From contig NZ_AWNH01000106.1 in NCBI RefSeq assembly GCF_000482245.1, positions 1-64,000 of the forward strand: 64,000 bases of DNA, written 5' to 3'. The notes under the pieces are model-generated. The model saw only the letters and a list, made by a program, of their open reading frames with translations. It did not search any database and was not told where the DNA came from. Positions 1 through 64,000 of this stretch are shown piece after piece (positions within the stretch are counted from its first letter, which is position 1; every line of letters starts with the position of its first letter). The translations under genes were made by a program, and so were the position numbers. This stretch comes from Leptolyngbya sp. Heron Island J (GTDB lineage: Bacteria; Cyanobacteriota; Cyanobacteriia; Phormidesmidales; Phormidesmidaceae).

Positions 1-2
1 CT

Positions 3-389
3 CTGTTTTTTCAAGCCTTAGCTGCGCGCTATCCTAATGCGGACAAAATCCAGGTTGTGCAGGATAATCTCAACACCCATAATGTCAGTTCTTTCTATGA
101 ATACCTGACGGCTGAGGAGGCCTTTGCCCTTGCCCAACGGTTTGAGTTTCACTACACCCCAAAGTCAGCCAGTTGGCTCAATATGATTGAGATCGAGTTT
201 TCGGCACTGGCTAGAGGCTGTTTGCATCAGCGCATTCCCACACAAGACCAATTAGAGCAAGCGGTGCTCGCCTTGGTGCAAGAACGGCATGACCAGCGTA
301 TCCGCATCCATTGGCAATTTTCAGTTGAGGCCGCACGCGATAAATTTCAGAAGCATTATGTCAAAATTCGAGAAGATAAGACTCTCTAA
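3..389 (+). mobile_element. IS630-family transposase, C-terminal part (cut by window edge)
   Basis: The reading frame is open from the first bases of the window (LFFQALAARYP...), so this is the end of a longer gene and the GTG at 57 is not a real start. It carries the last part of an IS630/Tc1-type DDE catalytic domain. DNLNTHN holds the second Asp and SWLNMIEIEFS holds the final Glu, about 45 residues later, followed by the usual basic C-terminus. The protein cuts and joins the ends of its insertion sequence. I could not confirm the terminal inverted repeat. A 7-bp hairpin, ACTAAAT/ATTTAGT, lies about 30 bases past the stop and may mark the element's right end. Whether the full transposase is intact cannot be judged from here. 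Confidence 0.9.
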
Positions 390-1500
390 AACGGTAGAAA
401 ACTTACTTTCCAGTGTACTAAATACTATTTAGTGTAAGCCAATGTGGCGTTAGCAGTGGCGCTAAACAGGATATCTATGATTTGATTTATTGACAGCCGT
501 GTCCTCTCAGGAGCCTTATGCTCTGTCCGCACAGACTGCTGGAGGACGGGGCTGACAGGTAATGCAGCCTGCCAGACTATCAGCAGGCATCGCCGTAGCC
601 GATAAAAAGTTGGTTAGGCGCCCACACTTAAAGAATTCTCCCTGTTACCCCATCACTCATCCACCCATCTACAGCCTTAACCTGAGGCTTGATTTTTGTG
701 CAATCCCTTTAGAACCTTTAAGCCTTGAAACTTGACGCATCTTCTTCATACCGCCGTCCTCGCTTTGCCGTTCTGATGCTGCCGTCCTTCTCTATGCCAT
801 ACTGAATGCCACTTTTGAAGTAGCCCCTAAGTCTAAAAGTGTAATTTTTTAGAGAATAAAATTGCCAAGCAGGAACGTTTTGATAAAAACAACAACCGTA
901 TTTGTTCGGAGTATTAAACATTGATGTTCGAAACTCTGAACAGGTACTAGTTGAAATTGCTGAGTATTGAATCCCTCAAGTGTAGTAACAATAGACTTGT
1001 TCTTGCAATCTTCACGATTAGTGCTTGATCAAAGATTAACCAAGCGGTTTTGGAATGTTTTATGGTAAGCAATTCTCTAACTTTTGGCGAGATTCTCGAT
1101 AGCGGTCTTTTTTTGCCGTACCTGCAGTCACGTTTTCAATCTTTTGTTAGTGGGTTCGATGAAACTGCTGCGAATCCTCAAGCTGTTCGCTACAAAGAAT
1201 TCATGGTGTCACAGGGACTAGGTTCTAGAGTCCGAATTTAAAATGAAGTCAATATAAAAAGTGTTTTAATTTTGATTTTGAAAAAATACAAACTTGATGA
1301 TTGATTCAATAGTTTTTCCTGTTTTTTGGTTGGAGTTATTTCAAATCTGATATATTAGATGAAGCGAAAGAGGCTTGTTAATTCCCTGTAGTACGTATTG
1401 CATACGCCTGTTTAATAATTAAGTTTTTAGTTTTCTACAGCTTATTTCAATTCAGTTTTTAATATGTCGGTTTGTGTTGACGTATTGGTCTGCCTTTGAT
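390..1500. other. Gene-poor AT-rich stretch
   Basis: No convincing gene is present. A minus-strand frame at 718-921 (67 codons) and a plus-strand frame at 1062-1241 (59 codons from ATG) lack a clear ribosome-binding site or recognisable domain and are not called. The part from 491 to 588 is highly self-complementary and is listed separately. The flanking transposase suggests that the stretch is degraded mobile-element sequence. Confidence 0.4.
491..588. ncRNA. Candidate structured RNA or paired hairpins of unknown type
   Basis: Bases 491-506 (TGACAGCCGTGTCCTC) pair with 542-557 (GAGGACGGGGCTGACA) over 16 positions with two mismatches and one G-U pair, closing a 35-base loop. A second hairpin follows at 567-572/583-588 (GCCTGC/GCAGGC, perfect). 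The GC-rich block stands out against AT-rich flanks. I do not recognise a known cyanobacterial RNA (no 6S, tmRNA, SRP or Yfr1 signature) and cannot tell the strand. It may instead be part of a mobile-element end. Confidence 0.3.
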
Positions 1501-1532
1501 AGGCGACCGAATCGGTGTTGGGGATTGATTGC

Positions 1533-2021
1533 ATGGTCGGTGTGATGACATTATCCGATGGAGTGAAGTGGGACAAACTTAGTTTTGCCTCAACTTTGTA
1601 TTTGTATCCAATTATTGATACGTTGCTGGAGCAAGCGCCGCTGCAGATGCGTGACGAGCTACGCCTTGGTTTACAAGAGGCGTTGGTGAATGCCGCTAAG
1701 CATGGCAATAGCTTGGACCCAAGCAAGCATGTTTCTGTTCAGTATGCTGAAATACAAGGCTGCTACTGGTGGATTATTACGGATCAAGGCAGTGGCTTTG
1801 AAATACCCCATGGCTGTCGTGTGTGCCCTGAGGATACAGACAGTGAGAGTATGGGTGACTGTGGCCGTGGGCTATTTATTTTGCATCAGATTTTTGATCA
1901 GGTACATTGGTCGCCTAAGGGAAATGAAGTGCATCTTTGTAAGCGTTTAAATCGTTGGCCTGGTTGGCTCATGTGGTGGCAAAGTTTGCGGTCTGTTAAA
2001 GGGCCTGTTGCTGTAGGCTGA
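1533..2021 (+). CDS. RsbW-type anti-sigma regulatory factor (HATPase_c_2)
   Basis: A 162-residue GHKL-fold ATPase related to RsbW/SpoIIAB anti-sigma factors and Ser/Thr switch kinases. The N-box reads EALVNAAKHGN, the G1 box DQGSGF and the G2 box CGRGLFIL, in the expected order, and no transmembrane or sensor domain is attached. Family members bind a sigma factor or phosphorylate an STAS anti-anti-sigma partner. No such partner is encoded next to it, so its target is unknown. ATG at 1533 is chosen because it precedes the conserved domain closely. The frame also contains an in-frame GTG at 1515. The gene sits about 90 bases ahead of dnaX on the same strand. Confidence 0.8.
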   Translation: MVGVMTLSDGVKWDKLSFASTLYLYPIIDTLLEQAPLQMRDELRLGLQEALVNAAKHGNSLDPSKHVSVQYAEIQGCYWWIITDQGSGFEIPHGCRVCPEDTDSESMGDCGRGLFILHQIFDQVHWSPKGNEVHLCKRLNRWPGWLMWWQSLRSVKGPVAVG

Positions 2022-2113
2022 ATGGGGCCTGAAGCTTTTATAATTAACGTGCCTATTGCTTTTTGAGGCATGACCTGTTTGTTTAGATGTTATTGATGTA
2101 GGACATGCTATCT

Positions 2114-4126
2114 ATGGCCTACGAACCGCTGCATCATAAATATCGCCCCCAAACCTTTGCTCAGCTTGTTGGCCAGGGTGCGATCGCAACTACGCTCTCT
2201 AATGCCTTGCGGCAAAATCGCATTGCTCCAGCCTATCTTTTCTGTGGTCCCAGGGGGACTGGTAAAACTTCCAGCGCTCGCATTTTAGCGAAGTCTATTA
2301 ACTGTCTTAGCAGTGAGCTGCCAACGCCTGAACCCTGTGGTCAATGTCAGGTTTGTCGTGAGATTACGGTTGGTGCTTCGCTGGATATCGTTGAGATTGA
2401 TGCAGCCAGCAACACGGGTGTTGATAGTATTCGTGAGCTGATTGAACGAGCCCAGTTTGCCCCGGTGCAGTGTCGTCACAAGCTGTATGTGCTAGATGAG
2501 GTGCACATGTTAAGTACGGCGGCGTTTAATGCGCTGCTGAAGACTCTAGAAGAGCCGCCACCTCACGTTGTCTTTGTGCTGGCTACTACCGATCCCCAAC
2601 GGGTACTGCCGACAATCATTTCTCGCTGTCAGCGGTTTGACTTTCGTCGTATCCCCCTGGATGCGATGGTGCAACATTTGGATTACATTGCTCAGCAAGA
2701 AGCCATTGCGATCGCGCCGGATGCATTGCAACTAGTCGCGCAGCTTTCCCAGGGCGGATTGCGCGATGCTGAGAGTCTGCTCGATCAGCTCGGGCTGCTG
2801 GATGGAGCAATCACCATTGAGGCTGTGTGGGATTTGGTGGGCGCAGTCTCGGAGCGGGATTTGCTAGCCCTAGTCAAGGCAGTGAGTGCCGATGACGGAA
2901 CACAGGTACTAATTTTGGCCCGGCAGCTGATGGACCGAGGACGAGAACCACTAATGGTGCTCCAAAGTCTGGTGGCCTTTTACCGAGATTTATTGATTGC
3001 TAAAACAGCCGGTGAGCGTCGCGATTTGGTAGCGATTACACCAGCAATCTGGTCAGAAATGGTGGCTTTTGCCCAAGGACTATCATTACCTTTGCTGTTA
3101 ACCAGTCAGCAGCATTTGCGGGCTGCTGAGGTGCAGGTTAAAAACACTACTCAACCAAGGCTGTGGCTGGAAATTACCCTGATGGGACTACTGCCGTCAG
3201 CGTTAGGTCAGGGTGTTGTATCTGGTGTGGCTGAGTCGGTAACTAAGCCCGTGGTGAAACCAGTGGTGCACAGTACAGTATCAGCCCCAGTAGCCCAGGC
3301 CCCCAGCCCGGCATCATCAAGCGTTGCTCAGCCCCAATCGGCTCCTCCAGTAGTGCCTCCCCCTGCTCAGGCTCCCCCTGCTCCTCAGACAATGCCAGCT
3401 GAGGTCGCATCTCTGGAGAAGAAAATCGAACCGCCGGTCGATGACAGCCAATCAGAGGATGGGCATGATGCCCCTGTCGGCTCTCAAACAAGTCCGCAAC
3501 TAGAAAGTGCTGAACTGCCGCCTGCAAATACAGCACCGGCCATGGGGAGTTTGAGTGATATTTGGGCAAAAATTGTGGCTCAGCTACAGCCCTTTGGTAC
3601 TAAGGTGCTAATGCGTCAGCAAGCAAAGTTGTTGACCTGTGATGGAGTAGAAGCAACCGTAGGTATTCGGTCTCAGCCGCTGATGAAGATGGCGCAAGAC
3701 CGCTTAAATAATGTCGAAATAGCGTTTGAAAAAGTTTTTGGCCATAAGATTCGGGTGACTATGGTGGTCGCGGCAGCAGAACCAGAGACTGTTGTTCAAG
3801 AAGCGCCGTCTACAGCTCCCTTACCTGCACCTGCAATCCCATCGCCGTCGCCGCCACCAGCCCAACCCTTACCGCAGGAAGAAGCAAGGGATGAGCCCCT
3901 TAAGCCAGCGGCGACAGCAGCAACTCGCCCAGCCTCGCCCCCCACTGTGCCGACCAACGGCGGGCCAGATGTAGCGGGTGCACCTGCCTGGGAAGGCGAA
4001 AGTGAACTAGAACGCAGTGTTAAGAGTTTTGCCCAGTTCTTTAGTGGTCAGATCGTTAACCTGGACGATGAGGTGTCTGACTCGGCTAAGCCGTCAACCG
4101 AACCTGGGCCTGATGTCCCTTTTTAA
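2114..4126 (+). CDS. dnaX: DNA polymerase III subunits gamma/tau
   Basis: Clamp-loader ATPase of the replicative polymerase, opening and closing the beta clamp on DNA. The N-terminal AAA+ module starts with the typical YRPQTFAQLVGQ, followed by Walker A GPRGTGKT (about residue 45), a zinc module of one Cys plus CGQCQVC, Walker B/DEVH (DEVHML) and SRCQRFDFRRI with the sensor region. After about residue 370 come two long Pro/Ala/Gln-rich linkers, at about 375-475 and 560-640, separated by a folded tau-type segment (SLSDIWAKIVAQLQPFG onward). No intein interrupts the ATPase domain, unlike the dnaX of some other cyanobacteria. The more likely start is ATG 2114 (MAYEPLHHKYRP). An in-frame ATG at 2105 is also possible. 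Confidence 0.96.
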   Translation: MAYEPLHHKYRPQTFAQLVGQGAIATTLSNALRQNRIAPAYLFCGPRGTGKTSSARILAKSINCLSSELPTPEPCGQCQVCREITVGASLDIVEIDAASNTGVDSIRELIERAQFAPVQCRHKLYVLDEVHMLSTAAFNALLKTLEEPPPHVVFVLATTDPQRVLPTIISRCQRFDFRRIPLDAMVQHLDYIAQQEAIAIAPDALQLVAQLSQGGLRDAESLLDQLGLLDGAITIEAVWDLVGAVSERDLLALVKAVSADDGTQVLILARQLMDRGREPLMVLQSLVAFYRDLLIAKTAGERRDLVAITPAIWSEMVAFAQGLSLPLLLTSQQHLRAAEVQVKNTTQPRLWLEITLMGLLPSALGQGVVSGVAESVTKPVVKPVVHSTVSAPVAQAPSPASSSVAQPQSAPPVVPPPAQAPPAPQTMPAEVASLEKKIEPPVDDSQSEDGHDAPVGSQTSPQLESAELPPANTAPAMGSLSDIWAKIVAQLQPFGTKVLMRQQAKLLTCDGVEATVGIRSQPLMKMAQDRLNNVEIAFEKVFGHKIRVTMVVAAAEPETVVQEAPSTAPLPAPAIPSPSPPPAQPLPQEEARDEPLKPAATAATRPASPPTVPTNGGPDVAGAPAWEGESELERSVKSFAQFFSGQIVNLDDEVSDSAKPSTEPGPDVPF

Positions 4127-4137
4127 CGGGTAAATGA

Positions 4138-4995
4138 CTAATGATGGAAGGGAATTGAACCCAAAGGGATTAGCCCCAGAACTAGCCCGATGATGCATCC
4201 ATAGGTAATTAATGACCACCGGGGTTGAAAGCCATAGTCATGGTCATCGTCTAGCAGCAGGGCATCAATGCGACGGCTCAGACGGCTGCTGGGGGCTGTA
4301 CAGCTAAAGTTGGCCACTGTGAGCGGCGAGAGGGGGGCCGCAATCACCTGGACTAAGGATTCTGCCAAGGTCAACCGATCTACCGAGCGAGTGGCCCAGT
4401 TATCTGCCCGAATTTCCCGCAGTAGTAACAGCTCTTGCCATAGCTTATCGGTGTAGGGTAGCCAACTGGTTAGACGCCGCAACCACCCTAGCCAGAAGAA
4501 CCAAAAGGTATCGTGATAATACTGATGAGCTTGCTCATGGGCGATGACAGCTGTGAGATGTTCTTGGTCTAGGGTGTCGAGCAACCCCTGGCTGATGACA
4601 AGCTCCGATGACCATAGACCCATTTGAGCGCTAAAGACTGTGCTCTCATCCATGATGCGGCTGAGCGTTCCCTGCACAATCTGCTGAGGATAGTGTTGAA
4701 TGTAAGCAATGCTGCGGTGGGCTTGCCAGCTCAGATACCCTAATAGGCCCAGGCTATACAGGAGAAATAGCCAAGCAATGCCATAGCTAAACCAGCCTTC
4801 TAGGGGGCCAACCACATGACCATAGGGACCCATGATGACGATGGCTGTAGCGGTGGTTAGTAAGAGCAGGGGGGAGATGACTAAAAGACACAGTACTGCT
4901 AGCCAGTGAGCGTTTTGCAGACAGCGGTGAGTTAGGGTTAAGCGCAAAAGGACGGCAATTGCGATCGCACTTGCCATTAAACTTGCATGCATCAT
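4138..4995 (-). CDS. M56-family (BlaR1/MecR1-like) membrane metallopeptidase
   Basis: A 285-residue membrane zinc protease. The active-site helix is VIAHEQAHQYYHD (HExxH), and a second glutamate lies downstream in REIRADNWA, as in M56/M48 peptidases. Hydrophobic segments are visible at about 5-20, 30-55, 70-90 and at the C-terminus (about 260-280). It lacks the penicillin-binding sensor domain of true BlaR1, so its signal is unlikely to be a beta-lactam sensed the classical way. The start overlaps the stop of the upstream blaI-like gene by four bases (ATGA), showing translational coupling. In such pairs the protease cleaves or inactivates the repressor. It is convergent with dnaX, 11 bases apart. 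Confidence 0.88.
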   Translation of the reverse strand: MMHASLMASAIAIAVLLRLTLTHRCLQNAHWLAVLCLLVISPLLLLTTATAIVIMGPYGHVVGPLEGWFSYGIAWLFLLYSLGLLGYLSWQAHRSIAYIQHYPQQIVQGTLSRIMDESTVFSAQMGLWSSELVISQGLLDTLDQEHLTAVIAHEQAHQYYHDTFWFFWLGWLRRLTSWLPYTDKLWQELLLLREIRADNWATRSVDRLTLAESLVQVIAAPLSPLTVANFSCTAPSSRLSRRIDALLLDDDHDYGFQPRWSLITYGCIIGLVLGLIPLGSIPFHH

Positions 4996-5426
4996 GGCTG
5001 TTGCTCCTGCTGATCTTGCTGAGCATGCCGGGCCGCCTGGATACGCTGAGTGATAGCTTCTAGCTGATCCAGGCTGGATTGGTCGAGGGTATCGGCAAAG
5101 GCTGCCACAATATCTGGATTACTGGCTGCTAAAAACTGATGTAAACGTTCGTGGGATTCAAGGACTTTGGCATTATCTGCCGAAAGTAGAGGCTCCCAAT
5201 GATAAGCTCTCCCCACGCGTCGTTTAGCAATCCATCCCTTGGTTTCAAGTCGACGTAAAACAGTAGCCACTGATGAGTAGGTCAAATCTCGATCAATATC
5301 CGCCAAGATTTGATTGTGGATGGCGGTGGCTGAGGTCGTTCCTAGCTGCCACAAAATATCTAAAATCTCAGTTTCAAGCGGCCCCAAGGATAGTCGTTTA
5401 GGGCGATAGGCCGGAAAGGGCGACAT
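4992..5426 (-). CDS. BlaI/MecI/CopY-family transcriptional repressor
   Basis: A 144-residue winged-helix repressor. The N-terminal domain has the family pattern LGPLETEILDILWQLG...LTYSSVATVLRRLETKGWI, a DNA-recognition helix followed by a basic wing (AKRRVGRAYHW). The C-terminal half is helical and would dimerise. It ends in a Gln-rich tail and overlaps the following protease gene by four bases. The pair resembles BlaI-BlaR1 in layout but may respond to cell-envelope or other stress. A 15-bp palindrome about 75-90 bases upstream is a candidate autoregulatory operator. Confidence 0.9.
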   Translation of the reverse strand: MSPFPAYRPKRLSLGPLETEILDILWQLGTTSATAIHNQILADIDRDLTYSSVATVLRRLETKGWIAKRRVGRAYHWEPLLSADNAKVLESHERLHQFLAASNPDIVAAFADTLDQSSLDQLEAITQRIQAARHAQQDQQEQQP

Positions 5427-5498
5427 CAGCTAACTCCGGAAAGCATTCACATCAGTGTATCGTTCTTAGCCTGCTGATGGCTTACACAACTACAAACT

Positions 5499-5513
5499 GT
5501 GACAAGGTGTCAC
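5499..5513. promoter_or_regulatory. Palindrome, candidate BlaI-family operator
   Basis: GTGACAAGGTGTCAC is a perfect 6-bp inverted repeat with a 3-bp spacer. It lies upstream of the BlaI-like gene, next to a TACAAACTGT sequence. BlaI/CopY repressors bind dyads in their own promoter, which makes the position suggestive. The sequence is not the classical TACAnnTGTA core. Confidence 0.35.
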
Positions 5514-5668
5514 TTGAGATCTGCGGAGGAAACCAACAGAATAGTGGCAATTAAATGCGCAAATGTGCAAATCAAGGTTGAATTTGGAGGCGGCAGTCAG
5601 TCGTCTCCATTTTTGTGTTAAGGCATTGGTCTGTTGAGCTGTTGGCTGTATATCGCTATTGCCTCGTA

Positions 5669-6457
5669 TTACACCGTTAAAGCAATCTGACTAAATTCTG
5701 TAACAAATTCACAGTCAACCGACGGTTGATGATTGCTGCTGTTACTGTCGATGATGTCTGTGGCGGATAATCTGGGCTGCCAGCCGCCTAAATAACCAAT
5801 AAAACCCCTGGCTGATGCGGCCATACGTAGATCACTGGCGGCATCGCCAATGACTACTCCTTGTCTGGGGGTAACCCCAACAGCGTGGCAAGCTGCTGTC
5901 AAAAATTCGGGCGCGGTCTTGGTGGGATGCCGCTGGCTGACTCCTTGGAGGTGGTCAAAGTAAGGCTGTAGCTGATGCTGCTGCACAAACTGCTCCAGAT
6001 TCTCCTGGGCATCCGCTGAAACCATGATGACTTTGAGGTTGGCTTGTTTCAGTCGTTGCAAGAATTGTTTCACGCCTGGCAATAACGGGGTGTAAGCGGC
6101 TTTAGGAGAGCAGTGTTGATCCGCTGTAGCTAAGGTTGTTGTGGCTACATCTACAGCGCTTATCCATGGACAACCTGCGATCGCGGCGGCGGCGGCGGTG
6201 CCTAAAATGGTTTCTTGCCGACTGCCGACTGCCAAGAGACCAGATGGGCTTAAGTCACCAGCATGGATACCTAAAGCTTTGAGGATAAGTTCATGGCTGC
6301 CCGGTAACAGCTGTTCCATCAGGGTTGCCTGGGTAGTCCCCAACTGTTTGAGGTAAGTAGCAACATCGGCCAGCGTGCCGTCTTTGTCTAAAAATATGGC
6401 CTCGATATTGCTAAAGCGTTTGCCATTACAGAGAACAGTGACCACAGATTTGCTCAC
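5669..6457 (-). CDS. HAD-family hydrolase (phosphoglycolate-phosphatase-like)
   Basis: A haloacid-dehalogenase phosphatase of about 262 residues. Motif I is FLDKDGTLAD with the nucleophilic Asp, motif II is VMVSAD, motif III is the Lys in HPTKTAPE and motif IV is VVIGDAASDLRMA. The insert between motifs I and II is an alpha-helical cap, as in phosphoglycolate phosphatase and pyrophosphatase PpaX. The substrate is uncertain. GTG at 6457 is chosen because the homologous part begins just after it. The frame runs upstream to 6619, but that stretch (many Trp, Arg and His) does not look like protein and contains the rpsA terminator. It lies downstream of rpsA on the same strand. Confidence 0.82.
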   Translation of the reverse strand: MSKSVVTVLCNGKRFSNIEAIFLDKDGTLADVATYLKQLGTTQATLMEQLLPGSHELILKALGIHAGDLSPSGLLAVGSRQETILGTAAAAAIAGCPWISAVDVATTTLATADQHCSPKAAYTPLLPGVKQFLQRLKQANLKVIMVSADAQENLEQFVQQHQLQPYFDHLQGVSQRHPTKTAPEFLTAACHAVGVTPRQGVVIGDAASDLRMAASARGFIGYLGGWQPRLSATDIIDSNSSNHQPSVDCEFVTEFSQIALTV

Positions 6458-6595
6458 TATAGATTTGCCTACTACCCGGTAAAAATTAAAAAGGTGTTGC
6501 TGAGCCGAACGATGATGCCATCTATAAAGCCTGGACCGATTGCCTCTCTTCCAGACGGATGCATCCTCTGAATCAGCAGCGGCAATTAAAAATAA

Positions 6596-6621
6596 AAATG
6601 TGGGACCTAAGCCCCACATTT
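6596..6621 (-). terminator. Rho-independent terminator of rpsA
   Basis: Perfect 9-bp stem AAATGTGGG/CCCACATTT with an 8-base loop. Read on the minus strand, it is followed by TTATTTTTAATT. It begins about 80 bases after the rpsA stop codon and separates rpsA from the HAD gene. Confidence 0.8.
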
Positions 6622-6700
6622 AATCAAATAACTATTGTGCTGTTTTCAGACAATACACACTGCAACCTTATAGTTGAGCCAGTATGAACGACTTGGACCG

Positions 6701-7693
6701 TTACTCAGCAACTGCCATAGCCGTTTCATCTTCCTCTTCATAGGCATCTTCGCCAGCATTGCTCTCACCAGCTGCAGCGGCGGCTTCTGCCTCAGCTGCT
6801 TTCAACAGCTGCTGACGATAGCGCTCAGCCATTTCCTCGGCCTTCTCAAACACAATCTCAGGGTTCTTAACCATGTCGCCGGGTTCGGGCTCAAGCTGCT
6901 TGGTGGAGAGTGAAATTCGACCACGCTCGGCATCAAGGTCAATAATCATGACCTTAATCTCATCATTGACGTTGAGCACAGTGTTGGGCGTGTCAATGTG
7001 ATCATGGGAAATTTCAGAGATGTGCAGCAGTCCACTGACACCACCGATATCGATAAAGGCACCGTAGGGCTTGAGACCACGCACTGCGCCAATAACCACT
7101 TCGCCCACCTGCAGACCGTTCATCTTACGCTCAACCAGGGCTCGACGATGACTCAAGACAAGACGATTACGCTCTTCGTCAACTTCTAGGAATTTGAGGG
7201 GTAGAGCCTCACCTACCAAGTCTTCCTTAGGTTTGCGAGTACTAATGTGGGAGCCAGGAATAAAGCCGCGTAGTCCTTCGATTCGCACCAAGGCTCCACC
7301 ACGGTTGGTTGCAAAGACATCAGACCGGACGGTGGCGTCTTCGTTTTGTAGCTGACGCACACGTTCCCATGCCCGCATGTACTCGATACGTCGAATGGAG
7401 AGGGTTAGCTGGCCATCTTCATTTTCATCCGTCAGAATGAAAAACTCACGAGTCTCATTAGACTGAAGCACTTCATCAGCAGCCTCGACACGGTTGATCG
7501 ACATCTCTTGGATGGGCAAATAGGCAGCGGTTTTTGCACCAATGTCAATCAGAGCGCCTCGGGGTTCAATGCTAAAAACTGTCCCTGGAACGATATCCCC
7601 AGGACTGAAATGATAATCGTATTGATCTAATAAAGCTTCAAAATCTTCATGAGTAAAACCAATATCGGCTTGTGTCGTTTCAAGATTGACCAT
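6701..7693 (-). CDS. rpsA: 30S ribosomal protein S1 (cyanobacterial three-domain form)
   Basis: A 330-residue RNA-binding protein of the small ribosomal subunit that helps recruit mRNA. Three S1 (OB-fold) repeats are visible: about 32-100 (PGDIVPGTVFSIEPRGALIDIG), about 118-183, and about 198-268 (VGEVVIGAVRGLKPYGAFIDIG...LLHISEIS). The third is the most canonical. The short length, three domains instead of the six of E. coli, and an acidic Ala/Glu tail are typical of cyanobacterial and chloroplast S1. A strong terminator follows. The gene order psbB-psbT-nrdR-rpsA is familiar in cyanobacteria. Confidence 0.95.
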   Translation of the reverse strand: MVNLETTQADIGFTHEDFEALLDQYDYHFSPGDIVPGTVFSIEPRGALIDIGAKTAAYLPIQEMSINRVEAADEVLQSNETREFFILTDENEDGQLTLSIRRIEYMRAWERVRQLQNEDATVRSDVFATNRGGALVRIEGLRGFIPGSHISTRKPKEDLVGEALPLKFLEVDEERNRLVLSHRRALVERKMNGLQVGEVVIGAVRGLKPYGAFIDIGGVSGLLHISEISHDHIDTPNTVLNVNDEIKVMIIDLDAERGRISLSTKQLEPEPGDMVKNPEIVFEKAEEMAERYRQQLLKAAEAEAAAAAGESNAGEDAYEEEDETAMAVAE

Positions 7694-8104
7694 GCTAGAT
7701 GTTTCCTACGGTTTCTCCATAATTGAGTGGACATGTTGTGCGTCTGTGTGCCGCCCCTACATTGATCCAGATTTTATCTCAGACAAGGCTTAGGCATCAC
7801 TCAAAATGCGCTACCGTTAACCTTTTGCTAAATAACTCTGAGTAGTCATTGTCTTGGAGTAGTGTGATGACTTGTTCAAAGACGGACATGAACCCAAATG
7901 AGGATCAGTACTTAGAGCCTTGCAAAGCAAGCAATGCTAACACACAGAAGGGCTCGACACGGGAACCCGTACCGAAAATTAGCAAAATACACAAACCTTC
8001 GCAAGACTATTTATGATAAGTGAATTTAGCCCTGCTGTCACTTAATATATGTGATTGATTTAGGGGGATGGCTGGTGAGTGTTTATTGAAAACTGGCTAA
8101 ACTT
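7694..8104. other. rpsA upstream region with a possible small ORF
   Basis: The 410-bp spacer between nrdR and rpsA presumably holds the rpsA promoter and leader. On the plus strand, a 49-codon frame at 7867-8016 begins MTCSKTDMNPNEDQY and is preceded by GGAG at 7856-7859. It contains the perfect hairpin ACGGG-AA-CCCGT. I recognise no family and do not call it a gene. No other structure was found. Confidence 0.3.
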
Positions 8105-8623
8105 TTACACTGTCAGGGCGGAGCCGTTGCGATGACCTTTGGCAGTGTATGTTTCGGGACTAGATGGGGTGTCTGTGGCTTGCAAATGGTTGAGGGCATC
8201 GGCAAAATCGCGAATGCCGGTGAATTGACGATAAACCGAGGCAAAACGGACATAGGCAACTTCGCTCAGGGGCTGCAGCTGTTGCAAGACGAGTTCGCCG
8301 ATATCGGCACTGGCAATTTCGCGGATAGTGCGCTGCTGCAGGTCTGCTTCGATGTTGTCAACGATAGTTTCCAGGCGATTGGCTTCGAGTCCTGTTTTCT
8401 CACAGGCTCGCGCGATGCCCCTGAGGAGCTTTGAGCGATTAAATAGTTCCCGGTCGCCATTGCGTTTGATGACGGTGATGGGGACATACTCAATGCGCTC
8501 GTAGGTGGTAAACCGACTATGGCACTTGAGGCATTCCCGACGTCGTCGAATGCTGCGACCAGATTCGGCTGATCTCGATTCTAGGACGCGATTGTTGGCA
8601 TGCTGGCAAAAGGGACACTGCAT
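8105..8623 (-). CDS. nrdR: Transcriptional repressor NrdR
   Basis: A 172-residue repressor of ribonucleotide-reductase genes that senses (d)ATP. The N-terminal zinc ribbon has MQCPFCQH and [13 protein letters not shown] (Cys 3/6 and 31/34). It is followed by the ATP-cone domain ([30 protein letters not shown]...[13 protein letters not shown]). Length and order match the family, with a short extra C-terminal tail. It lies directly downstream of psbT behind a terminator, so it probably has its own promoter. No ribonucleotide-reductase gene is in the window. Confidence 0.96.
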
Positions 8624-8684
8624 AGACCACTAAACCCAATATCAGCGAAGTGAGGCCCGCTTATTAGACCACGCTTAAAACAAA

Positions 8685-8730
8685 AATAGAGGCTAACTTC
8701 GTTAAATGCAAAGAAGTTAATGCCTCTATT
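8685..8730 (-). terminator. Terminator of the psbB-psbT unit
   Basis: AATAGAGGCTAACTTC (8685-8700) pairs with GAAGTTAATGCCTCTATT (8713-8730) over 16 bp with a 2-base bulge. On the minus strand the stem runs into TCTATTTTTGTTTTA. It lies about 87 bases past the psbT stop. Confidence 0.75.
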
Positions 8731-8816
8731 ATGTCATTCTTACCTTTTTGAGGTAAACGATAGACTTCATGAAACCTCGGCTAAAACGTTAGCTAAGGTC
8801 CAGAAGATAGGTTTGC

Positions 8817-8915
8817 CTAGTCTTTCTTAATCCGAGGGGGTTCACGAAATGCGATCGCAAAAAAGAGCGTACCAATGATGCAGGTAAAAATCAGAATGTA
8901 AGCAACACTTTCCAT
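8817..8915 (-). CDS. psbT: Photosystem II protein PsbT
   Basis: A 32-residue single-helix thylakoid protein near the dimer interface of photosystem II. The sequence starts MESVAYILIFTCIIGTLFFA and ends in REPPRIKKD, which matches PsbT closely over its whole length. One transmembrane helix (about 4-24) is followed by a charged stromal tail. It lies 140 bases downstream of psbB on the same strand, the conserved order. A strong hairpin sits between the two, so psbT is probably made by partial read-through or from its own promoter. The gene is too short for most automatic callers. Confidence 0.96.
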   Translation of the reverse strand: MESVAYILIFTCIIGTLFFAIAFREPPRIKKD

Positions 8916-8995
8916 GGTTTAGTCCTACTTAATCAACGTTCATTGCCATTGCCGTAGACACCAGCAAGGGCTGCCAGTTAATACCATTATCCCAA

Positions 8996-9030
8996 AAAAA
9001 TGGCCCAGCGGAACTTGCTGAGCCATTTTT
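8996..9030 (-). terminator. Strong hairpin terminator between psbB and psbT
   Basis: The arms are AAAAATGGCCCAGC (8996-9009) and GCTGAGCCATTTTT (9017-9030), with a 7-base loop. In the minus-strand transcript all 14 positions pair, one of them as G-U. In a plus-strand transcript the same position is a C-A mismatch, so the structure fits a psbB terminator. A run of T follows on the minus strand. Confidence 0.8.
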
Positions 9031-9056
9031 ATCAAACTAAAACCTCTTGAAAGGCG

Positions 9057-10583
9057 TTAGTTACTGGTGCGGGTAGAAGTATCACCCACTTTCTGGAAGA
9101 AGCCCCACTCGACCTGCTCGGGAGATAGGTCGGGATCAATACCAGCGAATACGTCGCGGTATAGAGTACGGGAGCCGTGCCAGATATGGCCAAAGAAGAA
9201 CAACAGTGCAAAGACTGCATGGCCAAAGGTGAACCAACCCCGAGGACTAGAACGGAATACACCGTCAGAATCTAGAGTCTCAAGGTCAAATTCGAAAGGC
9301 TCACCAAGAAGAGCTTTACGAGCGTAACGCTTAACACGAGCAGGGTCCTTAATGGTCTGACCATCAAGTTCACCACCGAAGAAAGAAACTGTTACACCAG
9401 TTTGCTCAATACTGAACTGAGATTCAGCACGTCGGAACGGGATGTCGGCGACGACCGTACCGTTGGCATCAGTCAAAATCACTGGGAACGTCTCAAAGAA
9501 GTTAGGCAAACGACGAACAGAAAGCTCACGACCTTCAGCATCTTTGAAGACAGGGTGACCCAGCCAAGCAGTGGCAATACCATCACCGCTATCCATTGGA
9601 CCAACACGGAACAAACCACCCTTCGCAGGGCTGTTACCAACGTAGTCATAGAAAGCAAGCTTCTCAGGAATGTTCTCGTAAGCTTCCTGACGGCTTAGAC
9701 CGGCTGCCATGTCGGCCTGTGCACGACGCTCAATTTCTTGCTGGTAATAACCAGAGTCCCACTGATAGCGGGTAGGACCAAACAGTTCAACAGGAGTAGT
9801 TGCGTTGCCGTACCACATAGTACCGGCAACTACAAATGCTGCAAAGAAAACAGCTGCAATACTGCTGGATAGTACAGTTTCGATATTACCCATACGCAAC
9901 GCCTTGTATAGACGCTGAGGTGGGCGAACAGTCAGGTGGAATAAACCTGCCACAATACCGACGATACCAGCCGCAATGTGGTGAGCCACAACGCCGCCAG
10001 CATTAAACGGGTTAAATCCAGCAGGCCCCCATTCAGGAGCGACAGGCTGAACGTGTCCAGTAATGGCATAGGGGTCAGATACCCACATACCCGGTCCCCA
10101 GACACCGGTTAAATGAAACGCTCCGAAACCGAAGCATAGTAAACCAGATAAGAACAGGTGAATACCGAACATCTTGGGCAAGTCCAAAGCGGGCTCACCA
10201 GTTCGGGGGTCACGGAATAGATCTAAATCCCAGAAAACCCAGTGCCAAACTGCTGCTAAGAACAGCAGGCCAGATAGCACGATGTGTGCCAGTGCAACGC
10301 CTTCAAAAGACCAGAAGCCAGGATCAACACCTGTCTCGCCAGTCACACTCCAGCCGCCCCAAGACCCGGTTACACCGAGACGAGCCATGAAGGGAAGGAC
10401 AAACATACCCTGACGCCACATGGGGTTCAGGGCAGGATCACTTGGATCAAATGTAGCAAGCTCAAACAGGGCCATAGAGCCAGCCCAGCCTGCTACAAGT
10501 GCAGTATGCATTAGGTGTACAGAAATCAGTCGTCCGGGATCGTTAATAACGACTGTATGTACCCGGTACCAGGGTAGTCCCAT
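9057..10583 (-). CDS. psbB: Photosystem II CP47 chlorophyll-binding apoprotein
   Basis: A 508-residue inner antenna protein of photosystem II, binding chlorophyll a and beta-carotene in the thylakoid membrane and passing excitation to the reaction centre. It opens with the conserved [19 protein letters not shown], contains six hydrophobic helices with paired His chlorophyll ligands ([39 protein letters not shown]), and has the large lumenal loop between helices V and VI (about 255-450). Length is normal and the frame is intact. Divergent from the ferredoxin-psbM pair across a 325-bp promoter region. Confidence 0.98.
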
Positions 10584-10908
10584 TGACTACGCGCCTCCTC
10601 CTAGTTTGGAAATGTTAGCCGTACATTAAAATACCGATACAAACAGGCTACCAGATCCCCCCATTGACTCCAAAGCTAAGACCTAAGGAATTTCGCAAAA
10701 GGGCAAAGTAAATTGGAAATGATGGGCAGATAGCCTTCTGCGGTAGTGAATCCAGACGATTCCCGACGGACTAATACACTCAAATTCGAAGATTAAAGTG
10801 TATAAAGAAGTGTAACTAGAGTTCATAATCCAATGCAAGTTGGATTGCTTGGGATGGTGCCACCTGCGGCATTCTCAACTTTATAGCGATTGCCTTTGGA
10901 GCTGTTCG
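10584..10908. promoter_or_regulatory. Divergent promoter region of psbB and the ferredoxin gene
   Basis: This 325-bp spacer separates the divergent starts of psbB and the small ferredoxin, so it must hold both promoters and leaders. I see no convincing dyad operator or hairpin in it and cannot place -10 boxes with confidence. Confidence 0.5.
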
Positions 10909-11217
10909 ATGCCAACTATTAAGTTTGTTAAAGAAGATGCTGAGGTTACAGCGGCGGATGGAGCTAATCTTCGTCAAAAGGCGATAGACAATGGTGTTGA
11001 CATATATACATTCACCGGCAAAATGATGAACTGCGGCGGCTACGGTCAATGTGCGCTATGCGTTGTTGAAATTGCCGAAGGTTTAGAGAATCTTTCTCCT
11101 CGGACAGCGGTCGAAGAAAAAAAATTGAAAAAGCGTCCAAGCAACTGTCGCCTGGCGTGTCAGACACTCGTTAATGGTCCGATTAGCGTGGTGACTAAAC
11201 CCAAAAAGAAAAAATAG
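10909..11217 (+). CDS. 2Fe-2S ferredoxin-like protein
   Basis: A 102-residue soluble electron carrier. The cluster ligands appear as [10 protein letters not shown] (Cys-x5-Cys-x2-Cys), with a later Cys in NCRLACQ. This spacing is closer to adrenodoxin or bacterial [2Fe-2S] ferredoxins than to plant-type PetF (Cys-x4-Cys-x2-Cys). The C-terminus is very basic (TKPKKKK). ATG at 10909 fits the domain start; the frame also runs upstream to 10840. Its place head-to-head with psbB and ahead of psbM suggests a role in photosystem II biogenesis or an accessory redox task. That is inference from context. Confidence 0.88.
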
Positions 11218-11355
11218 AGTGGGAGGATTTCGACAAGGACTAAAACTATCTGCGTTGCTAACGACGATTCACTTGCCGATGGGTTCATTGAGTTGAAGCA
11301 GGGTGATATGCTTAGCGATGTGGTTTGTTGTTGAGAGAAGTAATAGCTGAGTCCT

Positions 11356-11451
11356 ATGGAAGTCAATAATTTAGGGTTTGTAGCCAGTATTCTTTTTGTA
11401 TTTGTTCCAACTGTATTCCTGCTAATTCTTTACATTCAAACTAAAGAGTAA
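11356..11451 (+). CDS. psbM: Photosystem II protein PsbM
   Basis: A 31-residue single-helix protein at the photosystem II dimer interface. The sequence [20 protein letters not shown], followed by a short hydrophobic run and IQTKE, matches PsbM end to end (family form MQVNxLGFxAxxLFxxVPTxFLxxLYIQT). One transmembrane helix spans about residues 6-26. It lies 138 bases downstream of the ferredoxin gene with no terminator between, so the two may be co-transcribed. Too short for ordinary ORF thresholds. Confidence 0.96.
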
Positions 11452-11696
11452 TCAGCGGAGAAATAGCCAGTGGGATAACTTTAGATTTTTTTTAGTGAGC
11501 TAAGCCAAAGTCACACTTTGTTATGAGGTTTAGCTGTCTAGATATTGAGGGAAATCGATGTTTTTCAACCCCATTGGTGTTGTTGAAAAGGTTTATTCTC
11601 GAACAGATAACCTGTATCACGCGGTGAACTGCAGTTAATTGGTAGGGTTGTGAAACTACTGAATATTTGTCGCTAGTGATTAGATCCAAGCGACTT

Positions 11697-11726
11697 GGGT
11701 GCCGATCTCCGATTGGTACCCTTTTT
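11697..11726 (+). terminator. Rho-independent terminator after psbM
   Basis: GGGTGCC (11697-11703) pairs with GGTACCC (11715-11721), with one G-U pair, followed by TTTTT at 11722-11726. It lies about 245 bases after the psbM stop. The T-run reaches the stop of the convergent TauE-like gene. Confidence 0.6.
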
Positions 11727-12501
11727 AGATTCTACTGATGTGAGCCTGCCATGCTTGCCAGAATACGTAAGCTGCTAATAGGCACAGCAGTGTGCGAAAT
11801 AGCAGGCTCACAAATTGGTCGGGAAGCTTTGGTAAAAATCGAGCACTAATTTGTACGCCCACTAGGCCACCTAAACCTAGACTGAGGCCAGCGCCATAGA
11901 CAATATCTCCCTTGAGTCCGTTGTGGATACAGGCTACTAGTGAAGTCAGGGCAATAACGGCCAGACTGTTCCGCACGGCGTTTTTCATACCGGTATTCAT
12001 GAGTAATACCTGTAGGGGTACCATAATCACGCCTCCGCCTACTCCAAACAGCCCGGCCATAAAGCCTGCAGCACTGCCGGTGATGAGGCGAGCTGTAATG
12101 GGCGATAGTTGCCTGGGATTGTGTGGAGTCGTCGCAGCCCGTTTTTTGAGGCTGACTAGATAAAGGTTGGCTACGAGCAGGGTGCCAAATGCGGCCCGTC
12201 GCCAGTGTTCTGCTAGTAGCTCTCCAAATTCTGTACCTGCGACTACCAGGACAATGGCGGGGGCCGCCAACAGTAAAACTTGTCGGGGCTGAAGATAGCC
12301 CATGCGCCAGTTTTGAAAACTGCCTGTGGTGGCAGTGACCAAAATAGCCAATAGGCTAGTTGCGGCAGCTTGATCCACATTGATGCCAAATAGCAATAGC
12401 AGCGGTACCATTAAGACGCCGCCGCCAATGCCCAGGAGTCCTGCTAATAACCCTGCCCCTAGGCCACCCAGGGCTAACAGTGCAACATCTATAGGGGGCA
12501 T
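11725..12501 (-). CDS. TauE/SafE-family membrane exporter
   Basis: A 258-residue integral membrane protein of the sulfite exporter TauE/SafE family. It shows the internal duplication of the family: a glycine-rich GGLGAGLLAGLLGIGGGVLMVP in the first half and SAAGFMAGLFGVGGGVIMVP in the second, each opening a four-helix unit. Family members move sulfite, sulfoacetate or other small anions, and the substrate here is unknown. ATG at 12501 (MPPIDVALLALG) is preferred because AAAGGT lies about 10 bases upstream. The frame extends to 12531. Confidence 0.88.
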   Translation of the reverse strand: MPPIDVALLALGGLGAGLLAGLLGIGGGVLMVPLLLLFGINVDQAAATSLLAILVTATTGSFQNWRMGYLQPRQVLLLAAPAIVLVVAGTEFGELLAEHWRRAAFGTLLVANLYLVSLKKRAATTPHNPRQLSPITARLITGSAAGFMAGLFGVGGGVIMVPLQVLLMNTGMKNAVRNSLAVIALTSLVACIHNGLKGDIVYGAGLSLGLGGLVGVQISARFLPKLPDQFVSLLFRTLLCLLAAYVFWQAWQAHISRI

Positions 12502-12615
12502 AGCTAACCTTTTATTGAGAGAACTGCCCACATCCTCCCATAGCCTGTATCAGGATAGGGTTAGAGAATAACGGTTTGGGGTGGCATCAGGCAGCTGAGC
12601 TCAAAATTTTGGCTG

Positions 12616-14109
12616 TTAGGACTGGGTGAGGATGGGATCTAGGTTGATGTATTGCTCTACGGTATGAGCTAACTCGTTCAGCATGGCATCGCGCTGGTCG
12701 CGGTAGTTGGCAATGCCTGTGGGTAACGACCCGAGCCCTCGCTGCTGCCGCAGGCGATTGAGCCAGGCGCGTCGCCAGGGACCGTTGTCAAAGATGCCGT
12801 GCAGATAAGTTCCCCAGAGTGATTCGGTTTCATCGACGATGCCGAGACTGCGATCGTCAAAGATGGGTTGAAACTTAGGGCCTGGTTCTCCGCCTTCGGG
12901 GGTCATGACCAGCTGTGTCCGTCCATGATGAATTTCATAGCCGTTTACAGGCAGTCCTTCTTGGGGATACTTGGAACTGACTGAGCGCTGACGTGCCACT
13001 TTATTTTGAGTAATGACCGTACGCAACGGTAATATGCTCAATCCGCGAAAGCGCCCTTCTTGCCCTTCTAGCCCTTCTGGATCGGCGAGCATCTGACCCA
13101 TGAGCTGGAAACCGCCGCAGATGCCCAGTACTGTACCGCCGGCAGCAGCATAGTTTTGAATGGATTCAGCCATACCCGTACGTTGCAGAATTAGCAGGTC
13201 GGCAATGGCTGTTTTCGTGCCTGGTAAAATCACGGCATCAGGGTGGCCGAGATCATCTTTGGGGCTGAGATACCTGACGTTGACTGAGGGTTCGGCTTCT
13301 AGGGGATCAAAGTCTGTAAAGTTGGAAATTCGGGGCAGCCGAATAACAGCAATGTTAAGTTCGGCGGATTGTTTTTCTACAGGGCGTTCCATCAGGGACA
13401 GGGAGTCCGCTTTGGAGAAGGCGCTGTCAATCCAGGGGATGACGCCGAGTACAGGCACGCCGGTGCGTTTTTCGAGCCATTTGATGCCCGGCTGTAGCAG
13501 GCTTTTCTGACCACGAAATTTGTTGATGATCACACCTTTGACCAGTGCTCGTTCATCGGGATCGAGTAGCTCCAGGGTGCCAACAATGTGGGCAAATGCG
13601 CCGCCTCGGTCAATATCGGCGACCAAAATGGTGGGGGCTTTGATTGCTTTGGCAATCCGCATGTTGGCTAGATCGCGATGTTTGATGTTGATTTCAGCCG
13701 GGTTGCCATCCCCTTCACAAATGAGTAGGTCAAATTCTTGCCCCAGACGGGCCAGGCTTTCTTGTACTGCCTGCCAGCCAGCCTCGAAATAGTTTTCGTA
13801 ATAGTGGGCTGTGGTGGTTTGACCGACGGGACGTCCTTTAATGATTACTTGCGAGGTGCTGTGGCTATGGGGTTTGAGCAGTACCGGATTCATTTCGGCT
13901 TGGGGAGGAACACCCGCTGCCCAGGCTTGTACGGCTTGGGCGTAGCCAATTTCGGCACCGTTGGCGGTGACATAAGTATTAGGGGCCATATTTTGACCCT
14001 TAAAGGGAGCTACACGCCACCCACGACGGCTCAGCATACGACAAAGTGCTGTAACGAGTAGAGATTTCCCTGCGTGGGAGGTGGTACCCACTACCATAAT
14101 GGCCTTCAT
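12616..14109 (-). CDS. cobQ: Cobyric acid synthase
   Basis: A 497-residue glutamine-dependent amidotransferase. It amidates four carboxylates of adenosyl-cobyrinic a,c-diamide in cobalamin (pseudocobalamin in cyanobacteria) synthesis. The N-terminal dethiobiotin-synthetase-like P-loop reads GTTSHAGKSLLVTALCR and is followed by FKGQNMAPNTYVTANGAEIG. The C-terminal class-I-like glutaminase domain has the nucleophile motif VLGICGGFQLMG and the catalytic His in TYLHGIFDN. Length and order are normal. No other cobalamin gene is adjacent. Confidence 0.97.
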   Translation of the reverse strand: MKAIMVVGTTSHAGKSLLVTALCRMLSRRGWRVAPFKGQNMAPNTYVTANGAEIGYAQAVQAWAAGVPPQAEMNPVLLKPHSHSTSQVIIKGRPVGQTTTAHYYENYFEAGWQAVQESLARLGQEFDLLICEGDGNPAEINIKHRDLANMRIAKAIKAPTILVADIDRGGAFAHIVGTLELLDPDERALVKGVIINKFRGQKSLLQPGIKWLEKRTGVPVLGVIPWIDSAFSKADSLSLMERPVEKQSAELNIAVIRLPRISNFTDFDPLEAEPSVNVRYLSPKDDLGHPDAVILPGTKTAIADLLILQRTGMAESIQNYAAAGGTVLGICGGFQLMGQMLADPEGLEGQEGRFRGLSILPLRTVITQNKVARQRSVSSKYPQEGLPVNGYEIHHGRTQLVMTPEGGEPGPKFQPIFDDRSLGIVDETESLWGTYLHGIFDNGPWRRAWLNRLRQQRGLGSLPTGIANYRDQRDAMLNELAHTVEQYINLDPILTQS

Positions 14110-14377
14110 GCTAGAGCGTCTCCCGGTCTAATTTCATTCTTATTGGTTGAAATAGTGAATTGGAATAGTGAATTGGAATAACGGCTTGCAAGACAGGTGT
14201 TGGCTAGTCTGCCTCTGAGGCAATTAGGGGCAGGGCTATCTTTGGGGGAGTGTGCAGTTGGTGGGTGGGTATTGAAATACCGACGCCATTGCCTAACTTT
14301 ACCCAAACTTCATCCTCTAGAGATCGTCGCTGCTATTGCCTCAATGCGATCGCAGGATGGTCTCAAAATTAACCTGG

Positions 14378-14779
14378 CTACGATAGCCAGGTAGGTAGTC
14401 TTAACCAACGATTTCTGGCATTGAGTAAATAATCCAGGGGGCTTCCCGTAGAATCCGGACGACCTGCCGCTTCCCATTGTTCAACCAGCTCTCGACCAAT
14501 GGGGGTGAGGCGAAAGCTATCAGTCAAACCTTGTCCATCCACTTCACGGCGAAGGATGCCGACGGACATCAGCCAGCTGAGATGGTCATCGGCGGCGACA
14601 TCGGATAAGGGTTGGCGGGTGTAACCGCTGAGCATGCCACGATCGTCACTGATGGCCCGTAGCGGCACACTTTGCGATCGCATCGCTGCCAGCAGTTTCA
14701 TATAAAACGGTGCGCAGCGTACTGCCCGTTTTGCTCGGGCTAAGGTTTTGGATTGAGTAGGTAAAGAAGACGAGGTCAT
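14378..14779 (-). CDS. Small cyanobacterial conserved protein (Npun_F0494-like)
   Basis: A 133-residue soluble protein, probably with a winged-helix-like fold. A helical block (CAPFYMKLLAAMRS) is followed by DDHLSWLMSVGILRREVDGQGLTDSFRLTPIGRELVEQW, which resembles the helix-strand-strand wing of regulatory proteins. I believe it belongs to the cyanobacterial Npun_F0494 family but cannot confirm that here. No catalytic motif is visible. It follows the Ski2-type helicase gene on the same strand, 57 bases downstream, and may be co-transcribed. Function unknown. Confidence 0.7.
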   Translation of the reverse strand: MTSSSLPTQSKTLARAKRAVRCAPFYMKLLAAMRSQSVPLRAISDDRGMLSGYTRQPLSDVAADDHLSWLMSVGILRREVDGQGLTDSFRLTPIGRELVEQWEAAGRPDSTGSPLDYLLNARNRWLRLPTWLS

Positions 14780-14835
14780 GGGTGGTGGGCAATGGGCAAG
14801 GCTGACGGGTAGGGTGTGCCTACCCTGGTGGTTAG

Positions 14836-17559
14836 CTATTCTGCTTCAGCATCAATTTGTTCAATATCAATATTGTCTGTAGCGTCTTCGTTGGCAGCAG
14901 TTGAGATATCACCTGCTTCATTAACCGGGAAGCGATTAATCAGGTGAGCGGCCTGACGAGCAGTGGACTTGATGGTATTGGACAAGAACGGAGTGTGAGG
15001 GATTTGAGACAAGATATCCAGGGTGCGCCGCAGAATACGCACTACATCCCCTTCATCCAGGCTGGTATTTTGGCAAAGTTCATGCCAGTCAGTTTCTAAG
15101 GCCCAGGCTTCTACCAGGGCGACTAAGTTCCATTCTAATGACACTGGCAGGGTGACCTGATACCGTCGCTGCTGTTGAAATAGCTGACGCCGCGTAGACC
15201 GCAGACTCTCAAGTGCTTCTATGACCGGGTTAGAGGTGCGATAGTGGGTCCAAGTGTCGGGGCGAGTGATTTCGGTGACGATGGCGGCACAGGCGGCAGC
15301 AAACTGGTGCGGCGGCAGATGGTCAAACTCACCGGAGCCCAGGGCTAATGCCAGCCATAGTTCATTCTCACCGCGAATAGCTGCGGCCATTTTGCCAAAG
15401 TTGGTTGGCTGATCATTTTCGAGGCCACCAAAGCTTTCCAGAATGGCCATCAAATTGAGAAACTCTTGCCAATAGCGGCTAGCGTATTGGTTGTACTTTG
15501 TTTGGCGATCGCTGAGCTCAGTTTCTAGGGTTTTAAGCCGCTGTTGCTTTTTTAGAAAAGACTTGGGTTTACCAAATTGATTGAGCGGATGATTGTCTAA
15601 CTTGGTTTCCACCGAGAGCATGCGATCGCGCTGTTCTTTAACCTCGGGGGCCAGCTCATCTAGGGTGGGCAGTTCTGTGGGGATGCTCTCAGCAATTGCG
15701 GTGCTGGTTTCATCGCCCGCACATTTGTTGCCCGCTTTCATGGTCAGAGTCTCCGGCGGCACCAGAGGATCTACAGCGGCGATGCGATCGTACTTTTCAT
15801 AAAGAGCAAAGACGTCGCGGGGCGCTGCCATGATCCATTGATTGTCATGGGTTAGGCATACCAGGTAGGTCACTTTTCCTGGACCTTGTCGTTTACTAAC
15901 CAGCACAGCGGGTATGGGGTTGGCGACAGGAATATGTTTGCCTTTGAGCGATAGCACTGTACCCGCAACGGCAAAGTTGACCACTGTTTGCAAATCGCCG
16001 GTCAACGTTTCCGTAGCTTGCTTGTCCAAAATTTTCAGCAAACGCCGTTCTTCCCGCAGGCGTTCTCGCAGTTTGGCATATTCTGCAACGTGATGCTCTC
16101 CAGCCGCCGATAGCTGTTCACGGATTAGCGTAATCGTGTGCTCTACATCGTTGATGGCCTGCTGTTGGGGGGTGAGATGTAGCGTGGACAAATATTGACC
16201 AAAACTGCGCTCAACCAGATCGCGAGTTTCCTCAAGGGTATGGGTCTGGAGCAGATTAAGCACCATGCCATAGCTCGGCGTGAACTGACTGACCAGCGGA
16301 TCGGGTTTAGCCAGGGCCAAATAGCCAGCTTCCTTAGCCCCCTCAAACGGAGTTTCTACAGTTACAACGTGCCCTTCCACATCCATACCGCGTCGCCCGG
16401 CTCGCCCGGCCATCTGCAAAAACTCTGAGGCATGGAGCAACCGATGACCACTGTCGGTGCGCTTTGACAAACTGGAAATGACCGTGGTGCGGGCAGGCAT
16501 GTTGATGCCTGCTGCCAGGGTTTCCGTGGCAAAAACAACTTTGATTAACCCGGCCTGGAATAATTCTTCCACCAGCCCTTTCCAAGCAGGTAATAAACCA
16601 GCATGGTGAGCGGCAATCCCATGGTACAGAGGATCAACCTGGCCAGCTCGGGCCGCTTCAGGATTAACCCTCAAAAATCCATCAATGCGGTATTTAAGTT
16701 CCAGTGCCTCGGCCGGATTGACCAGGGACAGATTACTAATGCTCTGTACGGCCTTGTCACATCCCTTGCGGCTAAAAATAAAGAAAATAGCTGGCAGCAT
16801 ATCCTTCTGCTGCAGCTGCGTGACAACAAATGCATTGGTGGCGGCAAGACCTTTTTTCTTTTGCCCTTTTTGTTGGCGTGGGGGTTTCCGTTGCTTTTTG
16901 AGCCGGTCGTGGAGCGCTGTCTTTTTCCTATTCAGTAGTGGAAAAATGCCCTTACCCGTTGCAAAGTGGATGTTCAGGGGGACAGGCCGAAAGTCCGAAT
17001 AAATCAGCTGGCTGGGGCCATGGATTTTAGTAATCCAGTCGTTAAGCTGGTCCCCATTCGCCACCGTCGCTGAGAGTCCCACCAGTTGAATCTCTGGGGG
17101 ACAGTAAATAATAGATTCCTCCCAGACGGTGCCGCGCTGGCGATCATTCATATAGTGGCATTCGTCTAAAACCACCGTTTGCACGTCCTGCACAGCATCT
17201 CCCACTTCTCCCATGGTGGTGCCGTAGAGCATATTTCGAAAAATCTCAGTGGTCATCACCAGGATGGGAGCATCGCGGTTGATGGAGATATCACCGGTGA
17301 GGAGGCCGACTTGATCCTGGCCAAACAAATTACGAAAGTCCCGCAGCTTTTGATTGGAAAGGGCTTTGAGCGGCGTCGTATAAAACACGCGGCTGTGGGT
17401 GTGGAGTGCCCGATAGATAGCATATTCGCCCACTAAGGTCTTACCGGACCCGGTGGGAGCGCAGACAACTACGGAGTTTCCTTGGTTGAGCGCATTAATG
17501 GCCTCGATTTGAAATGGATCGAGCTGAAACGGAAATAATTTTTCAGGCGTTAAAACCAA
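14836..17559 (-). CDS. Ski2/Mtr4-type DEAD-box RNA helicase with DSHCT domain
   Basis: A 907-residue superfamily 2 helicase. Motif I is APTGSGKTLVGEYAI, motif Ia TTPLKALSNQK, motif II DECHYMND, motif III VGLSATVAN and motif VI QMAGRAGRRGMD. A long helical C-terminal region of about 300 residues corresponds to the DSHCT domain of Ski2/Mtr4 proteins. Eukaryotic relatives feed RNA to the exosome. In cyanobacteria the role is presumed to be RNA unwinding or turnover, perhaps with PNPase or RNase partners. The C-terminus is acidic. Length fits the family, and the start near the N-terminal DPFQIEAINAL motif is well placed. Confidence 0.92.
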   Translation of the reverse strand: MVLTPEKLFPFQLDPFQIEAINALNQGNSVVVCAPTGSGKTLVGEYAIYRALHTHSRVFYTTPLKALSNQKLRDFRNLFGQDQVGLLTGDISINRDAPILVMTTEIFRNMLYGTTMGEVGDAVQDVQTVVLDECHYMNDRQRGTVWEESIIYCPPEIQLVGLSATVANGDQLNDWITKIHGPSQLIYSDFRPVPLNIHFATGKGIFPLLNRKKTALHDRLKKQRKPPRQQKGQKKKGLAATNAFVVTQLQQKDMLPAIFFIFSRKGCDKAVQSISNLSLVNPAEALELKYRIDGFLRVNPEAARAGQVDPLYHGIAAHHAGLLPAWKGLVEELFQAGLIKVVFATETLAAGINMPARTTVISSLSKRTDSGHRLLHASEFLQMAGRAGRRGMDVEGHVVTVETPFEGAKEAGYLALAKPDPLVSQFTPSYGMVLNLLQTHTLEETRDLVERSFGQYLSTLHLTPQQQAINDVEHTITLIREQLSAAGEHHVAEYAKLRERLREERRLLKILDKQATETLTGDLQTVVNFAVAGTVLSLKGKHIPVANPIPAVLVSKRQGPGKVTYLVCLTHDNQWIMAAPRDVFALYEKYDRIAAVDPLVPPETLTMKAGNKCAGDETSTAIAESIPTELPTLDELAPEVKEQRDRMLSVETKLDNHPLNQFGKPKSFLKKQQRLKTLETELSDRQTKYNQYASRYWQEFLNLMAILESFGGLENDQPTNFGKMAAAIRGENELWLALALGSGEFDHLPPHQFAAACAAIVTEITRPDTWTHYRTSNPVIEALESLRSTRRQLFQQQRRYQVTLPVSLEWNLVALVEAWALETDWHELCQNTSLDEGDVVRILRRTLDILSQIPHTPFLSNTIKSTARQAAHLINRFPVNEAGDISTAANEDATDNIDIEQIDAEAE

Positions 17560-17870
17560 AACCTGGAGGGACCTTTCGTGAACTTAGGGGTTTGACCACC
17601 TCATTGTGCCAGAGGAGTGAGGCTGTTGGGGAATTAACCCTGCAAAGGAGCGGCGATGAGATGGAAGATGAAGCCTTGATAAGGCTGTGTAAAGACTCCT
17701 TAAACGGCTTCGGAGGCTTTACCATCCCTTAATCTCTGATTTCATGAATTATTTTACCGTCAGGCTAAATCACTGTCGGAAATCGATCCGTGCCCTGGCT
17801 GTCCCGAGGCGTCTCTGCCAGGGTGCTACGGCTTGTATTCGGTTGTGCAGTTCACTTAGAAAACGACACT
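17560..17870. other. Divergent spacer upstream of helicase and PEP-CTERM genes
   Basis: The 311-bp spacer holds the promoters of two divergent genes. Imperfect pairing AAAGACTCC/GGAGGCTTT occurs near 17691-17720. Small frames here lack ribosome-binding sites or domain similarity. Nothing else is seen. Confidence 0.4.
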
Positions 17871-19448
17871 ATGACACTTAGATACACGCTGGGAGCTATG
17901 GTTCCAGCGATTGTTTTGACTGGTGCGCTGACGACACCTGCATCTGCGTTTACCCTCAGTCGGTTAGGGGGGGCTGAGGTAGAAGGTGGAGCGGAAATCT
18001 CGGCATTTGATCCTGATAGCGATAACTTGTTCATCACCACGGGTGACACGATTGAGATTTTTAATCTAGTTGATCCGATCTCACCTAGCTTTGTTAGTTC
18101 TATTGATCTAACCAATCCGTCGAATATTGGCGGGTTTATGGGGGGTGGCGTCAATAGTGTGGCGTTTAGTAACGGTATTTTGGCAGCAGCTATCGAAGCT
18201 GAGACGGCTCAGGATAATGGCATTGTTGCCTTCTTTGATGCCCAGGGTGACTTCCAGATTAGTTTTGAGGTAGGTGCTCTGCCTGACATGCTCACGTTCA
18301 CCCCGGATGGCAGCAAGGTCTTAGTGGCCAATGAGGGGGAACCCAGCGATGACTACACCGTAGACCCTGAGGGGTCGGTCAGCATTATAGATGTGGCCGA
18401 TGGCACGGTGAATACCGTTGGATTTGCTGGTGTGCCGATCGATCCTGACGTGCGTGTCTTTGGCCCTGGCGCTACCCCTGAGCAGGATCTTGAGCCTGAA
18501 TATATTGCTGTTTCTGCTGATGGTTCTACGGCCTATGTGGCGATTCAGGAGAATAATGCCCTGGGTATTTTAGATCTGGAAACGGAGTTGTTCACTGGGG
18601 TAAAGAGTCTGGGCTTTAAGGACCATAGCCTTGACGGCAATGGCTTTGATGCTAGCAACGAGGACGGTGGTATCAATATTCAGACCCATCCGGTTTTGGG
18701 GATGTATCAGCCGGATGCGATCGCAACCTACACCGTCGATGGCGAAACCTATGTCGTCACCGCTAACGAAGGGGACGCCCGCGACTACGACGGTTTTTCA
18801 GAAGAAGTTCGCGTCGAGGACCTGACCCTGGACCCAACCGCCTATCCCAATGCAGCTGAGCTACAGGCCGCTGAAAACCTAGGCCGTCTCAAAACCACCA
18901 CAACCCTGGGTGATACTGATGGCGATGGCGACACCGACCAAATCTACAGCTATGGTGCCCGCTCCTTCTCCATCTGGGATGCTGAAGGTAACCTGGTGTT
19001 TGATAGCGGTGATGACTTTGAGCAAATCATTGCCGCTGATTTTGCCGAAGTGTTTAACATCAACGATGGCGATCCCGACGAGTTTGACGACCGCAGTGAC
19101 GACAAAGGCCCCGAACCTGAAGGCGTCACCATCGGCGTTGTTGACGGGCGGACCATTGCCTTTATTGGTCTAGAGCGTTCCGGTGGTGTCATGGTGTACG
19201 ACGTGACCGATCCAAATGCTCCTACCTTTGTCACCTATGAACCCAGCTTTAGCGGTGACATTAGCCCTGAAGGTTTGCTGTACATTAGTGCCGAAGATAG
19301 CCCAATTGATGCACCTTTGCTAGTGCTCACTAACGAAGAAAGCAATACCTTCTCGGTGTATCAGCCCGTCCCCGAGCCCAGCGCAATTCTCGGTTTGTTG
19401 GGTGGAGCCGCTGCTTTGTTCGGCATGAAGCGCAAGCGAGCTGTCTAA
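17871..19448 (+). CDS. Secreted choice-of-anchor I protein with PEP-CTERM anchor
   Basis: A 525-residue exported protein. A signal peptide (residues 1-26, ending ALTTPASAF) is followed by a beta-propeller-like domain with repeated strand patterns such as SVSIIDVADGTVN and DPEGVTIG-type loops, and many Asp-rich turns that could bind calcium. This matches the choice-of-anchor I family. The C-terminus VPEPSAILGLLGGAAALFG followed by MKRKRAV is a PEP-CTERM sorting signal: VPEP motif, hydrophobic helix, basic tail. The protein should therefore be processed by an exosortase-type enzyme at the cell surface. ATG 17871 is chosen because it starts the signal peptide; the frame extends to 17790. A strong terminator follows. 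Confidence 0.88.
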   Translation: MTLRYTLGAMVPAIVLTGALTTPASAFTLSRLGGAEVEGGAEISAFDPDSDNLFITTGDTIEIFNLVDPISPSFVSSIDLTNPSNIGGFMGGGVNSVAFSNGILAAAIEAETAQDNGIVAFFDAQGDFQISFEVGALPDMLTFTPDGSKVLVANEGEPSDDYTVDPEGSVSIIDVADGTVNTVGFAGVPIDPDVRVFGPGATPEQDLEPEYIAVSADGSTAYVAIQENNALGILDLETELFTGVKSLGFKDHSLDGNGFDASNEDGGINIQTHPVLGMYQPDAIATYTVDGETYVVTANEGDARDYDGFSEEVRVEDLTLDPTAYPNAAELQAAENLGRLKTTTTLGDTDGDGDTDQIYSYGARSFSIWDAEGNLVFDSGDDFEQIIAADFAEVFNINDGDPDEFDDRSDDKGPEPEGVTIGVVDGRTIAFIGLERSGGVMVYDVTDPNAPTFVTYEPSFSGDISPEGLLYISAEDSPIDAPLLVLTNEESNTFSVYQPVPEPSAILGLLGGAAALFGMKRKRAV

Positions 19449-19485
19449 GCTGCCATAGACCCTGACTATAACGACTACAACCTGA

Positions 19486-19516
19486 GCTGCTTGATGATGT
19501 CATCAAGCAGCTTTTC
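19486..19516 (+). terminator. Rho-independent terminator of the PEP-CTERM gene
   Basis: Perfect 12-bp stem GCTGCTTGATGA/TCATCAAGCAGC closed over TG (effectively a 4-base loop), followed by TTTTCT. It starts 37 bases after the stop codon. Confidence 0.9.
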
Positions 19517-19660
19517 TAATTCCGACCGTCTAGCAGCAGTGATGTTTGACAATCTCTTGATCGGCCTCAACAGACTGCCAAATGGTCTCCAGGCTGTACT
19601 ATGGACTCAGCTAAATCTTTATCTGGTGCAGCGTCAAAGCCAAAAAATAAGGTTAGGGCT

Positions 19661-19698
19661 GTGAGTAGTCAGTACGCTGCGCACCACTCACTACTCAC
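19661..19698. repeat. Dispersed hairpin repeat
   Basis: GTGAGTAGT (19661-19669) and ACTACTCAC (19690-19698) form a perfect 9-bp stem around AGTACGCTGCGCACC-type sequence. It has the look of a small intergenic palindromic repeat. No second copy was seen in this window. Confidence 0.4.
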
Positions 19699-19731
19699 TG
19701 TCCTTCAGCTCTGGTAAACAGCCGTCTACCC

Positions 19732-20952
19732 ATGCCGCATAAACTCCTATTTATTAGTAACGGTCACGGAGAAGATAACCACTCTTCCCACATAATTCGC
19801 AGCCTGTGGGAGTTAGCACCAGAGTTAGATATTGCCGCTATTCCTATCGTCGGGCAGGGCCACGCCTATCGCAATATCAATGTCCCCATTGTCTCACCGA
19901 CATTAACCCTGCCGTCGGGAGGGTTCACCTATACCAATCGTCTGCGACTGCTCAGTGATATTCGGGCAGGCTTACTCACCTCCACATGGCGTCAAATTCA
20001 AGCAGTACGGCACTATGCCCCCAGCTGTGATTTAGTGTTTGCCACAGGTGATGTCGTGGGGCAGTGTTTTGCTTATATCAGCGGTAAACCCTTTATCTCA
20101 TTCACCTCATCGCTCTCGGCTATGTATGAGGGCACGCTTAAACTTGACATGATCCTTAAAGCCGTGCTCAAGTCTCCCCGTTGTTTAGTGCTGTTCTCTC
20201 GGGATGCCTACACAGCCCAGGACTATCAAAAACAAGGATTTGCCAAAGCCCAGTTTGGTGGTATTCCCTCTCTAGATCGGCTCAAACCAAAAGGTAAAGA
20301 CCTGCAGCTAGATCCAGATCGACCGATGATGGCACTTTTGCCCGGTTCCCGTGTGCCCGAAGCCATGCGTAATCTCAAACTACTGTTGGGTTTGGCAGTA
20401 GAAATTGCCCGTCTGAATGCTCAAGTTCAGTTTCGAGCCGCCCTGGTCCCCGATGTGATGGCCGCTCTTGAAACAGTTGCAACTGAGCTGGGCTGGCATT
20501 ATGACCAAGGGGGGCTCACCTATCCAGCCCAGGGTGAAGCCATCGCCAAAGTCCTATGCTATAGCGACGCCTTTAGCGATATTGTTTGCCAAACAGATCT
20601 TGTTTTAGGTATGGCCGGTTTAGCTGTTGACCAGGCCATGGCTATTGGTAAACCGATCCTGCAAATTCCTGGTGAAGGCCCTCAGTTTACCTATGCATTT
20701 GCTGAAGCCCAAGAGCGACTGCTGGGTCTCTCCGTCAAAACAATTGGAACTGAGCCAGCCACCCCCGCCATTCTTAAAGAAGCCGCCCAGTGTGCTGTAA
20801 AAACAATCCAGGATAAAGCCTATTTGCAAGCTTGTGTTGCTAATGGACAACAGCGATTTGGCCCCTTTGGTGCATCCTATCGTATTGCCAAGGTTGTCCT
20901 CAGTGCCCTGGAAAAACTTGACACCGAAGCTGTTCTCAGCCACCCAGTTTAG
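19732..20952 (+). CDS. Lipid-A-disaccharide-synthase-related protein (TIGR03492 type)
   Basis: A 406-residue protein of the GT-B glycosyltransferase fold, distantly related to LpxB. It opens with LLFISNGHGEDNHSSHIIRSL, the nucleotide-sugar side loop characteristic of the cyanobacterial LpxB-related family. It also contains LLPGSRVPEAMRNLKLLLGLA and a C-terminal GMAGLAVDQAMAIGKPILQIPGEGPQFTYAFA donor-binding region. Cyanobacteria also have a true LpxB, so this paralogue probably acts on another lipid or sugar acceptor; its reaction is not established. It is followed on the same strand, 54 bases on, by an ABC exporter, and the two may act on one glycolipid pathway (inference). Confidence 0.88.
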   Translation: MPHKLLFISNGHGEDNHSSHIIRSLWELAPELDIAAIPIVGQGHAYRNINVPIVSPTLTLPSGGFTYTNRLRLLSDIRAGLLTSTWRQIQAVRHYAPSCDLVFATGDVVGQCFAYISGKPFISFTSSLSAMYEGTLKLDMILKAVLKSPRCLVLFSRDAYTAQDYQKQGFAKAQFGGIPSLDRLKPKGKDLQLDPDRPMMALLPGSRVPEAMRNLKLLLGLAVEIARLNAQVQFRAALVPDVMAALETVATELGWHYDQGGLTYPAQGEAIAKVLCYSDAFSDIVCQTDLVLGMAGLAVDQAMAIGKPILQIPGEGPQFTYAFAEAQERLLGLSVKTIGTEPATPAILKEAAQCAVKTIQDKAYLQACVANGQQRFGPFGASYRIAKVVLSALEKLDTEAVLSHPV

Positions 20953-21006
20953 AACGCGTAAAACAGCTTCGTACTGTAGTATTTTGATTTTTGAGTGAAC
21001 CATATT

Positions 21007-22740
21007 ATGGCCCAACAACAACGCTCAGTTTATTGGCAACTGTTGCCTTTTCTCAAGCCCCAGTGGCCTCTATTTGGCTGGTCGTTTGTATTTATTGTTG
21101 GCTATGTCTTGACGACTGTGATGCTGCCCTATTTGGCAGGTCAGGTGACTTTTTATATTAGCCAGGGTAACGTCCCGAACATTGCCAGATGGTTAGGGCT
21201 AACCACCCTGACATTTCTGGTGCAAAACCTATTCCAATATGCTGAAAAAGTTTTTTCAATTCGGGCCTCTTTGGCAGCGGTGCTAGAACTCAGGAAAAAA
21301 GTCTATGCCCACTTGCACAGGTTGAGCATTGATTATTTTGCCTCAGCGAAGACGGGCGATCTCTCCTATCGTCTTACAGAAGATATTGATCGCATTGGCG
21401 AAGTGATCTACAAAATGTCGCAGCAATTTATCTCCTGCGTCTTTCAGCTAATTGCGATTCCGATCTATATGTTTTACCTGAACTGGCCTCTGACCCTGGC
21501 AGGCTTTTTGATTGCGCCACTGATGGCCTGGTTGATTGGTAGTTTTGGTAATCGTATGTTGGCCCTCTCTCGTCGCAGCCAAAATGAAATCTCTAATCTC
21601 TCTTCTTTGTTAACAGAGGTATTGGGCAACATTCGTGTGGTTAAGGCATTTGCTGCTGATGAGTATGAAGTGGGTCGCTTTAGCAAAGTGGCTGATGAAA
21701 ACCGCACTGCCAAGTATCGTACTGAGCATCTGACGGCGATTCAATATCCCGTAGTGGGCTTTTTGGAAGCAGTCAGCATTATGTTTTTATTTTTGCTGGG
21801 CGGTTGGCAAATTGCCCTAGGTAACTTACAACCACGAGAGTTTGTCAGCTTTTTAGTTGCTGTGGCGCTATTGATTGACCCGATTAATCTGGTGACTCAA
21901 CATTACAATGCTTTTAAGCAAACCGAAGCTTCTGCCGAGCGCGTATTTGAGCTGTTTGCGGAAGAGCCCAGTTTGGGCGAGCGGCCAGATGCCCAAGTGT
22001 TGCCACCGATTACCGGCAAGGTTGAATATCGCGATATTGATTTTGCCTATGCTTTAGGGAAGCCGGTATTTCAGCATCTTTCGCTCTTTGTTCATCCTGG
22101 AGATGTGGTGGCTTTAGTGGGGCCATCGGGAGCTGGTAAAACAACGTTGGTTAACCTGTTGGCAAGATTTTATGATCCGCAAGCAGGAGAGATCTTAGTC
22201 GATGGTATAGATGTGCGAAATGTGACGTTGCGGAGCTTACGGCGTCAAATTGGTGTTGTTCCCCAGGAGACAACGTTGTTTTCGGGTACGATTGCTCAGA
22301 ATATTGCTTATGGGCAAACTGACTTAGATTATGATGCGATTCAATCCGCTGCCCGGATTGCCAATGCCCATGATTTCATTCTGCAGTTTGCCCAGGGTTA
22401 CCATACTTGGGTGGGAGAGCGGGGTGTGAATCTATCGGGAGGGCAGCGTCAACGAATTGCGATCGCACGCGCCATCTTACTAAATCCCCGCATTTTGATT
22501 TTAGATGAAGCCACCTCCGCCCTTGATTCTGAGTCAGAAGCCCTGGTGCAAGAAGCGCTAGAGCGAGCCATGGAGAATCGTACCGTGTTTGTGATTGCCC
22601 ATCGTCTTAGCACTGTGCGTAAAGCAGATCGAATTTTGTTTATTGAGAATGGTCAAATTGCTGAAGCTGGCACCCATTTTGAGCTGTTAGAAAAACGTGG
22701 ACGATACGAACAGTTTTATGCGCAGCAGTTTAAGCAGTGA
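21007..22740 (+). CDS. ABC exporter, fused membrane and ATPase domains (MsbA-type)
   Basis: A 577-residue half-transporter acting as a homodimer. The membrane domain with six helices (residues about 1-310) includes the coupling region SIDYFASAKTGDLSYRLTEDIDRIG. The ATPase domain has Walker A GPSGAGKTTLVNLLARFYDP, Q-loop VPQETTLFSGTIAQNIAYG, signature LSGGQRQRIAIARA, Walker B RILILDEATSALD and the H-loop VIAHRLSTVR. Lipid or peptide export is typical, and the substrate is unknown. ATG at 21007 is preferred over GTG at 20995. It lies directly after the LpxB-related gene. Confidence 0.93.
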   Translation: MAQQQRSVYWQLLPFLKPQWPLFGWSFVFIVGYVLTTVMLPYLAGQVTFYISQGNVPNIARWLGLTTLTFLVQNLFQYAEKVFSIRASLAAVLELRKKVYAHLHRLSIDYFASAKTGDLSYRLTEDIDRIGEVIYKMSQQFISCVFQLIAIPIYMFYLNWPLTLAGFLIAPLMAWLIGSFGNRMLALSRRSQNEISNLSSLLTEVLGNIRVVKAFAADEYEVGRFSKVADENRTAKYRTEHLTAIQYPVVGFLEAVSIMFLFLLGGWQIALGNLQPREFVSFLVAVALLIDPINLVTQHYNAFKQTEASAERVFELFAEEPSLGERPDAQVLPPITGKVEYRDIDFAYALGKPVFQHLSLFVHPGDVVALVGPSGAGKTTLVNLLARFYDPQAGEILVDGIDVRNVTLRSLRRQIGVVPQETTLFSGTIAQNIAYGQTDLDYDAIQSAARIANAHDFILQFAQGYHTWVGERGVNLSGGQRQRIAIARAILLNPRILILDEATSALDSESEALVQEALERAMENRTVFVIAHRLSTVRKADRILFIENGQIAEAGTHFELLEKRGRYEQFYAQQFKQ

Positions 22741-22747
22741 GTCAAAC

Positions 22748-22773
22748 GTCCCCTTCGGCTCCGCTCAGGGGAC
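22748..22773. repeat. Hairpin with the CCTTCGGCTCCGCTCAGG motif
   Basis: GTCCCC (22748-22753) pairs with GGGGAC (22768-22773) around TTCGGCTCCGCTCA, starting 8 bases after the exporter stop codon. No T-run follows, so termination is doubtful. The sequence looks like a dispersed intergenic palindrome. Confidence 0.5.
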
Positions 22774-22781
22774 GGAGTGAT

Positions 22782-22811
22782 GTAGGTCGAGTTGAATTTA
22801 TGAAACCCGAC
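22782..22811. repeat. Degenerate copy of the GTAGGTTGGGTTGAG hairpin repeat
   Basis: GTAGGTCGAGTTGAA, a short loop, then GAAACCCGAC is a weak inverted repeat related to the copies at 22909-22940, 62204-62236 and 62397-62426. Confidence 0.45.
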
Positions 22812-22908
22812 TTGCCAAAATCTCCCAATGAAAATTAATGAAAATGCATGGTGTGCATTCCTACATTTACCGTTCAGAAATTGCGATCGCGATATCAATT
22901 GGCGGGGG

Positions 22909-22940
22909 TGTTGGGTTTCGCAAGCTCAACGCCAACCTAC
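22909..22940. repeat. Copy of the TGTTGGGTTTC hairpin repeat
   Basis: TGTTGGGTTTCGCAAGC followed by TCAACGCCAACCTAC forms an imperfect hairpin. The same unit occurs in either orientation near 62.2 and 62.4 kb. It is a small palindromic repeat of a kind often scattered through cyanobacterial genomes. Confidence 0.65.
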
Positions 22941-23029
22941 AGATTCTGGCATGTATACAGTGGCTAACTTTTTGGGGGCTTTCCTCCCTGTCGTCTCGTG
23001 GTGAAACACCCACAAAGGAAAACGCCCCT

Positions 23030-23293
23030 ATGACCTTCTCAAACCAGGCACCCCCAACGGGTATGCCGCTCAGTCTACCTGCCGACTTTTCCAGCAGTCT
23101 GCCCCCAGGCAGCTCCATTCGCCATATCCTGCTCGGTCACCCCAGCCACATCCGCCAAACTATCCATCTGCTGCACAATCTCCGGTACGTAGAAACCAGC
23201 CAGTGGAGTCCCCTGATTGAAGTACCTGACAATCGGCTGATCCTGGGACCAGAGCCGGACGACGTCATCAGCATGTTGGTGTGGCGGTTGTAG
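23030..23293 (+). CDS. Small conserved cyanobacterial protein
   Basis: An 87-residue protein with a Pro/Ser-rich start (MTFSNQAPPTGMPLSLPADF) and a conserved-looking core SIRHILLGHPSHIRQTIHLL followed by LRYVETSQWSPLIEVPDN. From memory, similar short proteins with IRxTIxLLHxLxYVExxxWSPLI occur widely in cyanobacteria without known function. ATG at 23030 is chosen because AAAGGA lies 11-16 bases upstream and the core follows. The frame extends upstream to 22838, but there it runs through the hairpin repeat and is unlikely to be coding. Confidence 0.65.
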   Translation: MTFSNQAPPTGMPLSLPADFSSSLPPGSSIRHILLGHPSHIRQTIHLLHNLRYVETSQWSPLIEVPDNRLILGPEPDDVISMLVWRL

Positions 23294-23721
23294 AAATGAG
23301 CCAGAGGCTCGGTGGTGGTGCTCAGTCAGAGCCTGGGTCTAGAATCAGGAGCTGGTGCATTACACGCTAAAGCGTAGCAATGCCTGGAGGGCTATACAGC
23401 CATAGAGGCGATAGTCGTTGCGCCATTTGTTGTGCATCACATTTGCGAAAATTTTTATTGCATGATTGGTTACCCATATTTCTAGCAGAGGAGAGATTTG
23501 TATGAGCTACACCTTGCAGAACCGCTGATTAAATTCTCTGAAATTAGCTTTAATTCTGCATAATACATCTCTCAAAAGCTCCGGAGACTCTATCAGCCAA
23601 TTCTTGTAGCTCACTCACCGACTTCTCAGCGCCTCCTCAAACTTCCGCTGGACGAGCCCGCTATTGTTCTGCCTAAGGCACAAACGTGCTGTTCCTAACA
23701 TCAATCCGAAAGGAGTAACCC
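23294..23721. other. Intergenic stretch
   Basis: The 428-bp spacer contains no open frame of note. A GAAAGGAGTAACCC ribosome-binding site near 23708-23721 belongs to the next gene, whose promoter should also lie here. Nothing else was recognised. Confidence 0.4.
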
Positions 23722-24195
23722 GTGAAAAAATTACTACTGAATGGATTAGTAGCCCTGGCGATGACATCTACTGCAGTGATGGTGATGGCTCCTGCCGCCA
23801 ATGCCATATTTACTGCTGCTAGTGTATCCAATGCTGGAGTACTCAGAAGTGGTCAAGATCACTACTTTGAAGTGTCGGTCGAAGGCGATCCCTTACAGCG
23901 TGTACGTGTCCAATGCATTACCTTTCATGAGCTAGATGGCCTAGAAATTTTTGTAGGGGGTAAAGCTGTTGAACCTGCTATCAACTATGGTTTCGAGGAG
24001 TTTACATTGACCTTTGCAGAGCCAATACCCGCTGACGAGACCATTCGTATCGTTATGAAAAACTCTCGAGTACGCGGCACCATTAATGCCGGCATTGATG
24101 TGCCCTATCGAGTCTACGGTACCTATCCTAATCTAGGTGCTGAAGTGCCCTTGGGTACAGCGGTAATTAGAACTCCGGGTGGTGGTAGTCGATAG
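23722..24195 (+). CDS. Secreted DUF2808-type protein
   Basis: A 157-residue exported protein. A signal peptide of about 28 residues (KKLLLNGLVALAMTSTAV, then AAN-A cleavage) is followed by a beta-rich domain with FTLTFAEPIPADETIRIVMKNSRV and a final YRVYGTYPNLGAEVPLGTA. That arrangement resembles the DUF2808 family of cyanobacterial secreted proteins. Function is unknown. The start is supported by GAAAGGAG about 10 bases upstream. Confidence 0.72.
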   Translation: MKKLLLNGLVALAMTSTAVMVMAPAANAIFTAASVSNAGVLRSGQDHYFEVSVEGDPLQRVRVQCITFHELDGLEIFVGGKAVEPAINYGFEEFTLTFAEPIPADETIRIVMKNSRVRGTINAGIDVPYRVYGTYPNLGAEVPLGTAVIRTPGGGSR

Positions 24196-24215
24196 TTAAC
24201 AATCAAACCACTTAT

Positions 24216-26441
24216 TTAATCCTGAGTGGTTTGATGCCAGTATTCCACACGATTGCGGCCCTGTGCCTTTGCCTGATACAGGGCCCGATCTGACCGTTTT
24301 AATGTCGCCTCTAAACTCTCATCTGGCTGCATGTCAGCAATGCCAATGCTGACCGTTACCTGCATCTGACTAGGTTCATTCACAATCCACAACTGCTCTA
24401 CCTGTTGTCTGAGCCTTTCAGCAATGGTTTTAGTTTTGTGGAGAGAGGTGTTACTTAAAAGAACTACAAACTCTTCTCCTCCAAAACGACCGACAACATC
24501 ATGTTCCCGCAATAGAGACGAACATGTTTTGGCAACTGACCGAATCACCAGGTCACCTTTGGCATGACCAAATTGATCGTTAATACTCTTAAAATGGTCG
24601 ATGTCGATCATCAAAATGACCACTGGCCAGTTTTGTCGTTTAGCAAGAGAGAGTGATTTGTTCGCCTGTTCTAAAAACGCCCGTCGATTGTAGATCCCAG
24701 TGAGCGGATCAATGCTCGCTAGTTTGCGTAGGGTTGTTTCTCGTTCAATTTGGGTAGAAATATCGCTAAATGAAAACAATACACAGGCTTGATTGTCATA
24801 GTGCATTTCTAAGCCAGAAATGAGAGACCAAAAGCTGGTGCCATTGATATTGCGCAGACAAGTTTCAAAGCTATGCACACGCTTGCGCGTATTGACTTCT
24901 ATCAAGAAAGCATCTCTCTCAGTTAAGTCATGCCAAAAATCGGTTTCTCGATAGCGTCCAGTTTCCTGTAGGGTAAATCCAAATAGTTCTGCAGCACGTT
25001 GGTTGATAAATTGAATAATCCCAGAGTGAGGGGTGCTGATCACCACAGGAAAGGCTGGTGAATTAATAATGGTCAACAGACGGTCCTGACTAGCATTTAG
25101 ATCTGCCTGAATCTGATTCATTTTGGTCAACACCTGATTGTAGTGATTGGCAATTGGCGCGACATCAGTGCCAGGTTCTATCACCACTAGCTGCGTAAAG
25201 TCACCCCGCAGCGAATGGTTATTCATGCTAGTAATTAATGCTTGAGTAGCCGTGCTGGCATTATGTTCGGAAATATTGAGACCGACATATTCTTGTTCGG
25301 GGGTGACTCGTAGTGGATAAAAGTAGTCTATTAACTTGAGTAATGCGTAGCTGCTGACAAATGCATAGAGTCCAGTAACACTGATGCCTAGAGCTTGGAT
25401 GCCAAGCTTTTCTAAAAAAGTATAGTTAGCTGCCCACAGCTGGGGATCACCAAATAAAGCTACTGTCAACGTGCCCCAAATACCGCAGACTAAATGGGCT
25501 GGCACAACGCCAACAGCATCATCGATTTGAAAATGATTTAGCCACTGTGTGGAGAAGGTACACAACAAGCCGCCGATGCTGCCCGCAGAAATTGCCCCGA
25601 AGGACCATAGGACATCGCATCCAGCTGTAACGGATACCAGGCCACCGATTACGCCATTCATAATGACAGGAACCTTGGGGCGCTTATGCAATATCCAGGT
25701 TGTGACTAGAGCCGTGAACCCCCCTGCTGCACCTCCCTCGGCTGTATTTACTAAAATTCTGGGTACCTGATCATCAAAGGCCAGACCGCTGCCGCCATTA
25801 AATCCAAACCAGCCAAACCAGAGTAGAAAAACCCCAAGCACTGCGGTGGGGAGGTTATGGCCATTGATTGGTCGAGGGTTTGGGTTAAATCGTCCCAAAC
25901 GGGGACCCAGGATTAAAATTGACGAGAAGGCCATCCAACCGCCAACAGAATGAACCACTGTGGCTCCGGCAAAATCATGAAATTGTAGCTCTCTTAGCCA
26001 GCCGGAGCCTGTCTCAAACCAAAGTCCACCCCATACCCAGTGGCCGACCACTGGATAGATCAAAGCAGACACAATGACAGAAGTGAAAAAATAGCCTGAA
26101 AAGCGCATGCGTTCCGCGACAGCCCCAGAGACAATCGTGGTGGCAGTGCCGCAAAAGGCCAGTTCAAATAAAAAGAATGTATAGTCTTCTGCAGACCAAC
26201 TATTAGGTGTCGGTAGTTGGGTGCCTATCAGTCCCCAGGCTGTTTCCCCAAACATCAGCCGGAAGGCAATCAATGAGAAAATTAACGAGGCGATACAAAA
26301 ATCAACCAGGTTCTTGATGGCTACATTGATGCTGTTTTTAGCTCGGACTAAACCGCTTTCTAAACAGCAAAATCCAGCCTGCATTGTGCTAACAAGAATG
26401 GCACAGAGGATTACCCAAAGGACATCAAAGCTGGATTCCAT
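24216..26441 (-). CDS. Ammonium transporter fused to PAS and GGDEF domains
   Basis: A 741-residue fusion. Residues about 1-385 are an Amt/MEP ammonium channel, including AGFCCLESGLVRAKNSIN, FAFCGTATTIVSGA and the pore His motifs DFAGATVVHSVGGW and PAHLVCGIWGTL. After a linker of about 60 residues comes a PAS domain (about 445-565; FPVVISTPHSGIIQFINQRAAELFG). The diguanylate cyclase domain (about 570-735) has the active-site motif GGEEF near residue 650 and the RxxD inhibitory site (REHD) five residues before it, so c-di-GMP synthesis with product inhibition is expected. The design suggests a sensor coupling external ammonium to c-di-GMP. Divergent from the next ABC transporter gene. Confidence 0.93.
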   Translation of the reverse strand: MESSFDVLWVILCAILVSTMQAGFCCLESGLVRAKNSINVAIKNLVDFCIASLIFSLIAFRLMFGETAWGLIGTQLPTPNSWSAEDYTFFLFELAFCGTATTIVSGAVAERMRFSGYFFTSVIVSALIYPVVGHWVWGGLWFETGSGWLRELQFHDFAGATVVHSVGGWMAFSSILILGPRLGRFNPNPRPINGHNLPTAVLGVFLLWFGWFGFNGGSGLAFDDQVPRILVNTAEGGAAGGFTALVTTWILHKRPKVPVIMNGVIGGLVSVTAGCDVLWSFGAISAGSIGGLLCTFSTQWLNHFQIDDAVGVVPAHLVCGIWGTLTVALFGDPQLWAANYTFLEKLGIQALGISVTGLYAFVSSYALLKLIDYFYPLRVTPEQEYVGLNISEHNASTATQALITSMNNHSLRGDFTQLVVIEPGTDVAPIANHYNQVLTKMNQIQADLNASQDRLLTIINSPAFPVVISTPHSGIIQFINQRAAELFGFTLQETGRYRETDFWHDLTERDAFLIEVNTRKRVHSFETCLRNINGTSFWSLISGLEMHYDNQACVLFSFSDISTQIERETTLRKLASIDPLTGIYNRRAFLEQANKSLSLAKRQNWPVVILMIDIDHFKSINDQFGHAKGDLVIRSVAKTCSSLLREHDVVGRFGGEEFVVLLSNTSLHKTKTIAERLRQQVEQLWIVNEPSQMQVTVSIGIADMQPDESLEATLKRSDRALYQAKAQGRNRVEYWHQTTQD

Positions 26442-26543
26442 AGAAATGATTTAAAAAACTTGAAGCACAACTGTCACAGCCATTTCCACAATACTCTGAT
26501 CGCCTCTAAAAATGGCTATGAGTACTGTTTTATACCAAACCAT

Positions 26544-28163
26544 ATGGGTATCATCTGGCTTTTGATTAAAGCCTCCTGGGTCAGCGTTGCCATGGCTATT
26601 CTGGCAGGTATTATCAGCGGCGGCTGCAGTGCAAAACTGATCGCTTTGATCAATGCGGCTATCCAGCAAAATGCGCCTCAGTCATTGATTGCTCCGTTTG
26701 CTGGGTTGACCATTCTCGTTCTCATTTCCAGTAGCTTTTCTCAGTTCTTGCTAATTGATCTAGCGCAGGACTCTGTTTATCAGCTACGTTTGAGTCTGAG
26801 TCGGCGTATTCTGGCGGCACCTTTACGTCAGCTAGAACGGCTGGGGCCGAATCAGCTTTTAGCTGTTTTGACGGAAGATGTGCAAGCTATTTCGAATACT
26901 GTTTTCATTCTTCCATTCCTTTGTATTGACATTGCTATTATTGGCGGCTGCTTAATCTATCTTGGCTGGTTGTCGGGTTGGGTATTTCTGGCCGTAGTTA
27001 CTTTTCTGGTGATGGCGATTGTTTTAGTGCAAACTCTAATATCCTATGCCCATCGCTATTTAAAGCGGGTGCGTCAGGAAATGGATCTTCTATTAAAACA
27101 CTTTCGCGCGATTACCGATGGCATCAAAGAGTTAAAGCTGCATTCTAGTCGTCGTCATCACTTCTTGGAAAATGATCTGACCACTAGTGCGGCAACTGCT
27201 TGTCATTATCAAAAGACAGCTTTAAAAATTGCGGCGGTTGCTAGCGGTGGTGGTCAACTGTTGTTTTTTGTTTTAGTAGGACTATTGATTTTTGTTGTAC
27301 CTCGAGTTGTTACTGAGGCTTGGGCAATTTTACCTGCCTATATTTTGACTCTGACTTATTTGCTGGGTCCTATTCAAAGCCTGGTGGAACAACTGCCTAA
27401 TTTAGCGAATGCGGATGTTTCGATTAAAAAAGTCGATGAGATGGGGCTAACATTATCTAGAGATGCTGAACTGGAAACAGTGACGCGGCAAAATGCGATC
27501 GCAACCTGGCAAACCCTACAACTGCAACAAGTTGTTCACACATATCAAAGCGAAGATGCCGCACACCGATTTACTGTTGGCCCCATCAACCTGACCCTCC
27601 AGGCTGGAGAATTGGTATTTATTGTTGGCGGCAACGGCAGTGGTAAATCTACCCTGGCTAAGCTGATTACCGGGCTTTATATGCCTGAGTCTGGTGAACT
27701 ATGCCTGGATGGTACCCCAATTACCGATACCAACCGCGAGTGGTATCGACAACACTTTTCCACCATCTTTTCAGATTTTTATCTATTTGAGCGGCTGGTG
27801 AGGCCGATGGATGGTGCTTTTGAGCAACAAACTCAGACATATCTAAAAACCCTAGAACTGGACAAAAAAGTGGCCGTCAAAGATGGTCAGCTTTCCACCA
27901 CTGCCCTTTCCCAAGGGCAGCGTAAACGGCTGGCACTGCTCAGCGCCTATCTAGAAGACCGGCCCATTTATTTATTTGATGAATGGGCCGCAGACCAAGA
28001 TCCTGTCTTCCGCGAGATTTTTTATACTCAACTATTGGCTGAGCTAAAACAGCGAGGCAAAACCTTGTTAGTGATCAGCCATGATGATCGTTATTTCCAC
28101 CTGGCCGACCGCATCATTAAGCTTGACTACGGTCACATTGAATCTGATGCTCCCCCGGCATAG
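26544..28163 (+). CDS. Cyclic-peptide/siderophore-type ABC exporter (PvdE/SyrD-like)
   Basis: A 539-residue half-ABC exporter. A six-helix membrane domain comes first, with LRLSLSRRILAAPLRQLERLG in the coupling region. The compact ATPase domain has Walker A VGGNGSGKSTLAKLITGLYMP, signature LSQGQRKRLALL, Walker B IYLFDEWAADQDP and a His switch in LVISHDDRYF. The DEWAADQDP form is characteristic of the PvdE/SyrD cyclic-peptide exporter group. No peptide-synthetase or peptide precursor gene lies nearby, so its cargo is unknown. ATG 26544 is chosen; the frame extends to a TTG at 26460. Its last 31 bases overlap the convergent tenA gene. Confidence 0.88.
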   Translation: MGIIWLLIKASWVSVAMAILAGIISGGCSAKLIALINAAIQQNAPQSLIAPFAGLTILVLISSSFSQFLLIDLAQDSVYQLRLSLSRRILAAPLRQLERLGPNQLLAVLTEDVQAISNTVFILPFLCIDIAIIGGCLIYLGWLSGWVFLAVVTFLVMAIVLVQTLISYAHRYLKRVRQEMDLLLKHFRAITDGIKELKLHSSRRHHFLENDLTTSAATACHYQKTALKIAAVASGGGQLLFFVLVGLLIFVVPRVVTEAWAILPAYILTLTYLLGPIQSLVEQLPNLANADVSIKKVDEMGLTLSRDAELETVTRQNAIATWQTLQLQQVVHTYQSEDAAHRFTVGPINLTLQAGELVFIVGGNGSGKSTLAKLITGLYMPESGELCLDGTPITDTNREWYRQHFSTIFSDFYLFERLVRPMDGAFEQQTQTYLKTLELDKKVAVKDGQLSTTALSQGQRKRLALLSAYLEDRPIYLFDEWAADQDPVFREIFYTQLLAELKQRGKTLLVISHDDRYFHLADRIIKLDYGHIESDAPPA

Positions 28164-28771
28164 GCCATTTGCCAGAAGTCTTTTTCCAGGCTGGCAATCC
28201 TTAAAAAGACGGCTTCGGCTTCGGCTTTTAGGGGGTCGTCTGTGTCTTGCAGGGCACTGTCTGCTTGACCAGCCAGCAGTTCTACATACGTGGTAAAGGC
28301 CGCATTGCCCCAGCGGTCAGCAAATTCGGTGTAGGGTTCAGGCATCGGGCTATGGCTCTGCCAACCCTGGTTGTAGGCAAGCTCAATCGCCCAAAAACCA
28401 ACAGCTTTAACGGGATAGGGCTGCTGAGCCAGGTTCTGCATAAACTGACGGTAGGTGATACAGGTGGCCTGCAGCGGCTGGTTTAGATCGAGCTGACGTT
28501 CAGTGACCTTCGCTTGAAACCAGTTGAGTTCGTCTTTGAGGGCAATGATGCCGCTTAATAACGTATCCAGGTGGGAAGCGGGAGCCGTTTGGATCAGGCT
28601 AGCGGCTAATCGAGTAAATTCGATGACAAAATGATAGTCCTGTACTAGCCAGGTATTGAACTGAACCGGCTGGATGGTGCCCTGCTGGCACTGGGCGAGA
28701 AAGGGATGGACTGTAGCGGCTTGCCACTGGCTGGGGTGTTTGGAGAGAAGTTTTTGGCAGGTAAGGGGCAT
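28133..28771 (-). CDS. tenA: TenA-family protein (thiaminase II-like)
   Basis: A 212-residue all-helical protein of the TenA/thiaminase II family, which hydrolyses thiamine breakdown products to salvage the pyrimidine HMP. The pattern QGTIQPVQFNTWLVQDYHFV near the N-terminus, ELNWFQAKVTERQL in the middle and the AIELAYNQGWQSH region near the end match the family. A Cys in ATCITYRQFM sits where the nucleophilic Cys of TenA_C enzymes is expected (by eye). Some cyanobacterial members may have other substrates. It overlaps the 3' end of the convergent ABC exporter gene by 31 bases. Confidence 0.85.
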   Translation of the reverse strand: MPLTCQKLLSKHPSQWQAATVHPFLAQCQQGTIQPVQFNTWLVQDYHFVIEFTRLAASLIQTAPASHLDTLLSGIIALKDELNWFQAKVTERQLDLNQPLQATCITYRQFMQNLAQQPYPVKAVGFWAIELAYNQGWQSHSPMPEPYTEFADRWGNAAFTTYVELLAGQADSALQDTDDPLKAEAEAVFLRIASLEKDFWQMAYAGGASDSM

Positions 28772-28829
28772 GGGCTGGACGTTATTGCAGAGATGTGAAT
28801 CGAGAGAGAACGGATGTTTACAACTGCTG

Positions 28830-29681
28830 TTAGTGACTAAGGTGATTGTCTAACCACTCAACAATATCGTTCATCACCTGGTTGCGGTCTAAATCATTGT
28901 GGGGTTCATGGTAGCTGCCAGGATAGATTTTTAAGGTCTTATCTGCGGGAATGCGCTCAAAAATTTCCTTGCTGCCTTTAACGTCATTGACTTTGTCGGC
29001 ACTGCCGTGGACTAGCAAAATGGGCACCTGCAGCTGAGCAATATTGCGGCGGACAGCTGCGATCGCAACCAAACACTCTGTTCCCCATCGTACGGTTGCC
29101 ACGGAATGGGTGAGGGGATCATCCTCAGTCTGATTGACAATGGCCGGGTCGCGGGATAGAGTTTCTGCGCCCGCGCCCACATCCATGGAAAACCGGGGCC
29201 AGATGCCAGACAACACACGGGCAATAGCCACTAAGTAAGGCTTGGCGATGCCTACAGGTCGGATGGGCGGGCCGCTGATAATAATGCCTGAGAGTCCTTG
29301 GGGAGCGTTTAAGGCGAAATCCAGCACAATCAGACCCCCTAAACTATGTCCTAATACAAATAGGGGAAGATCGGGCTCATGCTGTCGCACCTGGGTTAGA
29401 AATGCACTGACATTATCACGGTACTCTTGCCAGTGGTTGATGTGGCCTCGCTGGCCTTCAGAGCGCCCGTGTCCCTGATTGTCAAATCCAAAGATGATAT
29501 AGCCGGCCTCGGTCAGGGCGTTGGTAACGGTGGCGTAGCGATCGCAATGTTCCCCAAACCCATGTACCAATGCCAACACTGCTTTAGCGGTCCCTGCCGG
29601 GTACCATGCCTGATAAAACAGCGATAGCCCATTGGCACCGCAAAATCTATTCTTTAGCTGAGACACTTGAGTTATAGTCAT
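28830..29681 (-). CDS. Alpha/beta hydrolase (monoacylglycerol-lipase-like)
   Basis: A 283-residue serine hydrolase of the lysophospholipase/monoacylglycerol lipase group. The oxyanion region is LVHGFGEHCDRY, the typical FGFDNQGHGRSEGQRGHINHW follows, the nucleophile elbow is GHSLGGLIVLDFA, the acid is in VHGSADKVND and the base is His in GSYHEPHND. It probably acts on membrane or storage lipid monoesters in the cytosol. It lies between tenA and the PlsY fusion, both on the same strand, with spacers of about 60 bases each side. Confidence 0.9.
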   Translation of the reverse strand: MTITQVSQLKNRFCGANGLSLFYQAWYPAGTAKAVLALVHGFGEHCDRYATVTNALTEAGYIIFGFDNQGHGRSEGQRGHINHWQEYRDNVSAFLTQVRQHEPDLPLFVLGHSLGGLIVLDFALNAPQGLSGIIISGPPIRPVGIAKPYLVAIARVLSGIWPRFSMDVGAGAETLSRDPAIVNQTEDDPLTHSVATVRWGTECLVAIAAVRRNIAQLQVPILLVHGSADKVNDVKGSKEIFERIPADKTLKIYPGSYHEPHNDLDRNQVMNDIVEWLDNHLSH

Positions 29682-29746
29682 CCTGGGAACGTTGGCGACA
29701 GTTTTCTACTCAACTGCAATATTGCGAAATATTACAGACTTTCACT

Positions 29747-32704
29747 TTACAAGATTTCAACCGTGCCCTGTTGGCCATCAATGCGTACGCGCTGACCTGT
29801 GTGTAACCGCTGAGTGACATCGGCCACGTCCATCACCGCTGGAATTCCATACTCCCTGGCCACAATGGCACCGTGGGAAAGCTGTCCCCCGACTTCAGCG
29901 ATCAGACCCCCTAAGTTTGCCAGCAGTGGAGCCCAGCCCGCATCGGTGTATGGCACCACCAAAATAGTGTTTTGGTTGATGGGCACTGTGGTGTCCAGGG
30001 TGGTAAGCACTTGGACCTCGCCCTCTAGGGTGCCCGGACTTGCGCCAATACCTGTTAGCAATCGTCCAGTTTGTTGAGGTGTCCTAGGGGCGGTAGACAA
30101 AGTAATCGGGTCTTTGCCGTAGACCAAATAGGGGGGCTTCCATAGGTGATCGGCCTGACGCTGTTGACGACGTTTGGCAATCTGCTCCATGGTGCTATCA
30201 CCTGTGTCATTTAGGGTGAGGGCCGAAGAGGTACCCCATGTCTTAATTGTAGGCCAGGTAAGAAAAAAGATATCCCCTGGTTGTTGCAGCACTTGATTGT
30301 CAAGATAATGGCGTTCTAAGGCGAGAAAACAGGTTCTCAGCTCGGCTAACAGTCGGTTATACACTTCTGCAATCTTGCCTTTCAGGTCTAGTCGCGCTTG
30401 TACCTGGCGCTGTTTCCAATTGTTCTGGGTAGCACTTGTCTTCGCGGTAGAGGCAGGTGGCTGTTTTAAGAAGGTGGCCAGCAGGGCTTTGACGGGAGCC
30501 GGTTGTTCCTGCCAGGTGGGGACCGAAATATCGGTGGCCACTTCACTCAAATGGCCATAGGTGGAGAGAAACTCATCGAACTGTGCAAACAGTTGGTTGC
30601 TCTGAGGCAGCTGTGCCAATGCTTGGAACAGGGCTTCGCTATCGTCAGGAACAGTCTCTAGCTGTTCAAGTAAATCCGCCTGTTGTTGTGCCAATGTTTT
30701 GAGGGCCTCAATAGCAGCAATCTCAGGATTAGAGCGATAGTTGAGCTGGGTGCTATCCACCTTGAAAATGGCTTGACACAGGGCAAACCCCAGGGGACCC
30801 AGAATGTTATAAAAGGTCGCCCGCTTGAGCAGTGAGAAAATCGTTTCTACCTGTTGCTGGATGGCTTCGGTCGGCAGGTCATAGGGGGATTGGAGGGCAT
30901 CTAAGCCAGGCTGAAAATATCGTTGGTAATCTTGCTGAAAGTCTTTAGCTAGATTCCATTCCCGTGTGGCCAGTTTAATTAGTCCGGGAATATTCCGCAG
31001 GGTTGAGACCAGGGGAGGACGACTAAACTTAGCTCCACGGGTCAGAAACTCTAAACTTTCAGCGGGCAGCCCCATGCGGATAAAAATCTCCCCCAGCAGG
31101 GTGGCGTTGAAATAGGCATGGGATCGATGCAGCATCGCTGTTTGGGAGAAGTCCAGACCGGCGGCCCGTTTACCCAGAACCAGGGTGAATAGATCGCCCC
31201 AGACACCGCAGGTGAGCGGCTGGTTAATAGACCAGGTGAGGGGATGAATCACCCCAGGAATCACCTCGGCAGCAATTTTTCGGGTCCAGAGCGGTATTAA
31301 TGTTGTGATGGGACGGCTTTGTAAGACCCATATTTGTTGGCCGTCATAGCTCCATTCTACATCTTGGGGAATGTCGCCAAACCGTTGTTCGAGGTGACGG
31401 GTGAGGTAGGCGATTTGTTGAATTAGACGATCGGGAATGGGGTGGCGAATTTGTAGGGGCGTTCCATGGAATGTCTCTACGTCCGTTGCCGCAGGTTCCA
31501 TCGGTAATTCAACCGCGTCGGATAGCTGCCAATCTTCTCCCGATTGCATATCCTCGGGGGTAATGGTGACATGGTAGCGTCGGGGGGTAATTTGCCCGGA
31601 AACTACCTGGCTGGCTGGTCCTGGTAGGGCTTCAATTACCACCTCATTGCCACAGCGGGCGATGGGGTCGCGGCTAAAGGCAACGCCAGAGATGAGGCCA
31701 TTCACCTGCTGCTGTACCAGCACATTCATGGCGGCTTCGGGGAGTTGCCGGTCCTGGCGGTAGCGTACGGCGCTGGGGTGATTGTAGGCTTGGAAGCAGG
31801 TTGCGATCGCACTTTCCAACCCTGTTCGACTAACCACATCCGTCACCGACACATATTGCCCGGCTGCCGAGGCCCCCAGCCCGTCTTCTCCCACGGCGGA
31901 GGAGCGTGCCACCACTGGCTGCTGAGATGACGGCTGACACACCGTAAACAATGCTGAGGGATCATCGCCAGCCTGCAGAACATAGCCCATGGGCACCGGA
32001 TAGCCCCAGGTCTTGAGCTGAGACAGGGTGGCCGCCTTGTTGCCGACCACAGCAGCATCTAACACCTGATCTAAGGCCTGTAGGGCTGACTCTCCCCGAA
32101 AAAAGCGAAATAATCGTCGTGATTCCATACGTGTTCCTTGGCTAGGCAGCTCCAAATCATCTGGCAGTTTCTGATAAATCCAGCCAATCAACCCCATCAA
32201 ACAGGCCACCGCTACCACGCGCATACCATTGTTATGGACGAGTCCCGTGAGGATGGGCAATAACACCAATGCAAACATACGCCCTTGTTTGCGTTCGCGC
32301 AGCACCGTAAAGGCAATCAAACTCAGCAGCCAGCCCAAAATTGCCACCACCGGGTCATAGGCCAAAAAGCCCCAGCTGACATTGGTTACCCCTGCCCCTT
32401 GGCTCAGCCAGTAACGCCCCATCACCAACGCCATCAGCGCTACCACTGGCCAAATTGGATCTGCTGGGAAAAAATAGTCGGCTAAAAGGACTGCACCAAT
32501 ACCCTTAAATGCTTCGAGGGCAACGGCTCCCACTCCAGCCACCGTACCACCGTGGTAAAATGCTGCCGACACGCCGATATTGCCCGTGCCGAGCTGCGCG
32601 AGTCGCTTGCCCGTGGTTAGCTGCACCCACCAGCCGGTCAAGGGTAGGCCCCCCAACAGCGGGCAAACCAGAAAAATCAAGAGTGCGCCCCACACCTGTG
32701 CCAT
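29747..32704 (-). CDS. PlsY-like acyltransferase fused to a PEP-utilising (PEP-synthase-like) enzyme
   Basis: A 985-residue fusion. Residues about 1-190 resemble the membrane glycerol-3-phosphate acyltransferase PlsY, with LGGLPLTGWWVQLTTGKRL, GTGNIGVSAAF and FKGIGAVLLADYF, although GSGNIGATN is altered. After a short linker comes an ATP-grasp PEP/pyruvate-binding domain (about 205-480) with VVGNKAATLSQLKTWGYPVP, VARSSAVGEDG and WVLQSRPITT. A helical central region follows, then a C-terminal phosphohistidine domain with the catalytic His in SHGAIVAREYGIPAVM (about residue 942). The PEP-synthase TIM barrel is absent, so the layout is closer to rifampin phosphotransferase-type enzymes. The reaction of the fused enzyme is not known to me. 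Confidence 0.88.
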   Translation of the reverse strand: MAQVWGALLIFLVCPLLGGLPLTGWWVQLTTGKRLAQLGTGNIGVSAAFYHGGTVAGVGAVALEAFKGIGAVLLADYFFPADPIWPVVALMALVMGRYWLSQGAGVTNVSWGFLAYDPVVAILGWLLSLIAFTVLRERKQGRMFALVLLPILTGLVHNNGMRVVAVACLMGLIGWIYQKLPDDLELPSQGTRMESRRLFRFFRGESALQALDQVLDAAVVGNKAATLSQLKTWGYPVPMGYVLQAGDDPSALFTVCQPSSQQPVVARSSAVGEDGLGASAAGQYVSVTDVVSRTGLESAIATCFQAYNHPSAVRYRQDRQLPEAAMNVLVQQQVNGLISGVAFSRDPIARCGNEVVIEALPGPASQVVSGQITPRRYHVTITPEDMQSGEDWQLSDAVELPMEPAATDVETFHGTPLQIRHPIPDRLIQQIAYLTRHLEQRFGDIPQDVEWSYDGQQIWVLQSRPITTLIPLWTRKIAAEVIPGVIHPLTWSINQPLTCGVWGDLFTLVLGKRAAGLDFSQTAMLHRSHAYFNATLLGEIFIRMGLPAESLEFLTRGAKFSRPPLVSTLRNIPGLIKLATREWNLAKDFQQDYQRYFQPGLDALQSPYDLPTEAIQQQVETIFSLLKRATFYNILGPLGFALCQAIFKVDSTQLNYRSNPEIAAIEALKTLAQQQADLLEQLETVPDDSEALFQALAQLPQSNQLFAQFDEFLSTYGHLSEVATDISVPTWQEQPAPVKALLATFLKQPPASTAKTSATQNNWKQRQVQARLDLKGKIAEVYNRLLAELRTCFLALERHYLDNQVLQQPGDIFFLTWPTIKTWGTSSALTLNDTGDSTMEQIAKRRQQRQADHLWKPPYLVYGKDPITLSTAPRTPQQTGRLLTGIGASPGTLEGEVQVLTTLDTTVPINQNTILVVPYTDAGWAPLLANLGGLIAEVGGQLSHGAIVAREYGIPAVMDVADVTQRLHTGQRVRIDGQQGTVEIL

Positions 32705-32827
32705 CGGTTGCTGAAGTCAAAGATCACTTCTATCTGACCACTCCTCGGCAAAACTGTGTCAGATCCTTAATCTCATTGTCAGCAATTGGTTATTGACTAA
32801 AATCAATATTCAAAGCGATCGTCTCCG

Positions 32828-35800
32828 TCATTCCCAAATATCCTCACAAATCCACCGTTCCCCATCGCTTAGATCCCCGTAGGCTAAATAATCCTCGATC
32901 CACCGACAGCCCTGGCGCATCAGGTTCTGCATCTGTAGATTCCAGAGGCGTATTTGGCCGTCGGCTCCGGCTGAGGCCAAGTGATCCCCTGAGCTGTTGA
33001 AAGCTCCCTGCCAGATGATGCCGCGATGCCCGGTCAAGGTGTGTAGCAGTTGACCGTCTGGCAGTTGCCAAAAGCGGATGGTGCCATCATCGCTGGCGGA
33101 GGCAATCACATCGCCACCGAGGCCAAAGGAGACGCTGCGCACCCAGTCGTGGTGTCCCCGCAGAATATCCAGGAGTTCGCCGTTTTGCCACAGTCGAACG
33201 GTGTTATCGCTGCCTGCAGACGCAATGGTCTCACCGTCAGGGGACACGGCTACGGCCCAAACACTGCCGGTATGGCCTGACAGTACGGTACTGGTGATGG
33301 GGATGCCGCTGGCTGCTAGATCGGTTAAGTCCCACCGTCGTAGGGTGCCGTCTTCGCTACCTGAGATTAGATAGCGACCGTCGGGGCTAAAGGTGACAGT
33401 CCAAACGGTGCCGCCATGGCCGCTGAGCTGGCCAATGGGCGTACCGTTGGCATACCACAGGCGAATGTTGCGATCGCTCCCCGCCGAAGCCAGATAAGTC
33501 CCATCTGGACTAAACTTCACTGCCCAGACCGCATTGTGATGTCCCTCAAATGTATGCACAGGCTGACCGGTTGCTGTCCACAGCTTGACGGTGTGATCAG
33601 CACTGGCTGAGGCGATCAGCTTCCCGTCGGGGCTCCAGTCAACGCTATAAATGCTGCTATCGTGACCGTGAATGCTATGGAGCAAATGATTTTGCCCATC
33701 ACTAGACTGCCAAACTTTGAGGGTTTGGTCTGCTCCGGCAGAAACTAGTTGAGACCCGTTGGGTTGCCAGCACAAATCCCAAATAATGCCATGGTGTCCC
33801 CAAAGACTGGGAATATCACGAGACTGTAATTGCCAGATCCGAATCGTGTTGTCATCACTGGCGGAGATCAGCTGAGTCCCCTGAGGATTAATTCCCAGAC
33901 TGAGAACGCTGCTGCGATGGCCCTTAAGGGTATCCAAAAGCTGGCCATCCAAATCCCACACATGAATGTTCTGGTCGTCACTGGCAGATATCAAGCGCGC
34001 ACCATCCGGGCTAAAACACAGGTCTCGTATCCAGTTTTGATGCCCTTCAAAATACTGCAGCAGTTCACCATTTAAGCTCCAAAGTTTAATCAAATGGTCA
34101 TCTCCCCCCGAAACAATATGCTGACCATCGGGGCTAAACACAGCTTTAAGTACCCAGCCCGCATGGCTGCTAATTGCTCTTAGCAGCTCGCCTTCAGAAT
34201 TCCAAAGACAAAGCGTACCGTCTTCTGCAGCAGAAACCAGGTGCTGACCATCGCTACTAAAAGTCACCGATCGAACCCAGTCAAGGTGACCTTCGAGGGT
34301 TTTTAGCCACTGACCATCCTGGCTCCATAGTTTGACCGTATGGTCATTGCTAGCCGATGCAATCAGCTTTTGGGTCGGGCTAAACGCCACACTGTTGACG
34401 GCCCCCGTATGCCCAGTGAGAATCTGCAAACACTGGCCAGACATGTCCCAGATGCGTACGCTAAAATCATCACCAGCCGAACCAATGAGCGTACTATCCT
34501 GATTAAAGGCGACCTCTAGCACACTGCCCTGGTGTCCGGTCAAGACCTGCAACAACTTACCGCGAGAGTTCCAGAGCCGCACGGTACCATCATCGCTGCT
34601 GGACGCTAAATATTGGCCATCGGGACTAAAGCAGGCCGATAGCACCCAATCTTGATGGGCGTGAATACGATTCTTCTCACGCACAGTGTGGAGAGCCTGC
34701 CACAGACGAAATAAAATCTGATTGTGTAAATAACCTGAGACTGGTGTTAGCTGGCTTTGCTGCGCCCCCTTAAGGGACTCTAGCAGGGCTCCTAAGCCAT
34801 CATGGGAGAGTAACAACGCCTGGGAAACGGAGGCCAGGGCCTGCATCTCTGCTGTTTCAGCCCGATAGCGTTCTTCGGTTGCTTGGGCTAAGGCCAATGC
34901 CTGTTCTTGTAGGGCTGTCCGCAGCTGGGTTTCGGTTTGTTTGCGGCGGCGTCGCTCTGCCTGTAACATCGCCATCAATCCTGGCATATCCTGCTGTTTT
35001 ACCAGATCTGCTAGATAATCATGGGCAAGCTGATAGCGCATTCTCCCACCCACCTCTGGACTCTCAAACAGTAATCCTGATTCGGCCAAGATTTCTAAAA
35101 CCAGGCTGAGTTGAGCTGGATCCACCAGCACACCCAGGGATTCTAAGGATTCTTCTAATTCGGCACGGGTTTTAAGCGGACGGATTGTGCTTTCATCGCT
35201 CAATAAGTAAAGAATGGTGCGAGCTAGAATACTGTTTTCAGGTCCACAGTCCCGAACTACCCGGTTTAAGAAATTGAGTACCAATGCGCGAATTGGGCCA
35301 TCCCCCAGTTGTTCATAGCGTCGCAGGGTAGTAATGTTCTCTCGCTGTAGTTCTGCCCCTACCAACTGCAGTTCAATTGGGCGCACTTCTCCATTATCGG
35401 CGGTGAGATCATTCACCAGGGCAGTAATCAAAGACTCTTCTAGATAAAACTGGGCGTTATCTGTCAGCTGTCGAATTACCGCCTCACATTCCTTAGGAGT
35501 GAAATTGCTCAGATAGTAGCGCACATCGCGACTAAGGATATCCAGATCCAGATTGGCTAGACGTTCCCATTCCAGCAGATAGTGCAGGTAGTCATTACGG
35601 AGGGCCAGCACGACTTTGAGATAAGGACTATTGAGACAGTCTCGTAAAAAAGCATAAAGCGAGCGACGCTGTTCTACACCAGGTTGTTCAAAGAAAAACT
35701 CTTCAAACTGATCAAAGATAATAATAATCTGTTGATAGTTATTTTGAGCATGTTGACGGAGATGGTTAAGTAAACTCTCACCAGTAATGGGAAAAGAGAC

Positions 35801-37663
35801 TTGGAAGTTAGGCGGAGCTGAGGGCAAAGACGAGGTTACCCGCTGCAGTGCTTGGAGAATTGAGATTTCCCAGCTAGTGTAGGTGCGGACAAGCAGGGGT
35901 AAGGTGGTGCGGCCTTCAGAGGTAGCTTGCTTGAGTGCTGGCACCAGACCACTGCTGAGTAGAGAACTTTTGCCCACACCCGATTGACCATGGAGAATCA
36001 CCAGGGTGTGTTGGGGCTGCATTAAGCGACCGACCAGATGCTCGATCTCCTGCTGTCGACCTGATGCCCGCATTTCAACGGTTGAAATTTCATTGACGGC
36101 TCTAGCAGATGGAGCTCGATAGGGTTGAATGGGACTAGCGCCAATAAAGGCTCGTAGTCCCATGAGATTTTCTACCTGCCGTTGTTCTTGCTTAGTGGCA
36201 AACGCATCTAGATATCGTTTTTTGGCAAAATATAGGTCCTGCAGGTTTTGCAGAATATGGCGATATAACGGAAAGTCGTGGCGAGGATCGGTTCTTTGAC
36301 GGGCGTTTTCTAAGTCGTGAAGAGCCTCGTCAAAAAGAGTCTCATCGCCCTGGCGTAGTTTGGCTTGCCCCCGCAGAAAGTAATAGCGGCCTTGGCGATA
36401 TCGGAGGGCGAATACAAGGGCCTGAGGAGAGATTTGAGCAGCGGGAGTTGTGCCTGCACTCCTATCGTTAGCGGTTGTTTCTAAGGGGTGAGTACTTTTA
36501 ACGGCTTGAGCTAATAGGGTGAGGGCCGTTGTTGCCAATTGCTGGGCATTTACCCAGTTTTCCCTGGCTAGGTCTGCTTCTGCTAAATAGCCGTAGTCAC
36601 GGGCTAATCGCACTGGGTCATTTTGATGTAGGTCCAGTCCTTCGTTGGCTACGGCTGTGAGGGCATCCCAGTCTTCTAATTTTTGTAGAATTTCAGCTAG
36701 AATGTGGATAAAGTTGGCTGTGCGATCGCATTGTTCTTGTTGTCGTAGAGTATTGATAAATCGCTCATAAAAGCGCCGGGCCTGTCGATAAGATCCAAGT
36801 TGAGTGGAGGGTTGGAGTTTGCCGTGGGTCTGCCACCAAAGACCCAGATGCAAGAGTAAAACGGCCTGCTGATCGCTGGTGTCTTCAACGGTTTTATCGG
36901 TTTGTATCCAATAGTCTAAGCTTTGTTCGTAATACTCTCTGGCTACTTTCAAGCGCTCAGGGGTATGGGCTTCTCGCCCTTGCAGAAAATTTAAGCTGGC
37001 TTGTAAGGCTCCATCCAGCTGGACGTTATGTTGCTTGAGATCTGCGATCGCAAACGGCAATTCCTGCTCAGTCAAAATCTTTAGATGGTGACTCAGACTG
37101 GGGAGCGGCGGAGCGGCTTCATGTAGCCAGTGAGCATCATGGCTATCTAGAATATAGGTAAATATCTCATTAGCCGCCCGATGGAGGGCTTCAATCAAAG
37201 ACTGGATCGGATAGTCCACCTGAATCGGAACTGCTGCAAAACTTTTAAGATCCGCCGCATAGAGCGTCAGGCTTTGCAGAACTGGGTTGGTCATCCACAG
37301 TACCAGTGGATAGGGAAACTTAGCCAGCAGCGCATTCCGCCCCACATTGGCCGCCTTAAACACGACATCCAGTGCCTTCACTTGGTCAAACCCAGTCACC
37401 ATCACCGCTGCTGGGGAGGACTCTAGCGCCGCCTGGCTGTTGACGATGGCCTCTGGCAGAGACCGGGTAGCCGCTGATAGCTCCACAGTATGAAAAGTTT
37501 GGGTTTGAGCCAGATCCTTCAGCAGTAACTGCGTTAGCCGCTGATAGTTGGCTCGGACTAAAATTAATGAAAATTGCCCCTGCCCCAGCGTCAGCGCTCG
37601 TTTCAGGTTGCTTAGCGCTGTTTGGTTATGGAGAACAATTTCGGGTAAATCAGCCTGGTACAT
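32828..37663 (-). CDS. nSTAND NTPase with N-terminal helical domain and 14 WD40 repeats
   Basis: A 1611-residue protein. The first about 170 residues form an alpha/beta domain without a P-loop (possibly a degenerate ATPase or effector-type domain). They are followed by a helical TPR-like stretch (about 220-510), then a STAND NTPase with Walker A HGQSGVGKSSLLSSG (about 563) and Walker B IIIIFDQFEEFFFEQ (about 650). A short Glu/Gln-rich coiled coil lies near 915-950. Fourteen WD40 units (about 995-1590, GHxxxVxxVxFSPDGxxLxSASxDxTxxLW) would give two seven-bladed propellers. STAND proteins act as ligand-triggered oligomeric switches in signalling, cell death and phage defence. The gene lies 76 bases downstream of a P-loop ATPase gene, and the two look like one operon. 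Confidence 0.9.
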   Translation of the reverse strand: MYQADLPEIVLHNQTALSNLKRALTLGQGQFSLILVRANYQRLTQLLLKDLAQTQTFHTVELSAATRSLPEAIVNSQAALESSPAAVMVTGFDQVKALDVVFKAANVGRNALLAKFPYPLVLWMTNPVLQSLTLYAADLKSFAAVPIQVDYPIQSLIEALHRAANEIFTYILDSHDAHWLHEAAPPLPSLSHHLKILTEQELPFAIADLKQHNVQLDGALQASLNFLQGREAHTPERLKVAREYYEQSLDYWIQTDKTVEDTSDQQAVLLLHLGLWWQTHGKLQPSTQLGSYRQARRFYERFINTLRQQEQCDRTANFIHILAEILQKLEDWDALTAVANEGLDLHQNDPVRLARDYGYLAEADLARENWVNAQQLATTALTLLAQAVKSTHPLETTANDRSAGTTPAAQISPQALVFALRYRQGRYYFLRGQAKLRQGDETLFDEALHDLENARQRTDPRHDFPLYRHILQNLQDLYFAKKRYLDAFATKQEQRQVENLMGLRAFIGASPIQPYRAPSARAVNEISTVEMRASGRQQEIEHLVGRLMQPQHTLVILHGQSGVGKSSLLSSGLVPALKQATSEGRTTLPLLVRTYTSWEISILQALQRVTSSLPSAPPNFQVSFPITGESLLNHLRQHAQNNYQQIIIIFDQFEEFFFEQPGVEQRRSLYAFLRDCLNSPYLKVVLALRNDYLHYLLEWERLANLDLDILSRDVRYYLSNFTPKECEAVIRQLTDNAQFYLEESLITALVNDLTADNGEVRPIELQLVGAELQRENITTLRRYEQLGDGPIRALVLNFLNRVVRDCGPENSILARTILYLLSDESTIRPLKTRAELEESLESLGVLVDPAQLSLVLEILAESGLLFESPEVGGRMRYQLAHDYLADLVKQQDMPGLMAMLQAERRRRKQTETQLRTALQEQALALAQATEERYRAETAEMQALASVSQALLLSHDGLGALLESLKGAQQSQLTPVSGYLHNQILFRLWQALHTVREKNRIHAHQDWVLSACFSPDGQYLASSSDDGTVRLWNSRGKLLQVLTGHQGSVLEVAFNQDSTLIGSAGDDFSVRIWDMSGQCLQILTGHTGAVNSVAFSPTQKLIASASNDHTVKLWSQDGQWLKTLEGHLDWVRSVTFSSDGQHLVSAAEDGTLCLWNSEGELLRAISSHAGWVLKAVFSPDGQHIVSGGDDHLIKLWSLNGELLQYFEGHQNWIRDLCFSPDGARLISASDDQNIHVWDLDGQLLDTLKGHRSSVLSLGINPQGTQLISASDDNTIRIWQLQSRDIPSLWGHHGIIWDLCWQPNGSQLVSAGADQTLKVWQSSDGQNHLLHSIHGHDSSIYSVDWSPDGKLIASASADHTVKLWTATGQPVHTFEGHHNAVWAVKFSPDGTYLASAGSDRNIRLWYANGTPIGQLSGHGGTVWTVTFSPDGRYLISGSEDGTLRRWDLTDLAASGIPITSTVLSGHTGSVWAVAVSPDGETIASAGSDNTVRLWQNGELLDILRGHHDWVRSVSFGLGGDVIASASDDGTIRFWQLPDGQLLHTLTGHRGIIWQGAFNSSGDHLASAGADGQIRLWNLQMQNLMRQGCRWIEDYLAYGDLSDGERWICEDIWE

Positions 37664-37739
37664 CGTTGCAAGTGGGCAAGCCCACGGGACAGTGGGTAAG
37701 GGGCATCCCCTGACGGGTGCCTTCTTAGGGATAGCCTAA
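37664..37739. repeat. Two short perfect hairpins between the ATPase and STAND genes
   Basis: GTGGGC-AA-GCCCAC at 37672-37685 and GGGG-CAT-CCCC at 37700-37710 lie in the 76-bp spacer. Neither has a T-run on the minus strand. They may tune expression of the second gene or be intergenic repeats. Confidence 0.4.
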
Positions 37740-39056
37740 TTAATCATTAGCCTGCCAGTTCTTAAAACGGTTTGTTTCTTTAAGCACTGGGTTCAGGTCA
37801 AACCAGCGACCGCAATGGTCGCGATATTCGTAGAGAAATAGGCTGCGTAATAACAGACTATAGGCTTCATTACCCTGGTTGTCGGGAGTGCTGATGGCTT
37901 GAAACATCAGCTGCCATTCATTTTCATCAATCAGCGCCATGAGAGAATCGCGTTCATCTCGAATCACGGCTTCTAGAATGCTAGATTGAATCGGTGGGTC
38001 TCCCTTTTGCAGACAGCCGTAGAGCAGCCGCATCAGGTTGCGCATGTGACCACCGCTGAGTCGGCAAAGGCGGTTAAGCACATTGATATTTTCAAAAATG
38101 TCATTAATGTGATCGATACGCTCGTTGTAGTTTTGATTAGGAAAGGCACGGGCTAATACCATCTGTTGTAGCAGGGCTAACCCTGATTCAGAGGTGGTGC
38201 CATCCCGCTGGGTGACGGGTACCATGGGCAACACTTTGGGAGAAACTCCAAACCGATTAGATAGCCGTGGTAAATCATCAGAAAAGACTAGGGCCAGGGG
38301 AATGGTATAAACCAGGTGACAGTTGAGGCGTTTGAGTTGTTCACCTCGGTCAATAAACAGATATTCTGACTGGGTACGACCGTTGGCACGCTCGACAGGG
38401 TCGATCCGATCGAGGTTGTCGACGATGACGACGAGTCCTTTTTTTCCTTTTGAACGCAGGGTTGCGATCGCGACCTCCAAAAGCTCCTCATTAATGGCAT
38501 CAATAATCGTCTTCGTCCGTGGCTCCAAATATTGACGCATGCGACTACGCATTTCCGGGCTCTCTTTCGCCCGTGCCGTAATCGCTGCAATCCCCACCGA
38601 GAAACTAACATCGGCAATTTCCATTGGGGTTTGCAGAGTCTCCGCCAGATTCCGAAACAGGTTCACCAGTGCCGATGGCTTCAACTTAATCCCATCATTT
38701 TCTAAACTCTCCACCACCTGATGGGCAATCATCAGCAGAATATCGCTGATATCCACATCCGCCATTTCCAAATCTCGATCCGACTCAAAATACACCACAT
38801 GCAGTCCTTGCTGCTCTAACTGCGCTTTGAGTCGTAGCAGTTCTGTGGATTTACCACAGCCAATATTGCCTGTAAATAGCTGAGTCGTGGCTTCATCCGG
38901 CGATAGCAACGTAATTGTCCGTTCTAATTCACGTACAATATCCCCACCCCGTACTGATGAGAAATCAATATAGTATTGCCGATCGTCAGGTTGTATCAAC
39001 CGCAAGGGCCGACTGGGATTAGCAGCACGATAGAACCGGGGTAAATCTAGAGCCAT
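37740..39056 (-). CDS. P-loop ATPase (AAA/KAP-like) upstream of the STAND-WD40 gene
   Basis: A 438-residue soluble NTPase. Walker A is FTGNIGCGKSTELLRL (residues 62-77) and Walker B is GLVVIVDNLDRIDPVERA, as in KAP/STAND-like ATPases. The C-terminal half is helical (LLRSLFLYEYRD near the end) and looks like a winged-helix or sensor region. Similar proteins are common beside large signalling or defence NTPases in filamentous cyanobacteria (recollection). The immediate neighbour downstream is the 1611-residue nSTAND-WD40 protein, so a two-protein NTPase system is likely. Its ligand is not known. A 13-bp inverted repeat lies about 110-150 bases upstream. Confidence 0.82.
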   Translation of the reverse strand: MALDLPRFYRAANPSRPLRLIQPDDRQYYIDFSSVRGGDIVRELERTITLLSPDEATTQLFTGNIGCGKSTELLRLKAQLEQQGLHVVYFESDRDLEMADVDISDILLMIAHQVVESLENDGIKLKPSALVNLFRNLAETLQTPMEIADVSFSVGIAAITARAKESPEMRSRMRQYLEPRTKTIIDAINEELLEVAIATLRSKGKKGLVVIVDNLDRIDPVERANGRTQSEYLFIDRGEQLKRLNCHLVYTIPLALVFSDDLPRLSNRFGVSPKVLPMVPVTQRDGTTSESGLALLQQMVLARAFPNQNYNERIDHINDIFENINVLNRLCRLSGGHMRNLMRLLYGCLQKGDPPIQSSILEAVIRDERDSLMALIDENEWQLMFQAISTPDNQGNEAYSLLLRSLFLYEYRDHCGRWFDLNPVLKETNRFKNWQAND

Positions 39057-39166
39057 TGACGCAGCAGAGCACAGTATTCGTAATCCTAGACGAATTTGCG
39101 ATCAATGAGTTGCGTAATTGAGGTGTTTTCAGCTACCACCCATCGCATAAATTTTAGAAAAACAGC

Positions 39167-39203
39167 TGATATTTTCTGAAGCAATTTGCCTCAGAAAATA
39201 TCA
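39167..39203. promoter_or_regulatory. 13-bp inverted repeat upstream of the ATPase-STAND pair
   Basis: TGATATTTTCTGA (39167-39179) and TCAGAAAATATCA (39191-39203) are perfect complements with an 11-base spacer, in the divergent spacer between the ATPase gene and the small membrane-protein gene. Position suits an operator. As a transcript it would also be a hairpin, but AT-rich and without a clean T-run. Confidence 0.4.
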
Positions 39204-39321
39204 ACTTTTGGCAATTAGGTTGAAGTTTTTTTCCGATCAATGCAGCGTTTAAGTAATGCCTAACTACACTTTAAAGTAGTCCACCTAGATAATGCCAGGG
39301 CAAATGGCCCAGGAGGATGTG

Positions 39322-39477
39322 ATGAAATCAATGATTTGGAAACCTGATGAAGAGCATGACCGTCAGGTAAACGCCTATTTAGATGCTGAAAACCATGCCC
39401 CCTATGAGATCATCTGGGCGATTGGCATTGTTATGTTTTGTCTATTTACGGCTGTGGTGTTGATTGGTAACTTTTAG
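39322..39477 (+). CDS. Small single-helix membrane protein
   Basis: A 51-residue protein: charged N-terminus (MKSMIWKPDEEHDRQVNAYL), then one hydrophobic helix, about residues 30-48 (IIWAIGIVMFCLFTAVVLIG), and a two-residue tail. ATG 39322 is well supported because the perfect Shine-Dalgarno AGGAGG lies at 39311-39316 with a 5-base gap. An upstream in-frame ATG at 39292 has no such site. The composition resembles small thylakoid subunits of photosystem, NDH or cytochrome complexes, but I do not recognise the sequence. It stands alone, divergent from the ATPase-STAND pair. Confidence 0.65.
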   Translation: MKSMIWKPDEEHDRQVNAYLDAENHAPYEIIWAIGIVMFCLFTAVVLIGNF

Positions 39478-39594
39478 GCCACATTTACCTATTTTATAAG
39501 AGTTGACCATCCGTGAGTTTTCAGGTATTGCTGAAAGGCTTATGGATGGTTTGGTTTAAAGACTGCTTAAAGGCTTTTGAAATCGATAAGAACG

Positions 39595-40329
39595 TTAGTT
39601 GATGACTTTTCTCGCAATAAAAGCTGCATGAGCTTTAGGAAGACGAAACTGGTCATAGCTACGTGTAGTTTGCACCTTAAAGCCTACCTGTCGTAGTTTC
39701 TGAGCTATATCAGTTGAGCGATATAGGCGCATAGTGTGGATCTCGTCATCGCGTCGATAGTGCTCACTCACTTTGCGAATTGTGATAATCCGCCGTGTTA
39801 GCAATGATTGTTCTAGGTTTTCTTTTTTCTCTACTAAAATTAGCCAATCGTTGCCTTCATTAAAATGTTGGCTGTCATTTCTGTCTACCTGGCCAGGTTC
39901 TGCAATATCAAAAATTAAGATGCCGCCTGGTGTGAGGGCATGGTAAATCTGTTCAAAAACCGGGAGTAACTGGTGTTCATCATTATCTGAATCAAACAAA
40001 TAGTTAAAGCATTCGCCAATTGCAGTCACCACAGTACATGGTGGAATTTCAGTTTTGAATAGTGATGCCACTCGAAAATCTGCACTGGGAACTTTGATTT
40101 TGGCCAGGGTAATCATCGATTCAGAAATATCGATACCTAGAACTTGATAGCCTGCTCTGATAAATTCTGCAGCGGATAGGCCAGTACCACAGCCTAAATC
40201 GACAATAAAGCCATCGTGAATCTTGTTTTGGGCCAGAATGGTGAGGATGCCCGCTGCTGAGTTGAGTGCATACTCGCTGTAGCCAACATCGTGGATATAG
40301 GTAAGGTCTTCCTTGTAGTAATCTGTCAT
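39595..40329 (-). CDS. Class I SAM-dependent methyltransferase
   Basis: A 244-residue Rossmann-fold methyltransferase. Motif I (FIVDLGCGTGLSAAEFIRAG), the acidic end of strand 2 (VLGIDISESMITLAK), strand 4 (CTVVTAIGECFNYL) and the post-motif LTPGGILIFDIAEPG are clear. Substrate unknown. ATG at 40329 (MTDYYKED) is preferred because GGAAAG lies just upstream. The frame extends to 40362. Neighbours do not suggest a pathway. Confidence 0.88.
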   Translation of the reverse strand: MTDYYKEDLTYIHDVGYSEYALNSAAGILTILAQNKIHDGFIVDLGCGTGLSAAEFIRAGYQVLGIDISESMITLAKIKVPSADFRVASLFKTEIPPCTVVTAIGECFNYLFDSDNDEHQLLPVFEQIYHALTPGGILIFDIAEPGQVDRNDSQHFNEGNDWLILVEKKENLEQSLLTRRIITIRKVSEHYRRDDEIHTMRLYRSTDIAQKLRQVGFKVQTTRSYDQFRLPKAHAAFIARKVIN

Positions 40330-40417
40330 AGTCTTTCCAGCATGGGGTTCAGGTATCACCACAATCTTTTAAGTGTGTGATGGAGCTTAAGTGTGTGATA
40401 GAGCAAATGTCAAACCA

Positions 40418-41314
40418 CTACAATACTTTAATAAATGCCTGCATCTGTACAACAATCTTACTTACGGATGCTCGCCTACGTAGGGTAGGTAACCGATGTT
40501 TTTTGTTAGACTTTAGATAAATCTCTAAGCCATATACCTTGCGGAGTTTCCCATTTCTGTGATGACGAAACTCTTTTGTTGTGATTGCCTGAATTTCACT
40601 GAGCTGATGTTGCTGAACCTGGAGCCCCAAGAGAGTATTAACCTGGTGAGTATAGAGATGAGTTATCTTGTCTAAGATCAGGGTGCGCGATCGCAACCCA
40701 CCATAGGCCACAGCCATTGCCAGCAAAACAAAAGGGATGGCTAGACATAGCACCCCTAAAAACTGAACACTGAATCGTTGATCCTCTTGAATTGCGAAGT
40801 TATTGACATCTGAAGCCAACAGTCGTTGCATCTCTGCAGCAGCGTCTGGTTGAAATGTCGGTCTGTATCCAGACTCAATTGCATAGGCAGTTTCAAACAG
40901 CCGAATACGCTCAGACTGATTGCTCAGGGTTACCCACATTTTCTCAGTGCCGCCACCTTGACCATTGGACCATTGAGCCGAGTCTAATTGGGCAGCAGTC
41001 ACTTGTGAAATACTTTGATGTTTACCTGCAGGCCCAAATCCCAGAAACTTGCGTGTGGACCAAGCACAATCAAAACTGGCTGACTCATTTCTCTGACAAG
41101 ACAGGGTACTAATGCCAATTTGCGAGGACACCAGCACCACTAACCCAGTCGGAATCCCCGCAAATAAGATGGACCACATTACTAAAAACACATAAGGCCA
41201 TCGTTTTAACCGTTGTTTGACCACCAGCTTTGTCGGTGTCTGTTGATCAATCCAGAGGCAATGGGTTTCTAGACTATCTTGAATCGTATTTGTCACTGAG
41301 TTCAAGTGATTCAC
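40418..41314 (-). CDS. Two-helix membrane protein of unknown function
   Basis: A 298-residue protein with an amphipathic start, a transmembrane helix at about 41-66 (PYVFLVMWSILFAGIPTGLV), an extracytoplasmic domain of about 110 residues with two Cys (LSCQRN and FDCAWS) that could form a disulfide, and a second helix at about 180-205. A basic cytoplasmic C-terminal part follows, beginning LRSRTLILDKITHLY. The layout suggests a PH-like or signalling accessory protein, but no catalytic motif is visible and I do not recognise the family. Confidence 0.6.
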   Translation of the reverse strand: MNHLNSVTNTIQDSLETHCLWIDQQTPTKLVVKQRLKRWPYVFLVMWSILFAGIPTGLVVLVSSQIGISTLSCQRNESASFDCAWSTRKFLGFGPAGKHQSISQVTAAQLDSAQWSNGQGGGTEKMWVTLSNQSERIRLFETAYAIESGYRPTFQPDAAAEMQRLLASDVNNFAIQEDQRFSVQFLGVLCLAIPFVLLAMAVAYGGLRSRTLILDKITHLYTHQVNTLLGLQVQQHQLSEIQAITTKEFRHHRNGKLRKVYGLEIYLKSNKKHRLPTLRRRASVSKIVVQMQAFIKVL

Positions 41315-41574
41315 CGAAGGTACAGGCTACCTTAGTGGTATCAACAAGGTGATTATCAATTCACCAGTAGTTTTGCCTTTCGTAACAAAACGGAACGGGG
41401 CTTGGATATCTGATAGCTAATTGAGACCATCTATTTAATCTTTCAACGTTGAGCATTTGGGTAAAATCGACCAGGAGAAACTTAGAGGAACACGGGGAGT
41501 ATTGATTGGTAAAACTCTCCGTGTCTCTCTGTTTCCCCTTCATGTCCTTGCCAAAATTGAATCTTGACAGACTA

Positions 41575-43704
41575 CTAATCGAGTTCCCACGATATGGTGC
41601 GCAGTCTGTTTTCAGAATCACGCACAGCTGTCAGCAAGAACTCTTTACCGCCGCGACGGACAGCAGAGGAGGCAATCCGACTGACCTGACCTCCAATGTC
41701 GGTGCCTACACGCTCGATTCGCCCATTGTTTTGCACTTGATAGGCGATCATGCGCAGCATGCCCTCGCCATCTTTGACTGAGGCAATCACCTGGCCGCCT
41801 GGTGCTGCAGTCAGATCTACGATGCTGGCAAAACCAGCCGCGATCGAATCCTTGCGCACAATCTGGCCATTGGCCTGCACCTGCCAGGTAATTAGCTGAA
41901 GATTGGCATCTTCATTACTAAAGGCAGTCACCACCATGTCTTTGCCAGCCAGCTGCGATCGCACCATGTTTAACTCACCCTTGATCACACCCGCCTCAAC
42001 ATCGCCTCGTCGAGAGAACTTTTTGGCGGCTGGGTCAAAGGCCCAGGCAATTAGCTTGAGTTTGCGATCTCCGTCAGTGGTTGCACTCACCACCCCTGCA
42101 AAATCAGCATGGGTGGTGGCCACGGCAATATCCTGCACTGCGCCCGCATCAATGTCACCACGACGGATGATGCCCAGAGAGCGGGTGACCTCCCAGACCA
42201 CCAGTTTGAAGTCATTTTGCTGTCCTTGGGTCAGGGTAATCACTCCATTGCTATCAGGAAAAGGCGTGATAGCGATCTTCTTAACGGGGCCAGCAACAGC
42301 ATCATCGCGACGGGTAACCTGACCACTGTTGGAAATCACCCATGAAATCAGCTTAAGATTGCCATCGGCATCTCGAAAAGCTGTAATCGAATCGTTGCTG
42401 CTGCTGTCAGGTCGTACTACATGAACCTGACTGGCGGCTCCAGCGGTGACAACTTCACCCCGCGTTAGCGAGCCATTAGAACCAGCGCGATAGGGGATAA
42501 TTTGCAGATTACCTTCCGAGTTGGACAACGCTGCCACTGCGCCGTCCAGGCTCACTGTTTTAAAGTCACCGCCCATATCAGTATCATGGCGTAGGAACTG
42601 GGTAATATCGAAGTTTGCCGACACTTGAGCCGAAGTCGCTGCCCGCGCAATCTGATCGGCCAGCGTTCTCAGTGGTCCGCTGCTACCCATATTGATATTG
42701 GTAGCTAACGCGATATCGATTTGGCTGACCTCCGTGCCATCCGGTAGTTTATACCCCTCGGGGAACATGGCGGCATAGGCCGTGCCGCTATCGGGGATGC
42801 GGCCACTGTGGGCGAGTTTACCCTCATCATTACTTCCCCACGCCATTTCATCCAGCTCTGAGCGGGTGTAAGTGTTTTGCAGGTAAGTCATGATGTAGGT
42901 CAGATCCTGGGCAGATGCACGGAATCCACCAGCTGCTAACCCGGTGCCTGACTTGCCAAAATTAATGGGGACTGGCTTCCCTGACTTGTAAACATGGCTC
43001 CAGGCTTCACGGGGGCCTGGATTAGGACGTTCGGCCAAAACAGCGGTGTGTAGACCGAGCGATCGCAAATAGGTGTTCACCGCATAGTCGCGATACGACT
43101 TGCCAGACAGCGCTTCAATCACCAACGTCCACAATCCGAACCCGTGGTTAGAATACTCATATTTTGTTCCTGGCTGAGAGACGAGTTTTTGGGTTCTGAG
43201 AAAATGTTTGTGGATGTGCTCATAGGTAACATCGGCTTCATCAATATTGAACATGGCTGCTGCTGCCTTCGGGTCGCCACTGCCTTTAAAGCCAGCAGTA
43301 TGACCTAAAAGATGTTGCAGGGTAATTTGTTCGTACCAGTGTTTGTTTGGTCCGGGATTAGCCTGAATATCTTCTGCAAAGCGATTTTTGAAGAGGCCAT
43401 TGGGGCCATACAGCTTTTGCTGTTGTGGATTGATCCCTTTTGCCCTCATCAGCTGCCAACCAGCTGGACCCGTGACAACAGCTTTGGTTATACTACCAAT
43501 CCGGCTGCTCATAAACGGTTCCATGACTTGTTTGGTTTGAGCATTGGCCCAGCCATAGCCTTTAGTGAGAATAAGCCGCCTATTTTTGGTCACGGCCACG
43601 GTCATCCCTGGCAGGTTCTCTGTTTGCATCAATTCTTTTACTACGGCATCTACCTTGGGTTCAAGGCTGGACCAAGCGTATCCTGAAGATGGAATTGCCA
43701 TCAT
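41575..43704 (-). CDS. Serine hydrolase (beta-lactamase/DD-peptidase fold) with repeat C-terminus
   Basis: A 709-residue protein. Residues about 15-390 are a class C beta-lactamase-type hydrolase, with SxxK nucleophile motif SITK at 71-74, YSN at 184-186 and a possible third motif HSG in LAHSGRIPDSG. The remainder (about 395-709) consists of about six imperfect repeats of about 50 residues ending in patterns such as LISWVISNSGQVTRRDDAVAG, probably a beta-propeller. No classical signal peptide is seen, and the hydrophobic N-terminus is short, so export is uncertain. Candidate roles are peptidoglycan peptidase, esterase or peptide hydrolase. AAAGGAGA just upstream supports ATG 43704. Confidence 0.85.
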   Translation of the reverse strand: MMAIPSSGYAWSSLEPKVDAVVKELMQTENLPGMTVAVTKNRRLILTKGYGWANAQTKQVMEPFMSSRIGSITKAVVTGPAGWQLMRAKGINPQQQKLYGPNGLFKNRFAEDIQANPGPNKHWYEQITLQHLLGHTAGFKGSGDPKAAAAMFNIDEADVTYEHIHKHFLRTQKLVSQPGTKYEYSNHGFGLWTLVIEALSGKSYRDYAVNTYLRSLGLHTAVLAERPNPGPREAWSHVYKSGKPVPINFGKSGTGLAAGGFRASAQDLTYIMTYLQNTYTRSELDEMAWGSNDEGKLAHSGRIPDSGTAYAAMFPEGYKLPDGTEVSQIDIALATNINMGSSGPLRTLADQIARAATSAQVSANFDITQFLRHDTDMGGDFKTVSLDGAVAALSNSEGNLQIIPYRAGSNGSLTRGEVVTAGAASQVHVVRPDSSSNDSITAFRDADGNLKLISWVISNSGQVTRRDDAVAGPVKKIAITPFPDSNGVITLTQGQQNDFKLVVWEVTRSLGIIRRGDIDAGAVQDIAVATTHADFAGVVSATTDGDRKLKLIAWAFDPAAKKFSRRGDVEAGVIKGELNMVRSQLAGKDMVVTAFSNEDANLQLITWQVQANGQIVRKDSIAAGFASIVDLTAAPGGQVIASVKDGEGMLRMIAYQVQNNGRIERVGTDIGGQVSRIASSAVRRGGKEFLLTAVRDSENRLRTISWELD

Positions 43705-44460
43705 GATTCTCCTTTCTCAAAAATTCTGAATAAATTCTCAATGCGGACTGTATGTCATAGCACCCCAAATAGCAGTTAGGCTGATTTATCTGCTAAAGAA
43801 TCTTTCGATAACGAGTCAATCGGTGAAGCAGCTAGCAGTTGTTTAAGTCTCCTAACTTCTCACCCTGGTGACTTTGAGTCTTGTTCTCCCCAGGGTTGAG
43901 AGGCTAAGAGCGCTTGAATAGCCTTTAATTTCTGTTGTCAAATGCTGCTTGCAGGATTTTCTCTACTTAGAAAATCAACCCTACCTAAACAACAGATAGG
44001 AGGATATAACAAGGATTTTATTCTGTCAGCCATTTGCAGATCAGTCGATCATCCTCGACAACCCATGTTGCTTTTAGTGGTGCCTTGGGTTGATTTTGTT
44101 GTGTGGTGGCAATGTTGTTTTGAACCTTTCGATCACTTAATACCATGACATGAACTCTGATTAGTGTATTTACTGCATCTATCTAAACAAGATGGCAACC
44201 GAGATCATGACTGAGTTTTTACGACTTGTGACTGAGTTTTTTCCATATTTGGAAAGTGCCTTTCCGAATGTGGAAAACCAAGATCCTGTAGCCTATTTTG
44301 TATTAATGTTTGAGCCTGACCACAGCACTGCTGAACTCAACGCTGTTCCACGTTATTGGCAATATGCATCAACTTTATCTAACACATCGATAGATATCGC
44401 TCAGTAAAATGCTTGAAACTTTGGGTTGATATAGTCATAGTCATGGGAGCTCTATTGGTT
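43705..44460. other. Divergent spacer upstream of serine hydrolase and NB-ARC-WD40 genes
   Basis: The 756-bp stretch carries promoters for both flanking genes. TCTCACCCTGG (43858-43868) pairs with CCAGGGTTGAGA (43890-43901) with one bulged base. Short frames on the plus strand (43942-44148 and 44192-44407) have no good ribosome-binding site or family resemblance and are not called. Confidence 0.4.
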
Positions 44461-47400
44461 ATGTCTCGATCTCTAAAAGTAAATAATACGGCGATTCAAA
44501 CTGTTAAAGGTGCTCTCAAACGATGCGGTTTCCGCAGCCAACGCTCCCTGGCTGAAGATCTGAATATGGCGCTATCGACCATCAGTCGGTTCCTCAATGG
44601 TAAGCCGGTGGACTTTGCTACGTTTGTGGAAATTTGCGATCGCTTAAATCTAAACTGGCAAACCCTTAGCGGTGATGCGACTGAAACAGTTTTAGAACCG
44701 CCATCGCCACTCACGTCTCTCGCTATTCAGGCTCCTGCTAATGGTACCCTGACTCTAAAAACTGAATGTAGTGCAAATGCACGACAGCAAGATTGGGGAG
44801 AAGCCATTGACACCAGTTTTTTTCATGGGCGCAGTGAAGAATTAGCTAGACTGCAGACCGCTATTCTGACCGACAAGTGTCGTCTAGTTGCAATCTTGGG
44901 CATTGGTGGTATCGGCAAAACTAGCCTGGCGGCAAAACTGTCGCACACCATTCAATCTGGTTTTGATGCGGTTATTTGGCGTTCTGTGCGCAACGCTCCA
45001 CTCCTCAAATCGCTACTGCAACAGCTCGTGCCATTTGTATCGAAGCAGCAGGATATAGAACCTACCTTAGAGCGTCTTTTTTACTGGCTACGTAGGCATC
45101 GCTGTCTGATCATTTTAGATAATGTGGAAACATTGTTAGAAAGTGGTCAATCGGGTCAATATCGTGTTGGATACGAAGACTATGGCGCTTTATTACGTCA
45201 ATTTAGTGAAACAGCTCACTGCAGCTGTTTAGTCATTACTAGTCGGGAAAAGCCTAGTGAAATTGGTTTTTTAGAAAGCGAACAGTTATTAACCCGCTCA
45301 TTTCAGCTAGATGGATCGGCAGCAGCAGCTCAAGCCATTGTCCGAACTAAAGGATTATTGGGTACATCTGAGATTATTCAACAGTTCTGTCAGCGATATG
45401 GAAACAATCCCCTTGCTATCAAAATTGTCGGCACGTCGATCCAGTCAATTTTTGATGGGGATATTAGTCTCTTCTTGCAGGAAAATGCGCCGATTTTTAA
45501 TGATTTTCGCAGGCTGCTTGATCAACAATTTGAACGTCTCTCTACCCTGGAGAAAAGTATTCTATATTGGCTGGCTGTTAATCGGGAATGGACGACAGCA
45601 GCTGAGTTGGTCCACGATATCTGGCCTGTAGTGTTGCGGACGGATGTATTTGATGCCTTAGAGTCCTTGAGCTGGCGATCGCTAATTGAAACTAAGGCAG
45701 GTCAATATACTCAGCAGCCAGTAATCATGGAGTATGTCACTGATCGTTTGGTGCAGACAGTTTATGAAGAATTAGAAACTCTTTACAGGTTAGGGCAACT
45801 GAATTCTGCTTCACCTTTACTATTTCACACCCACGCTTTACTCAAAACAACAACTAAAGATTATGTTCGCGACAGCCAGCGACGGATGTTGCTTTCACCC
45901 TTGGCGCAACGGCTACAAACAACGCTAATGCAACCACAGATAGTGAAACAGTGTATGTTGTCAGTTCTGGCATCGCTCAGACAGGTTGTAGCTGGCTACG
46001 GTGCTGGTAATTTTATCAATCTATGTCGACAGCTCAAAATTGACTTAACCGAATATGATTTTTCTGATCTTGCTATCTGGCAGGCAGATTTATTAGAAGC
46101 CAGCCTCAAGGGAGTTAACTTTACGCGTGCCAATTTCCATCATTGTCAATTTAGCTATCATTTTGGTGCTGTTACCGCTCTGACATTAAATTCAGGCAAC
46201 ACACTGCTGGCAGCAGGGGATCTCCAGGGAAATATTCATATCTGGGAAACAGATACCTATCAAAATATATGCACCATCAATGGACATGCGGATGGGATTT
46301 TTGCGATCGCGTTCTCACCTGATAGTCAATATCTTGTCAGTGGCAGTAGTGATACTACGATTAAACTGTGGCAGGTACGTGACTATGAGTGTGTCAAAAC
46401 CTTTCAAGGACATAGTCAAATGGTGATGTCTGTTGCATTTTCACCAGATGGCAAACATATCGCTAGTGCCAGCTTTGATAACATTATTAAACTATGGGGT
46501 ATAACCAGCGATCAGTGTTTGCATACCTTAAAAGGGCATACCAGCTCAGTTAGATCACTCACCTTTACCACAACAGGAAATATTCTAGCTAGTGCCAGTT
46601 TTGATAAAACCATTAAGCTTTGGGACTGGCAGCAAGGAAAGTGCATAACCAGTCTGAAAGGACATACCCAGGGTGTCTGGAGTCTTGCATTTGGTCCTAA
46701 CGATCGTTTTTTGGTGAGCGGTGGTGACGATCGCAATATTCGGGTGTGGGAGCCAACAACAGGTCAGTGTCTCAAAACATTGTCCAGCAACCAGGCTGTT
46801 TGGTTTGTAACGGTTAGCCCTGATGGCAAAAGGCTGGCCACTGGTGACAACAATGGCTTAATTCAGCTTTGGAATCTTGAATCTGACCTGTGTGAACAGT
46901 CTCTTTGTGGTCATACTGGCTGGCTCTGGTCGCTAATATTTTCAAAAGATGGTAACAGGCTCTATAGCTGTGGCCAAGATCGTACTATCCGTATGTGGGA
47001 TCTACAAAATGGGTACTGTGTAAAATCGCTTTCCGGCTATACCAATACGGTCTGGTCTCTTGCCTTCTCGCCGGATGGCCAGACATTGGCTAGTGGCACC
47101 CATGATGGCAACATTCGACTTTGGAATATAACCTCTGGCAAATGTGTTTCAGAAATACCTCACAACAGCCCGGTTTTTGACGTTGACTTTAGCTCAGATG
47201 GAAAATATCTCGTGAGCGGTGGAGATGACATTACGGTAAAAGTTTGGCAATTAGACAATACGGTTTTGTATCGTAACTTTGTGGGGCACACCAGTGTTGT
47301 TCGTTCGGTAGCGTTTCATCCTCACAGTCATCTGGTGGCTAGTGCTGGCGCTGATCAAACGATCAAGCTTTGGGATATTGCTAGTAACAGCTGTAGGCGT

Positions 47401-48012
47401 ACGTTAACAGGACACAGCAGTATTGTTTGGTCGTCTGTGTTTTCCCATGATGCAGCCTGCTTGGTAACCGGTAGTTTGGACTGTTCAGTCAAACTCTGGA
47501 GTGTTGAAACCGGCGACTGTCTGCGGACATTCGAGGGCCATTCTGACAGTGTTTTTGCAGTTGCCTTTAGCGCCGACAATAGTTTACTAGCCAGCACTAG
47601 TTCTGATGCTACGGTCAAGCTGTGGAGTGTTAAAACCGGACAATGTCTCAAAACCTTGACAGGGCATTCTAACAATATTTTAATCGGCGTTTTTTCGCCA
47701 GATGGTTCTATATTTGCCAGTAGTGAGTTGAACGGCAGTATCAAGATCTGGGATGTTGACAGCGGTCAATGTTGTCTGACACTACAAGCACATAATCATG
47801 TTCTGTGGGCTCTGGCCTTTAGCCCCAATGGTCAGATTCTGGCTAGCGGTGGCGAAGGGGATATGGTTAAGCTTTGGGATACCCAATCATGGCAGTGCCT
47901 TGATACCCTACGTTTACCTGGGCTCTATGAAGGGATAAATCTAACCGATGCGACCGGATTATCGGTAGCCCAACGAAATTCACTACAGGCTTTGGGTGCG
48001 GTATCTGCATAA
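44461..48012 (+). CDS. HTH-NB-ARC-WD40 STAND protein
   Basis: A 1183-residue protein. A helix-turn-helix at about 27-48 (RSLAEDLNMALSTISRFLNG) is followed by an NB-ARC ATPase with Walker A LGIGGIGKTSLAAKL (about 147), Walker B CLIILDNVETLL (about 214), the SRE sensor region (VITSREKP) and GLP-like NNPLAIKIVG. A helical arm domain precedes fourteen WD40 repeats (about 570-1140), likely two seven-bladed propellers. It ends in INLTDATGLSVAQRNSLQALG, a pentapeptide-like cap typical of cyanobacterial NB-ARC WD40 proteins. ATG 44461 is chosen over upstream codons because GGGAG lies 12 bases before it and the HTH starts soon after. Ligand and output are unknown. Confidence 0.92.
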   Translation: MSRSLKVNNTAIQTVKGALKRCGFRSQRSLAEDLNMALSTISRFLNGKPVDFATFVEICDRLNLNWQTLSGDATETVLEPPSPLTSLAIQAPANGTLTLKTECSANARQQDWGEAIDTSFFHGRSEELARLQTAILTDKCRLVAILGIGGIGKTSLAAKLSHTIQSGFDAVIWRSVRNAPLLKSLLQQLVPFVSKQQDIEPTLERLFYWLRRHRCLIILDNVETLLESGQSGQYRVGYEDYGALLRQFSETAHCSCLVITSREKPSEIGFLESEQLLTRSFQLDGSAAAAQAIVRTKGLLGTSEIIQQFCQRYGNNPLAIKIVGTSIQSIFDGDISLFLQENAPIFNDFRRLLDQQFERLSTLEKSILYWLAVNREWTTAAELVHDIWPVVLRTDVFDALESLSWRSLIETKAGQYTQQPVIMEYVTDRLVQTVYEELETLYRLGQLNSASPLLFHTHALLKTTTKDYVRDSQRRMLLSPLAQRLQTTLMQPQIVKQCMLSVLASLRQVVAGYGAGNFINLCRQLKIDLTEYDFSDLAIWQADLLEASLKGVNFTRANFHHCQFSYHFGAVTALTLNSGNTLLAAGDLQGNIHIWETDTYQNICTINGHADGIFAIAFSPDSQYLVSGSSDTTIKLWQVRDYECVKTFQGHSQMVMSVAFSPDGKHIASASFDNIIKLWGITSDQCLHTLKGHTSSVRSLTFTTTGNILASASFDKTIKLWDWQQGKCITSLKGHTQGVWSLAFGPNDRFLVSGGDDRNIRVWEPTTGQCLKTLSSNQAVWFVTVSPDGKRLATGDNNGLIQLWNLESDLCEQSLCGHTGWLWSLIFSKDGNRLYSCGQDRTIRMWDLQNGYCVKSLSGYTNTVWSLAFSPDGQTLASGTHDGNIRLWNITSGKCVSEIPHNSPVFDVDFSSDGKYLVSGGDDITVKVWQLDNTVLYRNFVGHTSVVRSVAFHPHSHLVASAGADQTIKLWDIASNSCRRTLTGHSSIVWSSVFSHDAACLVTGSLDCSVKLWSVETGDCLRTFEGHSDSVFAVAFSADNSLLASTSSDATVKLWSVKTGQCLKTLTGHSNNILIGVFSPDGSIFASSELNGSIKIWDVDSGQCCLTLQAHNHVLWALAFSPNGQILASGGEGDMVKLWDTQSWQCLDTLRLPGLYEGINLTDATGLSVAQRNSLQALGAVSA

Positions 48013-48033
48013 GCCCTTAAAGTACCAAACCTA

Positions 48034-48885
48034 TTACCAGCCGTCGTCGCGGTAGTCTTGCTCGTCGCGATAGTCACGCTCTGGATAGTTGCGATCGCGT
48101 CCCCGTTCATCATAGCCCCGGTCATCATAGCCCTGGTCGCGATATCGTCTGTCATCGTAGCCCCGTTCTGGATAATTACGCCCCGAGCCTTGTTCCGGAT
48201 ATCCCTGACCCTGGTCTGGATAGCCTCTACCGCCCTGACCACCATAGCCTCGGTCGTCATAACCGCGCTCATAGCCCTGACCTTGATAATCGCGACCATA
48301 GCCCCGGTCATCATAGCTCCGCTCTGGATAGCCTCTACCGCCCTGGCCACCATAGCCCCGATTGTCGTAACCCTGACCACCGTAAGGATTTTGATAGCTT
48401 CTATCATAGGGATTGCTATAGGGATTGCCATAGGGATCGCGCTGAGGTTTGCCACCGCTTTCCACGTAGCGCTTCAGTTGATATGCCATTCGCCGCAATC
48501 CATCACGCTCATCCTCGCGAATAAATGGCAGAAATACATTCGCCAGGGGACCCATAAAAATATCTCGATGCAAATAGCGAGTGCGACCGGGGGTAATTTC
48601 CTGCATTTCAAACGAATGCTCGGTTTTTAACCCTGGAATTTTGGAGACCCAGCGCAGACAGTTGCCAGGCCGTAATGTGGTTACGACTGGCTGGAATTCT
48701 GTATCAGCATCTCCTTCAATCCGCTGCATAGCCAGAAATACCTCACGACCCAACATAAAGTTTGAGCGCGGGTCGCAATCATAGAGAAACGTATTCCAAT
48801 AACGCCAGTCTTCCTTGCGAACTAAGGCATCCCAGACCTCGGCAGCGGTGGCGTTGATTTCAATTTCAGCGTAGAGACTTGGCAT
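48034..48885 (-). CDS. SRPBCC-fold protein with long disordered Gly/Tyr/Asp/Arg tail
   Basis: A 283-residue protein. Residues about 1-150 form an SRPBCC (START/Bet v1-like) ligand-binding domain: MPSLYAEIEINATAAEVWDAL, then LGREVFLAMQRI and TRYLHRDIFMGPLANVFLPF. The last about 130 residues are low-complexity, dominated by G, Y, D, R and Q in units like GYDDRGYG and GGQGGRGYP. This resembles RNA-binding or phase-separating tails. The start at 48885 follows the domain; the frame extends to 48924. The opposite strand is open because of the repeat but is not coding. Convergent with the NB-ARC gene, 21 bases apart. Confidence 0.85.
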   Translation of the reverse strand: MPSLYAEIEINATAAEVWDALVRKEDWRYWNTFLYDCDPRSNFMLGREVFLAMQRIEGDADTEFQPVVTTLRPGNCLRWVSKIPGLKTEHSFEMQEITPGRTRYLHRDIFMGPLANVFLPFIREDERDGLRRMAYQLKRYVESGGKPQRDPYGNPYSNPYDRSYQNPYGGQGYDNRGYGGQGGRGYPERSYDDRGYGRDYQGQGYERGYDDRGYGGQGGRGYPDQGQGYPEQGSGRNYPERGYDDRRYRDQGYDDRGYDERGRDRNYPERDYRDEQDYRDDGW

Positions 48886-49073
48886 AGGGTAGGGGCAATG
48901 GGGAGTGGGCAATCGAGCTGACACTGGGTAGGCAGATTTTATGGAACCGACGGATACGTATTTTTCGTCGAAAAGTTTTTAGATCGATAGTTCCAAAGGT
49001 CGCAGGATGGGACCATCAGGGCTTAACATTTTTTTACTACATACCCGTTCCCCACTAGTCGAGGTTTTAAAGC

Positions 49074-50471
49074 ATGGTCAGTTTGACACCGAACCCTAGC
49101 TATAGTTTAACCATCCGCATGCATGTGCCCAACCAGGCCGGTATGTTGGCTCAGGTGGCTCAAGCAATTGCGGAGGCTGGCGGCAGTTTGGGTGATATTG
49201 ATGTGGTGGAACGGTGTCGTGAAAATGTGACCCGCGATGTTAGCGTTGATGCCGCTAGTGCTGAACATGCTGAGGAAATTGTAAACGCGGTCTATGCTCT
49301 GGAGCATATTGAGGTGGTCGAGGTCCACGATCGCACCTTTAAGCTGCATGAGGGGGGCAAAATCCATATGGAATGCAAGGCCCCTGTGCGCAGTCAGGAA
49401 GATCTGGCGATGGCCTATACCCCCGGTGTAGGCCGAGTATGTTCTGAAATTGCGCGGCATCCAGAGCGAGTATACGACCTGACGATTAAATCCAATACGG
49501 TGGCGATTATTACCGATGGCAGTGCGGTCCTAGGGCTGGGCAATTTGGGGCCAGCAGGGGCTTTGCCGGTGATGGAAGGTAAGGCCATGCTGTTTAAGGA
49601 ATTTGCCGGGTTAGATGGCTTCCCGATTTGTCTGGATACTCAGGACACCGATGAAATTGTGGAAACGGTCAAACGGATTGCGCCAGTATTTGGTGGGGTA
49701 AATCTGGAGGACATTAGTGCTCCTCGCTGTTTTGAGATTGAGGCGCGGCTGCAAAAGGAATTGGATATCCCGATTTTTCATGACGATCAGCATGGCACCG
49801 CCATTGTCAGTCTGGCGGCGCTGGTGAATGCGCTCAAGGTGGTGGGTAAGGAGCCGCAAATGGGTGAGATCAAGCTGGTGATTAACGGCGCAGGTGCAGC
49901 TGGACTGGCCATGGCGCGATTGTTCAAAAAAGCAGGGGTCAACAATATTATGGTGTGTGATTCGCGGGGGATTATTAGTCGCGATCGCACCGACCTGAAC
50001 GATCGCAAGCAAGAATTTGTTGTTGACCAAAGCGGCACCCTGGCCGATGCCATGGTAGGAGCAGATGTATTTATGGGGGTGAGCGCCCCCGGTGTGGTTA
50101 CCGTTGACATGGTGAAGGCCATGGCCAAAGATCCGATTGTTTTTGCCATGGCCAATCCGGTACCGGAAATCCAGCCAGAATTGCTAAATGGCATCGTCGC
50201 AGTGATGGCCACCGGACGCAGCGATTACCCTAACCAGATCAACAATGTGCTGGCCTTTCCTGGTCTATTGCGAGGAGCCATCGACTGTCGCGCTGAGGCA
50301 ATTACCACCGGCATGTTTTTGCACGCGGCTCATGCGATCGCAACGCTCATCCCGGATAACGAACTACGCCCCGACCACATTGTCCCCTCAGTCTTTGATC
50401 CGCGAGTGGCCACAGCAGTGGCAGGAGCAGTGAAGCAAGCTGCGCGGGATTCTGGAGTCGCCAAAAATTAA
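49074..50471 (+). CDS. Malic enzyme with N-terminal ACT domain
   Basis: A 465-residue NAD(P)-dependent malate dehydrogenase (decarboxylating), converting malate to pyruvate and CO2. Residues about 8-85 are an ACT regulatory domain (SYSLTIRMHVPNQAGMLAQVA...GGSLGDIDVV). The malic domain has AYTPGVGRVCSEIA, KGNTVAIITDGSAVLGLGNLGP-type sequence and the metal-binding IFHDDQHGTAIV. The NAD-binding domain has VINGAGAAGLAMARLFKKAG and MANPVPEIQPE. Bacterial malic enzymes with an N-terminal ACT domain are common in this lineage. Frame and length are intact. Confidence 0.95.
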   Translation: MVSLTPNPSYSLTIRMHVPNQAGMLAQVAQAIAEAGGSLGDIDVVERCRENVTRDVSVDAASAEHAEEIVNAVYALEHIEVVEVHDRTFKLHEGGKIHMECKAPVRSQEDLAMAYTPGVGRVCSEIARHPERVYDLTIKSNTVAIITDGSAVLGLGNLGPAGALPVMEGKAMLFKEFAGLDGFPICLDTQDTDEIVETVKRIAPVFGGVNLEDISAPRCFEIEARLQKELDIPIFHDDQHGTAIVSLAALVNALKVVGKEPQMGEIKLVINGAGAAGLAMARLFKKAGVNNIMVCDSRGIISRDRTDLNDRKQEFVVDQSGTLADAMVGADVFMGVSAPGVVTVDMVKAMAKDPIVFAMANPVPEIQPELLNGIVAVMATGRSDYPNQINNVLAFPGLLRGAIDCRAEAITTGMFLHAAHAIATLIPDNELRPDHIVPSVFDPRVATAVAGAVKQAARDSGVAKN

Positions 50472-50636
50472 TGCACTTTTAGCCAGTCAAACAGCTGTTG
50501 CACCGTCAGTTTTAGCTGGATGTCGTCCAAACCAGGGATGACATCCAGCCCTGTCAGTTCATCAGGAATACGATTGACTTCGGAGAACTTCGGTGTCGTT
50601 GGTATGAATTGGCCGCTCTTAGGGGCGATGAGGATG
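50471..50636 (-). pseudogene. Possible remnant of a protein-coding gene (C-terminal part)
   Basis: The minus strand has a 55-codon frame ending in a stop at 50471-50473, reading FIPTTPKFSEVNRIPDELTG, then LDVIPGLDDIQLKLTVQQLF and DWLKVH. The composition is protein-like, but no start codon or ribosome-binding site precedes it and an in-frame stop lies just upstream. It is probably the tail of a lost gene. Family not recognised. Confidence 0.35.
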
Positions 50637-50707
50637 TCTCATGGCATCTTCATTGTTGCTTTGGAGAAACTAACAATGTGACAGAAGATTTTTTCAAAGA
50701 GAATCCC

Positions 50708-51001
50708 ATGACGACCACTAAAAAGTTCAATGCACCCACCAGTCACACAACTGCCTGGGTTGCCCAAACCTGGTTATCCTTTATTATTGCTATTTCAGCT
50801 ACTGCCATTGGCATTGTTTATTTGCCGACTGATGTTTGGCTCAAAGGCTACCTGGGGATGGGATTGCTTTTTTCGGTAGGCTCCACAGTGAGTTTGTCAA
50901 AAACCGTTCGCGATCAAGAAGAAGCCAAACGGATGCTGAGTCGCATTGACGAAGCGAAATTAGAGCGATTGTTGGCAGAATACGATCCGTTTAAGCAGTA
51001 G
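50708..51001 (+). CDS. YiaA/YiaB-type two-helix membrane protein
   Basis: A 97-residue inner-membrane protein with two hydrophobic helices (TTAWVAQTWLSFIIAISATA and LKGYLGMGLLFSVGSTVSLS) and a charged C-terminal tail with RDQEEAKRMLSRIDEAKLER. This is the YiaAB two-helix pattern, of unknown biochemical role. ATG at 50708 fits the domain start. The frame extends to 50609, but that part overlaps the remnant on the other strand and looks non-coding. Convergent with the Uma2 gene. Confidence 0.8.
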   Translation: MTTTKKFNAPTSHTTAWVAQTWLSFIIAISATAIGIVYLPTDVWLKGYLGMGLLFSVGSTVSLSKTVRDQEEAKRMLSRIDEAKLERLLAEYDPFKQ

Positions 51002-51007
51002 GAACAG

Positions 51008-51595
51008 CTATTCACCTGCTGCAAAAACAGTTTGGGCCGTTAGCGTCAGTGTTGGAAATGTAGGCGAGGATAGCAGGTCATTCCCGGTAAAGGCTTGTTC
51101 TTGATATTGTCCATCGACTAGGGAAAGGACTAACACAACAGCAGCAGTAGGATCAATAATCCAATACTCAGGAATTTCTCTTCCTGCATACTCTGCTCGC
51201 TTATCCTGATAATCCCGTGCACGGGATTTCTTGTCCTGCTCACTATTGGAAACTACTTCTATGACCAAAGCTGGAGCAGGCATCTCAAACGTGATGAGAG
51301 AACGTTTTTGACCTGACAGGGCAACTTGAGCATCGGGTGTCAATACCATCAGATCGGGGTAGCGGGTTTCGGCGTAATTGCCAGAAACAGCAATCTCGGT
51401 TCCTCGTCTCAGTAATGAGTAAGGAACTATTTGCAAAAATATCGAGATTAAAAACATAGCAATACTTACGTTAGTATCACTCTCAGCCCCCATGGCGACT
51501 AAAACTCCATCCCTAAGCTGATAACGGACATCGGTGCCATCGTCGTAGCTGAGATACTCCTCCAATGTCATCCGTTGTTTGGTTGAAATAGTCAT
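51008..51595 (-). CDS. Uma2-family (DUF820) putative endonuclease
   Basis: A 195-residue protein of the PD-(D/E)xK nuclease fold. The N-terminal MTLEEYLSYDDGTDVRYQL, the Asp in ETRYPDLMVL and the Glu plus following charged loop in PALVIEVVSNSEQDKKSRAR match Uma2/DUF820. The family is greatly expanded in cyanobacteria. Its biological role is poorly known, and some members are transposon- or restriction-linked. ATG 51595 is chosen because AAAGGCAA lies upstream; the frame extends to 51658. No partner methylase is adjacent. Confidence 0.85.
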   Translation of the reverse strand: MTISTKQRMTLEEYLSYDDGTDVRYQLRDGVLVAMGAESDTNVSIAMFLISIFLQIVPYSLLRRGTEIAVSGNYAETRYPDLMVLTPDAQVALSGQKRSLITFEMPAPALVIEVVSNSEQDKKSRARDYQDKRAEYAGREIPEYWIIDPTAAVVLVLSLVDGQYQEQAFTGNDLLSSPTFPTLTLTAQTVFAAGE

Positions 51596-51679
51596 GGGTT
51601 TGCCTTTGCTCAAAAAAGCATGGTTAAAGAAGGGGGTGATCAAACAAGACCTATCCATGCCTAGCTTAGCTTAGCTTCC

Positions 51680-53023
51680 CTATTGAGCAGTAGAGCGTTG
51701 CAACTTCACCATAAAAAAACCATCCATGTCTTGTTTATGGGGCCACACAGTGGCCCAGCCTTGTTCGCTAACAAAAGGGGCGACAGGAGATTCCTTGTTA
51801 GGTGGCTGAATTTGCCAATCAGGATGATCGTGGAGAAACCCCTGGATCAGGTTTTGATTTTCGTCGGGATGGAGCGTACAGGTGGAATACACTAAAACAC
51901 CGTCTGGCTTCACCCAATCCACAGCTGCTTCGAGTAGCTCTCGCTGTAGCGTGGTGAGACCGGCAATGGAGTCCGGTGTCTGTCGCCAGCGAGCATCGGC
52001 GTGGCGATGCAAAGTCCCCAGGCCGGAACAGGGCACATCTAACAATACTCGGTCGGCAATGCCTTTAAATTCAGGATGCTCCCGGCTGTCGCCCATGACG
52101 GTTTCAATGCTGTTCAGCTGCAGACGCTTAGCGTTTTGACGGATTTTGTTGAGACGAGATGAGGTGCGATCGCAACCCAGCACCCGACAATCATCTCCCA
52201 TCATTTCTGCCAAATGTGTCGTTTTACCCCCCGGTGCCCCACAGGCATCAATAATCGTTTCTCCCGGCTGTGGATCTACCAAATAGCTCACCAGCTGGGC
52301 GCTGCCATCCTGCACTATCCACCAGCCCTCGTCATAGCCTGGCAGCTGCCGCACATTTCCCACCGAGCCAACAACCCGAATCGCATCTGGCAGGGTGGCA
52401 TGGGGTTTCACCGTTAACCCATGGTCTGTCAGGGCTGCACTCACCTGTTCCACCGTCGCCCGTAACCGATTTACACGCAGATCAATTTTGGGCGTTTGAT
52501 TAAACCAATCGCAGAGACTGGCAATTTCATCAGTGGGCAGTAGCAGCTGCCAGATCTGCACAATCCAATCAGGGTAACTATGTAAAACGCCCAACGCTTG
52601 AGTACTATCCACGGGTAGTTGCAGTGGATCGCCTGCGGCTTGCAACCGGATATACTGCCGCAACATGCCATTGACTACGCCACTGAGCTTCCCCAAACGC
52701 TGCTGTTTTGCCAATGTAACCGTTGTATCAACAACAGCATGGTCAGGCACATGGTCAAGGTATCGCAGCTGATAGAACCCAAGATGCAACACCCGCCGTA
52801 GATCTGCAGGTTGCTGCGCTGCCCTACGTTTACCCAGTTGGTCAATTAGAGCATCCAGTGTGCGCTGGCGACGCACACTGCCGTAAATCAATTCTGTTGC
52901 TAACCGCCGATCGGCAGGAGCCAAATCAAATTTGCCGATGTTACGCTCTAGGGCAACATCGGCAAATGCACCTTTATCAATCTCTCTAAGTACTGTGAAA
53001 GCTAGCTGTCGTGCCGCTGTCAC
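51680..53023 (-). CDS. rsmB: 16S rRNA m5C967 methyltransferase RsmB
   Basis: A 447-residue SAM-dependent RNA methyltransferase. The NusB-like RNA-binding domain (about 1-130) begins RQLAFTVLREIDKGAFADVALERN. The Rossmann domain has DACGAPGGKTTHLAEMMGD, VLLDVPCSGLGTLHRHADARW (first catalytic Cys in PCSG) and VYSTCTLHPDENQ (second Cys in STCT). It methylates C5 of C967 in 16S rRNA. It lies 2 bases downstream of a small membrane-protein gene, itself downstream of petN, giving a petN-orf-rsmB order. Confidence 0.96.
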   Translation of the reverse strand: MTAARQLAFTVLREIDKGAFADVALERNIGKFDLAPADRRLATELIYGSVRRQRTLDALIDQLGKRRAAQQPADLRRVLHLGFYQLRYLDHVPDHAVVDTTVTLAKQQRLGKLSGVVNGMLRQYIRLQAAGDPLQLPVDSTQALGVLHSYPDWIVQIWQLLLPTDEIASLCDWFNQTPKIDLRVNRLRATVEQVSAALTDHGLTVKPHATLPDAIRVVGSVGNVRQLPGYDEGWWIVQDGSAQLVSYLVDPQPGETIIDACGAPGGKTTHLAEMMGDDCRVLGCDRTSSRLNKIRQNAKRLQLNSIETVMGDSREHPEFKGIADRVLLDVPCSGLGTLHRHADARWRQTPDSIAGLTTLQRELLEAAVDWVKPDGVLVYSTCTLHPDENQNLIQGFLHDHPDWQIQPPNKESPVAPFVSEQGWATVWPHKQDMDGFFMVKLQRSTAQ

Positions 53024-53025
53024 AG

Positions 53026-53208
53026 CTACTTCTTACCCTTCCGTTTACGTACAGGGGTGCGATTGTCCAGCTTTTCCTGGGAACGTTGGCGTCTATCTCG
53101 CCACTCAACCGCCGTTAGATAAATAACACCACCTGTCACCACTACCAACAGCAATGCCGCTAATGTGGCCAGGACACCATACGCTTGGGCTTCTAGTTCA
53201 CCTGTCAT
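53026..53208 (-). CDS. Small single-helix membrane protein between petN and rsmB
   Basis: A 60-residue protein with one transmembrane helix (about residues 9-31, YGVLATLAALLLVVVTGGVI) and a very basic cytoplasmic tail rich in RDRRQRSQEK and KRKGKK. It is not recognised as a known cytochrome b6f or photosystem subunit. It lies 18 bases downstream of petN and 2 bases before rsmB on the same strand, so it is almost certainly co-transcribed with them. Its location suggests a thylakoid role, but that is inference. Confidence 0.7.
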   Translation of the reverse strand: MTGELEAQAYGVLATLAALLLVVVTGGVIYLTAVEWRDRRQRSQEKLDNRTPVRKRKGKK

Positions 53209-53226
53209 TGATGTACCACCAGCTCT

Positions 53227-53316
53227 TTAGAAACCGTTGCGACCCCAAATTACCATCGAGATGGAGAAGCTAAAGAAAGCGAGTAATCCAACCCAACCGA
53301 GTGTCAAAATGTCCAT
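53227..53316 (-). CDS. petN: Cytochrome b6f complex subunit PetN
   Basis: A 29-residue single-helix subunit of the cytochrome b6f complex. It begins [19 protein letters not shown] and ends in MVIWGRNGF, matching PetN (MDILTLGWV...WGRNGL) over its whole length. The helix spans about residues 3-24. It is too short for standard ORF thresholds and is called from direct reading. The stop TAA is at 53227-53229, and the spacer to the next gene is 18 bases. Confidence 0.96.
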
Positions 53317-53432
53317 ATCGCCTAACTTGCGTTGTTTACTAAATTAAAAATGCCGGTTAACCGGTTGCTTCTATCATACGGTAGATCAATGCCCGATTTT
53401 TGGGCGATGGCAAAATTGACACAGGACAGCTC

Positions 53433-53897
53433 ATGTTGGCTAAAGCCATAGATCCCGAACGGATTGAATCGATCAAAGCTGGCATTATCGCTGCGGTGGC
53501 AGGCATTGCTGTCAGCCTTGTTTTTGTGGGTCTCGATAGTCTATCAGTGTTAGCTCAGCCGCTGTCTCAAAGCGTTATGTTTGAGGCGATTCAGCGGGTA
53601 GCTGTGGCTGCTGTATGCGGGTTTTTGTTTGGAGTCACCTATCGATATATTGTGCGGCAAGACCAAAACCCTCATCTGCGTAGCGGTGCGGTTGGTGCCT
53701 TTGCGCTAACGCGGGGCTTAAGTCAGCTAGAAAATGTCGATTTATCGGCACTAGTTTTATCCGGGGTTGTGTCCCTGGCTATTCCCTTAGTCGAGAGCTT
53801 TGGTTTATTTTTAGCCATCCGTCTAGTATTGGATTTTGGCCTAAAACAGCAATGGTTGAAGCCGTTTATGACTATGCCTACTCAAGACTCGCGCTAG
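53433..53897 (+). CDS. Conserved cyanobacterial integral membrane protein
   Basis: A 154-residue protein with four hydrophobic segments (about 12-36, 52-75, 86-105 and 113-136). Between helices lies YRYIVRQDQNPHLRSGAVGAFALTRGL, a conserved-looking loop of charged and small residues. No catalytic motif or named family recognised. ATG at 53433 (MLAKAIDPERIESIK) is chosen by domain start, while the frame extends to 53400. It stands upstream of clpP on the same strand, 125 bases away. Confidence 0.65.
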   Translation: MLAKAIDPERIESIKAGIIAAVAGIAVSLVFVGLDSLSVLAQPLSQSVMFEAIQRVAVAAVCGFLFGVTYRYIVRQDQNPHLRSGAVGAFALTRGLSQLENVDLSALVLSGVVSLAIPLVESFGLFLAIRLVLDFGLKQQWLKPFMTMPTQDSR

Positions 53898-54022
53898 AGC
53901 CTGCAAACGTCCTTTCTGCACTTAAAACTCCTGCAGTTGGGTTATCCGTACTCCCCCATTCACCCAAGCAAGTCTGTACAATCGATAGAAGCAAGCAAAA
54001 GAACCCATACGCTTAGGCCCTT

Positions 54023-54628
54023 ATGATACCTACCGTTATTGAGCAGTCGGGTCGCGGTGAACGCGCCTTTGATATTTACTCCCGCCTTTTACGGGAACGC
54101 ATTGTGTTTTTGGGCCAGCAGGTGACCGCTGAGTCATCCAATTTGATTGTGGCGCAGATGCTATTTCTAGAGGCCGAGGATCCAGAGAGGGATATTTATC
54201 TATATATCAATTCTCCCGGTGGCTCAGTGTATGACGGCTTGGGCATTTTTGACACGATGAACCACATCAAGCCCGATGTTTCAACCATCTGTGTTGGTTT
54301 GGCAGCAAGTATGGGTGCCTTTTTGCTAAGTGCAGGCACTAAGGGTAAGCGGATGAGTCTGCCCAACTCTCGGATTATGATTCACCAGCCTCTGGGCGGT
54401 GCCCAAGGTCAGGCAACGGATATTGAAATTCAGGCCAAGGAAATCCTGTACATCAAGAAAACTTTGAATGACGCTCTGGCAAAGCATACGGATCAGCCCA
54501 TTGAGCGAATTTCAGAAGATACTGAGCGGGATTTCTTTATGTCCCCTAGTGAAGCGGTGGAGTATGGCCTGATCGATCAGGTGATTGACCGTCATGCCAT
54601 TGGTGGTCGGCCAACCGTGGTGGAATAA
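54023..54628 (+). CDS. clpP: ATP-dependent Clp protease proteolytic subunit
   Basis: A 201-residue serine protease that assembles into heptameric rings and degrades proteins delivered by ClpC or ClpX. The catalytic triad is visible: Ser in [14 protein letters not shown], His in [16 protein letters not shown] and Asp in [12 protein letters not shown]. The N-terminus ([20 protein letters not shown]) is typical. Cyanobacteria have several ClpP/ClpR paralogues; this one keeps all catalytic residues and so is an active ClpP. Confidence 0.97.
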
Positions 54629-54641
54629 GGGCCCTTTATAA

Positions 54642-55319
54642 CTACCGTATACTAGGCGTTGCCTGAGATTCCAAATAAAGCAAAAACGTCAGCAGTTCTT
54701 CATCTGTTAGCTGCTGGCGAGAGCGCTTATTAAAGGTTTGCTCTAGATAGTTACGTCCTTGAACGCTACTCCAGCCCAGACGGGCCATCTCGACATCGGT
54801 TTGAGCGATGATGTCCGATAGGTCTACAGGGTGGGTATCGTCGAAATTCTCGATCGCGGCGGCAGCCAGAGATGAGGCGGGCACTTCGGCAGGTGCAGGT
54901 GCTTCGTCAGGGGTGATGCTGTCAATGGGCCGACCGATATCCTCAGAGTCAGCAACCTCCGGTTCAGGGTCTAGGGCTGATTCCTCAGATACAGGAGGAT
55001 GACTGGCAGCAGCAGGCGGTGTTACAGGTTTCTTTACAGGGGCACTGGTCTGAGGAGTTACCTGGGGGATGGCTAGACCATTTTTGGTTGCTTGGACGGT
55101 CTCTTGGGAAAATCCCAACATCGCCAGGGCTCGGGCTTTTGCTTGATCATCTGCTGCGGCTAGGTTGGGATCTGCAGCTAGGGCTGTTGCGATCGCTTTT
55201 TCGCCAATAGTGACCGTCGCTTTAACCAGATAGTGCTCGGCATGGGTGGTAAGTAGTTCAGTTGTGAGGCTGCCGTCAGTATACTGGTGACGGAATTGGA
55301 CGAACAGTGAGGAAATCAC
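54642..55319 (-). CDS. Cyanobacterial conserved protein with Pro/Glu-rich middle
   Basis: A 225-residue protein. The N-terminal about 90 residues form an alpha/beta block ending in AKARALAMLGFSQETVQATK. A disordered Pro/Ala/Glu region (about 90-160) follows, and a conserved-looking C-terminus reads MARLGWSSVQGRNYLEQTFN, then KRSRQQLTDEELLTFLLYLE. The C-terminal block, with GWsxxxGRnYLxxxxxKrSRxxLxxeEL, resembles a DNA- or nucleotide-binding tail seen in many cyanobacterial hypothetical proteins (recollection). Function unknown. It converges with clpP, 13 bases apart. Confidence 0.65.
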   Translation of the reverse strand: MISSLFVQFRHQYTDGSLTTELLTTHAEHYLVKATVTIGEKAIATALAADPNLAAADDQAKARALAMLGFSQETVQATKNGLAIPQVTPQTSAPVKKPVTPPAAASHPPVSEESALDPEPEVADSEDIGRPIDSITPDEAPAPAEVPASSLAAAAIENFDDTHPVDLSDIIAQTDVEMARLGWSSVQGRNYLEQTFNKRSRQQLTDEELLTFLLYLESQATPSIR

Positions 55320-55444
55320 GGGCGGGAATTTCTTTGCGCAGGATGTCGGCAGATTGTATCCGATCTATTCTAAACAAGGGTGTCTCTTAGCCTGACTACC
55401 AACAAGATGTTTATTGTAATGACCGCAAACTGCAAGAACGCTAA

Positions 55445-56209
55445 ATGTTAGATCAGTTACTCGAATGGTCGCCTAACCTTGGGCTCGACACATTGCTTTT
55501 ATTGCCAGTGCTGATTGCGCTGGAGGCAGTGCTGTCGGCGGATAATGCGATCGCACTTGCCGCCATTGCCCAGGGCCTCGAATCAGAAGAGCAACAACAG
55601 AAAGCCTTAAACCTGGGGCTGATTGTTGCCTTTGTGCTGAGGATGACCCTAATTTTGACGGCGAGTTGGGTACTAAAGTTCTGGCAGTTTGAAGTAGCCG
55701 GAGCGGTCTATTTGCTATGGCTAGTCTATCAGCACTTTAGCGGCAGCACAGACGAGGAACACCACCACGGCCCTAGGTTTGCATCCCTGTGGCAGGCGAT
55801 TCCCATCATTGCCTTTACGGATCTAGCCTTTTCCCTGGACAGTGTCACCACTGCCATTGCCCTGTCCGATGAAGTGGCGATTATTCTGTTAGGCGGCACC
55901 ATTGGAATTATTGCCCTGCGGTTTATGGCCGGGTTATTTATCCGCTGGCTAAGTGAGTATGTCTATCTAGAAGATGCAGGATTTGTGACCGTTGCCTTTG
56001 TCGGTCTGCGGTTGCTGGTACGGGTGATTAATGAAAGTTGGGTTCCACCCGATTGGGCGATGGTGGCACTGATTGCCGCTATCTTTACCTGGGGCTTTTC
56101 AAAACGGGTGGATGCCGAGGAGACCGACGCAATTGAATTAACGCTACCCGTGATTGCCACTTTGGAGACCGATGACGAGGAAGATAAGGTTTTAAGTGGC
56201 GGGGAATAA
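55445..56209 (+). CDS. TerC-family integral membrane protein
   Basis: A 254-residue protein with seven or more hydrophobic segments. The first helix has LPVLIALEAVLSADNAIALA and a later one AFTDLAFSLDSVTTAIAL. Both carry the conserved acidic residues of the TerC family, which moves or senses metal ions such as Mn2+ and has a thylakoid-biogenesis role in chloroplasts (family knowledge). The C-terminal tail is acidic. Length and layout fit. It may serve manganese supply to photosystem II, but the sequence does not show that. Confidence 0.9.
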   Translation: MLDQLLEWSPNLGLDTLLLLPVLIALEAVLSADNAIALAAIAQGLESEEQQQKALNLGLIVAFVLRMTLILTASWVLKFWQFEVAGAVYLLWLVYQHFSGSTDEEHHHGPRFASLWQAIPIIAFTDLAFSLDSVTTAIALSDEVAIILLGGTIGIIALRFMAGLFIRWLSEYVYLEDAGFVTVAFVGLRLLVRVINESWVPPDWAMVALIAAIFTWGFSKRVDAEETDAIELTLPVIATLETDDEEDKVLSGGE

Positions 56210-56216
56210 TCTCTGC

Positions 56217-56594
56217 TTAACCAAACCCATAAACAGGAATACAAGCCTGAGTCATATCTTGCACACTCCATGATGGCTGCTTCGGGTCTTCCGAACTGAG
56301 CAACAGGTCGAGCTGATTTTGAACAATGTACTCAATGCCCCAGTAGATATAGCTTTCCAGCTTTAGTTCTAAGTTGACAAGCTGCTTCAGATACTGAGGT
56401 AAACGCGCCCAGTTAGCCGCTTCATTGAGGCTAGGCATGGTTTCCTTGAGCTTGCATTCAATGTACTCAAGCAGTAACTGTTTTAATGCTCCATCACCCA
56501 AAACAGCTTGGTACGGATAGGCCGGATAAGCTGATAAAGCGATATCAACCTTGTCAGATAAAATCTGAGATACTGAGCTGTTCGTGCTTTGCAT
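56217..56594 (-). CDS. Helical protein of unknown function
   Basis: A 125-residue, mainly helical protein with no membrane segment, no catalytic motif and no family I recognise. Representative stretches are LLLEYIECKLKETMPSLNEA and LKQLVNLELKLESYIYWGIE. ATG 56594 is assumed; the frame extends to 56636, and neither start has a strong ribosome-binding site. It converges with the TerC gene, 7 bases apart. Confidence 0.5.
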   Translation of the reverse strand: MQSTNSSVSQILSDKVDIALSAYPAYPYQAVLGDGALKQLLLEYIECKLKETMPSLNEAANWARLPQYLKQLVNLELKLESYIYWGIEYIVQNQLDLLLSSEDPKQPSWSVQDMTQACIPVYGFG

Positions 56595-56664
56595 AATTAG
56601 TACACTCTCTAATCGTGGTGGTTGAGTTGTTGGCATGGGTCACGATGATGTTTGACTAGAACCT

Positions 56665-56678
56665 AATCAGCGCTGATT
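56665..56678. repeat. 14-bp perfect palindrome
   Basis: AATCAGCGCTGATT is fully self-complementary. It lies between the unknown helical protein gene and a small zinc-ribbon gene, at the left approach to the AT-rich island. It could be an operator or a recombination-related site. No second copy was seen. Confidence 0.35.
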
Positions 56679-56851
56679 CCTATGCCTTCATGACTAACAA
56701 TAGGGAGAGAATCTAAAGATTTTATGAGTGTTTAGGATAATTTTGGGCGGTATTTCTGGTTGAGCTAATCCCAGTCTTATACGGAAATGTGAGTCTAGCG
56801 CTTGAGGTATCTAAAGTTACCTACTGACCCATCGCCATCGGAGAACACTCT

Positions 56852-57019
56852 ATGAGGTATTGCCTCTGTTGCAATCATTCGCTGCTGCGTCATATCCGGC
56901 AGAATAGTCTGTACTGGTATTGCCCCAGCTGTCGTCAGGCGATGCCAGAAGCTAACGTTGGTGTACAGCTCAGCGGCTATCCCTTCACAGAACCCGCCAG
57001 CAGCCCACGCACAAAGTAA
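56852..57019 (+). CDS. Small zinc-ribbon protein
   Basis: A 55-residue frame with Cys pairs C4/C7 (CLCC) and C24/C27 (YCPSC), reading MRYCLCCNHSLLRHIRQNSL, then YWYCPSCRQAMPEANV. Cyanobacteria have short zinc-ribbon proteins of this shape, with a CxxC pair, LLRHIR and YW(F/Y)CxxC (recollection). GGAG lies about 10 bases upstream. The last 14 codons overlap, on the opposite strand, the displaced ggtD 3' end, so the C-terminus may be artificial. It may be real with a shortened or altered tail. Confidence 0.55.
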   Translation: MRYCLCCNHSLLRHIRQNSLYWYCPSCRQAMPEANVGVQLSGYPFTEPASSPRTK

Positions 57020-57030
57020 GGCTGTAGGGC
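56977..57030 (-). pseudogene. Displaced 3' end of a ggtD-type permease gene
   Basis: Read on the minus strand, 57027 to 56977 encodes ALQPYFVRGLLAGSVKG and a stop. The intact permease at 60304 ends ALQRYFVRGLLAGSVKG and stop: 16 of 17 residues are identical. By eye, 42 of 53 bases agree (56978-57030 against 60305-60357), and most differences are silent. Homology stops sharply at 57030. The frame upstream of the match is not ggtD. This is either an original gene end displaced by an integrated element or a remnant of a lost second permease. Confidence 0.8.
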
Positions 57031-57344
57031 ATACGACCAGCACAATGAACATATATCCTGCCTTGGCTCTCACTTTTATTGCTGCCAAGGCAGATTTGTA
57101 TGAACTGAACACTTCATTATTAAGCAGTGCTGGTAGCTATGCCACGCATTGGCAAACCAAGCTGCCTTTGAGTATCTCCGTCATGGAATAGTTCGTTCAT
57201 ATTGTCTGCTCAATAAATCGTCATCAAATGTAGACAATTACTTGATGGCTTTCTCACAGTCTAGAAACCATTGCAGGCAAACACCCAATACAGATCACTA
57301 TCCTTTGGGTGCTCGCCTACTGAAATTAAATTTAGACTTTTCTT

Positions 57345-57401
57345 GAACTTAATTGGTTCATTTGTACTGCTGTTTGATATAGTACAAATGAACTTAATTG
57401 G
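57345..57401. promoter_or_regulatory. Inverted and direct repeats upstream of the island plus-strand gene
   Basis: GTTCATTTGTACT (57356-57368) and AGTACAAATGAAC (57381-57393) are perfect 13-bp complements 12 bases apart. GAACTTAATTGG is repeated directly at 57345-57356 and 57390-57401. A third TTTGTACT lies near 57406. The cluster is 100-150 bases before the likely start of the 238-residue protein and could be an operator array. Confidence 0.5.
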
Positions 57402-57504
57402 ATTGTTTGTACTAATACTGGTTGAGGGAAAGATTCTCTCTCTCAACTCGCTCCGCGTCACAGATTTTGCACAACAAGTTTTGTCCTATTTTAAGGTAGT
57501 TCTC

Positions 57505-58221
57505 ATGTTTGGTCAGTCTGTAAACTTGCCTAGGAATAGCTCAGAGATGGGCTTTGGTGATAATTTTTTATCTTCGCTGATTGATCTAATTATGAATAAC
57601 TTGGCAACTACGGTTCAGGACTGCTCCCTGAGAGAAAAACTGAATGAAATTAGAAAAAGCTGTGATATTCAATCACCTTTAGATGATTTTATTGAGGAGA
57701 ATTCTAAGCTTGACAAAAGGGATATTCCTGACAATATATTCGAGTTTTTAGGGAAAAGCATTAAAGAACTTAAGGAAGGCGAAGAAAATTCTAGAAGTAT
57801 CATTTTAGATATTCTTAAAGGAAATGATAGTAGACATAGAAAAGTTTTTTCAAATCAAAAACCTTCAAGTGATATAAATCAGCGTCGTCAAGAAAATATT
57901 TATGACTACTGGAAATTGATAGAGTACTCCGCCATTATGCATAGCACCGCGTTGATAGATAGCTTAGGTATTTATGGCGTATTAGAAAATGGTTGTAAAC
58001 CCAATAGCAAAGTTCTCGCAGATCCTAGCCTTGGAACATATATCAAGTTCTTTAAAGAACGATATGCAAAAGTTGAGCAATATGAGAACCAGCCAGAGAA
58101 TTCTTCAGAGGAAGCAAGAGCGCAGCAGGATAATAAAAGTAGAATGCTAAAAAGCGAAAGTCTCTACAAGCCTTATTATAAGTATTTATTTAGCGCTCTG
58201 GAGTATATTGCTAGTTTATAG
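57505..58221 (+). CDS. Island protein of unknown function
   Basis: A 238-residue, charged, mainly helical protein without membrane segments or recognised catalytic motif. It begins MFGQSVNLPRNSSEMGFGDN and has Lys/Glu-rich helices (LREKLNEIRKSCDIQSPLDD, KSIKELKEGEENSRSIILDI), an IYDYWKLIEYSAIMHSTALI block, and a C-terminal YKPYYKYLFSALEYIASL. ATG 57505 is preferred because AAGG lies about 10 bases before it. The frame extends to 57271, through the inverted repeat, and that part is probably not coding. Codon use is AT-rich, unlike flanking genes. I do not recognise a family. Confidence 0.6.
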   Translation: MFGQSVNLPRNSSEMGFGDNFLSSLIDLIMNNLATTVQDCSLREKLNEIRKSCDIQSPLDDFIEENSKLDKRDIPDNIFEFLGKSIKELKEGEENSRSIILDILKGNDSRHRKVFSNQKPSSDINQRRQENIYDYWKLIEYSAIMHSTALIDSLGIYGVLENGCKPNSKVLADPSLGTYIKFFKERYAKVEQYENQPENSSEEARAQQDNKSRMLKSESLYKPYYKYLFSALEYIASL

Positions 58222-58304
58222 CCGTATTATTGGGTTTGTGTAACTATCCTAATCGATTATAAAGGGCCTGTAAAATTGCGACGAGCGTTCAGCTGAAATG
58301 ATTT

Positions 58305-58736
58305 CTATATTTCAGGATTCTTCGCTAAGAAGTCCCGTATGATTTCATTTTTTGCATCGTCATCCAAATTCTCACGAGCCTCTGCCCAGGATTCTCGCTC
58401 TGATTGAAGCTTACGTAGCAGCTTCTCATACGGCTCCAGATAGCTGTGAAACTCTTTTGGCAAGTCTTTTTTGAAGCGCTGATATCTTATTTCCGTTCTA
58501 TCGATATCAGCCTTCAACTCTATCTCAAATCTATGAAAAGAGCTTTCTTTTTCTTCTTCTATTTTTATATTTAAGTCATCAATATTTTGCATATTGTCTC
58601 GTCCAGTGAGGGAATTATCCGAACGAGTCTTATTAATCGGCGAAAATTTCCCTCTTGAAATCAATACAGTAATTAGTGCGCTTACCGATGCTGATACTAC
58701 TACTAATGGTAGTAAAAAAACTAAGGATAAAGACAT
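58305..58736 (-). CDS. Island membrane-anchored coiled-coil protein (143 residues)
   Basis: One N-terminal transmembrane helix (about 3-26, LSLVFLLPLVVVSASVSALI), a Ser/Asn linker, and then a charged helix of about 85 residues rich in Glu and Lys (KIEEEKESSFHRFEIELKAD, LEPYEKLLRKLQSERESWAE) that should form a coiled coil. No enzymatic motif. It is the last gene of the minus-strand island group, about 190 bases after the 279-residue protein. A small out-of-frame ORF in the gap (58777-59025) overlaps that gene and is doubtful. Family not recognised. Confidence 0.55.
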   Translation of the reverse strand: MSLSLVFLLPLVVVSASVSALITVLISRGKFSPINKTRSDNSLTGRDNMQNIDDLNIKIEEEKESSFHRFEIELKADIDRTEIRYQRFKKDLPKEFHSYLEPYEKLLRKLQSERESWAEARENLDDDAKNEIIRDFLAKNPEI

Positions 58737-58924
58737 ATTTTATTCTTGTTGGTAGATGGAGGTAGACCTAAATGATTTATGCAATATAGCGATTCCTACT
58801 CGAATGAGGTGCACCAAAATCACTAACTGAAAGCTTTTTAGCTCCAAGTATGTACCTCACCAGATAGAGAACCGCTATAGCTTGTCTGAAAAGCTGAAGA
58901 TCAAGTCTTAATTGCTCTATGCTT

Positions 58925-59764
58925 CTATATCCCTCTAATTGTTTGTTGTAAATCTCGTAATTTCTCTTTATATGCAGGAGCTCCTTTAATTGAAGCAATA
59001 TCATTTTTGAACTCCTTAAAATCATGAAAATCCTTAAATGGTACTTGATTTTTATATTGTTCCATTTCTGCCACTAGGGCTCTGGTACTCTTCAAGCTAG
59101 AGGTGATTCTCTCTCCAATCGTATCGCAGATTTGATCAGCATTTGGCGGCCTCATCTGTTTGGTGTAGTGTTGAATCCTCTCTAAAGTTTGAATGGCTCT
59201 AGCATTATACCTAGCTTGTTTAAGGCTTCTTTTGACAAGAGCATCTGAATTATATCCCTGGCCTAAATACCTCAAGTAAAATTCCCTTTCGAACTCGAAT
59301 TGAGAGATAGATAGATCTGCTAGCTCGTACTGCATAAATAATATTTCCTGTTCAATTAATTCATTTTTCTGTGTAGCCTCATCTATTCTGGAATTGACAG
59401 CTTGATTAACCAAAGCAGGCAGTTGTTTCTCGACATTTTGTTGTATTTCGTTAAGTGTTTCTCCTTGACTGAATCTTGAAACAACATAATCCGCAACCCT
59501 CGAAACAATTGCTGCACCAAAGAGCACCCCAATAAATAGTTGAAGCTGGCTGTCATTTTTTGTTGTAATGTCATTAATTGCAGCACTGTTTTCGTTTATA
59601 TTGCGGAAATTAGTCTCTATTTTAGCTTCATTAACGTCTGGCTTGGAGGAGGGAGGATCATCCGCTGCAGCTGGGCTAATCAATACACAAAAAACTCCGA
59701 GTATCGCTATTAATATTGGGGACAAATATTGTTTCTTATTCTTCAGGCTGATTGTTCTCATCAT
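58925..59764 (-). CDS. Island membrane protein with coiled coil (279 residues)
   Basis: The N-terminus looks like a signal peptide (YLSPILIAILGVFCVLISPA, then AADDPP). A second hydrophobic helix lies at about 75-95 (LQLFIGVLFGAAIVSRVADY), and a long polar helical part follows, including FSQGETLNEIQQNVEKQLPA and LVKRSLKQARYNARAIQTLE. No catalytic motif. Its first 29 bases overlap the end of the zinc-ribbon/HTH gene, which indicates coupled translation. Topology suggests an envelope protein with a large cytoplasmic or periplasmic coil. Family not recognised. Confidence 0.6.
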   Translation of the reverse strand: MMRTISLKNKKQYLSPILIAILGVFCVLISPAAADDPPSSKPDVNEAKIETNFRNINENSAAINDITTKNDSQLQLFIGVLFGAAIVSRVADYVVSRFSQGETLNEIQQNVEKQLPALVNQAVNSRIDEATQKNELIEQEILFMQYELADLSISQFEFEREFYLRYLGQGYNSDALVKRSLKQARYNARAIQTLERIQHYTKQMRPPNADQICDTIGERITSSLKSTRALVAEMEQYKNQVPFKDFHDFKEFKNDIASIKGAPAYKEKLRDLQQTIRGI

Positions 59765-60176
59765 CTTCAGGGGTGAGACTTTCCTCTGGCGATTCTACCC
59801 AAAACGTATTTTTATCTCTAATAATCTGCGTTAGCAGCTCAGATGTGTCGTTTTGGGCATCTCGTATACGAGATATCATGGTTGCGGCCGTATTTTTATT
59901 AACTTCTATTAATTTTGCAAGACCACGTACGGTTGCTCTATTTTTTTGGTCAGTAACAAAAAAGATAGCTGTAAACCACTTGTTTAGTTTTACACGTGAA
60001 TTATGAAATAGAGTATCAACTGTAACACTGTATGACGTGAAGCAATGGTTACAGTGATATCTATTTTCTTTTTTTAGCTTAGTAGTACGAAACGATTTGC
60101 AATAAGGACATTTTGGCTTTCCTTGCCAGCGGATTTTTTCCAGGTATTTTAGACAGTCCTCATGGGAGCGAGCCAT
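59736..60176 (-). CDS. IS1595-type zinc-ribbon/HTH protein lacking the DDE domain
   Basis: A 146-residue protein. The zinc ribbon has CPYCKSFRTTKLKKENRYHC followed by NHC (Cys 23/26 and 42/45). It is followed by FTSYSVTVDTLFHNSRVKLN and a helix-turn-helix region (TVRGLAKLIEVNKNTAATMI). This is the N-terminal module of IS1595-family transposases (Zn_Tnp_IS1595). In transposases a DDE catalytic domain follows, but here the protein ends in an acidic tail (ESPEESLTPEDDENNQPEE). It probably binds DNA as a regulator of the island genes rather than moving DNA. It heads the minus-strand group and overlaps the next gene by 29 bases. Confidence 0.75.
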   Translation of the reverse strand: MARSHEDCLKYLEKIRWQGKPKCPYCKSFRTTKLKKENRYHCNHCFTSYSVTVDTLFHNSRVKLNKWFTAIFFVTDQKNRATVRGLAKLIEVNKNTAATMISRIRDAQNDTSELLTQIIRDKNTFWVESPEESLTPEDDENNQPEE

Positions 60177-60303
60177 CTAGCTCTGGGGTTGACATCGGTA
60201 TTCCGCAAATAACTTTGGCACGAATGCAACATATCATCGCTAGTCTCTACCCGCGATGAGTTCCCGATGTTTTGTGTGAAGGCTTACTTGTTACCTTCTA
60301 CTC

Positions 60304-61173
60304 TTATCCTTTAACCGATCCGGCCAATAGCCCACGGACAAAATATCGCTGTAGGGCAAAAAATACACCTAGGGGTACGACCATGGAAACAAACGCTCCA
60401 GCGGTAAGTAAATGCCAATCCTGTCCTCGATCGCCTACCAGATTGCGTAGTACCAGGGTGACCGGAGCCACGTCTTGATTGCCGCCCAGATATACCAGCG
60501 CTACTAACAGGTCGTTCCAAACCCAAAGGAATTGAAAGACGGCAAAAGAGGCGATCGCAGGCATCGACAGCGGCACAATCAACCGCATAAAAATCTTCAA
60601 ATGAGACGCTCCATCCACAGCGGCGGCCTCGATTAAGTCCCGTGGTAGTGAGCCAATATAATTGCGCAACAGATAAATTCCCAGGGGTAATCCATAGCCC
60701 GTATGGGCCAACCACACCGCCAGAAAACTGCCTGCTAACCCCAGGTCGTTATAGGCTCGCAGCACTGGAATCAGCGTCATCTGTAGCGGCACCACCAGCA
60801 GCCCAACAATGGCCACAAACAGCACCTGCCGTCCCGGAAACTGCATCCAGGCCAGGGCATAGGCGGCAAAGGTGGCAATGGAAATGGGAATTACTGTAGC
60901 CGGGATCGAGATTACCAGGCTGTTGAGAAATGCCTGGCCCATGCCCTGACTGGCCAGTACGTCGATGTAGTTACCAATGTGAAATTGGGCCAGGTCAAAC
61001 GGATGTTGGAAAACAGTCCACCAGCCGTTTTGGAGGAGGTCATCGCGACGACGAAAGGAGCTGATCAGTAAGCCAGCGGTGGGTAGGGTCCAGATAAGTG
61101 AGATCGCAACCACCGCTGTATGTAACGGCAGCCGTTCAAACCAGATCGGAACTGAAGCGCGAGCAATTTTCAT
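60304..61173 (-). CDS. ggtD: Sugar/compatible-solute ABC permease, MalG/AglG type
   Basis: A 289-residue inner-membrane permease with six predicted helices and the MalG-type EAA loop EAAAVDGASHLKIFMRLIVP. The gene overlaps the upstream permease gene by four bases (ATGA). The GgtC/GgtD pair with GgtB resembles the cyanobacterial glucosylglycerol/sucrose/trehalose transporter (AglF/AglG family). The 3' end (ALQRYFVRGLLAGSVKG) borders the AT-rich island and may have been supplied by it. Confidence 0.85.
   Translation of the reverse strand: MKIARASVPIWFERLPLHTAVVAISLIWTLPTAGLLISSFRRRDDLLQNGWWTVFQHPFDLAQFHIGNYIDVLASQGMGQAFLNSLVISIPATVIPISIATFAAYALAWMQFPGRQVLFVAIVGLLVVPLQMTLIPVLRAYNDLGLAGSFLAVWLAHTGYGLPLGIYLLRNYIGSLPRDLIEAAAVDGASHLKIFMRLIVPLSMPAIASFAVFQFLWVWNDLLVALVYLGGNQDVAPVTLVLRNLVGDRGQDWHLLTAGAFVSMVVPLGVFFALQRYFVRGLLAGSVKG
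60305..60357. repeat. Right copy of the island-flanking repeat (ggtD 3' end)
   Basis: This copy lies within the intact ggtD coding end. It matches 56978-57030 at 42 of 53 positions by eye. Identical blocks include GCTGTAGGGC (60348-60357; 57021-57030) and AGCCCACG. As a direct repeat 3.3 kb apart, it is a candidate attachment-site pair. Confidence 0.6.
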
Positions 61174-62309
61174 CGGTTGGCCTCCTGCTGCGTAAAGCGA
61201 CGAATATTGGTGACCATCACTGGAATCACGGCCAATAGCAACACTGTAGCGATCGCACTACCACGACCAAAATTCCTAAAGTTAAACATTTCCTTGATCA
61301 TGCGGCTAGCAATCACATCGGTATCCAAATTGCCGCCGGTCATCACATAGACAATATCAAAAACCTTAAGCACCGCCACCACTACTGTTGTCGTCACCAC
61401 GGTAATTGTCGGCATAATCATCGGAATAATAATCCGCCGAAAAATCTGCAACTCGTTGGCCCCATCAATGCGGGCGGCTTCAATCACATCCTTAGGGATG
61501 CCCTTAACTGCTGCCGACAGCAGTACCATACAAAACCCAGTCTGCAGCCAAATCATAATGACGATCAGCGCCAGGGTATTTAGAGGTAACAACGTGGGTA
61601 GTGGTGTGAGATTCTCAATCCCCAGGCCAGACCAAAGCGGTTCGAGCAGACCATCGCGCTCAATCAGCCAGCCTAAAGGGTCTAAGCCTGCTGTCTGGCG
61701 GATCGCATTCAGTAACCCAATTTGGTCAGTACCGACGGGTTTAAAGGCGTAAACAAACCGCCAAATTACGCTAGCTCCCACAAAAGAGATGGCCATGGGC
61801 AAGAAGATCAGCGACTTAGCCGCCGATTCGTATTTCACCCGGTCTACTAGCACGGCAATGATCAGACCCAGACCTACGCTGATGCATGACACCAGCACCA
61901 ACCATAGCAAGTTGTTGCGAAAGGCAATCACCATGTCTGGGTTGGTGAGGGCAAAGGCATAGTTTTTAAGCCCCACAAACTTGACCGAGCGGTTGTCAAA
62001 AAAGCTGATATATAACGTCCGCAGGGTGGGCAACACCAGATACGCCGTCAGCATCAGTACCGCTGGTCCCATATAAACCCAGGGCAACAGACGGGTTTTC
62101 CACGGTCGCGGAAATCGCTCTACCAGCAGGTTGAGACCATAAAAAATGGCAAAGGTGCCAACGGAACCGAGTGCGATCGCCACCACCGCCGTCAAAACCC
62201 TAAGTAGGTTGGGTTGAGCCCCTGCGAACCCCAACACTCCCAAGGTTATCTCCCCCAAATTAGAGTGAGCTCCTGCGAAACCCAACACTCCCAAGGTCAT
62301 CAAATCCAT
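61170..62309 (-). CDS. ggtC: Sugar/compatible-solute ABC permease, MalF/AglF type
   Basis: A 379-residue permease. The EAA motif is EAARIDGANELQIFRRIIIP, and FLPMAISFVGASVIWRFVYA and MGPAVLMLTAYLVLPTLRTL are typical of AglF-type proteins. ATG 62309 is preferred because AAAGGTGAG lies just upstream; the frame extends to 62333. The first about 35 residues contain a near-duplicate (TLGVLGFAGAHSNLG, then TLGVLGFAGAQPNL), which corresponds to a DNA repeat inserted in the 5' end. The rest of the protein is normal. The ATPase subunit is not encoded in the window, which is common for this system. Confidence 0.88.
   Translation of the reverse strand: MDLMTLGVLGFAGAHSNLGEITLGVLGFAGAQPNLLRVLTAVVAIALGSVGTFAIFYGLNLLVERFPRPWKTRLLPWVYMGPAVLMLTAYLVLPTLRTLYISFFDNRSVKFVGLKNYAFALTNPDMVIAFRNNLLWLVLVSCISVGLGLIIAVLVDRVKYESAAKSLIFLPMAISFVGASVIWRFVYAFKPVGTDQIGLLNAIRQTAGLDPLGWLIERDGLLEPLWSGLGIENLTPLPTLLPLNTLALIVIMIWLQTGFCMVLLSAAVKGIPKDVIEAARIDGANELQIFRRIIIPMIMPTITVVTTTVVVAVLKVFDIVYVMTGGNLDTDVIASRMIKEMFNFRNFGRGSAIATVLLLAVIPVMVTNIRRFTQQEANR
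62204..62300. repeat. Duplicated hairpin repeat inside the 5' end of ggtC
   Basis: GTAGGTTGGGTTGAGC and its partner GCGAACCCCAACA (62204-62236) repeat the unit seen near 22909 and 62397. A 34-bp part recurs 51 bases away (62216-62249 and 62267-62300, three mismatches by eye), giving two in-frame copies of TLGVLGFAGA. Confidence 0.8.
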
Positions 62310-62396
62310 TGGCTCACCTTTTGCAAAACACAATAATGCATATGTTTATGTTGTTGACACCAAGAAGATATCGTTTAAGGTATTACATTCAGGAAA

Positions 62397-62426
62397 TGTT
62401 GGGTTTCATACCTCAACCCAACCTAC
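62397..62426. repeat. Copy of the TGTTGGGTTTC hairpin repeat
   Basis: TGTTGGGTTTC followed by CTCAACCCAACCTAC, with a short loop, lies between ggtB and ggtC. It is the intergenic counterpart of the copy inside ggtC. Confidence 0.7.
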
Positions 62427-62447
62427 GTGATGTCGGTTAGAGACAGA

Positions 62448-63722
62448 TTATTCTGGCCAGCTCGCCTCAATCGTATCCAGCACTTCTTCTACCGGTTCAC
62501 CCGCCACATACTCCACCACACCAGACCAAAACGTTCCTGTACCCACGGCTCCTGGCATCATATCCGAACCATCAAACCGAATAGTCTCGGCATTGCTCAA
62601 AAACTCAGCCTGCTTTTTACTCAGCGCATCAGGATAGGCATCCAAACTCACCTGTTTATGGGGGGATAAAAAGCCACCCAGACCGGCCCAAATCTCATGG
62701 GGAGTTGGCGTTGCCAAATACTCCATCAGTGCCTGGGCTTCAGGCGTGTTATTAAACATGCCAAACACATCTCCAGCCACTAAGACGGGAGTCCCATAGG
62801 CAGGATCAATCCCCGGCAGCAAAAAGATATCCACATCCTCTTCCAGGTTCACATCCTCAGGAAAAAAGGTAGCGATAAAGTTAGCCTGACGATGTAGATA
62901 GCAGGTTGGCGTATCCCCAAATAACCCCTGGGGTGCATCCCCAAACGGGGTACTAATGGCCCCTACTGACCCGCCGACTACATAGCTTTCATTCAAGACA
63001 ATGTTGCCAAACTCCTCAAAGGCTTCCTGTACCGCACCGTCATTAAACGGGATTTCGTGGTTAATCCACTGATCGTATACATCCGGTCCAGCCGTCCGCA
63101 GCATAATGTCTTCAACCCAGTCAGTCCCCGGCCAGCCAGTCGCTTCACCACTTTCTAAACCCACACACCAGGGTGTAGCCCCAGCCGCAACAATCTGATC
63201 GCTAAGGGTTAACAGTTCATCCCAGCTAGTCGGCACGGCAAAGCCCTGGGCTGCAAACGCTGTAGGGTTATACCACACCAAGCTTTTTACCGAAGCACGG
63301 TACCAAATGCCGTAGATACTATCATCAACGGTAGCCAAAGACAGCCAAGTATCTGGATAAGCTTCTGCCAGGGTTGCTTCATCCATAAACTCTGTCACCG
63401 GCACCATTTGACCCGACTCAGCAAAGCTGGCCATCAGCCCTGGCTGAGGAAACATGGCAATGTCCGGCGCATCCCCCGACTCTACCCGCACAGGCAACAG
63501 CGTCGCAAAGGAATCCGTACCTTCATAGATGACATCAATCCCCGTTTCTTCTTCAAAGGGTTTGAGTGCTTCTTCAAACTTCTCCTGTTGCTCGCCAACA
63601 ATCACCCCCAGCACAGTGACTGTTTGCTCAGCACTGTCCGATGCCCCATCGCCACCATCGCAGGCACTTAATGCTAATAGTGCCGCTATCGATAATCCCA
63701 GTCGCGTTTTTAATTGGGCCAT
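62448..63722 (-). CDS. ggtB: ABC-transporter substrate-binding lipoprotein
   Basis: A 424-residue periplasmic-side binding protein. The signal peptide ends in the lipobox LALSAC, so the mature protein is lipid-anchored at Cys 20. The fold is of the sugar-binding (SBP family 1) type, with FEEALKPFEEETGIDVIYEG and a C-terminal FWSGVVEYVAGEPVEEVL. The genes ggtB, ggtC and ggtD are consecutive on the minus strand. By family resemblance to GgtB/AglE it should bind a compatible solute or disaccharide; the exact ligand cannot be read from sequence. Confidence 0.85.
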   Translation of the reverse strand: MAQLKTRLGLSIAALLALSACDGGDGASDSAEQTVTVLGVIVGEQQEKFEEALKPFEEETGIDVIYEGTDSFATLLPVRVESGDAPDIAMFPQPGLMASFAESGQMVPVTEFMDEATLAEAYPDTWLSLATVDDSIYGIWYRASVKSLVWYNPTAFAAQGFAVPTSWDELLTLSDQIVAAGATPWCVGLESGEATGWPGTDWVEDIMLRTAGPDVYDQWINHEIPFNDGAVQEAFEEFGNIVLNESYVVGGSVGAISTPFGDAPQGLFGDTPTCYLHRQANFIATFFPEDVNLEEDVDIFLLPGIDPAYGTPVLVAGDVFGMFNNTPEAQALMEYLATPTPHEIWAGLGGFLSPHKQVSLDAYPDALSKKQAEFLSNAETIRFDGSDMMPGAVGTGTFWSGVVEYVAGEPVEEVLDTIEASWPE

Positions 63723-63885
63723 TTTTAACGAATCCGATTCAGCAATTTTCTTTGTTCACATAGTATCAAGGTGGATAAGCAATAGACAGTAGGCACGCAG
63801 AGGTACCTCTTGTCGCTGCCCTTGGTCCCATGAGCCTATATAGATTTTATTCAATACTTACCTTGGAAAAGCGTAAAGAAGCTAT

Positions 63886-63899
63886 GGTTCCCCGGAACC
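63886..63899. repeat. Short perfect hairpin
   Basis: GGTTCC-CC-GGAACC lies in the divergent spacer between ggtB and the last partial gene, about 26 bases before its ATG. Because it sits next to the likely promoter, it could act on the leader of that gene. Confidence 0.4.
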
Positions 63900-63924
63900 C
63901 TTCGGTTAAACTGATAGGGCACAA

Positions 63925-64000
63925 ATGGATTTGATTACCGTTGCCATGGTGCAGTTAGAGCTGTTTCCATCCTCCTCCACCCCGTCATCAACCAAAACCG
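63925..64000 (+). CDS. Start of a plus-strand gene cut by the window end
   Basis: The frame reads MDLITVAMVQLELFPSSSTP and stays open to the edge. ATG 63925 has AGGG seven bases before it. A second ATG at 63946 is possible. Only about 25 codons are visible, so the product cannot be identified. Confidence 0.45.
   Translation, partial: MDLITVAMVQLELFPSSSTPSSTKT

Follow-up and report, generated by a model that had tools for sequence, protein, structure and literature searches.

The window, a 64,000-nucleotide stretch of a contig from the 8.06 Mb genome of Leptolyngbya sp. Heron Island J, carries a horizontally acquired, AT-rich insertion of 3.3 kb in the 3′ end of an ABC-permease gene. The first gene of the acquired module, ORF1, is a member of a family of stand-alone zinc-ribbon/HTH genes that lack the DDE domain and are under purifying selection. 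Behind such genes a membrane protein is encoded far more commonly than chance would allow. These membrane partners fall into two families, type I and type II, and at one syntenic site in Nostoc partners of both types have been swapped behind a constant ORF1. The features of the module and its surroundings are as follows.

55445–56636, native left flank: a TerC-like membrane protein gene (plus strand) and a gene for a 139-residue protein (minus strand), with orthologues in congeners.
56978–57031, left copy of a 54-bp direct repeat: the 3′ end of the ABC permease gene in displaced form, running on into the native flank.
57032–60304, extent of the acquired module: absent in congeners G002, G004, and G005; low GC.
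57547–58221, plus strand, convergent gene: 224 residues from the likely start, the ATG at 57547; the open frame begins at 57271; a divergent phycobilisome-like domain is possible.
58305–58736, minus strand, ORF3: a 143-residue coiled-coil protein with one predicted TM segment.
58777–59025, an open frame of 82 residues, overlapping ORF2 and without a match to any family; it is not taken as a gene.
58925–59764, minus strand, ORF2: 279 residues, a type II membrane partner, overlapping ORF1 by 29 bp.
59736–60176, minus strand, ORF1: 146 residues, an IS1595-type zinc ribbon plus HTH without the DDE domain; a proposed autoregulator.
60304–61173, minus strand, native ABC sugar permease gene: the insertion site is at its 3′ end; orthologues in seven congeners are 92–97% identical.
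60305–60358, right copy of the direct repeat: 80% identical to the left copy; it now forms the 3′ end of the ABC permease gene.

The three minus-strand ORFs, their coordinates, and their 29-base overlap are all present as described in the first-pass annotation, which also suspected an integrated island here. Comparison with congeners confirms the island. The GC content of the module is 37.5% versus 50–51% in the flanks, and in G002, G004, and G005 the flanking genes adjoin one another without it. When the window is compared with G004 and G005, the last 54 bp of the permease gene are seen to be present twice, 3327 bp apart, and this direct repeat brackets the module. The convergent plus-strand ORF (57271–58221) falls within the same insertion as ORF1 to ORF3. 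No integrase gene was found inside the module, and no inverted-repeat pair brackets it. A second case is provided by locus L083 of Leptothoe, in which an intact upstream gene lies on one side of the module and a frameshifted copy of that gene’s 3′ end, about 212 bp at 85%, lies beyond it. The repeat geometry at both loci would be the expected trace of an integrated circle carrying the 3′ end of a gene. A single attachment site for the module is ruled out, as the insertion neighbours differ, being the ABC permease gene in the window and another gene in L083. In congeners G003, G006, and G007 (L249–L251), the interval between the TerC-like gene and the ABC permease gene holds other genes, namely response regulators, a large sensor-kinase-like protein, and small genes.

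ORF1 matches the Pfam family PF12760 (Zn_ribbon_IS1595) at 3.2e-10, over the cut-off. In the NCBIfam IS1595 transposase model, NF033547, it covers only positions 1–72 of 215, and the DDE part is thus missing; the match to the NCBIfam model for IS1 is weak (0.002). The acidic tail noted at first reading is also there, since the C-terminal 36 residues include 11 D/E and 2 K/R. TM segments, here and in the relatives, were called from hydropathy only. By this measure, ORF2 has hydrophobic segments at residues 16–34 (N-terminal; KD 2.42) and 77–95 (KD 1.78), and ORF3 has one, at residues 8–26 (KD 2.52). ORF2 is predicted to consist of an N-terminal hydrophobic segment or signal anchor, a second TM segment, and a cytosolic coiled coil with an LEYQ-like motif. 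The first-pass annotation recognised neither membrane protein, and ORF2 and ORF3 likewise have no family match in Pfam, NCBIfam, or PADLOC. None of the module proteins matches a toxin family in these three collections or is recognised by a PADLOC model (best E-value 0.035), and the window’s module contains neither a core NTPase nor a caspase-type effector. Between ORF2 and ORF3, a stretch of about 97 bp (58784–58879) is repeated at G000:C24:62837-62933 with 78% identity. It is possibly a small interspersed repeat, of which just two copies were found in the genome.

The ten stand-alone homologues of ORF1 that were found first are 120–150 residues long and 43–52% identical to it, with the four zinc-ligand cysteines invariant. 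Sampling of 390 cyanobacterial genomes found stand-alone members of the family in 25 of them; five further matches are transposase-length frames. When 84,980 species genomes were scanned, 49 stand-alone loci were recovered from cyanobacteria; the non-cyanobacterial matches of the same scan are mostly 285–337 residues, that is, of transposase length. The 51 family sequences form 23 clusters at 70% identity, one of which holds 14, and the 49 loci are thus not independent. Pairwise dN/dS between family members is 0.12–0.31. Homologues with an intact DDE domain, which would have marked ORF1 as a truncated transposase, did not turn up in its position; the homologues there are also DDE-less and equally short. 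A truncated transposase is ruled out by the conserved length of the family, by dN/dS, and by the association with a partner. Plasmid relatives of ORF1 carry the annotation ‘transposase’. One of these, on plasmid pCAL6303.02 of Calothrix sp. PCC 6303 (L254), is not followed by a partner ORF; a recombinase gene lies about 1 kb downstream. Outside cyanobacteria, IS1595-type transposases of DDE length (L061, L070, L101, L117, and others) have an ORF of about 300 residues directly behind them, which in the four tested encodes a P63C domain (PF10546). Some relatives shorter than these, of 131–190 residues, also exist, in viral contigs among other places.

At 35 of the 49 stand-alone loci, spread over many genera, the gene behind ORF1 encodes a protein of 180–430 residues whose N-terminal region contains one or two TM segments. 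The same class of protein was found for 4 of 186 control genes from random regions of related genomes (Fisher 6e-26, a figure that overstates independence given the 23 clusters, most of which still show the pattern) and behind none of 23 DDE-length relatives. Thus, the association of a DDE-less IS1595-type protein with membrane proteins that was pointed out in the window recurs well beyond it. When partners are assigned by family and position, through a manual reading of search outputs, 40 of the 47 readable loci have one: 32 are type I, 6 are type II, 1 is a CHAT fusion, and 1 is another two-TM protein. The remaining seven loci have the ORF1-family gene without any partner. Loci at which the regulator stands alone include L040, L042, L060, L071, L085, and the plasmid locus L254. 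Searches made from the partner’s side gave the same picture. All 14 strong matches to the type I profile in whole genomes directly adjoin an ORF1-family gene, and all five type II matches in the 390 genomes sit directly behind one.

The exchange of partners is clearest at the syntenic site in Nostoc. There, the flanks and most of ORF1 are 75–96% identical, and all sequence differs from inside the 3′ end of ORF1 to a fixed right junction (L040:6708). The alleles include no partner (L040 and L099), a type II protein (L053), and different type I proteins (L041, L043, L045, L046, L050, and L102). In pairs of loci whose ORF1 products are 84–91% identical, the partners mostly share 17–32% identity, close to the mean of 20.6% for shuffled sequences. 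Because the boundary of the swap falls within the 3′ end of the ORF1 gene, the variable C-terminal tail of its product is exchanged together with the partner. With this allelic series, in which empty, type I, and type II alleles share one regulator, the role of each part can be tested directly.

Type I proteins are built of an N-terminal part, with two predicted TM segments and a coiled coil, and a C-terminal phycobilin-like domain. Among 29 type I proteins, five match PF00502, the best at 7.2e-8, and L064 is over the curated cut-off. Aligned with hhalign to the genome’s own phycobiliproteins, type I gives a probability of 91.9% and an E-value of 7e-7 over 128 columns. In that alignment the position of the bilin-attaching cysteine (C-x-R-D motif) is taken by the phenylalanine of the type I consensus FxxDIY. 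The C-terminal positions of the type I profile also retrieve frames of phycobiliprotein length, about 167 residues, in small picocyanobacterial genomes. An AlphaFold model of the type I protein of L054 (pLDDT 87.5) was compared by Foldseek and VIA-align, and the resulting lists are dominated by phycobiliproteins, with the globin domain of DosC also among the matches; Z reaches 11.4 over 138 residues, a value that is not decisive by itself in helical proteins. Because the sequence and fold evidence agree, we accept that type I partners end in a domain of the phycobiliprotein/globin fold. The phycobilin-like domain is also fused to a CHAT protease in L055 and to AAA_35-like ATPases in L194 and L197, the AAA_35 label resting on resemblance to typed neighbours. 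Other proteins of the Heron Island J genome touch on this domain. On contig C108 (L163 355–2844), a 256-residue two-TM protein is convergent to tandem genes for 219 and 180 residues, the first of which matches PF00502 at 5e-10, a pairing of two-TM and phycobilin-like proteins without the regulator. Contigs C33, C71, C76, C80, and C115 (L165–L168 and L170) encode five proteins of about 330–380 residues with PF00502 matches, which are not of antenna-subunit length.

ORF2 of the window is a type II protein. It groups with the partners of L030 (contig C81 of its own genome), L053, L057, L066, L074, L078, and L086 and of plasmid p057_H of Nostoc sp. C057. Single-sequence searches found no ORF2 homologue in 97 relatives, and homologues surfaced only with the type II profile. 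Several type II loci repeat the layout of the window, that is, regulator, type II protein, small third gene, and convergent gene. The positional counterpart of ORF3 encodes 196 residues in L030, 160 in L053, 136 in L057, and 132 in L255. The three-gene set proposed in the first-pass annotation is only partly borne out, since it does not hold everywhere. Third genes resembling ORF3 are confined to some of the type II loci (contig C81 of the same genome, LEGE 12452, the Nostoc C057 plasmid, and Calothrix MO_167.B12), and most loci consist of a regulator and one membrane protein. The idea that ORF2 itself carries a phycobilin-like domain is unsupported, the type II profile giving a probability of 0.1 against phycobiliproteins in hhalign.

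The position of the convergent gene is conserved at type II loci. A profile of the convergent genes of L030, L053, and C057 scores 32.9 against the type I domain, with column shuffles reaching at most 16.6, and 29.6 versus 20.8 against phycobiliproteins. These scores weakly suggest that convergent genes at type II loci may carry the phycobilin-like domain separately, and on the strength of the match to the type I domain, type II is maybe a split version of type I. The window’s own convergent gene has no homologue in 291 genomes. Taken alone, it compares with the phycobilin-like domain in hhalign barely differently from shuffles, and its AlphaFold model has a pLDDT of 41.

At about 20 loci, most of them in Nostocales, the start of the ORF1 gene lies within an almost perfect inverted repeat that reaches 38–45 bp. 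Among 17 such sequences, 88.9% of cells are paired versus 79.2% in shuffles, and there are 25 double changes versus 8.8 expected (0 of 500 shuffles). In L044 a perfect 20-bp stem of unrelated sequence occupies the same place. The palindrome might serve as an operator, or it might form an RNA hairpin that hides the start codon. A search for an operator palindrome at the start of ORF1 in the window found none.

A stress-response or defence layout had also been suggested for the window, and the surroundings of the modules do not establish it. PADLOC models for DUF499, DUF1156 methylase, HEC-01A, AbiU, HmaC, and Cas12f were matched among 150 neighbour proteins; many matches were likewise found among 134 control proteins, the excess over this random control is not clear, and the notion of defence-island enrichment around the modules was dropped. 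The neighbouring genes are mostly ordinary. In four loci of Leptothoe and Nodosilinea (L083, L095, L096, and L097), a candidate defence locus with DUF1156-methylase and DUF499-type genes is found close to the module.

We suggest, by analogy and with somewhat less than even confidence, that the module is an acquired cassette in which an InsA-like autoregulator is combined with an exchangeable membrane sensor or effector that serves in a conflict or damage response. ORF1 would be the domesticated DNA-binding half of an IS1595-type transposase. Acting as InsA does, it would be an autorepressor and would keep the operon that encodes it silent; in the roughly 20 relatives its target could be the palindrome or hairpin over its own start codon, which the window does not have. 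The second role would be filled by the exchangeable membrane-anchored coiled-coil protein, here ORF2 together with ORF3 and the convergent gene. The membrane protein would be the sensing or acting part, such that a cue reaches the phycobilin-like domain or the cytosolic coiled coil and is passed to the TM hairpin. A response to biological conflict or cell damage seems the likeliest role because of the rapid diversification of the partners, the mobility of the cassette, and the fusions of the phycobilin-like domain to a CHAT protease and AAA_35-like ATPases. Against this model, ORF2 of the window has no detectable phycobilin-like domain, the window’s convergent gene taken alone gives no convincing match, the partnerless loci show that the regulator can do without a membrane protein, and the modules’ neighbours are mostly ordinary genes. 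A more specific proposal, which we offer quite tentatively, is that these loci are mobile conflict cassettes in which a constant IS1595-derived regulator is paired with a hypervariable membrane sensor-effector built on an unpigmented domain of the phycobiliprotein fold. If so, a light-harvesting fold would have been recruited as a signalling or adaptor domain, in CHAT proteases and AAA_35-like ATPases as well.

Other explanations deserve consideration. The globin/phycobilin fold serves in sensors, and the C-terminal tail of ORF1 swaps along with the partner, which suggests that the two are physically coupled. Both points would fit a one-operon sensor of envelope, light, or redox stress, in which the membrane protein sequesters or releases ORF1 and host genes are regulated, with no conflict system involved. 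Partner divergence at the level of chance and sporadic presence, in about 6% of genomes, would be unusual for a core sensor. We regard the sensor as doubtful in itself, and as nearly as likely as the conflict or damage reading.

It is improbable that the module is a selfish, addiction-like cassette of the toxin–antitoxin type, with a harmful membrane protein antagonised by ORF1 or by the convergent gene. The module is indeed small, mobile, and AT-rich, relatives occur on plasmids too (p057_H of Nostoc C057), a convergent gene is present at type II loci, and the membrane gene either overlaps the regulator gene or comes immediately after it. However, the regulator persists alone at the partnerless loci listed above, and the lack of any toxin family match also speaks against this view. 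Less probable again is a passenger-gene relic, in which a transposase that travelled with a passenger ORF would have lost its catalytic domain and left the passenger as cargo. Full-length DDE relatives outside cyanobacteria do carry a second ORF downstream, but the membrane partners show no relationship to the P63C ORFs, and such a history would account for the origin of the module and not for its present function. Least likely is a mere remnant of a truncated IS1595 transposase with unrelated ORFs downstream by chance: the zinc ribbon and HTH are clearly of IS1595 origin and the plasmid relatives bear the transposase label, but the same DDE-less length is kept in the 25 of 390 genomes and in over 20 sequence clusters, the low dN/dS, invariant zinc ligands, and strong partner association point the other way, and a direct repeat rather than an inverted-repeat pair brackets the module.

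Our preferred reading, the acquired cassette of an autoregulator and an exchangeable membrane protein, has several points of comparison with known systems. In the open-access papers searched, we found no description of the ORF1 family or of IS1595-derived regulators, and no mention of a phycobilin or globin adaptor in conflict systems, including in Kaur et al. 2020 (PMC7159879). As databases label the regulator ‘transposase’, a conserved regulatory family with swappable membrane partners has been passed over.

The zinc-finger/HTH product InsA of IS1 autorepresses the IS1 promoter (PMC12428005). Like ORF1, InsA is a zinc-ribbon/HTH protein that lacks DDE, derives from the N-terminal part of a transposase, and is the product of the first gene in its operon. 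Unlike InsA, ORF1 derives from another IS family, has no transposase frame, and sits over membrane-protein genes; in its family, the covarying palindrome on the start codon in Nostocales stands in place of IS terminal repeats. IS1595-family transposases (PF12760 plus DDE, with a P63C companion) have the same zinc ribbon and HTH as ORF1, whereas the window’s module lacks DDE and bracketing inverted repeats and has a membrane partner in place of the P63C ORF. The cyanobacterial CHAT/STAND/EAD conflict systems of Kaur et al. 2020 (PMC7159879) resemble the relatives of type I in that the domain is fused to CHAT and AAA_35-like proteins and in being multi-domain, sporadic, and mobile; the window’s module differs from them in having no NTPase or caspase. 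The C-terminal domain of type I is homologous to phycobiliproteins (PF00502) and has the same fold, but type I proteins are predicted to be membrane-anchored, have phenylalanine for the chromophore cysteine, and are not part of the antenna. The phycobiliprotein fold is here seen in a setting other than light harvesting, combined with membrane anchors, CHAT proteases, and ATPases, and these partners offer a testable entry to conflict or stress signalling in cyanobacteria. The parts are of known kinds; their combination is new.
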